From contig CAIMEE010000254.1 of NCBI GenBank assembly GCA_903839865.1, positions 1-37,804 of the forward strand: a stretch of 37,804 nucleotides of DNA. The letters run 5' to 3'. Below the pieces are notes generated by a model that had not been told where the DNA came from, made no database searches, and was given only the letters and a program-made list of their open reading frames with translations. The translations under genes and the position numbers were made by a program. Positions 1-37,804 of this stretch are shown here, piece after piece (position 1 is the first letter of the stretch; the number at the start of each line of letters is the position of its first letter). This DNA is from Enhydrobacter aerosaccus (lineage in GTDB: Bacteria; Pseudomonadota; Alphaproteobacteria; Reyranellales; Reyranellaceae).

Positions 1-1658
1 TCACCAACGCCTTCTCCTCCGGGCGCATCGCCCACGCCTTCATGCTCACCGGGGTGCGCGGGGTCGGTAAGACCACCACCGCGCGCCTGCTGGCCCGCGC
101 CCTCAACTACGAGAGCGACACGGTGCACCAGCCGTCGGTGGACCTGACGGTGGAGGGCCGCCACTGCCGCGCCATCATCGAGGGCCGGCACATGGACGTG
201 CTGGAGATGGACGCCGCCAGCCGCACCAAGGTCGACGAGATGCGCGAGCTGCTGGACTCGGTGCGCTATTCGCCGGTCGAGGCCCGCTACAAGGTCTATG
301 TGATCGACGAAGTGCACATGCTGTCGGAGAAGGCCTTCAACGCGCTGCTCAAGACGCTGGAAGAGCCGCCGCCGCATGTGAAGTTCCTGTTCGCGACCAC
401 CGAGATCCGCAAGGTGCCGGTGACAGTGCTGTCGCGCTGCCAGCGGTTCGACCTCAAGCGCGTGCCGCACGACGTGCTGGTCGCCCACTTTGCGAAGATC
501 TCCGAGACCGAGAAGGTCGAGATCTCGCCCGAGGCGCTGGCGCTGATCGCGCGCGCCGCCGATGGCTCGGTGCGAGACGGCCTGTCCATGCTCGACCAGG
601 CGATCGCGCACGGCGGCGGTGTCGTCGATGCAGCCCAAGTGCGCGACATGCTGGGCCTCGCCGACCGCAGCCGCGTGCTCGACCTGTTCGAGAAGGTGAT
701 GAAGGGCGATGCGCCCGCGGTCGTGGCCTCGCTCGGCGAGATGCACGATAGCGGCGCCGATCCGGTCGTCATCCTGCAGGACCTGCTCGAGCTCACACAT
801 TGGGTGACGCGCCTCAAGGTGGCGCCCGATGCCGCCGCCAGCACGGCCGATTCCGATGCCGCGCAGGGCATTGCGATGTCGAAGAAGCTTACCATGGCGT
901 CGCTGACGCGCGCCTGGACCCTGCTGATGAAGGGACTGCAGGAGACGCTGACCGCGCCCTCACCGCTGCGTGCCGCCGAGATGGCGCTGATCCGCCTTTG
1001 TTACGTCGCCGATCTTCCGTCGCCGGCCGATGCCATCAAGGCGCTGCAGAATGGCGCCGCCCCGGGCGCGACCGGTGGCGCGCCTGCGCCGCGCGGCAAC
1101 GGCGGTGGCGGCGGTGGTGCTGCTGCGCGGCTCGCCTCGCAGCCCGCCAATGCGGTGGCGCCCCAGCCCGCCTCGGCCCAGCCGGCGCCAAGGAACTTCA
1201 CCGAGGTCGTGGCCCTGTTCGAGACGCGTCGCGAGCCACGGCTGGTGCATCACCTGATGCATCACGTCCACGAGGTACGGTGCGAACCCGGCTTGATCGA
1301 GTTCCGTCCCGAGGCGCAGGCGCCCGGCGATCTAGCCGCCAAGATCAGCGCGCTGCTGTCGCAATGGACCGGCCGGCGCTGGATTGCCTCGGTCTCGTCC
1401 GCCGCGGGCAAGCCCACCTTGATGGAGCAGAAATCCGCCAAGGGCGACGCGCTGCGCAGCGCAGCCGAGAACAACGTCACGGTGCAGGCCATCCTCAAGA
1501 CCTTCCCCGGGGCCAAGCTCGAGACGGTGCGGCGCAAGGGCGAGCAGACATCGATGGTCGCGGGCCTCGCGAGCGACGCGCCGCTCGCAGACGAGGCGCC
1601 GCTGCCCGACGAATATCCAGCCGACGACGGCGACATACCGGAAGGCGAAGAATTCTGA
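1..1658 (+). CDS. dnaX: DNA polymerase III subunit tau/gamma (5' end missing)
   Basis: This is the clamp-loader ATPase that loads the sliding clamp and organises the replisome. The frame is open from base 3, so the gene begins before the window; the first ATG at 42 lies inside the conserved N-terminal AAA+ core and is not the start. Visible parts are Walker A (GVRGVGKT) just after that ATG, Walker B (DEVHML), sensor 1 and the arginine-finger segment (TVLSRCQRF), then the lid and collar helices. A Gly/Ala/Pro-rich linker follows (about residues 340-390 from base 42), then a tau domain V-like C-terminus (FTEVVALF onwards). The zinc-module cysteines are mostly gone: the usual first Cys after ALN is Tyr, and only the Cys in HCRAI remains. 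I recall the same pattern in other alphaproteobacteria. No A AAA AAG slippery site was found, so a gamma form by frameshifting is not evident. The stop overlaps the ybaB ATG by one base. Confidence 0.97.
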
Positions 1659-1987
1659 TGTTCGACAAGTTGAAGGATCTCGGCGGGCTTATGGCGCAGG
1701 CCCAGCAGATGCAGCAGAAGATGAAGGAGTTGCAGGACCAGCTCGAGCGGCTGGAGATCGTGGGTTCCTCCGGCGCCGGCCTGGTGAAGGTGACGGTGAA
1801 CGGCAAGAACGAGACCCGCCGCGTCGAGATCGATCCTTCGCTGTTCAAGCCCGAGGACAGGGGCGTGGTCGAGGATCTGGTCGCGGCCGCCTGCAACGAC
1901 GCGCGCGGCAAGGTCGAGGCGACCGTGCAGGAGCAGATGAAGTCGATCACCGGCGGCCTGCCGCTGCCGCCCGGCTTCAAGCTCTAG
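1658..1987 (+). CDS. ybaB: YbaB/EbfC family nucleoid-associated protein
   Basis: This 109-residue protein belongs to the YbaB/EbfC family, small dimeric DNA-binding proteins of the nucleoid. It has the family layout: an N-terminal helix rich in Gln, Met and Lys ([14 protein letters not shown]), a central beta sheet with the VTVNGK and [10 protein letters not shown] segments, and a C-terminal helix ending in the Gly/Pro-rich tail GGLPLPPGF. The ATG shares its A with the TGA of dnaX (TGATG), which implies translational coupling. recR starts 6 bases after the stop. dnaX-ybaB-recR is one of the most conserved bacterial gene strings. Its precise role is unsettled; the recR link suggests recombinational repair. 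Confidence 0.96.
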
Positions 1988-1993
1988 CGCCTC

Positions 1994-2587
1994 ATGATCG
2001 GGCCAGAGATCGAGCGGCTGATCCAGTTGCTGGGCCGCCTGCCCGGCCTCGGGCCGCGCTCGGCACGCCGTGTGGCGCTGCACCTCTTGAAGAAGCGCGA
2101 GACCCTGATGCAGCCGCTCAGCGCCGCGCTCGCGGACGCCGCGCTAGCGATCAAGCCGTGCAGCGCCTGCGGCAATCTCGATACCGTCGATCCCTGCTCG
2201 ATCTGCGGCGATCCCAGGCGCGACGCCGGGCTGATCTGCGTCGTCGAGGACGTGGCCGACCTCTGGGCGATGGAACGCGGCAAGATCTTCGCCGGCCGCT
2301 ATCACGTGCTGGGCGGCACACTCTCGGCCCTCGACGGCATCGGGCCGGACGAGCTCAACATCGCGGGCCTCGTGCAGCGCGCCAAGGTCGGCGCCGTACG
2401 CGAGGTGATCGTGGCGACCAACGCCACCGTCGACGGCCAGACCACCGCGCATTATCTCGCCGAGCGCCTGGCCGATCTCGAAATCCCGGTGACGCGCCTG
2501 GCGCACGGCGTGCCGGTAGGCGGCGAGCTCGACTGGCTCGACGACGGCACGTTGGCGACCGCGTTCAAGGCCAGGCGGGCGCTGTAG
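1994..2587 (+). CDS. recR: Recombination mediator RecR
   Basis: RecR acts with RecO (encoded here at 13753-14469) in the RecFOR pathway, helping load RecA onto SSB-coated single-stranded gaps. The 197 residues show an N-terminal helix-hairpin-helix ([14 protein letters not shown], about residues 13-26) and a four-Cys zinc finger at C56, C59, C68 and C71. A Toprim domain follows from about residue 80, with the acidic VVEDVADL segment and the conserved Gly-rich [17 protein letters not shown] tail. The length is normal for the family. The ATG follows the ybaB stop by 6 bases, and the stop is directly followed by the next gene with no gap. Confidence 0.97.
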
Positions 2588-3190
2588 ATGGCAAGCACCA
2601 CCCTGGCGGCACTGGCGATCGCACTCGGCGCCGGCTGGGCGAGCGGCCTCAATGTCTACGCTGCGGTCCTGGTGCTGGGCGTGGGCCAATGGCTGGGCCT
2701 CATCGCCTTGCCGCACGACCTGCAGGTCCTGGGCTCGCTCCCGGTCCTGGCCGCGGCCGCGCTGCTGTTCGCGCTCAATTTCCTGGCGGACAAGATCCCC
2801 TATGTCGACAGCCTGAACGACCTGCTGCACACCGTCGTTCGGGTTCCCGCCGGGGCCTTGCTGGCCTTCGGCGCCGCCGACCAGGTGAGCCCGGAGGTCG
2901 CGGTGATCGCGGCGCTGCTGGGCGGCACGCTGGCGGCGGGCAGCCACCTCGCCAAGACCGGCTCGAGGGCGGTGATCAACACCTCCCCCGAGCCGTTCAG
3001 CAACATCGCGGCCTCGCTTGCGACCGATGCGCTGGCGATCGGCGGTCTCGTGCTGGCGCTCACGCACCCCATCACATTTCTGTGCCTGCTCGCGCTTTTC
3101 GTCGCTGGACTCGTCTGGCTGCTACCAAGGCTGGTGCGGCTGGCGCTGTTGCCATTCCGCCGGTTGAGAGCCCGCCGCCAGGGCAGCTGA
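2588..3190 (+). CDS. DUF4126 family membrane protein
   Basis: The 200-residue product is hydrophobic, with about five predicted membrane segments: near residues 7-35, 45-67, 85-120, 143-160 and 163-182. The strings SGLNVYAAVLVLG and NFLADKIPYVDSLNDLLHT match what I know of the DUF4126 family, whose function is not established. The tail is strongly basic (RRLRARRQGS) and probably cytoplasmic. The ATG begins at the base right after the recR TAG, so it is likely co-transcribed and perhaps coupled with recR. I cannot assign a substrate or reaction. Confidence 0.85.
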   Translation: MASTTLAALAIALGAGWASGLNVYAAVLVLGVGQWLGLIALPHDLQVLGSLPVLAAAALLFALNFLADKIPYVDSLNDLLHTVVRVPAGALLAFGAADQVSPEVAVIAALLGGTLAAGSHLAKTGSRAVINTSPEPFSNIAASLATDALAIGGLVLALTHPITFLCLLALFVAGLVWLLPRLVRLALLPFRRLRARRQGS

Positions 3191-3241
3191 CACATCCTTT
3201 GCTTCCCCTGATTGGGGGCAACACGCTACACTCGATACGCA

Positions 3242-3976
3242 ATGTTCATCCGCCAGAACATCCAGACCCTGCGATTCTTCCGCACCACGCCGGCGATGCG
3301 CTGCCCGTATCTGCCGCACCGGCTGGAAACCAAGCTCGTGACCGAGCTGTCTGGCCCCGATGCGATCACCCAGCACGACACGCTGACCGATGCAGGCTTC
3401 AGGCGTTCGCACCACTTCGTCTACAAGCCGCTGTGTGACGGCTGCCGCGCCTGTGTGCCGGTTCGCATCCGTGTCCGCGACTTCGATACCAGCCGCATGC
3501 AGCGCCGCATCCAGCGCCGTAACGAGCACGTCCATGCGACCGAGACCCAGGCGCTGGCGACCGGCGAGCAGTACGCGCTTTTCTCGCGCTATGTGATGGC
3601 GCGCCATCGCGACGGCGACATGGCCGACATGGATTTCGACGACTACCGCGCCATGGTCGAGGAAAGCCCGGTCGAGACGGCGATAATCGAGTTCCGCGAC
3701 GACTCTGCCGACGGCCGGCTGGTCGGCGCCTGCCTGGTCGACTGGCTGTCGAGCGGCGTCTCGGCGGTCTACAGCTTCTTCGACCCGCAGGACCCGCGGC
3801 GTGGGCTCGGCACCTACATGATCCTGTGGCTGGCCGAGGCGGCCGCCAAGCGCGGCCTGCCCTACGTCTATCTCGGCTACTGGATCGCCGATTCCTCGAA
3901 GATGGCCTACAAGCGGGCCTTCCGCCCGCTCGAGTTCTTCGGCCCCGAAGGCTGGACCGAATTGCCTACTGAGTAG
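3242..3976 (+). CDS. bpt: Aspartate/glutamate leucyltransferase (Bpt-type)
   Basis: This enzyme transfers Leu from Leu-tRNA to proteins with N-terminal Asp or Glu, marking them for ClpS/ClpAP degradation by the N-end rule. The 244-residue protein has the family N-terminus with a Cys cluster at C21, C65, C68 and C71 (CPYLP, then CDGCRACVPVRI). It also has the acyltransferase-like C-terminal half with VYSFFDP, RRGLGTYMILW and LGYWIADSSKMAYK. The frame could open upstream at TTG 3212, but the ATG at 3242 matches the family N-terminus (FIRQNIQTLRFFRTT) and is preferred. Bpt and Ate are related; the lineage and the VPVRI region favour Bpt, but residue specificity cannot be read directly. Confidence 0.93.
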   Translation: MFIRQNIQTLRFFRTTPAMRCPYLPHRLETKLVTELSGPDAITQHDTLTDAGFRRSHHFVYKPLCDGCRACVPVRIRVRDFDTSRMQRRIQRRNEHVHATETQALATGEQYALFSRYVMARHRDGDMADMDFDDYRAMVEESPVETAIIEFRDDSADGRLVGACLVDWLSSGVSAVYSFFDPQDPRRGLGTYMILWLAEAAAKRGLPYVYLGYWIADSSKMAYKRAFRPLEFFGPEGWTELPTE

Positions 3977-3978
3977 GC
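3964..3978 (+). repeat. Short perfect dyad over the bpt stop codon
   Basis: GCCTACT and AGTAGGC form a perfect inverted repeat around a single base, with the bpt TAG inside the right arm. As RNA it would fold as a 6-pair stem with a 3-base loop. It is followed by a run of five A, not T, so it is not a standard intrinsic terminator for bpt. It may protect the mRNA end or be coincidental. Confidence 0.4.
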
Positions 3979-4034
3979 AAAAATGCCGCTCAACAGACGC
4001 TAGCGCGGTTTCGCAGATCACGTTATGAAACCAT

Positions 4035-4053
4035 GCCCGCGGCGAGAGCGGGC
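4035..4053 (+). promoter_or_regulatory. GC-rich hairpin in the leader of the TRAP operon
   Basis: GCCCGC (4035-4040) and GCGGGC (4048-4053) are perfect complements with a 7-base loop. The hairpin sits in the 183-base gap between bpt and the TRAP small subunit, about 106 bases before the latter's ATG. There is no T-run after it, so it is either a mRNA-end or leader structure or chance in GC-rich DNA. The rest of the gap shows no gene and no clear promoter. Confidence 0.3.
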
Positions 4054-4159
4054 GAGCCGTAAAGCCACAAGAACTCGCGATTTTGGGGAAACGAATGCGC
4101 CTTTTGCTGTCTTGCAGCACCGTGCCCGGCCGGTCGCTACCGCTGAATTGGAGGGCCTG

Positions 4160-4975
4160 ATGCCAGACACAGTTGTCACCGCCGTCAGTCCAATCAAGAC
4201 CGTCGGCCAGATCGTCCGGCGCGGCGGAGCGGTCGTCATGATCGCGGCCCTCGCCTGGTGGATCCTGTTCGACAGTCCCACCCTCATTGCCGCTACCTTC
4301 ACCTATTTCAACGCGGCCGCCGACACCGTGGCCTCGGTCGCGCGCGGCGCGGCGGCGGTCAAAGCCTTCTGGATGCCCTACGAACACGTGGCCTTCTGGG
4401 GCGGCTGCGGCGCCCTCGTTGTCGGCATGCTGCTCGATCCGCTGGGCTTCAGCACCGACGTCGACACGGCGAACGAAAAGGTCGGCGTCGTCTGCAACTG
4501 GCTCATCCTGCTGGCCTGCATCGTCAGCGGCGGCAATGCCATGGTCCGCTATGCCTACGACTCGAGTTCCAACGCCTGGCTCGAAGTGCAGTGGTACATG
4601 TTCGCCGTCATCATCATGTTCGGCGCGTCCTATACGCTGAAGCGCAACGAGCACGTGCGCGTCGACCTGTTCTACATGACGCTGAGCCGCCGCGGGCAGC
4701 TCTGGGTCGACATCCTGGGCACGATCGTCTTCCTGCTGCCGACCTGCGCCATCCTGGCGTGGCTCTCCTGGCCGTTCTTCCTGCAGTCCTACAACGTGCT
4801 CGAGAATTCCTCGAACGCCGGCGGCCTGCTGCGTTGGCCGATCAAGCTCGTGCTGCCGCTGGGCTTCGGGATGGTCGCGCTGCAGGGTCTGTCCGAACTG
4901 ATCAAGCGCGTGGCCTTCCTGAACGACTACGCCGTCGACAGTCTCGAGGCGCATTACGAGAGGCCGACGCAATGA
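4160..4975 (+). CDS. TRAP transporter small permease subunit, N-terminally extended (DctQ-like)
   Basis: This is the small membrane subunit of a tripartite ATP-independent periplasmic transporter; it pairs with the large subunit that follows. The C-terminal part (from about residue 110) is the DctQ domain: a membrane segment, the stretch LEVQWYMFAVIIMFGASYTL, then KRNEHVRVDLFY, which is diagnostic. The protein has 271 residues where DctQ proteins usually have about 160-200. The extra N-terminal 105 or so contain two more predicted membrane segments, near 30-50 and 78-98. ATG 4160 has GGAGGG just upstream at 4150-4155. An in-frame ATG at 4025 would add a basic, non-conserved stretch and lacks such a site. 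The stop overlaps the next gene by 4 bases (ATGA), implying coupling. Confidence 0.9.
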   Translation: MPDTVVTAVSPIKTVGQIVRRGGAVVMIAALAWWILFDSPTLIAATFTYFNAAADTVASVARGAAAVKAFWMPYEHVAFWGGCGALVVGMLLDPLGFSTDVDTANEKVGVVCNWLILLACIVSGGNAMVRYAYDSSSNAWLEVQWYMFAVIIMFGASYTLKRNEHVRVDLFYMTLSRRGQLWVDILGTIVFLLPTCAILAWLSWPFFLQSYNVLENSSNAGGLLRWPIKLVLPLGFGMVALQGLSELIKRVAFLNDYAVDSLEAHYERPTQ

Positions 4976-6564
4976 TTATCCCTCTGGAGTGGATGCCGCC
5001 GTTGATGTTCGGCGGCCTCGTGGTCTTCATGATCATCGGCTACCCCGTCGCCTTCTCGCTGGCGGCCGTGGGTTTCTTCTTCGGCTTCCTGTCGATCGAC
5101 TTCGGCTACTTCACGATGCCGTTCATGCAGGCCATCCCCGGCCGCGTCTTCGGCAACATCCTGAGCAACGAGCTGCTGCTCGCCATCCCGTTCTTCACCT
5201 TCATGGGCGCGATCCTGGAGAAATGCGGGCTGGCCGAGGACATGCTCGAATCGATGGGCCAGCTGTTCGGCCCGATCCGCGGCGGCCTCGGCTACTCGAC
5301 GATCATCGTGGGCTTCATCCTGGGTGCGATCACCGGCACGGTGGCGGCGCAGGTCATCGCCATGGCGCTGATCACCCTGCCGATCATGATCCGCTACAAG
5401 TACGACATGCGCTACGCCACCGGCGTGCTGGCGGCGTCGGGCACGATCACGCAGCTCGTGCCGCCGTCGCTGGTGCTGGTCGTGCTGGCCGACCAGCTCG
5501 GCCGTTCCGTTGGCGACATGTATCTCGGCGCCTGGGGGCCCTCGCTCCTGCAGATCGCCCTGTTCGCGATCTACACGTTCTACGTCTCGATCATGAAGCC
5601 CGAGGCAATGCCGCCGGTGCCACGCACGCTGTTCGGCAAGGCACTGCTGGTCAAGTGCGCCTGGGGCATCATCCCGGCCGCCATCCTGATCTTCCTCGTG
5701 CTGGGCACGATCATGATGGGCCTGGCGACGCCGACCGAGGCGGGCGCCATGGGCACGATCGGTGCGATCGTGCTCGCCGTCGTGCGCAACGCGCCGCTGA
5801 CCAAATTTGACAAGGTCGTATTCGTCGGCGGCTGCCTGGCCGCCGGCGCCGGCTTCCTGATCGGACTGGTCGCCTTCAAGTCGGTCCCGTTCAAGATCGC
5901 CTTCACGATCATGTTCGCTTCCATCATCTGGCTGTGCTGGCGAGCCTGGCAGGACAAGGCCCTGCACGACCTGATCGTGCAGGCGTTCCAGGCCACGATG
6001 CGCATCACCGCGATGGTCGCCTTCATCCTGGTCGGTGCGACCTGCTTCTCGATCACCTTCCAGGGTGTCGACGGCAACCGCTGGGTCGAGCACCTGATGT
6101 CGAACCTGCCGGGCGGGGTCTGGGGCTTCCTGGTCGTCGTCAACCTGTTCGTGTTCTTCCTGGCCTTCTTCCTCGACTTCTTCGAGATCGCCTTCATCAT
6201 CGTGCCGATGCTGGCGCCGGTCGCGCAGAAGATCCTGGAGCCGGTGGTCGGCCACGACGCGGCCCTGATCTGGTTCGGCGTCATGCTCTGCGTGAACGTC
6301 CAGACCTCTTTCATGCACCCGCCGTTCGGCTTCGCCCTCTTCTACCTGCGCTCCGTCGCGCCCAAGGAAGTGAAGAGCAGCGACATCTACTGGGGTGCGG
6401 TCCCGTGGGTGCTATTGCAGCTCATCATGGTGGTGATCGTGATCGCCCTGCCGCAGTCGGTGACCTACTTCCTCGATGCGCCGTCGACCGTCGATCCCAG
6501 CAAGGTCAAGATCGACATCGTGGCGCCGCCCACCGACGACGTGGCCGCGCCCGTCTTCAAGTAG
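4972..6564 (+). CDS. TRAP transporter large permease subunit (DctM-like)
   Basis: This subunit forms the transport path, moving substrate with sodium or proton symport. The 530-residue protein has the family strings FGNILSNELLLAIPFFTFMG, LGAITGTVAAQV, ASGTITQLVPPSLVLVVLADQ, and LATPTEAGAMG near residue 251. The C-terminal repeat has FLDFFEIAFIIVPM and SFMHPPFGFALFYLR. Compared with typical DctM proteins (about 430 residues), an insert at about residues 280-330 carries two more predicted membrane segments, and the acidic/Pro tail is longer. It resembles the mannitol/chloroaromatic (TakP-partner) subgroup, whose known substrates are small organic acids. It starts inside the stop of the small subunit and ends before a bidirectional terminator shared with a convergent binding-protein gene. 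Confidence 0.93.
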   Translation: MIIPLEWMPPLMFGGLVVFMIIGYPVAFSLAAVGFFFGFLSIDFGYFTMPFMQAIPGRVFGNILSNELLLAIPFFTFMGAILEKCGLAEDMLESMGQLFGPIRGGLGYSTIIVGFILGAITGTVAAQVIAMALITLPIMIRYKYDMRYATGVLAASGTITQLVPPSLVLVVLADQLGRSVGDMYLGAWGPSLLQIALFAIYTFYVSIMKPEAMPPVPRTLFGKALLVKCAWGIIPAAILIFLVLGTIMMGLATPTEAGAMGTIGAIVLAVVRNAPLTKFDKVVFVGGCLAAGAGFLIGLVAFKSVPFKIAFTIMFASIIWLCWRAWQDKALHDLIVQAFQATMRITAMVAFILVGATCFSITFQGVDGNRWVEHLMSNLPGGVWGFLVVVNLFVFFLAFFLDFFEIAFIIVPMLAPVAQKILEPVVGHDAALIWFGVMLCVNVQTSFMHPPFGFALFYLRSVAPKEVKSSDIYWGAVPWVLLQLIMVVIVIALPQSVTYFLDAPSTVDPSKVKIDIVAPPTDDVAAPVFK

Positions 6565-6584
6565 CGGGCTTCCAAACAGGCAAT

Positions 6585-6616
6585 AAAAAACCCCGCCGGT
6601 CGCCCGGCGGGGTTTT
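6585..6616. terminator. Bidirectional intrinsic terminator
   Basis: CCCCGCCGG (6591-6599) and CCGGCGGGG (6604-6612) form a perfect 9-pair stem with loop TCGC. It is flanked by six A on the left and TTTT on the right, so it works on both strands. It lies 20 bases after the plus-strand TRAP large subunit and 22 bases after the minus-strand binding-protein gene, ending both. Confidence 0.92.
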
Positions 6617-6637
6617 CTTTGAGGTTCGCTTGCCCGG

Positions 6638-7741
6638 TTACCGGCCCTGGGCCGACATCGAGAAATTGAAGTTGTCGAAGGTGTTCTCGGCGACGCGGAA
6701 CCACAGGTTCTGGTCGGCGCGGAACGGCTTCAGGCTGTCGTAGATCTTCTTGAACTTCGGATCCTTGGCCGAGAGTTCATCGTAGTACTTCCAGGCCTCG
6801 GCGAAGCACGGCTCGAGGATCGCGCGCGGGAACGGGCGCAGTTCGGTGCCCGCCGCCACGAGGCGGCGCAGCGCCGCCGGGTTGAGGGCGTCGTACTTGG
6901 GCACCATCCACGAAGTGACCATGCCGGCCGCGGTCTCGACGATCGCCTGGTAGTTCTTGGGCAGCTTCGCCCAGGCATCGTTGTTGATGTAGAGCGAGCC
7001 GACCGAGGCGCCTTCCCACCAGCCGGGATAGTAGTAGTACTTGGCGACCTTGTTGAAGCCGAGCTTCTCGTCGTCGTACGGACCGACCCATTCGCAAGCG
7101 TCGATCGTACCCTTCTCGAGCGCCGGATAGATGTCGCCGCCCGCGATCTGCTGCGGCACCACGCCAAGACGCTCGAGGATCAGGCCCGCGAAGCCGCCGA
7201 CGCGGAACTTCAGGCCCTTCATGTCCTCCATCGTCTTGATTTCCTTGCGGAACCAGCCGCCCATCTGGCAGCCCGTGCCACCGAAGGTGAAGGAGCGGAA
7301 GTTGTACTCCTTGTAGAACTCGTTGATCAGCTCGTGACCGCCGCCGAACTGCAGCCACGCGTAGTACTGGCGCATGTTCATGGTGAACGGCAGACCGGTC
7401 TCGAACACGAAGTTCGGGTGCTTGCCGAAGAAGTAGTAGGCCGCGGTCTGGCCCGCTTCTACGGTGCCGTTCTGCACGGCGTCGGCAACCTGCAGGGCCG
7501 GGACGATTTCACCGGCGGCAAAGGCGCGGACCTGGAACTTGCCGTCCGTCATTTCGCCCACGATCTTCGAGAAGAGCTCGGAGCCGCCGTACAGTGTGTC
7601 GAGCGACTTCGGGAAGCTCGACGTCAGGCGCCACTTGATCTCCGGCATGCCCTGCGCAATTGCCGGGGCCGCGACGGTCGTTGCCGCGGCCGCGCTTGCT
7701 GCCCCAATACCGGCCGTCTTGATAAATTTCCTACGCTGCAT
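6638..7741 (-). CDS. TRAP transporter substrate-binding protein, Tat-exported (paralogue 1)
   Basis: This is the periplasmic binding component of a TRAP transporter, 367 residues. The N-terminus is a twin-arginine signal (RRKFIKTAG, an Ala-rich hydrophobic stretch, then APAIAQG with likely cleavage after AQ), so it is exported folded. The hallmark strings of the TakP/lactate-binding DctP subgroup are present: TSSFPKSLDTL, GGWFRKEIKT, KGLKFRVGG, then GDIYPALEKGTIDA followed by EWVGPYDD. Known members bind 2-oxo acids, lactate or similar carboxylates; the exact ligand here is inferred only. GGAGG stands 7 bases before the ATG. It converges with dctM across a terminator and is the likely partner of that permease, but a paralogue lies at 9466-10572. 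Confidence 0.94.
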   Translation of the reverse strand: MQRRKFIKTAGIGAASAAAATTVAAPAIAQGMPEIKWRLTSSFPKSLDTLYGGSELFSKIVGEMTDGKFQVRAFAAGEIVPALQVADAVQNGTVEAGQTAAYYFFGKHPNFVFETGLPFTMNMRQYYAWLQFGGGHELINEFYKEYNFRSFTFGGTGCQMGGWFRKEIKTMEDMKGLKFRVGGFAGLILERLGVVPQQIAGGDIYPALEKGTIDACEWVGPYDDEKLGFNKVAKYYYYPGWWEGASVGSLYINNDAWAKLPKNYQAIVETAAGMVTSWMVPKYDALNPAALRRLVAAGTELRPFPRAILEPCFAEAWKYYDELSAKDPKFKKIYDSLKPFRADQNLWFRVAENTFDNFNFSMSAQGR

Positions 7742-7766
7742 CTATTTTCCTCCCTGTGGGGTTTTC

Positions 7767-7784
7767 CTTGTCCCCTTTGACAAG
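7767..7784. promoter_or_regulatory. Dyad CTTGTC-N6-GACAAG in a divergent intergenic region
   Basis: A perfect 6-base inverted repeat with a 6-base spacer lies 26-43 bases upstream of the minus-strand binding-protein ATG. It sits within the 188-base region shared with the plus-strand ion transporter. The position suits a regulator acting on the binding-protein gene. No regulator gene is adjacent, and no convincing -10 box could be placed, so it is a candidate operator only. Confidence 0.35.
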
Positions 7785-7929
7785 TGGAACCTGCCACGCG
7801 GAATGGGCTTTGAAAAGCGCAGACAGCGTGGAAATACCCCCGACTTGTGCGGTTTTGCCATGGCGCTATCCGACGCCTGCCGGCAATCGTCTAGAATCGT
7901 GGGATGAGCCGGACTTCGGGGAAAAACAG

Positions 7930-9417
7930 ATGCATGGATTTGAATCGACACGGGACATCGTCTCGCAGGGAATCGTCGCAGCGATCCTGATCGGCGTATT
8001 CTCCCTCCTGGCGGCGGATCGCGTGCATCGCGTGCTGATTCCCATCGGGGCCGTCGCGCTGATCTGGTTGATCTCCTATTTCACGCCGTACAGGCTGATC
8101 TCGTTCGAGACCGCCAAGGAGGCAGTCGACCTCAACGTAATCCTGCTGCTGTTCGCCATGATGGCGCTCGTGGGCGTCCTGAAGACCACCAACGTCTTTC
8201 CCTGGGCGGTAGACAGGCTGCTGGAACGCTCGCGCGGCAATCCGAGCCGGGCCGCGCGCCTCATCATCTGGTTCACGGCCATCCTGTCGGCGATCCTGGA
8301 CAACGTGACGACCGTCATCTTTGCCTACCCGATGGCCTCGGAGATGGCCCGACGCCTGAAGATCAACGCCTCGGCCTTCCTGCTCCCCATGGTCATGGCG
8401 GCGAACATCGGCGGCACGGCGACCCTGATCGGCGATCCTCCCAACGTGCTGATCGGCGCCGATCCCCGCACCGGGCTCGGCTTCATGGACTTCATCTACA
8501 ACCTCGCCGTTCCCTGCACTTTCATGATGATCGTCCTGGTCTGGTATACTCGGCGCTACTATCCGGGCGACGTAGGCAAGGCGGCGGATGCCGACCATGC
8601 GGGCGCCGCGACGCCGACCGGCGCACAACTCTCGAACGTGCCTCTGCTGCGTGCGACCTGCTGGATCACAGGGTTCATCTTCCTTGGTTTCATGACCCAC
8701 GGGCTGACCCACATGCCCGTCGCGGTTCCCGCGGTGATCGGCGTCGCGGCCATCCTTTTGGCGCAGGACTACTACTACCTGAAGGAACACAAGCCGACCC
8801 ATGAGGAGCGCCAACACGGCGTCCTCGCCATCCTGGAGCGGGATATCGAATGGCCGACACTGGCCTTCTTCCTGTTCCTGTTCATCCTTGTCGGTGCGGC
8901 GGTGGCGACCGGATTGATCGAAAGCATGGCACTGGGCCTCGCCTGGATGATCGACCGTGTTTCGATGGCATTGGCTCTCCCGCCCCGCGGCACCCTTCTG
9001 CTCGCCGCCCTCATCGTCCTGTGGGTATCGGGCGTCCTGTCGGCGCTGATCGACAACATTCCGTATACGGCGGTCACGATTCCGCTGGTCGCGAGTCTGC
9101 TCGGCCAGTTGAACGCGGGCGCCGACGGGCAGGTACTGTGGTGGGCACTCTCGCTGGGCGCCTGTCTTGGCGGCAACGGCACGCTGATCGGCGCCTCGGC
9201 AAACGTCACGGTCACGGGCTTGGCCGAAAAGGACGGCAAGCGCATCTCTTTCAATGAATTCACGTCCTTCGGCGCTCGAGTGACCGCTCTTACCCTCGCC
9301 ATCTCATCGATGTACCTGGCCCTCTGGATCTACGCGGGCTCTTCGTGGGTGAACGTCACTGGTGCCGCAATCCTCGCCCTGCTGCTCGCGGCGACATCGT
9401 TGCGCCGCAGCCAATAG
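7930..9417 (+). CDS. ArsB/NhaD-superfamily ion transporter (Na+/H+ antiporter-like)
   Basis: The 495-residue integral membrane protein has about eleven to twelve predicted helices. It has the two repeat signatures of the ArsB/NhaD (ion transporter) superfamily: DNVTTVIFAYP followed by ANIGGTATLIGDPPNVLIG in the first half, and DNIPYTAVTIPL followed by LGGNGTLIGASANV in the second. Members exchange Na+ for H+ or export arsenite or anions; no ars genes are nearby. ATG 7930 is preferred because the first membrane helix starts about 15 residues later and the reading frame above it is low-complexity. The ribosome site is weak (GGGGA). The gene sits between two paralogous TRAP binding-protein genes of opposite strand. 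A link to sodium-coupled TRAP uptake is an inference. Confidence 0.85.
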   Translation: MHGFESTRDIVSQGIVAAILIGVFSLLAADRVHRVLIPIGAVALIWLISYFTPYRLISFETAKEAVDLNVILLLFAMMALVGVLKTTNVFPWAVDRLLERSRGNPSRAARLIIWFTAILSAILDNVTTVIFAYPMASEMARRLKINASAFLLPMVMAANIGGTATLIGDPPNVLIGADPRTGLGFMDFIYNLAVPCTFMMIVLVWYTRRYYPGDVGKAADADHAGAATPTGAQLSNVPLLRATCWITGFIFLGFMTHGLTHMPVAVPAVIGVAAILLAQDYYYLKEHKPTHEERQHGVLAILERDIEWPTLAFFLFLFILVGAAVATGLIESMALGLAWMIDRVSMALALPPRGTLLLAALIVLWVSGVLSALIDNIPYTAVTIPLVASLLGQLNAGADGQVLWWALSLGACLGGNGTLIGASANVTVTGLAEKDGKRISFNEFTSFGARVTALTLAISSMYLALWIYAGSSWVNVTGAAILALLLAATSLRRSQ

Positions 9418-9441
9418 AAAACCCCGCCGAAGCGGGGTTTT
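9418..9441. terminator. Bidirectional intrinsic terminator
   Basis: CCCCGC (9422-9427) and GCGGGG (9432-9437) pair around loop CGAA, flanked by AAAA and TTTT. It starts directly at the TAG of the plus-strand ion transporter and lies 24 bases after the stop of the convergent minus-strand binding-protein gene, serving both. Its sequence resembles the terminator at 6585-6616. Confidence 0.9.
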
Positions 9442-9465
9442 CCAGGTTACTCGAGAGCGAAAGCC

Positions 9466-10572
9466 CTAGAGTTTGTTGGCCGCCGACTGGCGCGCCATGA
9501 AGTTGTCGAAGGTGTTCTCGGCCACCCGGAACCACAGGACCTCTTCCTTCCGGAATGCCATCTGCGAGTCGTAGATCTTCTTGAACGCCGGGTTCTTCGC
9601 GTTGAGGTCGGCATAGACCTCGTTGGCGGCGGCGAACGACGCCTCGAGAATCGGCTGCGAGAACGGCAGCAGCTTGACACCGCCCGCCACCAGCTCGCGG
9701 AGCGCTCTGGGGTTGTCGGCATCGTACTTCGCCTGCATCCAGGTATTGGTCTGGGCTGCGGCCGCACGGATGATCGCCTGGTAGGTCTTCGGCAGTGCGT
9801 TCCACTTCTCGACGTTGGTCATCGCGTGGAGCGTTGCGTTACCTTCCCACCAGCCGGGGTAGTAGTAATTCGGTGCGATCTTGGAGAAGCCGAGCTTCTG
9901 GTCGTCGTACGGACCGACCCATTCGGCCGCGTCGATGGTGCCCTTCTCCAGTGCCGGGTAGATGTCGCCACCGGCCAACTGCTGCGGGATGACGCCAAGC
10001 TTGGCCAGCATCGTGCCCGCGATGCCGGCGATGCGGAACTTCAGGCCCTTGAGATCCTCGACGGTCTTGATCTCCTTGCGGAACCAGCCGCCCATCTGGG
10101 CGCAGGTATTGCCGCAGGCGACGGCATAGACACCGTAGGCCTTGTAGAAATCGTTGAGCAGAGCCTCGCCGCCGCCTTGGGTCAGCCACGCATCCATCTG
10201 ACGTGTGTTGAGGCCGAACGGCACGACAGTGCCCAGCGCGAACGTCGGATCCTTGCCGAAGAAGTAGTACGAGGCAGTGTGACCCATCTCGACCGTGCCA
10301 TTCTGCACGGCGTCGAGCACCTGCAGGCCGGGCACGATCTCGCCCGCGGCGAAGGTGCGGATCTTGAACTTGCCGTCCGTCATCTCGGACACCAGCTTGG
10401 CGAAATATTCGGCGCCGCCCCACAGCGTGTCGAGCGACTTGGGAAAGCTCGACGTCATGCGCCAGTTGAGATCGGGCATCGACTGCGCGATGGCGGGCGC
10501 GGCAAGGGTGGCGGTCGCGGCGACGGCGGCGCTGCCGACACCGGCAGTGCGCAGGAACTTACGGCGTTGCAT
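9466..10572 (-). CDS. TRAP transporter substrate-binding protein, Tat-exported (paralogue 2)
   Basis: This is a second DctP-family binding protein, 368 residues, clearly paralogous to the one at 6638-7741; more than half of the residues match by eye. It shares the Tat signal RRKFLRTAG, TSSFPKSLDTL, GGWFRKEIKT and GDIYPALEKGTIDA followed by EWVGPYDD. The paralogues differ around the likely ligand pocket and lid: for example GCQMGGW versus CAQMGGW, and GASVGSLYINN versus GNATLHAMTNV. They may bind different acids. No permease genes lie next to it, so it either shares the dctQM pair at 4160-6564 or serves one elsewhere. GAGGAG precedes the ATG. It lies 78 bases downstream of uppP on the same strand. 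Confidence 0.94.
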   Translation of the reverse strand: MQRRKFLRTAGVGSAAVAATATLAAPAIAQSMPDLNWRMTSSFPKSLDTLWGGAEYFAKLVSEMTDGKFKIRTFAAGEIVPGLQVLDAVQNGTVEMGHTASYYFFGKDPTFALGTVVPFGLNTRQMDAWLTQGGGEALLNDFYKAYGVYAVACGNTCAQMGGWFRKEIKTVEDLKGLKFRIAGIAGTMLAKLGVIPQQLAGGDIYPALEKGTIDAAEWVGPYDDQKLGFSKIAPNYYYPGWWEGNATLHAMTNVEKWNALPKTYQAIIRAAAAQTNTWMQAKYDADNPRALRELVAGGVKLLPFSQPILEASFAAANEVYADLNAKNPAFKKIYDSQMAFRKEEVLWFRVAENTFDNFMARQSAANKL

Positions 10573-10650
10573 TGGGAAACTCCTCGTTCGCTTCGTAGAC
10601 GGTGCGGGCTTATGGCACCCGCCGAGGAGGTCGGAAAGGCTCTTGGCGGC

Positions 10651-11457
10651 CTAACGCATGAGCAATAAGACGAGCGCCAATGCGCCCACTGCAATGCGGT
10701 ACCACGCGAAAACGCCGAAGCCGTGGCGGCTGATGAAAGCCACGAATGCCTGGACCACGATCAGGGCCGAAACGAAGGCCACGGCCATGCCGAGCAGGAT
10801 CAGGCCGCCGCCCTGCCAGTCGAGCGTCGACCAGTTCTTCAACAGGTCGTAGACGGTGGCCCCCAGCATGGTCGGAATCGCCAAGAAGAAAGAGAATTCG
10901 GCGGCCGTTGCACGGTCCACGCGAAAAACCCGCGCCGCCATGATGGTCGAGCCGGAGCGCGACACGCCGGGCACCATGGCAAGGCACTGGCAGACGCCGA
11001 TGAACAGCGCGGTCTTCCAGTCGATATCGTCGACCGATTTAATGCGCGGTCGCTGCGCCAGCTTCTCGATGACGAGGATGGCAACGCCGCCCACGATCAG
11101 CGCCACCGCCACCACGATCGGCTTGTCGAGCAACGCCTTGATGTACTTGTGCAGCGCCACGCCAACCACCGCGGCCGGCAGGAAGGCCACGATCACCGCG
11201 GTCGCGAAGCGCGTTGCCACCGGCTCGCGCTTCAGCACGCCCGACACGGTCAGCATGATCTTGGCACGATAGAGAACGCAGATGGCGAGGATGGAGCCCA
11301 GTTGGATCACGATCTCGAACACCTTGCCCGGCGGCCCCTGGAAGTGCAGCACCTCCTCCGCGAGGATGATGTGCCCGGTCGACGAGACCGGCAGGAATTC
11401 GGTGAGGCCTTCAACGATGCCGATCAGCACCGTCTTCCAGATCATGATCCAGTCCAT
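10651..11457 (-). CDS. uppP: Undecaprenyl-diphosphatase (UppP/BacA)
   Basis: This enzyme dephosphorylates undecaprenyl diphosphate so the lipid carrier can be reused for peptidoglycan and surface polysaccharides; it also gives bacitracin tolerance. The 268-residue protein has about eight predicted membrane helices. The two signature motifs are intact: EGLTEFLPVSSTGH (E16, E20, H29) and PGVSRSGST (R167), which together form the active site in known members. The gene follows parC with a 6-base gap, so it is probably in the same transcript. The gap to the next minus-strand gene, 78 bases, shows no clear terminator. Confidence 0.97.
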   Translation of the reverse strand: MDWIMIWKTVLIGIVEGLTEFLPVSSTGHIILAEEVLHFQGPPGKVFEIVIQLGSILAICVLYRAKIMLTVSGVLKREPVATRFATAVIVAFLPAAVVGVALHKYIKALLDKPIVVAVALIVGGVAILVIEKLAQRPRIKSVDDIDWKTALFIGVCQCLAMVPGVSRSGSTIMAARVFRVDRATAAEFSFFLAIPTMLGATVYDLLKNWSTLDWQGGGLILLGMAVAFVSALIVVQAFVAFISRHGFGVFAWYRIAVGALALVLLLMR

Positions 11458-11463
11458 GGTGTC

Positions 11464-13707
11464 CTAGTCCCTGAAGCGTTTCGCGCGCGGCCAACCTTTT
11501 TCGGGCATACGGCCCGCCTGGGCGCGCTCGCCGCGCCAGAACTTGAGTTCGCTCGCCTCGATCACCCGATTGCCCCAGGCGAGGCCTTCGGCCAGCTTGA
11601 AGGCCTGCGCATCCGACAGGCGGTCGTTCTTCGACTTCTGCAGCGTCACACCCCGGCCACGGCCCATCTCGGGCACTTGATCCAGCGGGAAGATCAGGAG
11701 TTTGCGGCCCTCGCTCAGCGCGGCGATGGAGTCCGCGCCCTCGGGCACGACGGAGAACGCCTGAGCCTTCTCCTTGTCGGCAAGATTGAGGACCTGGCGT
11801 CCGTTCTTGGTCTGCGCCACGACGTCGTCCTCGGGCACCACGAAGCCGCGTCCGCCGTCCGATGCAACCAGGAACTTGCGGCCGCCCTTCAGCACTTCGA
11901 GCGTGACGATGTCCTGGTCGTTGCCCAGCTCGATCATCAGCCGGATCGGCTCGCCATGGCCGCGCGCGCTCGGAAGCCTGTCGCAGCCCACGGTGTAGAA
12001 GCGGCCATTGGTGCCGAACACCAGGACCTTGTCGGTCGACTGGGCGTGCACGGCGAATTTGGCCGCATCGCCTTCCTTGTACTTGAGCTCGCCCGCCTGC
12101 TTGTCGTCGAGATGGCCCTTGGCGGCGCGGATCCAGCCTTTTTCCGAAAGCACGATCGTGATCGGCTCGCGCTCCACGAAATCCTCGATCGCGTGCTCGA
12201 TCTCCGCGGGCGCGTCAGCCACTTCCGTGCGGCGCTTTCCAAGCGCGGTCTTCTGGCCGAACTTCGCCTTGGTCTCCTGTACCTGCTCGGCGATCTTGCC
12301 CCACTGCAGCTTCTCGTCCTTGAGCAGTGCCTTGAGGTCCTTGCGTTCGGCCGACAGCTTCTTGTGCTCGCCCCTGATCTCGAACTCTTCCAGCCGGCGC
12401 AACGCGCGCAGCCGCATGTTCAGGATCGCCTCGGCCTGATTGTCGTTCAGCCCGAAGGCCTTGATCATCTTGGGCTTGGGCTCGTCTTCCTCGCGGATGA
12501 TCTTGATCAGCTTGTCGAGATTCAGATAGGCGATCAGGTAGCCTTCGAGGATTTCCAGCCGCCGTTCGATCGCCTCGAGCCGGAACGTCGAGCGCCGGAC
12601 CAATACCTCGCGGCGATGATCGAGCCAAGCCTGCAACGCCTCGCGCAGGTCCATCACGCGCGGCGTGTTATCCTTGTCGAGGACGTTGAGATTGAGCGGA
12701 AAGCGGATCTCGAGGTCGGTAAGCTTGAAGAGCTGCTCCATCAGCAGCTCCGCCGGCACCTGGCCGGTGCGCGGCTCGAGCACGACCCGCACGTCGTCGG
12801 CCGACTCGTCGCGCACGTCTTCCAGGATCGGCAGCTTCTTGGCGTTGATGATCTCCGCGATGCGTTCGATCAGCCTGCCCTTCTGCACCTGATACGGAAT
12901 CTCGGTGATCACGATCCGGTACTGGCCGCGCGGCAGTTCTTCCTTGGTCCAGCGCGCCCGCAGACGGAACGCGCCGCGGCCCGTCTTGTACGACTCGACC
13001 ATCGATTCGCGCGGCTCGACCAGGATGCCACCGGTCGGGAAGTCGGGCCCCTTCACCATGTCGACCAGCGTGTCGATGCGGGCATTGGGTGTCTTGATGA
13101 GGTGCAACAGCGCGTCGCAGAGCTCGCCCGCGTTGTGCGGCGGGATCGAGCAGGCCATGCCGACGGCGATGCCCGCCGCACCATTGGCCAGCAGATTGGG
13201 AAACCCGCCCGGCAACACGATCGGCTCGTCGGTCGAGCCGTCGTAGTTCGGGCGGAAGTCGACGGCGTTCTCGTCGATCCCGTCCAGCAGCGCCTCGGCG
13301 ACAGCCGTGAGGCGTGCCTCGGTGTAACGCATGGCGGCCGGGTTATCGCCGTCGATGTTGCCGAAGTTGCCCTGGCCTTCGATCAGCGGGTAGCGGACGG
13401 AGAATTCCTGCGCAAGGCGCACCAGCGCGTCGTAGATCGACTGGTCGCCGTGGGGGTGATACTGGCCGATCACGTCGCCGACCACGCGCGCGCTCTTCTT
13501 GAAGGCGCTGTCGGGGGCGAGCCGCAACAGGCGCATGGCGTGCATCAGGCGGCGGTGAACCGGCTTCAGCCCGTCGCGCACGTCGGGCAGGGAGCGCGCC
13601 ATGATGGTCGACAGCGCATAGGACAGGTAGCGCTCCTGGAGCGCCTGTCCGAATTGCACCGGCTTCACGGCGGCGAGCTGTATGACGTTTGTGCTGCGTT
13701 TGGCCAT
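11464..13707 (-). CDS. parC: DNA topoisomerase IV subunit A
   Basis: ParC is the DNA-breaking and rejoining subunit of topoisomerase IV, which unlinks daughter chromosomes with ParE. The 747-residue protein has the breakage-reunion domain with catalytic Tyr128 ([11 protein letters not shown]), GxFP-type tower and coiled-coil segments, and a short beta-propeller C-terminal domain from about residue 500. The shorter propeller and missing gyrase box argue for ParC over GyrA. At the quinolone-binding helix, the positions of E. coli Ser80 and Glu84 are Gln89 and Asp93 ([11 protein letters not shown]). This is, I believe, common in alphaproteobacteria. No purine-rich ribosome site precedes the ATG; the upstream sequence is pyrimidine-rich. 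It lies 45 bases after recO and 6 before uppP. Confidence 0.96.
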
Positions 13708-13752
13708 CGAGAGGGAGACAGACCGCGATTCAGGGCCGCGGCATTTGTTGTT

Positions 13753-14469
13753 CTAGCGTTGCAGCGATTCAATAAGTCTCGCCCGCGCGGGAGGCAAGGG
13801 CTTGTTGTGGGGCCAAAACACGTGGCGTTCGAGGAAATATCCCGTCAAATCGAGCCCTTGGCGCAGCTCGTCCGGGCCCAACGGCAAACCGCCGGTGGAT
13901 AGAAACGCCGGCAGTGGCAGGAGCTTCTCCGCATAGGGCGCTGCCGCCGTGCGCGAGACCGCCCGCCCGCTCTTGGGCGAGACATAGGCAAGATCCGCGG
14001 TCGTCCCCGTCAACGCGCATTTCTCGAGGTCGAGGCCGAAGCCCAGCTCCTGCAGCAGGCCGAGTTCCAGGCGCACGTAGATCGCGGGCCAGCCCTCGTG
14101 GCCCAGCACGGTCAGGAAGGCCTGGAAACCAGCGTACATCGCAGGATGAGGCTCACGCTCGGGCAGCGCCTCGTCGACCAGCGCGCAGGCCGATGAAAGT
14201 CCCGCCAGCTCCGTCGCATTGTCCATTGCCCGGGCGGCATGGGCCTCGCGCAGCTCACCGCTGTAGTTTCCAAGCTGGTCGGCGATCTTTGCGCGCCAGT
14301 TGACCTCGACCACGTTGCCGATCTGCCAGGTCGGCCGCGAGCGCCGGGACACGCCGCCCGGAACGAAGCCCGCGTGACGGCCATGTTCCGCCGTCAGCAG
14401 GTTGACGACCAGCCCCGTCTCGCCGTGATGCCGCGCCGCCAGCACGATGCCAAGGTCGGTCCAGTCCAT
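13753..14469 (-). CDS. recO: DNA repair protein RecO
   Basis: RecO anneals DNA strands and, with RecR, loads RecA on SSB-coated DNA. The 238-residue protein has the N-terminal OB fold (DLGIVLAARHHGETGLVV) and the alpha-helical C-terminal domain with the family segment around CALTG and YVSPKSGRAVS. Only one Cys of a possible zinc site is seen (the C of KCALTG), as in other alphaproteobacteria I can recall. The ATG is 15 bases after the era stop. The order era-recO is conserved in the class, and here the gene is followed by parC. Confidence 0.95.
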   Translation of the reverse strand: MDWTDLGIVLAARHHGETGLVVNLLTAEHGRHAGFVPGGVSRRSRPTWQIGNVVEVNWRAKIADQLGNYSGELREAHAARAMDNATELAGLSSACALVDEALPEREPHPAMYAGFQAFLTVLGHEGWPAIYVRLELGLLQELGFGLDLEKCALTGTTADLAYVSPKSGRAVSRTAAAPYAEKLLPLPAFLSTGGLPLGPDELRQGLDLTGYFLERHVFWPHNKPLPPARARLIESLQR

Positions 14470-14484
14470 GCTCTCGCAGTATGC

Positions 14485-15408
14485 CTACTTCGGCTCGTAA
14501 TCCAGCCCGATCGCGCGGTAGTGCGAGGGGTCCTCGGACCAGCGCTCGCTTACCTTCACGTGCAGGAAGAGATGCACCGGACGCTCGAGCATGCGGCCGA
14601 GTTCGTGGCGGGCACGGGCGCCGATCTGCTTGATCTTGGCGCCGCCCGCGCCGAGCACGATGGCCCGCTGGTTCTCGCGCTGGACGTGGATCGTCTGCTC
14701 GATGCGCACCGAGCTGTCGCCGCGCTCTTCCCACTTGTCTGTCTCGACCGCGGTTTCGTAGGGGAGTTCCTGATTGAGCTGGAGGAAGACCTGTTCGCGC
14801 GTCACCTCGGCGGCAAGCAGGCGCAGCGGCAGGTCGGCAGCCTGATCCTCCGGATAGAAGAACGGGCTCAACTGCAGCTGCTTGGCGACGGTCGTGAGCA
14901 CATACTCCACGCCGTCGTTGTTCAGCGCGCTGATCATGAAGGTTTGCTCGAACGGCAGCAGCAGGTTGATCTCGGTCGTGAGCCCGAGCAGCGAATCGCG
15001 CGGCACCCGGTCGATCTTGTTCAAGATCAGGAAGCGCGGCGCCTTCATGGTCTTCAGGCGCTCGATAATGGCGCGCGTCTCCTGTCCGACGCCGCGCTCC
15101 GAATCGACCACGAGACACACGACATCTGCATCGTCCGCTCCCTGCCACGCGGCCGCGACCATCGCGCGCTCGAGGCGGCGCCGCTGGATCCGGAAGATGC
15201 CGGGCGTGTCGACCAGAACGACCTGCGCGCGCGATCCATCGGGCAGGTCGGTGACGGCAATGCCGGTCACCCGCATGCGCGTCGTCTGGACCTTCGGCGA
15301 GACGATCGAGACCTTCGAGCCCACGAGGGCGTTCACCAGGGTCGACTTGCCGGCGTTGGGCGCGCCCACGATGGCGACATAGCCGGCCCGGGTCTTTGCC
15401 TCAGTCAT
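14485..15408 (-). CDS. era: GTPase Era
   Basis: Era is an essential GTPase that binds the 3' end of 16S rRNA and checks small-subunit maturation. The 307 residues hold the GTPase motifs G1 GAPNAGKS, G2 around TTRMRVTG, G3 DTPG and G4 NKID, then a C-terminal KH domain with the GAGGAKIKQIG loop near residue 245. The frame is open further upstream, but that part lies within rnc and is not Era-like; the ATG at 15408 gives the canonical N-terminus. This ATG overlaps the rnc stop by 4 bases, implying translational coupling. An rnc-era pair is conserved across proteobacteria. Confidence 0.97.
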   Translation of the reverse strand: MTEAKTRAGYVAIVGAPNAGKSTLVNALVGSKVSIVSPKVQTTRMRVTGIAVTDLPDGSRAQVVLVDTPGIFRIQRRRLERAMVAAAWQGADDADVVCLVVDSERGVGQETRAIIERLKTMKAPRFLILNKIDRVPRDSLLGLTTEINLLLPFEQTFMISALNNDGVEYVLTTVAKQLQLSPFFYPEDQAADLPLRLLAAEVTREQVFLQLNQELPYETAVETDKWEERGDSSVRIEQTIHVQRENQRAIVLGAGGAKIKQIGARARHELGRMLERPVHLFLHVKVSERWSEDPSHYRAIGLDYEPK

Positions 15409-16154
15409 TTGTCCAACCTTTCGAGAAGCGCCGCCGCCGCGAGCCGCTCGGCCTCGCGCTTGTTGCCGCCCTTGCCCTGGGCCGGCGGATGCCCCTTGAT
15501 CGTCACTTCCAGCACGAAGACCGGCGCGTGCGGCGGACCTTCGCGGCCGACCTCGCGATAATCGGGCAATGGCAGGCGGCGGGCCTGCGCCCATTCCTGA
15601 AGCGTCGTCTTGGCGTCGCGCGGCGCTGACAGATGCTCGCCGATGCGCGCACCCCACAGATTCTCGACGCATCCCGCGGCAGCAGTGAAGCCGGCATCCA
15701 GAAAGACGGCACCCAGCAACGCCTCGAGCGCGTCGGCCACTCTGGTCGGCTTCACCTTGCCGCCCTCCATGCGCTCGGAGTCGCCGAGGCGTATGTGCGG
15801 ACCAAGATCGATTTCACCGGCGATCTCGACCAGGGTGCCCGCCTTCACGAGAGCCGCGTGGCGGCGCGCCAGCTCGCCCTCGCGCTCATGCGGGAAGCGG
15901 CGCAGCAGGAAGTCGGCCATCGCAAGCGAGAGCACGCGGTCGCCCAGGAATTCGAGACGCTCGTTGCCGTTGGGGAACGCGGCCTTCAGCTCCGGCCGGC
16001 GATCGAGCGCGCTGCGATGCGTGAGCGCTTCGGCGGCGAGTTCGGCGTTGGCGAAGGCGTGACCGATGCCTGCGGCCAGCGCAGGCAGGTCGACGTCCGC
16101 AGTTTTCAGTGGATCGCCGTGAAGAAGCGGCTGAAGCGGATCGCTTCGGGCCAC
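15405..16154 (-). CDS. rnc: Ribonuclease III
   Basis: This enzyme cuts double-stranded RNA in rRNA precursors and regulatory RNA duplexes. The nuclease domain has the signature NERLEFLGDRVLSLAMAD and the second acidic site ADALEALLGAVFLD. A double-stranded RNA-binding domain follows from about residue 175, ending in GKGGNKREAERLAAAALLERL. No ATG fits the start. GTG 16154 has GGAG 8 bases ahead and is chosen; GTG 16160 is two codons upstream but sits only 2 bases from the same GGAG. Either one overlaps the lepB end by about 50 bases, which is long. CTG 16109 would nearly remove the overlap but is a rare start. The 3' end overlaps era by 4 bases. Confidence 0.93.
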   Translation of the reverse strand: MARSDPLQPLLHGDPLKTADVDLPALAAGIGHAFANAELAAEALTHRSALDRRPELKAAFPNGNERLEFLGDRVLSLAMADFLLRRFPHEREGELARRHAALVKAGTLVEIAGEIDLGPHIRLGDSERMEGGKVKPTRVADALEALLGAVFLDAGFTAAAGCVENLWGARIGEHLSAPRDAKTTLQEWAQARRLPLPDYREVGREGPPHAPVFVLEVTIKGHPPAQGKGGNKREAERLAAAALLERLDK

Positions 16155-16936
16155 TTCCACGGCTCCGTCCAGCCGGCGGCCGACGGGTCGTGGCTGAAAA
16201 AGATGAATTCGGCGCGGCCTACGAGATTCTCGTCGGGGACGTACCAGCCGAGCTCGTCGCGCTCGCGCGGCATGCCCGCGATGTCGCGCAACGTGAGCCG
16301 CGTGCGGCTGTCGAGCGAGTCGTCGCGATTGTCGCCCATGACGAAGAAGCTGTTGGCCGGCACCAGGAATTCCGGCGTGTTGTCGGAGGGGCCGTTGTCG
16401 GAATATTCGAGCACGGTGTAGCGCCGTCCGTTGGGCAGCTTCTCGCTGTAGAGCGTGCCCTTCTGGTACTGGCCGTGGGCGCCCTTCACATAGTCGCCGA
16501 TGCGGATGCGCTCGACGGCCTCGCCGTTGATATGCAGCACACCATTGGTCACCTGGATGCGATCGCCCGGCAGCCCGACGATGCGCTTGATGTAGTCGGT
16601 GCGGGCAACGCCCTGGCCCTGGTCGCCGGGATACTTGAACACGGCGACGTCACCGCGCTCCGGCATCGTCTTGAAGATGCGGCCTGGGAAGAGACCCGCC
16701 GAAAAAGGGAACGAATGCTTGGAGTAGCCGTAGGAGTATTTCGACACGAACAGATAGTCGCCCACCAGCAACGTGGGAATCATCGAGCCCGACGGGATGT
16801 TGAACGGCTCGATGGCGAATGTGCGCACGACAAGCGCGATCAGCACGGCGTAGACGACCGTCCGAACGGTTTCGCCCCAGCCGCCGCTCTGTTCCTGTCC
16901 TCGCTTGCGCCGTTCAGCCACTTCGATCATCGCCAT
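16106..16936 (-). CDS. lepB: Signal peptidase I
   Basis: LepB cleaves signal peptides from exported proteins at the outer face of the cytoplasmic membrane. One N-terminal membrane helix lies at about residues 24-42. The catalytic Ser is S51 (NIPSGSMIPTL), the general base Lys is K117 (YIKRIVGLPGD), and the late boxes MGDNRDDSLDSR and LVGRAEFIFF are present. Its 276 residues are normal. A second ATG two codons later is possible. It begins 85 bases after acpS, and that gap shows no clear terminator. The 3' end overlaps the start of rnc. lepB-rnc-era is a conserved operon. Confidence 0.97.
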   Translation of the reverse strand: MAMIEVAERRKRGQEQSGGWGETVRTVVYAVLIALVVRTFAIEPFNIPSGSMIPTLLVGDYLFVSKYSYGYSKHSFPFSAGLFPGRIFKTMPERGDVAVFKYPGDQGQGVARTDYIKRIVGLPGDRIQVTNGVLHINGEAVERIRIGDYVKGAHGQYQKGTLYSEKLPNGRRYTVLEYSDNGPSDNTPEFLVPANSFFVMGDNRDDSLDSRTRLTLRDIAGMPRERDELGWYVPDENLVGRAEFIFFSHDPSAAGWTEPWKWPEAIRFSRFFTAIH

Positions 16937-17021
16937 GCCAGTTTAACGAGCCGCGCATATAGCAGGGCAAACAGGGGCTGTCTCCCACCCCCGACGCGGC
17001 ATGGGAGCACTGCAAAATCGC

Positions 17022-17423
17022 TCATGTGGCAGGCACGGCCGAAATGATCACAAACGCCTGTGCCAGCGGATATTCGTCGGTCATGGTAAGATCGATCTGG
17101 GCGGTCATGCCGGGCGGCGTCATCTCGGTCAGGCGGGCAAGCGCGCCGCCCGTCAACGCCAGCGTTGGCTTGCCGCCGCGCAGGTTGATCACGCCCATGT
17201 CGCGCCAGAACACCCCCCGGCGAAGTCCGGTGCCCAGCGCCTTGGAGCAGGCCTCCTTTGCCGCGAAGCGTTTTGCATAGCTGGCGGCCCGTTCGGCGCG
17301 GCCCTCGGAGCGCCTTTGCTCAACCTCGGTGAAGATTCTCTTGATGAAGCGCTCACCGAAGCGCTCCAGCGAGCTTTCGATCCGCTTTATGTCACAGAGA
17401 TCGTTGCCGATGCCGAGGATCAC
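17022..17423 (-). CDS. acpS: Holo-[acyl-carrier-protein] synthase
   Basis: AcpS moves the phosphopantetheine group from CoA to a Ser of acyl carrier protein, activating it for fatty-acid synthesis. The 133-residue protein has both family signatures: [13 protein letters not shown] at the N-terminus, with the Mg-binding Asp, and the [15 protein letters not shown] segment, with the second acidic ligand and Lys. The start is GTG at 17423, inside the last codons of pdxJ with a 4-base overlap (GTGA). GGGGAG stands 8 bases upstream, and the protein then begins exactly at the conserved ILGIGND. The longer upstream frame is a shadow of pdxJ. pdxJ-acpS is a widely conserved pair. Confidence 0.95.
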
Positions 17424-18166
17424 GCTTTCGCTCCCCGCGCCTCGTTCATGATCCGGCGCATCTCGCGGATCGCAGCATCGAGACCCACGAAGATCGCCTC
17501 GCCCACCAGGAAGTGCCCGATGTTGAGCTCGCGCACGTCGGGGATCGCCGCGATTGGCGCCACGTCTGCGAAACTGAGGCCGTGGCCCATGTGACACTCG
17601 AGCCCGAGCCTGGCGCAAAGCGCCGCGCCCTTCTGCAGGCGCGCGAGTTCCGCCTGTTGCGCGGCACCCTCGAGCTCGCAGTAGCGGCCAGTGTGCAGCT
17701 CGACCACCGGCGCGCCGAGAGTGACCGCGGCTTCGAGCTGCCGGGGATCAGCCTCGATGAACAGCGAGACACGGATGCCCGCGTCCCTGAGCTTCGCCAC
17801 CATCGGCTTCAGGTGATTGTGCTGGCCCGCGGCATCGAGGCCTCCTTCGGTCGTCCGCTCCTCGCGCTTCTCCGGAACGATGCAGGCGGCATGCGGGCGA
17901 TGCTTGAGCGCAATGCCCACCATCTCGGGCGTCGCCGCCATCTCGAAGTTGAGCGGGATCTTGAGCTCGCGCATCAGCCCGTCGATGTCGGCGTCGACGA
18001 TGTGGCGCCGATCCTCGCGCAGGTGCGCAGTGATGCCGTCGGCTCCGGCCGCCGCCGCGATCGCCGCCGCGCGCAGCGGATCGGGGAGCTTGCCGCCGCG
18101 TGCGTTACGCACGGTGGCCACGTGGTCGATGTTCACTCCAAGACGCAGGGGGACGAGCGCAGGCAT
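17420..18166 (-). CDS. pdxJ: Pyridoxine 5'-phosphate synthase
   Basis: PdxJ condenses 3-amino-2-oxopropyl phosphate with deoxyxylulose 5-phosphate to pyridoxine 5'-phosphate in the DXP-dependent vitamin B6 pathway. The 248-residue TIM barrel begins [18 protein letters not shown] and continues with the phosphate- and substrate-binding segments [16 protein letters not shown] and [15 protein letters not shown]. It ends with [19 protein letters not shown] and [12 protein letters not shown]. All are diagnostic. It lies 38 bases after rel and overlaps acpS by 4 bases. Confidence 0.97.
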
Positions 18167-18204
18167 GCGAAGCTTTCTTTATCTGGGACGAGGAAGGGGT
18201 GCCG

Positions 18205-20388
18205 TCAGTTGCGCGCGCGTTCGACGGCGTTGATCGCGGGCGTCGCGCGCAAGGCGGCGGTGATGTCGGCGAGATGCTTCACGTCGGCCACCTCTACGTC
18301 GATCACCATGTCGAAGAAATCCATCGACCGGTTCACGATGCGCAGGTTCGAGATGTTGCCTTCGTGGCGAGCGATCACCGTCGAGAGACTCGACAGGCTG
18401 CCGGGCTGGTTGGCGACAGTGACCTTGAGGCGGCCGGTATAGGACGGCGCGTCCTCGCCAACGGCGTCCCAGCCGACGTCAATCCAGCGCTCGGGCGAAT
18501 CGGAGAAGCTCTCCAGCGTGGCGCAATCGATCGTATGCAACGTGACGCCCTTGCCGGTGGTGATGATGCCCACGATGCGGTCGCCCGGCAGCGGATGGCA
18601 GCAGCGCGCGAAGTGCACCGCCATGCCGGGGATGAGACCCTTGATCGGAATCTGGCCATTCTCGGCGGCAGTGCGGCCGTTTTCGCTCGCCTTGGCCGCC
18701 TTGTTGCGCGCGCGCGTGATCGGCACGACGTCGGCACCGCCACGCGCGGAGGGACGCTGCTGCTTGAGGCCGGGATAGACCGCCGTCATGACCTCGCGCG
18801 CGCCGATGATGCCGGAGCCCACCGAGGCAATCAGGTCGTCGGTCGTCGCGTGCTTGAAGTTGGCCTTCACGCCATCGAGGCCCTTCTCCGTCGCCTCGTA
18901 GCCTTCCTCGTGGAATGTCTTGTCGAGCAGCGACTTGCCGAGCTGGATGTACTGTTCGCGCTGGCGCGTGCGGATGAAGCGGCGGATCGCGGCCTTGGCC
19001 TTGCCGGTGACGGCGAAGCGTTCCCAGGTCGGCGACGGCGTCTGCGCCTTCGAGGTCACGATCTCGATCTGGTCGCCGTTCGACAAGGTGGTGCGCAGCG
19101 GCAGCATGCGGCCGTTGATCTTGGCGCCCACACAGGTGTCGCCGACCTGGCTGTGCACGGCGTAGGCGAAATCGATCGGCGTGGCCCCGCGCGGCAGGGC
19201 GATCAGCTTGCCCTTGGGCGTGAAGCAGAACACCTGGTCCTGGAACATCTCGAGCTTGGTGTGCTCGAGGAATTCCTCGGCATTGGGCGCCTTGTCGAGG
19301 ATGTCGACCAGACTGCGCAGCCACGCGTACTGCGGCGCGTCGGTCGACGGCCCGCCTTCCTTGTAGACCCAGTGCGCGGCCACGCCACGATCGGCCTGGT
19401 CCTGCATGTCGGCGGTGCGGATCTGGATCTCGATGCGCTGGCCGAGCGGCCCGATCACGCCGGTGTGCAGCGAGCGATAGCCGTTGGGCTTGGGAACCGA
19501 GATGTAATCCTTGAAGCGCTGCGGCAGAACCTGAAAGGCGCCGTGCAGCAGACCCAGCGCCTGGTAGCACTGCGCGACATCGGCCACGATGATGCGGAAG
19601 GCCATGATGTCAGCAAGCTGTTCGAACGACACGTTCTTCTGCTGCATCTTGCGCCAGATCGAATAGGGCGTCTTCTCGCGTCCCGAGACCTGCGCGTCGA
19701 GGCCGCCGTCCTTCAGGCACTTGGCCAACTGGGCCTCGACCTGGGGTACGATCTCGTCGCCTTTTTCCTTCAGGTACCCGAGGCGCGCCTGCACGGAGGA
19801 GCGGCCATCCGGATTGAGTTCGGCGAAGGCAAGCTCCTCGAGTTCGCGCTTTACCCGCTCCATGCCGATGCGCGAGGCGAGCGGCGCATAGAGATCCATG
19901 GTCTCGCGCGCGATGCGCTTGCGGCGCGCGGGCTCCTTGATGTGATGGAGCGTGCGCATGTTGTGCAGGCGGTCGGCGAGCTTCACCAGCAGCACGCGGA
20001 TGTCCGACGACATCGCGAGCACCAGTTTGCGCAGGTTCTCGGCTTCCTTGGTGCTCTCGGACTGGACTTCCAGCCGCGACAGCTTGGTGACGCCGTCGAC
20101 CAGGCGCGCAATGTCCTCGCCGAACATGCCGGCGATCTCGTCGCGAGTGGCGTCGGTGTCCTCGATCGTGTCGTGCAGCAGGCCGGTGACGATCGACGAG
20201 GTGTCGAGCTTCATCTCGGCCAGGATGCCGGCCACTTCGACGGGATGGGAGAAATACGGATCGCCCGACGCACGCAGCTGGCTGCCATGCTTTTTCAGGC
20301 CGTAGACGTAGGCGCGGTTGAGCGCGTCCTCGTCCGCTTCCGGATCGTAGGACTGTACGCGTTCAACGAGTTCGAACTGACGAATCAT
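18205..20388 (-). CDS. rel: Bifunctional (p)ppGpp synthetase/hydrolase (Rel/SpoT family)
   Basis: This enzyme makes and degrades the alarmone (p)ppGpp in the stringent response. The 727 residues carry an intact HD hydrolase domain (H48, H72-D73, E76-D77, D139 in LADRLHNM). The synthetase domain follows with VPKPNGYRSLHT and EIQIRT, and an RFKD motif of the type found in bifunctional enzymes rather than the EXDD of RelA. A TGS domain starts near residue 390, then a helical and conserved-Cys region (HFARCCHPLPGDRI) and a C-terminal ACT domain from about residue 650. As the apparent single long RSH gene here, Rel is the suitable name. It lies 80 bases after rpoZ. A 10-pair dyad enclosing TATAAT lies directly before its ATG. 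Confidence 0.97.
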   Translation of the reverse strand: MIRQFELVERVQSYDPEADEDALNRAYVYGLKKHGSQLRASGDPYFSHPVEVAGILAEMKLDTSSIVTGLLHDTIEDTDATRDEIAGMFGEDIARLVDGVTKLSRLEVQSESTKEAENLRKLVLAMSSDIRVLLVKLADRLHNMRTLHHIKEPARRKRIARETMDLYAPLASRIGMERVKRELEELAFAELNPDGRSSVQARLGYLKEKGDEIVPQVEAQLAKCLKDGGLDAQVSGREKTPYSIWRKMQQKNVSFEQLADIMAFRIIVADVAQCYQALGLLHGAFQVLPQRFKDYISVPKPNGYRSLHTGVIGPLGQRIEIQIRTADMQDQADRGVAAHWVYKEGGPSTDAPQYAWLRSLVDILDKAPNAEEFLEHTKLEMFQDQVFCFTPKGKLIALPRGATPIDFAYAVHSQVGDTCVGAKINGRMLPLRTTLSNGDQIEIVTSKAQTPSPTWERFAVTGKAKAAIRRFIRTRQREQYIQLGKSLLDKTFHEEGYEATEKGLDGVKANFKHATTDDLIASVGSGIIGAREVMTAVYPGLKQQRPSARGGADVVPITRARNKAAKASENGRTAAENGQIPIKGLIPGMAVHFARCCHPLPGDRIVGIITTGKGVTLHTIDCATLESFSDSPERWIDVGWDAVGEDAPSYTGRLKVTVANQPGSLSSLSTVIARHEGNISNLRIVNRSMDFFDMVIDVEVADVKHLADITAALRATPAINAVERARN

Positions 20389-20389
20389 G

Positions 20390-20418
20390 GCAATCGTCCA
20401 TTATATGGGGACGATTGC
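20390..20418 (-). promoter_or_regulatory. Perfect dyad enclosing a TATAAT box immediately before rel
   Basis: GCAATCGTCC and GGACGATTGC are exact complements separated by 9 bases; the near arm ends one base before the rel ATG. On the minus strand the spacer contains a perfect TATAAT (20400-20405), with a weak -35 match (TGGAGT, 20423-20428) 17 bases upstream. Transcription from it would give an almost leaderless rel mRNA. The dyad could therefore be an operator over the -10 box. If transcription starts further up, it could be a hairpin that hides the region just before the start codon. Confidence 0.55.
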
Positions 20419-20443
20419 GCCTACTCCACGCAGAATGCGCGAA

Positions 20444-20464
20444 TAGCAGGGCCAAGCCCTGCTA
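20444..20464 (-). terminator. Strong hairpin after rpoZ (terminator-like, no U-tract)
   Basis: TAGCAGGGC (20444-20452) and GCCCTGCTA (20456-20464) form a perfect 9-pair stem with loop CAA. It begins 5 bases after the rpoZ stop on the minus strand. The bases after the stem (TTCGCGC) lack a T-run, so it may be a partial terminator, a pause site or an mRNA 3' end stabiliser between rpoZ and rel. Confidence 0.5.
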
Positions 20465-20468
20465 ATGT

Positions 20469-20831
20469 TTACTCGGTAACGTCGTCTTCCTCGGCCATAG
20501 GCAGAGCCTTGGGCTGGGCGGCTTCCGCGCCACCCTGGGCCAGCGCCGCGGCCAGCTCCTGCTCAAGCTCGGCCATCTCGTTGACCTCCTCGGGCTTGTC
20601 GATATCGGCATGCTTCTGCATGCCCGAGATCAGCGAGTCCTTGAGGGCGGTCTGGTCGAGCTTCGTCTCGGCGATCTCGCGCAGCGCCACGACCGGGTTC
20701 TTGTCGCGATCGCGGTCGACGGTGATCTGGGCACCGGCCGACACGTCGCGCGCGCGCTGGGCGGCGTACAGGACGAGTTCGAAGCGGTTGGGCACCTGCA
20801 CAATGCAGTCTTCAACAGTGACACGCGCCAT
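20469..20831 (-). CDS. rpoZ: RNA polymerase omega subunit
   Basis: Omega is the small subunit that helps assemble beta' into RNA polymerase and, in many bacteria, helps form a ppGpp site. The 120 residues start [29 protein letters not shown], the classic omega N-terminus. The segment VVALREIAE follows at about residue 47, then an acidic Ala/Glu-rich tail ending EEDDVTE. The ATG is preceded by AGAGGT. The motif TCAGAGGT occurs twice within 25 bases there; the nearer copy acts as ribosome site. rpoZ next to a Rel/SpoT gene is a conserved arrangement, fitting the shared ppGpp theme. Confidence 0.96.
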
Positions 20832-20893
20832 TTGTACCTCTGAGGTGGAAACCTCTGAATTCCGGGGAGCGGCGGGTTATACGCGCCCCAGCT

Positions 20894-20909
20894 TAAAAGA
20901 CAAGCTTTT
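20894..20909 (-). promoter_or_regulatory. Small stem-loop at the folK stop
   Basis: TAAAAG and CTTTTA pair around a short loop at the folK TAA, in the 76-base gap between folK and rpoZ. It is weak (A/T pairs mostly) and has no T-run after it, so at most it is a pause or mRNA-end element. The rest of the gap holds the repeated TCAGAGGT described under rpoZ. Confidence 0.25.
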
Positions 20910-21423
20910 AGAGCCTTTCGATGATCTGGTCCGGCGGCAGGGCGGCGACAAGGGCGGCAATCGGCGCGGCGGTTACGGGATGCCTCCAGGCCGGCGCCAG
21001 ATCGGCCAGCGGCCTCACGACGAAAGCCCGGGCCGCTATCCGGGGATGAGGCAAGGTCGCCCTGCCGGGGCCTCCCGGAGCAATCTCCCTACGATAATCC
21101 AGCAAATCCAGGTCGATCCTCCGGGCGGCGTTGGGCTCGCTCCGAACCCGCCCAAAAGCCTCCTCGACCTCGTGCAGGGCCTCCAGAAGCCGGTCTGCGG
21201 GCAGTTCTGTCGCGATTCTGGCCACGGCGTTCACGTACCAGGGCTGATCGGAGATCGGCACGGGGGCGCTCCGGTACCAGGGCGAGAGTGCCTGGACCCC
21301 GATCCCGCGGCCCCCCAGATCGGACAGGGCAGCCTTCAGCGTATCGACCGGAGCCCCATATGTAGGGTGCGGGAGATTAGCGCCCAATCCGATGTAAATT
21401 GAATCAGCCACGACTGTCCCCAC
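20908..21423 (-). CDS. folK: 6-hydroxymethyl-dihydropterin pyrophosphokinase
   Basis: HPPK transfers pyrophosphate from ATP to 6-hydroxymethyl-7,8-dihydropterin in folate synthesis. Family strings are IYIGLGANLPHP, SPWYRSAPVPISDQPWYVNAV, the Mg-binding RRIDLDLLDY and LPHPRIAARAFVVRPL. There is no ATG. GTG 21423 has GGAGG 9 bases upstream and is chosen, giving 171 residues. GTG 21411 lies four codons downstream with a weaker GGGGA, and GTG 21453 is further up with none. It is the first gene of the long minus-strand run and is divergent from the NYN gene across 143 bases. Confidence 0.93.
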   Translation of the reverse strand: MGTVVADSIYIGLGANLPHPTYGAPVDTLKAALSDLGGRGIGVQALSPWYRSAPVPISDQPWYVNAVARIATELPADRLLEALHEVEEAFGRVRSEPNAARRIDLDLLDYRREIAPGGPGRATLPHPRIAARAFVVRPLADLAPAWRHPVTAAPIAALVAALPPDQIIERL

Positions 21424-21482
21424 AGATACGTTCCTCCAACCCCTTGTGAACACTCGTATAAAGGCCTACACTTAACGTGCTT

Positions 21483-21511
21483 TAGGAGCGGTTCGCGCTA
21501 GTTGGCTCCTA
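21483..21511. promoter_or_regulatory. Inverted repeat in the folK / NYN divergent region
   Basis: TAGGAGC (21483-21489) and GCTCCTA (21505-21511) are perfect complements 15 bases apart, lying 60 bases before the folK GTG and 56 before the NYN ATG. It is well placed for a regulator of either gene, or as a leader hairpin of the NYN transcript. The AT-rich stretch after it (CTAAATAAAAAG) may hold a -10 region, but no clear promoter pair could be assigned. Confidence 0.35.
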
Positions 21512-21566
21512 CGGCTAAATAAAAAGTTTCGACCCCTCTGAACATATCGCTAAAAAGGATTTCGCC

Positions 21567-22178
21567 ATGAAAGGCAATTTTTACGACTCCGAGCGCGTAG
21601 CGCTGTTCATCGACGGCGCCAATCTCTACTCCGCCGCCCGCTCCCTCGGCTTCGACATCGACTACCGCCGCCTCCTCAAGGTCTTCCGCGAAAAAGGCCG
21701 GCTGGTCCGCGCCTACTATTACACCGCGTTGATCGAGGACCAGGAATACTCGCCGATCCGTCCGCTGATCGATTGGCTGGACTACAACGGCTACACCATG
21801 GTCACCAAGCCGACCAAGGAATTCACCGACGCCATGGGCCGCCGCAAGATCAAGGGCAACATGGACATCGAACTCGCCATCGACGTGCTCGAGATGGCCG
21901 AGCACCTCGACCATGTGATCCTGTTCTCCGGCGACGGCGACTTCCGCCGCCTGGTCGAAGCCGTGCAGCGCCGCGGCCTGCGCGTCTCCGTGGTCAGCAC
22001 GATCAAGTCCTCGCCGCCGATGGTGGCCGACGAGCTTCGCCGCCAGGCCGACGACTTCATCGAGCTGTCGGAGCTTGCGCCGTTGATCGCGCGCAACCCC
22101 TCGGAGCGCCCGCAGCGTCCGGCCACTGCCGAGCCCGACGACGCCCCAGCCGAGCACCTGATGCGCTCGTCGGCCTAA
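21567..22178 (+). CDS. NYN domain protein (LabA/DUF88 family), putative ribonuclease
   Basis: The 203-residue protein is a PIN-like NYN-domain member of the LabA/DUF88 family, thought to be metal-dependent RNases. The acidic residues expected for the site are present: D16 (LFIDGANLY), D100 in KGNMDIELAIDVL, D106, and D123 and D125 in FSGDGDFRRLV. The domain ends near residue 172. The remaining 30 residues are Pro/Ala/Asp-rich and look disordered. AGGA precedes the ATG at a good distance. The next gene starts 21 bases after the stop on the same strand, so they are probably co-transcribed. The RNA target is unknown. Confidence 0.9.
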   Translation: MKGNFYDSERVALFIDGANLYSAARSLGFDIDYRRLLKVFREKGRLVRAYYYTALIEDQEYSPIRPLIDWLDYNGYTMVTKPTKEFTDAMGRRKIKGNMDIELAIDVLEMAEHLDHVILFSGDGDFRRLVEAVQRRGLRVSVVSTIKSSPPMVADELRRQADDFIELSELAPLIARNPSERPQRPATAEPDDAPAEHLMRSSA

Positions 22179-22199
22179 GCCGGCCCCATAGCGCCTCTC

Positions 22200-22844
22200 G
22201 TGGCCTTACCGGCGTTCAAAGAGCCGCCGCTCGACTGTCCGCGCTGCCCCAGGCTCGTGGCGTTCCGCCGCGAGCTTCAGGCCCTGTATCCCGACTGGAA
22301 CAACGCGCCGGTCCGCTCGTTCGGCGGACTGGACGCGTCGCTTCTGATCGTGGGCCTCGCGCCCGGCATGAAGGGCGCCAATCGCACCGGACGTCCTTTC
22401 ACGGGCGATTACGCGGGCGAGCTTCTCTACTCGACCCTGCTCAAATTCGGTTTTGCCAAGGGCACGTTCAAGGCCGACCCCAACGACGGTCTCACGCTGG
22501 TCGGCGCCCGCATCTGCAACGCCGTGCGCTGCCTGCCGCCCGAGAACAAGCCGCTGCCGGTGGAATTCACCGAATGCCGGCCCTTCGTGCAGGCGGAGCT
22601 GGCAGCGATGTCGAAGCTCAAGGTCATCGTGGCGCTGGGGAAAGGCGCGCATGATCAGGTGCTGCGCGCGCTGGCGGTGAAGCCCGCCGGCGCCTACCCG
22701 TTCATTCACTCACGGCTGCATGCGCTGCCGAGCGGCATCACGCTCGCCGACAGCTATCACTGCTCGCGCTACAACACGAACACCGGCCGCCTCACGACCG
22801 AGATGTTTCACGACGTGTTCACGAAGGTGCGCGCGGCGCTTTAG
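22200..22844 (+). CDS. Uracil-DNA glycosylase, family 5 (UDGb)
   Basis: This enzyme removes uracil, and in known members other deaminated bases, from DNA. The 214-residue protein has four Cys for an iron-sulfur cluster: C13, C16, C111 and C126 (CPRC, NAVRCLPP, TECRPF). Motif A is GLAPGMKGANRTGRPFTGD. It lacks the catalytic polar residue of family 4 (GEAPG), placing it in family 5. The late motif is HCSRYNTNTGRLTTEM, near residues 187-202. The start is GTG 22200, the first usable codon after the NYN stop; the N-terminal CPRC box follows closely, so little can be missing. It is convergent with the glutathione peroxidase gene; the 129 bases between show no gene or clear terminator. Confidence 0.93.
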   Translation: MALPAFKEPPLDCPRCPRLVAFRRELQALYPDWNNAPVRSFGGLDASLLIVGLAPGMKGANRTGRPFTGDYAGELLYSTLLKFGFAKGTFKADPNDGLTLVGARICNAVRCLPPENKPLPVEFTECRPFVQAELAAMSKLKVIVALGKGAHDQVLRALAVKPAGAYPFIHSRLHALPSGITLADSYHCSRYNTNTGRLTTEMFHDVFTKVRAAL

Positions 22845-22973
22845 CCAAAAAGTTGACACGGTGTGCACCGAAATCCTGGGACACCTCCGTTGCAAGTGCC
22901 ACAAGGCTTTCCCGCGATTTGTACCGGATTCCGCCACCCCTCCGCGTAAGAATATTGCGCGGCTGAAAGTCGA

Positions 22974-23456
22974 TCAGCTCGCCAGCATCATCTCGATTTC
23001 GCCGGTGATCTCCTTGGAGGTCGGGCTGACCTTGCTGGGCCACGAGTGCGCCAGATGGCCGTCCTTGTCGAACAGGAACTTGTGGAAGTTCCACTTGGGC
23101 GCGACTGCATCGCCGGCGTGGCCCGATATCCATTCGTAGAGCCCGTGCGCGTCGACGCCCACGACGTTTGCCTTCGCCGTCATCGGGAAGGTGACGCCGA
23201 ACGAGGTCTCGCAGAACTTCTTGATCTCGGCTTCGCTCTTGGGCTCCTGCGCACCGAAATCGTTCGACGGCACGCCCAGCACGACCAGGCCCTTCGGCCC
23301 GTACTTCTCGTGCAGCTGCTGCAACTCGCTGTACTGCGGCGTGAACCCGCAGAACGAGGCCACGTTGACGACCAGCACGGGCTTGCCGGCGTAGTCCTTC
23401 AGGTGGATTTCCTTGCCGTCGATACCGGTGAAGCTGAAATCGTGGGCGGACGCCAT
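22974..23456 (-). CDS. Glutathione peroxidase family protein (Cys type)
   Basis: This is a thiol peroxidase of the GPx fold, 160 residues, reducing hydroperoxides. The peroxidatic residue is C36 (NVASFCGFTPQY), a Cys rather than selenocysteine. C82 (KKFCETSFG) sits where Cys-type GPx proteins have their resolving Cys, so thioredoxin is a more likely reductant than glutathione. W122 and N123 of the catalytic tetrad are present (KWNFHKFL). The usual Gln of the CNQFG box is Asp66 in GVPSNDFGAQEP, a substitution I have seen in other alphaproteobacteria. The gene begins 1 base after the molybdopterin oxidoreductase stop and is last in the TetR-headed operon. Confidence 0.93.
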   Translation of the reverse strand: MASAHDFSFTGIDGKEIHLKDYAGKPVLVVNVASFCGFTPQYSELQQLHEKYGPKGLVVLGVPSNDFGAQEPKSEAEIKKFCETSFGVTFPMTAKANVVGVDAHGLYEWISGHAGDAVAPKWNFHKFLFDKDGHLAHSWPSKVSPTSKEITGEIEMMLAS

Positions 23457-23457
23457 C

Positions 23458-24132
23458 TTACATCTCCTCGTCGTAACGTTGCTCTAGCCAGGGATCGCCG
23501 TAATTGTGATAGCCGCGTACTTCCCAGAAGCCCGGTTTGTCCAGCACCGAAAATTCCACGCGCTTGATCCACTTGGCGCTCTTCCAGAAATAGAGCTTGG
23601 GAATCACGACGCGCAGCGGGCCGCCGTGCTCTCGGCTGATCGCCTCGCCGTTCCAGCTCCAGGCCAGAAGCACATCCTCGGCCGCGAAATCGGCCAGCGG
23701 CACGTTGGTCGTATAGGTATCATAGGAGTGAAAGATCACGTGCTGGACCTCGGCCTTGGGCTTGACCAGCGCGATCAGGTCGCGCGCCGAGACGCCTTCC
23801 CACTTGTTGTCGTAGCGCGACCAGGCCGTCACGCAATGGATGTCGGTGGTGATGCTGGTTTTTGGAAGATCGCTGAACTCGCCCCACTTCAGGGTCGCAG
23901 GCTGCTCGACCTCGCCATCGACAAACAGGCGCCAGGCGTTGAGGGGGATCTCCGGCTGGACGCCGAGGTCCAGCACCGGCCAGGTCTCGACCTCGCGCTG
24001 GCCGGGCGGCAGCCGCTGCGAATGCGCCGCAGTCTTCCCCGTGAGCAGGCGGCCGTCCTCGGCCCACTTCTGCTTGGTGTCGATCAGCTTGCTCTTCAGC
24101 TTGCCGAACAGGGTGACATCGTCGTCCGCCAT
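23458..24132 (-). CDS. Molybdopterin-dependent oxidoreductase (sulfite oxidase-like domain)
   Basis: The 224-residue protein is a stand-alone sulfite oxidase/YedY-type molybdopterin domain (oxidoreductase molybdopterin-binding). The likely molybdenum ligand is C100 (TDIHCVTAWSRYDNKWEGV). Other family strings are HSYDTYTTNVPL, LAWSWNGEAISREHGGPLR and the C-terminal FWKSAKWIKRVEF followed by GFWEVRGYHNYGDPW. There is no Tat or Sec signal and no heme or dimerisation domain, so it should be cytoplasmic, unlike MsrP. The ATG at 24132 has GAGG 5 bases ahead and follows the acyl-CoA synthetase stop by 8 bases. An upstream start in the same frame would lie inside that gene. The substrate is unknown. 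Confidence 0.9.
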   Translation of the reverse strand: MADDDVTLFGKLKSKLIDTKQKWAEDGRLLTGKTAAHSQRLPPGQREVETWPVLDLGVQPEIPLNAWRLFVDGEVEQPATLKWGEFSDLPKTSITTDIHCVTAWSRYDNKWEGVSARDLIALVKPKAEVQHVIFHSYDTYTTNVPLADFAAEDVLLAWSWNGEAISREHGGPLRVVIPKLYFWKSAKWIKRVEFSVLDKPGFWEVRGYHNYGDPWLEQRYDEEM

Positions 24133-24140
24133 GACGCCCT

Positions 24141-25688
24141 CTAGATACTCCGTCCCGCCTTCTCCCAATATGGGGCGCGCAGCTTCCTTTTGAAGATCTT
24201 GCCGGAATCTTCCCGCGGCAGGGCGGCGCTGAACTCCACCACCCGCGGCACCTTGTAGCGCGCCAGGTGCTGGCCGAGATAGGCCCGGACGGCCGCTTCC
24301 TCGAGCGCGGCCTCGGCCAGCGGCTCGACATGGGCGCAGATCTGCTCGCCGAACTCGTCATCGGGAATGCCGAACACAGCGCAATCGCGCACGCCCGGCA
24401 TCTGGATCAGCACGCTCTCGATCTCGGCGGGATAGATGTTCACCCCACCCGAAATGATCATGTCGCGCTTGCGGTCGCACAGGAAGACATAGCCGTCGGC
24501 GTCCTGATAGCCGACGTCGCCCACGGTCACGAGATCGCCCAGCGCCACCTCGCGCCGCTTGGCGTCGTCGTTATTGTAAGTGAACTCCGACAGGTGCGGC
24601 CCGCGCACGTAGATCTCGCCGATCTCGCCCCGCGCCACGTCGCGGCCTTCGGCATCGACGATGCGCAGGATGGCGCCCTGCACCGCATGGCCCACCGTGC
24701 CCGGCTTCTTCAGCGCTTCGGCGGACGTATGCCAGACCACGATGCCGGTCTCGGTCGCGCCGTAGTATTCGTTGATGACAGGCCCCCACCATTCGATCAT
24801 CTGGCGCTTCACCTCGGGCGCGCAGGGTGCAGCCCCGTGCGTGACCCAGCGCAGCGACGACAGCTCGTATTTTCTCTTCACCTCGTCCGGGAGGCGCAGC
24901 AGGCGCACGAACATCGTGGGCACGATGTGCATGTGCGTGATCCCGTGCCGGTCGATCAGCCGCAGCATGTCCTCGGCCTCGAAGCGTGCCTCCAGTACGA
25001 TGTTGAGGCCGAGGCGCGCGCTGCCCATGCCGTAGGCGGCGGGCGCGGAGTGATACATGGGGCCGTTCATCAGGACGACGATCGAGGGATCGGCCACGAG
25101 CCCCCAATAGCGGCCGACTTCTGCGGCAGCGGCGGCCTGTAGTTCGGGCGTACTCGGGCGCCGGCGCACACCCTTGGGGCGGCCCGTCGTGCCCGAGGTG
25201 TAGATCATGCTGCCGCGCGACAGTTTGGGCGGCTGGGTGTTGGGCGCACTTCTCGCCACGAAAGCGTCCCAGATCTCGACGCCTGCGGGCGCCCCCTGTC
25301 TCTCGGCCGGCACGCCGTAGGCCGCAGCGATCTCTTCCGGCACCGGCACGACGAGAACCGTCACATGCGCCGGCACACCCACCGCGATCTGCGCGTAGAG
25401 ATCGGCGTGCGCTACCAGCACCTTGGCGCCGCAATCCTCGAGGATGTAGCCCGCTTCTTCCGGTGTGAAATGCCAGTTGATCGGCACGGCATAGGCGCCG
25501 AGCTGGCCCGCAGCCATGTTGACCTCGAAGGTCGCGAAGTCGTTGCGCAGCATCAGCGCCACGCTGTCGTCCTCGACCACGCCCAATGCCGCGAGGCCGC
25601 CCGCGCCGCGCGCGGCGTTGGCCTGGATCTCGGGCCAGCTCCTGAAGCGTTCGCCCGCTGTCACGCCCCTAGCCTTCTCGGCCGTCAT
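24141..25688 (-). CDS. Acyl-CoA synthetase (AMP-forming ligase)
   Basis: This 515-residue ANL-superfamily enzyme activates a carboxylic acid with ATP to an acyl-AMP and then forms the CoA thioester. Motifs are the P-loop SMIYTSGTTGRPKGV, the adenine-binding YYGATETG, the GDVGYQDADGYVFLCDRKRD hinge region with GGVNIYPAEIE, and the catalytic Lys in EDSGKIFKRKLR. The substrate cannot be read; the overall pattern is that of medium/long or aromatic acid ligases. ATG 25688 overlaps the TetR stop by 4 bases (ATGA), so the two are translationally coupled and the ligase is presumably under TetR control. The frame continues open upstream, but that is a shadow of the TetR gene. Confidence 0.92.
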   Translation of the reverse strand: MTAEKARGVTAGERFRSWPEIQANAARGAGGLAALGVVEDDSVALMLRNDFATFEVNMAAGQLGAYAVPINWHFTPEEAGYILEDCGAKVLVAHADLYAQIAVGVPAHVTVLVVPVPEEIAAAYGVPAERQGAPAGVEIWDAFVARSAPNTQPPKLSRGSMIYTSGTTGRPKGVRRRPSTPELQAAAAAEVGRYWGLVADPSIVVLMNGPMYHSAPAAYGMGSARLGLNIVLEARFEAEDMLRLIDRHGITHMHIVPTMFVRLLRLPDEVKRKYELSSLRWVTHGAAPCAPEVKRQMIEWWGPVINEYYGATETGIVVWHTSAEALKKPGTVGHAVQGAILRIVDAEGRDVARGEIGEIYVRGPHLSEFTYNNDDAKRREVALGDLVTVGDVGYQDADGYVFLCDRKRDMIISGGVNIYPAEIESVLIQMPGVRDCAVFGIPDDEFGEQICAHVEPLAEAALEEAAVRAYLGQHLARYKVPRVVEFSAALPREDSGKIFKRKLRAPYWEKAGRSI

Positions 25689-26305
25689 CGCTTCCGTCCC
25701 TTTCCGGCTTTGTTGCCGGTTGCACCCTTGATCATCGTCTGCCCGAGGAAGCTCGACAACGCCCTGTAGTCGGGCCCATGGGCCAGCATGCCCGACTGAT
25801 GCAGCATCACCACGCCATGCAGCGCCGCCCACATCGACCAGCCGAACAGCGCCGGTTCGGAATCGATTACCCCCGCCTCGGCAAGCTGCTCGGCGCCGCG
25901 CGTGATGTAGCGCGCCGCCCGCTGCGAGGCCGCTCCCAACTCCGGGTGGCTCTCGTCGAGCGGCGCGTCGATATCGAACATGATGCGATAGGCATGCGGG
26001 TTCTTGAGCGCGAAGGCGAGATAGGCCTCGCTCGTGCGCCGCCCCCGCTCCAATGCCGGCGCCGCCGCGGCGGCCTTTTCGAGCGCATCGGCGAATTTGG
26101 TGAACGCCTCGGCGCGCACTGTGGCCAGGATATCGGCCTTGTCCTTGAAATAGCGGTACGGAGTCTTGGGGCTGCAGCCCAGCGCCTCGGCGAGCTGGCG
26201 CATGGTGACGCCTTCGTAGCCGTGCTTGGCGAAACGCTCGGTCGCGACCCTGCACAATTCAGCGCGAAAGTCGGCGATGTCCTTGTCGGTGAGGTAACGC
26301 GGCAT
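25685..26305 (-). CDS. TetR/AcrR family transcriptional regulator
   Basis: This is a one-component repressor of 206 residues. The N-terminal helix-turn-helix is VTMRQLAEALGCSPKTPYRYFKDKADIL (about residues 33-60). The C-terminal ligand-binding part has AYLAFALKNPHAYRIMF, as in TetR proteins with the WHG-type C-terminal domain, and a basic tail (GNKAGKGRKR). ATG 26305 is preferred; a TTG at 26314 lies inside the operator-like palindrome. A perfect palindrome 9 bases upstream suggests autoregulation. Coupling to the ligase gene suggests that the inducer is that enzyme's acid substrate or acyl-CoA product. Confidence 0.93.
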   Translation of the reverse strand: MPRYLTDKDIADFRAELCRVATERFAKHGYEGVTMRQLAEALGCSPKTPYRYFKDKADILATVRAEAFTKFADALEKAAAAAPALERGRRTSEAYLAFALKNPHAYRIMFDIDAPLDESHPELGAASQRAARYITRGAEQLAEAGVIDSEPALFGWSMWAALHGVVMLHQSGMLAHGPDYRALSSFLGQTMIKGATGNKAGKGRKR

Positions 26306-26313
26306 GATTTTCA

Positions 26314-26328
26314 ATACACAATGTGTAT
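26314..26328. promoter_or_regulatory. TetR operator candidate (perfect 15-base palindrome)
   Basis: ATACACA and TGTGTAT flank a single A. The symmetry continues outwards after one mismatch (TTC on the left, GAA on the right), giving a 21-base near-dyad. It ends 9 bases before the tetR ATG, in the 39-base gap after the aminotransferase gene, where an autorepressed TetR promoter would be. It is also AT-rich against a GC-rich background. Confidence 0.8.
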
Positions 26329-26344
26329 CGAAGGCTCTCCAACG

Positions 26345-27508
26345 TCAACCGCGAAGGCGGTCGATCACCCCGGGCAGAAGCCCGGCCAGCCGTTCGTAGT
26401 CCGCCTTCTCGTTGTAGGCATAGGCCGACAGGCGCAGCCATGGCCCGCCCGCCAGCCCATGAACCGGACAGTCGGTCCCGGCCGCTTGCAGGATCGCCCG
26501 CACCGGCACGGTCGCTTCACGCGTCGGCGACATCTCGAACGGCAAGCGGACCAAGGCCATGGCCCCCGCCATCTCAGAGCGTGCGCCGACCTCCGTTCCG
26601 AGCGACGAGGCCAGGAGCGCACCCGCCTCCGCTGCCAGAAGTCGATTGCGCTCCATCAACGCGGCGCCGCCCAGCCGCGCGAAGAAGTCGAGTGCCGCGG
26701 GCAACGCCAGATAGGCCGTGGGATCGATCGTGCCCGTCCAGTCGAACTCCTTGGTGAACCCCGCGCCATAGCCATGCGAGATGGTCACGGGATGCAGCTC
26801 CGTCCGGCGATCGCCGCGCGCATGCAGGAACCCGCAACCCTTGGGCGCCGACCACCATTTGTGGCAGTTGCCGACATACCAATCTGCGCCGAGCGCCTCG
26901 AGATCGAGCGGCACCTGCCCCGGCCCGTGCGCGCCGTCGACCAGCACGGGAACGCCCGCCGCGTGGCACAGCGCGATGATCTCGGCGATCGGCAGCACCA
27001 GTCCGCTCGGAGAGGTGATGTGATCGATGACGAGGATCCGAGTCTTCTTCGTGATCGCCTTCTCGATATTCGCCAGAACCGCGGCCTTGTCGGGCCGCGG
27101 AAACGGCAGTTCGGCCGACACGACCTTCGCGCCGGATCGTTCGGCGACATGGATCATCGTGTTGCGGACCGCATTGTAGACGTGGCTGGCGTGAAGGAGT
27201 TCGTCGCCCGGTTCCAGACGCATCGACCGCAACACGGCATTGCATCCCGTCGTGGCGTTGGGAACGAAGACGACGTCGTCGGATTCCGCCCCCAAGGCCC
27301 GCGCCAATACCGTCGCGGCAGCACGCAAAGCCTCCGGCAGCTCGCGCGAGAAGAAGCGCGTCGGCTGCGCTTCCATGCGGCGGCGCCATTCATCCTGCGC
27401 GGCAAGGACAACACGCGGCGTCGCCCCGTACGAGCCGTGATTGACGGTCAGGAAGTCCGGGTCGAGAGCCCATTCATGGCGAATGGCCGAGCCGAGGGCG
27501 TTCGTCAC
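26345..27508 (-). CDS. Class V aminotransferase (isopenicillin N epimerase-like)
   Basis: The PLP-dependent protein has 387 residues. Its start region (FLTVNHGSYGATPRVVL) and the order of motifs match the isopenicillin N epimerase-like subgroup of class V aminotransferases. These include PNATTGCNAVLRS, HVYNAVRNT, VDGAHGPGQVPL with the PLP-pyridine Asp, and the Schiff-base Lys in NCHKWWSAPKG. That name is historical; many members act on other amino acids or as desulfurase-like enzymes, and no beta-lactam genes are present. The start is GTG 27508, 2 bases after the dehydrogenase stop, with no strong ribosome site; coupling to the upstream gene is likely. The open frame further upstream is a shadow. 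Confidence 0.9.
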   Translation of the reverse strand: MTNALGSAIRHEWALDPDFLTVNHGSYGATPRVVLAAQDEWRRRMEAQPTRFFSRELPEALRAAATVLARALGAESDDVVFVPNATTGCNAVLRSMRLEPGDELLHASHVYNAVRNTMIHVAERSGAKVVSAELPFPRPDKAAVLANIEKAITKKTRILVIDHITSPSGLVLPIAEIIALCHAAGVPVLVDGAHGPGQVPLDLEALGADWYVGNCHKWWSAPKGCGFLHARGDRRTELHPVTISHGYGAGFTKEFDWTGTIDPTAYLALPAALDFFARLGGAALMERNRLLAAEAGALLASSLGTEVGARSEMAGAMALVRLPFEMSPTREATVPVRAILQAAGTDCPVHGLAGGPWLRLSAYAYNEKADYERLAGLLPGVIDRLRG

Positions 27509-27510
27509 GA

Positions 27511-28683
27511 TCAGGCGGTCTCGGCGAACAGCTCGCGGCCGATCAGCATGCGGCGGATCTCGCTGGTGCCGGCGCCGATCTCGTAGAGCTTGGCATCGCG
27601 CAGCAGGCGGCCTGCCGGATAGTCGTTGATGTAGCCATTGCCGCCCAGCAGCTGGATGGCGTCGAGCGCGACGAGCGTCGCCTTCTCGGCGGCATAGAGG
27701 ATGGCACCGGCGGAATCCTTGCGCGTGGTCTGGCCGCGGTCGCACGACTTGGCGACCGCGTACACGTACGACTTGCAGGCGTTCATGGTCGTGTACATGT
27801 CGGCCAGCTTGCCCTGCACCAGCTGGAACTCGCCGATCGCCTGGCCGAACTGCTTGCGTTCGTGAACGTAGGGCACGACGAGGTCCATTGCCGCCTGCAT
27901 GATGCCGATCGGCCCCGCCGCCAGCACGGCCCGCTCGTAGTCGAGGCCGCTCATCAGCACATTCACGCCCTTGCCGACCGCGCCCAGCACGTTCTCTTCC
28001 GGAATCTCGCAATCCTCGAACACGAGCTCGCCCGTCGACGAGCCGCGCATGCCCATCTTGTCGAGCTTCTGTGCGACCTTGAAGCCCTTGGTATCGGTCG
28101 GAACGATGAACGTCGTGATGCCGCGCGAGCCGGCGGCGGGATCGGTCTTGGCGTAGACCACGATCACCTGCGCGTCGGGGCTGTTGGTGATCCACATCTT
28201 GGTGCCGTTCAGCACGTAGCGATCGCCTTTCTTCTCCGCCCGCAACTTCATCGAGACGACGTCGGAGCCGGCGCCGGCCTCGCTCATGGCGAGGCTGCCG
28301 ACGTGCTCGCCGGACAGCAGCTTCGGCAGGAAGCGCTTCTTCTGGTCGTCATTGCCGTTGCGGCGGATCTGGTTGACGCAAAGGTTCGAGTGCGCGCCGT
28401 AGCTCAGGCCCACGGCGGCCGATGCGCGCGAAAGCTCCTCGACCGCGATCACATGCTCCAGATAGCCCAGTCCCGAGCCGCCGTACTCCTCCTCGACCGT
28501 GATCCCATGCAGGCCGAGATCGCCCATCTGTGGCCATAGCTCGCGCGGGAAACGATCGCTCTTGTCGATTTCGGCCGCGATCGGCGCCACCTTGTCGGAG
28601 GCGAAGCGCTGGACCTGGTCGCGCAGTGCGTCGGCGGTTTCGCCCAGGCCGAAATCGAACGGCGGCATTGCGTTGGGAATCAT
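27511..28683 (-). CDS. ivd: Isovaleryl-CoA dehydrogenase
   Basis: This FAD enzyme oxidises isovaleryl-CoA to 3-methylcrotonyl-CoA in leucine breakdown, passing electrons to ETF. The 390-residue protein has the acyl-CoA dehydrogenase signatures [11 protein letters not shown] and [13 protein letters not shown]. The catalytic base is E250 within [14 protein letters not shown]. This is the early position used by isovaleryl-CoA dehydrogenases, whereas short- and medium-chain enzymes use a Glu near the C-terminus, here replaced in the [10 protein letters not shown] region. ATG 28683 has AGGA 5 bases upstream. The usual liu partners (methylcrotonyl-CoA carboxylase and lyase) are not in the window; an aminotransferase gene follows 2 bases later. 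Confidence 0.93.
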
Positions 28684-28748
28684 GATTTCCTGCCCTTGAA
28701 CTGTTTGACCGGGAGAGTGGCGGCCCCGGCCCCGGGACGCAAGCCGCG

Positions 28749-30106
28749 CTAGAGCAGGAAGATCGTCGCCAGCCCGAGGAACGCCAGGAAGCCGATCACG
28801 TCGGTCACCGTCGTCAGGAACACCGTCGACGACACGGCTGGATCGACGCGCATCTTCTGCAGGCCGAGCGGGATCAACGTGCCGGCGAGTGCCGCGGCCA
28901 CCAGATTGCAGATCATGGCTGCGCCGATCACGGCGCCAAGCTTCCAGTCGCCGTACCAGGCGATCACGGCGCCCCCCATCAGCAGCGCAAAGACGAAGCC
29001 ATTGAGCCCGCCAACCGCCACCTCCTTGGCGACGAAGCGCAAGGTGTTGGCGGCCGTCAATTCGCCCATGGCGAGCGCGCGCACGGCCACCGTGACGGTC
29101 TGCGTGCCGGCGTTGCCGCCCATCGACGCCACGATCGGCATCAGCACGGCCAGCGCCACGATCTTCTCGATGGCATTCTCGAACTGGCCGATCACCAGCG
29201 AGGCGATGACGGCCGTCACCAGATTGATGGCCAGCCACCACGCCCGCCGCCGCGCGGTCTGGACCATGTTGACGTGCATGTCGTCGGCGCCGACGCCTGC
29301 CATCTTCAGCAGGTCTTCCTCGGCTTCCTCGTCGATCACGTCGACGATGTCGTCGACCATGATCACGCCTAGCAGGCGGCGCGTATCGTCGACCACCGGG
29401 CACGACACCAGGTTCCTGTCGCGGAACAGATGGGCGACCTCGGCCTGGTCGGTCATGGCCAGGACCGACGGGATATCGGGATCGACGAGATCGACGATCG
29501 AAACCGGCCGCTTGGTGCGCAGCATGCGGCCGAGCGGCACCGAGCCGCGCAGGCGGCCCGCGCGGTCGACCACGAAGAGATCGTAGACATCGTCGGGCAG
29601 ATCGGTCGCTTCGCGGCAGTAGTCGATGACCTCGCCGACGGTCCAGCTGTCCGGCACCTTGACCAGCGACAGCTGCATCAGGCGGCCGGCGGAATCGTCC
29701 GGGTAGGCCAGCGCCGTCTCGATCTCGGCGCGCTCCTCGGCCGGCAGTTCGGCCAGGATCTCCCGCTGCTCCTCCTCCGGCAGATCCTCGATCAGGTTGA
29801 CCGCGTCATCGGTGTCGAGTTCGCGCGCAGCGGCAGCGATGTCCTTGCTGTCGAGCTGCTCGAGCACGTCGTCGCGGACGTCCTCGTCGAGCTCGGTCAG
29901 CATCTCGGGATCGAGATCGCGTCTCAGCAGCTCGATCAGCTGGTCTCGTTGCGCCTCGGAGACCTGTTCGACAACCGAGGCCTGGCCCGAGGCGCTGAGC
30001 GATTCGAGCAGTGTCTTGGCCTCGGACGAATTTCCCTCGGCGAGCGCTTCCTCGATGCGCCGGACGATCTCCGGCGTCACTTCATCGAGAGCGTCCGCCG
30101 CGTCGC

Positions 30107-30110
<4 letters not shown>
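28749..30110 (-). CDS. mgtE: Magnesium transporter MgtE
   Basis: MgtE is a Mg2+-gated magnesium channel of the inner membrane. The 453 residues hold the acidic N-terminal superhelical domain (to about 135), a CBS pair (about 140-265) and five predicted membrane helices. The helices include the pore motif [15 protein letters not shown] and the Asp of [11 protein letters not shown], which binds Mg2+ in known MgtE. The ATG overlaps the maeB stop by 4 bases (ATGA), so translation is probably coupled to the malic enzyme, a Mg2+-dependent enzyme. 65 bases separate it from ivd downstream. Confidence 0.96.
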
Positions 30111-32410
<2,300 letters not shown>

Positions 32411-32434
32411 GCTACGTCTCCCGCATCCGATTAC

Positions 32435-32490
32435 AAAAAGGGCCGCCCGCCGGGTTTTACCAACGAGCGGCAACCCTAAGCTGCCCTTTT
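32435..32490 (-). terminator. Terminator-like structured region between tRNA-Leu and maeB
   Basis: On the minus strand AAAAGGGC (32490 down to 32483) pairs with GCCCTTTT (32443 down to 32436), enclosing a smaller stem GGGTT/AACCC. The 3' arm runs straight into five T. It starts 16 bases after the tRNA 3' end and ends 24 bases before the maeB TTG. It suits a tRNA terminator, but its place inside the maeB leader also allows attenuation of read-through into maeB. Confidence 0.6.
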
Positions 32491-32505
32491 CGATCGATCC
32501 GGCGT

Positions 32506-32590
32506 TGGTGCGGCCAAGAAGACTCGAACTTCCACGCCTCGCGGCACTAGCACCTCAAGCTAGCGCGTCTACCAATTCCGCCATGGCCGC
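32506..32590 (-). tRNA. tRNA-Leu (anticodon GAG)
   Basis: The 85-base minus-strand gene folds as a class II tRNA. The acceptor stem is GCGGCCA/TGGCCGC, the D stem GCG/CGC, the anticodon stem CTAGC/GCTAG with loop TTGAGGT (anticodon GAG), and a long variable arm has stem GCC/GGC. The T arm is GGAAG-TTCGAGT-CTTCT, followed by discriminator A and an encoded CCA. It reads CUC and CUU codons. Confidence 0.97.
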
Positions 32591-32608
32591 GCCGGATCGA
32601 CGGGGCGG

Positions 32609-32637
32609 GGGATACCAAATAGCCTCTGCAGTGGCAA
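32609..32637 (-). promoter_or_regulatory. Candidate promoter for tRNA-Leu
   Basis: On the minus strand TTGCCA and TATCCC are separated by exactly 17 bases and end 18 bases before the tRNA 5' end. This is a plausible sigma-70 type promoter with a short leader. It lies in the 99-base region between tRNA-Leu and lipB. No separate lipB promoter could be assigned on the plus strand. Confidence 0.4.
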
Positions 32638-32689
32638 GGCGCGTGGACCGGTACTTGCGCCTCGGGCCGGAAATACCGACTTTGCGGCT

Positions 32690-33376
32690 ATGGACCGCCC
32701 CGAAGATCGACCCGAATGGCGCATTTCCGACACGCCCGTGCCTTACGATGAGGCTCTCGCGGCGATGGAAGCACGTGTCGCCGAGATCCGGTCGGGCCAT
32801 GCACGCGAGCTGATCTGGCTGCTCGAGCATCCGCCGCTCTACACCGCCGGCACCAGTGCCAAGGATCGTGACCTTCTGCAGCCCGCGCGCTTTCCGGTCC
32901 ATGTCGCGGGACGCGGCGGCCAATACACCTATCACGGCCCCGGCCAGCGGGTGGCCTATGTGATGCTCGACCTGCGCCGCCGCCGCCAGGACGTGCGGCG
33001 CTTCGTGTCCGACCTCGAGGAATGGACCATCCGCACCCTCGCCCGCTTCGCCGTCACCGCCGAGCGCCGCCCTGGCCGGGTCGGCGTCTGGGTGACGCGG
33101 CCGGACAAGCCGGCCCTGTTCGACGGCAGCCCGCGCGAGGACAAGATCGCGGCGATCGGCGTCCGCATTCGTCACTGGGTCTCGTTCCACGGCATCTCGA
33201 TTAACGTCGAACCCGACCTTGCCCACTACGACGGCATCGTGCCCTGCGGCATCGCGGGCCATGGCGTCACCTCGCTGGTCGATCTCGGCCTGCCGGTGAC
33301 CCTGGCCGATCTCGACGTGGCGCTGGCCGAGACGTTCGACCAGGGGTTCGAAGTTTTGACCCCATCCCCCGCGTAA
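32690..33376 (+). CDS. lipB: Octanoyl-[ACP]:protein N-octanoyltransferase
   Basis: LipB moves octanoate from acyl carrier protein to a Lys on lipoyl domains, the first step in lipoate attachment. The 228 residues have [20 protein letters not shown], Lys152 ([10 protein letters not shown]) and the catalytic Cys186 in [19 protein letters not shown]. The ATG at 32690 gives a normal N-terminus, but no good ribosome site is seen. The last seven or so codons and the TAA stop lie inside a REP-like repeat, so the C-terminal residues (LTPSPA) probably come from the repeat and not from the ancestral gene. Confidence 0.95.
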
Positions 33377-33472
33377 GACGCGGGTACTTCCCCATAAGAA
33401 TGGGGAAGGAAAGCTAACCCTCCCCATTCTTATGGGGAGGTGTCGGCGTCTTACGCCGACGGAGGGGGTCAA
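33356..33472. repeat. Pair of inverted REP-like units between lipB and acylphosphatase
   Basis: Two related units of about 54 bases face each other, 33356-33409 and 33418-33472, with 8 bases between. Read from its outer end, each has TTGACCCC, then a small hairpin around GCGTAAGACGC, then the hairpin CCCCAT-AAGA-ATGGGG. Both hairpins are almost identical in the two units; the flanks of the small hairpin differ (CCCGCG versus GTCGGCG). This is the layout of bacterial REP doublets, and the whole could fold into one long cruciform or act as a two-way terminator. The lipB stop (in the GCGTAA of the left unit) and the acylphosphatase stop (in the TTGACC of the right unit) both lie within it. Confidence 0.85.
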
Positions 33473-33750
33473 GCCGTCGGCAGCCGCGTGAACCCCTCGG
33501 GCAGGATATCGAGATCGACCGGGTCGACGTCGATCTCGTCGACACGGGCCAAGGGCGGTCCACGGCGGCAAGCCTCGATCATCTGGCCGACAGCGCTCTC
33601 GTCGCCGACAATCAGCGCTTCTACCGCCCCGTCCTGGCGATTGCGCACCCAGCCTGTGAGGCCGAGACGCAGGCCGGTGGCAATCGCCCACTCGCGATAG
33701 CCCACACCCTGCACGCGGCCGGTGATGGTGAGACGCGCCTGCAGCGCCAT
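33469..33750 (-). CDS. acyP: Acylphosphatase
   Basis: This small enzyme hydrolyses carboxyl-phosphate bonds. The 93-residue protein has the ferredoxin-like acylphosphatase fold with GRVQGVGYREWA, including catalytic Arg19, and GWVRNRQDGAVEA, including catalytic Asn37. Both match the conserved pair in known members. It starts 3 bases after the pccA stop, so it is in the same transcript. Its TGA lies in the end of the adjacent REP-like repeat. Its link to propionyl-CoA carboxylase is positional only, although carboxyphosphate is the intermediate of biotin carboxylation. Confidence 0.95.
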   Translation of the reverse strand: MALQARLTITGRVQGVGYREWAIATGLRLGLTGWVRNRQDGAVEALIVGDESAVGQMIEACRRGPPLARVDEIDVDPVDLDILPEGFTRLPTA

Positions 33751-33753
33751 CGC

Positions 33754-35805
<2,052 letters not shown>

Positions 35806-35807
35806 TC

Positions 35808-36028
35808 CTATCGTCCTTCTTGATTCTTATTACGGTCGAAGAGGCCCATGGACCACGCCGTGTGCGCCGCGATCAGCGGCATCCACGCCATCAGGACCCA
35901 CAGCCACCACGGATACTTGGCCGTGAAAAGGGCGTTGATCGCGATCAGCACCAGAAGCGTGCACAGCGCCACGATCACGTGCAGGCGCACGAACCGGGCA
36001 CGCCTCATGCGCTCTTCCGGCGACGTGC

Positions 36029-36032
<4 letters not shown>
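35808..36032 (-). CDS. Small 2TM domain membrane protein between pccB and pccA
   Basis: The 74-residue protein has a basic N-terminal segment ([13 protein letters not shown]), two predicted membrane helices (about residues 19-37 and 41-60, with [11 protein letters not shown] between) and a charged tail. The layout matches the 2TM domain family of unknown function. GTG 36032 overlaps the pccB stop by 4 bases and is chosen. ATG 36008, with GGAAGAG ahead, would give 66 residues and is a real alternative. It ends 2 bases before pccA starts, so it is firmly inside the carboxylase operon. A role in membrane placement of the carboxylase would be speculation. Confidence 0.8.
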
Positions 36033-37567
<1,535 letters not shown>

Positions 37568-37691
37568 CCGCGTCCTCCCAGCGTCCTTGGATGAGCGGAC
37601 AGAGCCCGGCCCCCCAGTGGGTCAGGGTCTTGATCGCCGCTCGCAATGCCAGCACTCGGACTATTGTAGGATGCGGGAATTTAAAATCATT

Positions 37692-37707
37692 GGCAAAAAC
37701 CGGCAAA
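37692..37707 (-). promoter_or_regulatory. Direct repeat TTTGCC with 10-base period upstream of pccB
   Basis: On the minus strand TTTGCC occurs twice, one helical turn apart (GGCAAA at 37692 and 37702 on the plus strand), about 125-140 bases before the pccB ATG. Regulators of short-chain acyl-CoA metabolism of the ScfR/PccR kind are known to bind TTTGCAAA repeats upstream of pccB, so this is a candidate degenerate site. The 237-base upstream region holds no other gene that I can see. Confidence 0.3.
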
Positions 37708-37755
37708 TACTCGCGCTTTGATCGAATAGCCCGGATGCGGGCATTACCAGGTAAG

Positions 37756-37784
37756 TTTATTTATTATTTAATTTAAAAATAAAT
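37756..37784. other. 29-base pure A/T tract with an inverted repeat
   Basis: Twenty-nine consecutive A/T bases occur in an otherwise GC-rich sequence. TTTATTT (37756-37762) and AAATAAA (37777-37783) are complementary. It lies about 190-215 bases upstream of pccB, next to the window end. It could be a promoter upstream element, a nucleoid-protein site, or the 3' flank of a gene beyond the window. Confidence 0.5.
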
Positions 37785-37804
37785 CGGCGTTCCCGGAGCC
37801 GGAA

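Follow-up and report, generated by a model that had tools for sequence, protein, structure and literature searches.

A REP/BIME-like inverted palindromic doublet between lipB and acyP belongs to a repeat family all but confined to Reyranella

The window (the whole stretch of DNA analysed, 37.8 kb) carries lipB and acyP as a convergent pair with an inverted palindromic doublet at their 3' ends (Table 1). Profile scores agreed with the gene names given in the preliminary description, and both stop codons were found where it had placed them, one in each unit of the doublet. The lipB ORF is closed by a TAA within CCCGCGTAAGACGCGGG (the TAA of GCGTAAGACGC) and the acyP ORF, on the opposite strand, by a TGA (TCA on the + strand) within GGGGGTCAA. 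The LipB C-terminus reads FEV followed by LTPSPA, and both LTPSPA and the TAA are encoded by the repeat. The acyP product ends in RLPTA-TGA, as in many relatives.

Table 1. Coordinates of the genes, stop codons and repeat parts at the lipB-acyP junction of the window.
Feature	Position	Strand	Basis
lipB, lipoyl(octanoyl) transferase, 228 aa	32690..33376	+	ORF; LipB 357 bits
acyP, acylphosphatase, 93 aa	33469..33750	-	ORF; acylphosphatase 83.6 bits
lipB tail LTPSPA and stop, encoded by the repeat	33356..33376	+	ORF; ends of relatives
lipB stop codon TAA, repeat-derived	33374..33376	+	ORF; ends of relatives
acyP stop codon (TGA) at its ancestral position, flush with the type A outer end	33469..33471	-	ORF; ends of relatives
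Whole inverted doublet (type B unit facing type A unit)	33356..33472	.	Inverted repeat, fold, covariance model matches
Type B unit (left): outer end TGACCCCATC, hairpin 1, hairpin 2 CTTCCCC..GGGGAAG	33357..33408	-	67.8 bits to model R1
Hairpin 1 of type B unit, CCCGCGTAAGACGCGGG, contains the lipB TAA	33368..33384	+	Sequence; the homologous hairpin covaries
Hairpin 2 of type B unit	33387..33408	+	Sequence
Type A unit (right): hairpin 2 CCTCCCC..GGGGAGG, hairpin 1, outer end CGGAGGGGGTCA	33419..33471	+	74.1 bits to model R1
Hairpin 2 of type A unit; weak terminator-like match on the - strand	33419..33440	+	Sequence; terminator scan
Hairpin 1 of type A unit, GTCGGCGTCTTACGCCGAC	33442..33460	+	Sequence; covariation

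The doublet had been described as two units with nearly identical hairpins facing each other, each with two internal hairpins and a conserved outer end. This anatomy and its position held, with the refinement that the two units are of different types, A and B. An inverted repeat search showed arms at 33360-33409 and 33418-33467 that were 80% complementary around a spacer of 8 nt. Each unit is approximately 52 nt long and has two hairpins and TGACCCC at its outer end; both halves end outward in TTGACCCC, and the termini of the doublet are perfect 8-nt inverted ends (TTGACCCC..GGGGTCAA). Hairpin 2 of the right unit is of type A (CGGAGGGGTCA) and that of the left unit of type B (GATGGGGTCA). The single-strand fold of the 117-nt doublet reached -85.4 kcal/mol on the + strand and -86.1 kcal/mol on the - strand (z -11.2 and -12.3, respectively), and none of 200 dinucleotide shuffles was as stable on either strand. 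A covariance model matched the type A unit with an E value of 9.4e-19 and the type B unit, itself one of the 39 sequences inside the model, with 4.8e-17; the sole further match in the window up to E 10 had an E value of 0.18. A tRNA was the only Rfam detection in the window at gathering thresholds, and no match of the doublet to plasmid records was found.

A BLAST search of the window's own genome with one unit produced eight matches, the two window units included. The assembly has 5.5 Mb in 622 contigs with a completeness of 100 and a contamination of 7.46. The covariance model built from 39 units detected at least 28 units (E < 1e-3) at 16 sites, a lower bound because 150 of the 4095 first-look candidates were scored. 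These sites (at least 16) comprised 12 doublets, eight in +- order and four in -+ order like that of the window, and four singlets. The search of the whole genome suggested in the preliminary description thus returned a dispersed repeat in which doublets prevail. In the genus, a strict type A pattern gave 2701 matches in 58 of 61 genomes (the window's own included), each genome having between 0 and 306; a reversed version of the pattern, used as control, gave none in the 61 genomes. The type B pattern was present in 34 of the 61 genomes, and in the window's own genome the left unit of the doublet was the sole strict type B match. In a class sample of 289 genomes, one of the 286 genomes outside Reyranella had a strict type A match, as a single copy, and a general distribution across Alphaproteobacteria was rejected for this pattern.

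Alignment of the 39 units showed that 97.6% of the cells in stem positions were paired. Cells changed on both sides numbered 53, compared to 10.3 in shuffles, and none of 500 shuffles reached as many; sliding the stem partners lowered the pairing to 42-59%. Types A and B themselves differ by a compensated pair in hairpin 2, which is C-G in 36 units and T-A in the three type B units. The family has the properties by which REPs are recognised, namely many extragenic copies of a short palindrome, compensatory changes in the stems and a position predominantly after genes. It also shares with BIMEs the alternating orientation of two unit types, seen as A/B pairs and as one array of four units at L236; the window pair is B/A. 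The doublet represents one copy of a palindromic, non-coding repeat family of REP/BIME-like character, almost restricted to Reyranella. No published description of this family was found in the open-licence literature.

Placement relative to genes was read in 104 clusters from 60 stretches of genomes G042 and G022 plus other loci, excluding duplicate clusters and clusters near N; these loci were drawn by a pattern requiring one TCA end, which biases the sample. Among the 60 clusters with both flanking genes confidently called, 33 lay between tandem genes, 27 between convergent genes and none between divergent genes, and without the confidence filter the 102 clusters were divided into 53, 47 and two, respectively. 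The codon model behind these gene calls had been trained on the window, so individual calls may be in error. Gene ends with a score or margin below 15 were dropped, among them acyP itself (margin 6) and those at L148 and L166, which both use the TGA of the repeat. Hairpin-2 ends next to confidently called genes lay at a median of 9 nt past the stop codon, 79 of 90 within 30 nt. As for the unit order, 58 of the 104 clusters were pairs with hairpin 2 outside and 19 had the order of the window; these counts and those of A/B pairs are approximate, since seven of 184 units look mis-segmented (e.g. at L234 and L236, otherwise read as -A+A and -+-+).

A lipB match was found in 58 of the 61 genomes and 50 junctions were read; four had no acyP in the stretch and 46 were scored, the window genome (G000) included. 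In 32 of these, lipB and acyP are convergent and overlap by exactly 23 nt with nothing between them, and 14 have an insert, of about five kinds. Inserts of this repeat family were recognised by eye in the window genome and, as another doublet in the other order, in G014 and G020. Other palindromes (G024, G033, G040, G046) and ParDE-type toxin-antitoxin genes (G009, G042, G044, G047, G054; by Pfam for the G044 pair) were likewise assigned by eye. G001 has a thioesterase gene between lipB and acyP, and G028 a thioesterase and a GST gene. The junction (L097-L146) is a recurrent insertion place. In G001, G014, G020 and G028 both genes keep ends of the ancestral type around the insert, a state that resembles duplication of the 23-nt overlap. 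The toxin-antitoxin genes lie at L105, L116, L117, L120 and L142 (identified as ParE/ParD by Pfam at L116 and by resemblance at the other loci), and the lipB beside them ends in MAL or IAL, with another tail in L142.

The preliminary description had proposed that an insertion replaced both gene ends, and this stood for lipB and not for acyP. The LipB product ends exactly in RPSAAA in 22 of the 46 genomes and has PS within its last six residues in 13 more, that of the window included, where the end is LTPSPA-TAA. The stop codon of acyP is TGA in 44 of the 46 scored genomes and many relatives have the same RLPTA end, so there is no sign of replacement on this side. Judged against these relatives, the acyP end is ancestral and lipB alone has a new ending.

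The doublet is probably a copy of the REP/BIME-like family that was placed after the genes, separating lipB from acyP, with lipB gaining an end encoded by the repeat. It lies where most scored relatives have lipB and acyP overlapping convergently, and it may occupy a scar left by the loss of a thioesterase gene that the two nearest relatives carry at this place. Inward reading of the outer end gives TGA, and that of the hairpin-1 loop often gives TAA or TGA, so that a gene joined to the outer end can meet a stop either immediately or a few codons later. Thus acyP retains the ancestral TGA, which is flush with the repeat, and lipB gains LTPSPA-TAA; flush insertions would be tolerated because the repeat supplies a stop. 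The repeat itself would move by transposition, and its stable stems could act at the RNA level as a two-way 3' boundary, through mRNA stabilisation or pausing of Rho-dependent transcription or of ribosomes.

A different history, compatible with this explanation, is that the thioesterase gene and the lipB tail were lost, perhaps by repeat-mediated recombination, and the doublet was left behind. In a tree of two genes, the window genome is sister to G028 with a support of 0.94 and both group with G001 with 0.998. As G028 and G001 have the thioesterase in common, the ancestor of the window genome may have carried it as well, and among the three genomes the RPSAAA tail was lost in the window genome alone. 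The doublet may thus mark a deletion scar and not a clean insertion into the 23-nt overlap, and the thioesterase common to the two nearest relatives raises the scar to about the same likelihood as insertion into the overlap. However, no unit was seen beside the thioesterase in the junctions of G028 (700 of 1199 nt) and G001, the thioesterase may have gone before the doublet arrived, and the relationship comes from a single tree of two genes. Loss of the thioesterase and lipB tail with the doublet left in place is a tentative but quite possible history.

Stop codons supplied by the repeat were also read at other loci. At a locus read in 30 genomes, which from the look of the sequence we take to be an acyl-CoA dehydrogenase gene, all six carriers of a -+ doublet end in LGL-TGA, the TGA being the end of the repeat. 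In the other 24 genomes the stop is TGA in three and TAA or TAG in 21 (Fisher p 1.4e-4, among related genomes in which the six carriers represent at most a few events). G046, one of the 24, has the family in +- order there and retains TAA. At the C454 site of the window's own genome, a gene that is presumably an FMN-dependent oxidase, again from the look of the sequence, is closed by the TGA of the repeat; the two nearest relatives, 98 and 95% identical, lack the repeat and end in TAG, and the stop is TGA in 17 of 29 relatives read. Across the placement sample, the TGA of the repeat was the stop at three of 22 confidently called outer ends, so that stop supply is occasional; lipB of the window, among the 22, stops further inside the repeat.

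Across 145 units read inward, the two frames besides the TGA frame contain a stop in 48% and 41% of cases, and outward reading gives a stop in 6-10% per frame, compared to 29% in mononucleotide shuffles; the units are related by descent and these percentages are not independent samples. The commonest hairpin-1 loops in inward reading were TAAGA (41) and TATGA (30). The outer end could be conceived as a portable stop-codon cassette, a terminal TGA plus the TAA or TGA of the hairpin-1 loop, maintained by selection because it allows the repeat to land flush with host stops or even to take their place, and the insertion machinery may even favour stop-codon positions. We consider such a selected cassette doubtful.

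Of four G042 sites that aligned to stretches of G015, two proved empty in G015, a third was occupied by another palindrome and the fourth by a repeat copy that had diverged. Inspection of the two empty sites by eye revealed no target duplication. A different palindromic element of G015 (L244:1000-1150 vs L256) occupies the intergenic place of a G042 doublet. From such sequence comparisons, presence and absence at lipB-acyP and at the two G042 sites, together with the wide range of copy numbers, speak for spread of the repeat.

The preliminary description had further suggested that the element is moved by a REP-associated tyrosine transposase (RAYT), that is, that it is a canonical REP/BIME. 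The inverted pairs of two unit types, their placement after genes and the covarying stems are consistent with this, and the gene at L177:1420-1983 (among loci L176-L187), the one Y1_Tnp gene tested, is of the RAYT type (NF047646, 94 bits). Y1_Tnp matches were present in 31 of the 61 genus genomes, which had a median of 29 copies of the repeat compared to 13.5 in those without (p 0.008, a weak difference uncorrected for kinship). However, the search for a RAYT gene in the window's own genome found no Y1_Tnp in the 622 contigs, and none of the 12 Y1_Tnp loci of relatives that were read, among the 53 matches listed, had a unit beside the gene by fuzzy pattern or covariance model. G006 (82% complete) has 306 copies and G042 (99% complete) 57 copies, neither with Y1_Tnp, and the GTAG tag is absent from the repeat. 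Given the higher copy number in genomes with Y1_Tnp, the enzyme may act on the repeat in trans. The suggestion as made in the preliminary description found no support, and a canonical RAYT-mobilised REP/BIME is considered unlikely.

The family was compared with known repeat systems. According to Di Nocera et al. (2013, PMC3733652), the termini of GTAG REPs often supply the stop codon (TAG) of flanking ORFs, REPs adjoin 3' ends with frequent heterodimers, and CGTC REPs are without associated transposase genes. Like GTAG and CGTC REPs as described there, the Reyranella family consists of short covarying palindromes in many copies, forms inverted dimers or heterodimers and lies between tandem and convergent genes near 3' ends (PMC3733652). 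In contrast to them, its outer end is TGACCCC with no GTAG or CGTC tag, its unit has two hairpins and approximately 52 nt compared to 20-40, and it supplies TGA where GTAG REPs supply TAG (PMC3733652). It also differs from them in its near-restriction to a single genus among the genomes searched. No GTAG or CTAC was found within 33356-33472, GGAG being present only in the hairpin-2 arm and CGGAGGGGGTCA, and the RAYT gene flanked by repeats that marks GTAG REPs was not seen at the 12 Y1_Tnp loci read. An unpaired CGTC, TGTC or CCTC tag with an A-T stem start and a short tail, as in CGTC REPs, was not found in the doublet; the outer ends are TTGACCCC and the sole + strand CGTC lies inside hairpin 1.

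Nunvar et al. (2010, PMC2817692) report that rayt genes are always flanked by two REPs. The alternation of two unit types, with one four-unit array, resembles Escherichia coli BIMEs and RAYT-associated REPs, but the 12 Reyranella Y1_Tnp loci are without an adjoining unit (PMC2817692). Caulobacter CIR are summarised in a review (PMC2229807) as alpha-proteobacterial intergenic repeats of approximately 110 bp with long stem-loops and a GANTC methylation site. By that description the doublet is alike in being intergenic and having long stem-loops, but it has no GANTC site (PMC2229807). A link to CcrM/CIR was accordingly not supported. The RepRanger study (PMC12306157) associates E. coli REPs located no more than 15 nt from a stop codon with stalled ribosomes and reduced translation. 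The Reyranella units are similarly close to stop codons, but in the window doublet the stop either opens the repeat as its first codon (acyP) or falls within a hairpin (lipB).

A MITE with fixed terminal inverted repeats TTGACCCC..GGGGTCAA would account for the perfect ends of the window doublet, but it is largely refuted and highly improbable, since both unit orders occur and the doublet ends are therefore variable; nor did the two empty sites show a target duplication by eye, although the overlap looks duplicated in G014 and G020. A plain bidirectional transcription terminator that evolved in place would suit the convergent genes, the very stable stems and two weak terminator-like matches on the - strand (0.1 in shuffles), but with no match on the + strand, a unit dispersed over 16 sites in the window's own genome and up to 306 strict copies elsewhere, and no doublet at the junction of most scored relatives, it is also very unlikely.

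The Reyranella family behaves as known REPs do, but with a new end (TGACCCC) and a two-hairpin unit. It is rated as a variant of REPs and not as unprecedented because stop supply, 3' placement, heterodimers and transposase-free CGTC REPs were already reported by Di Nocera et al. (PMC3733652). The family speaks to the question of how REPs spread without an associated RAYT, and with 0-306 strict copies between species and both occupied and empty junctions Reyranella is a tractable genus for finding the mobiliser. How repeats of this kind can reshape the ends of genes is seen in the stop codons of carriers. The lipB-acyP junction and the acyl-CoA dehydrogenase gene end hold different palindromes in different species, which raises the question of whether gene 3' ends receive such repeats neutrally or benefit from gaining a hairpin. 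The short intercistronic site after the acyl-CoA dehydrogenase-like gene (L324-L353) is empty in five of the 30 genomes, with 3 to 10 nt from stop to ATG, and most other genomes have one of several palindromic repeat types there, including a GTCGTCCTGAGCG-type that resembles CGTC REPs by eye.
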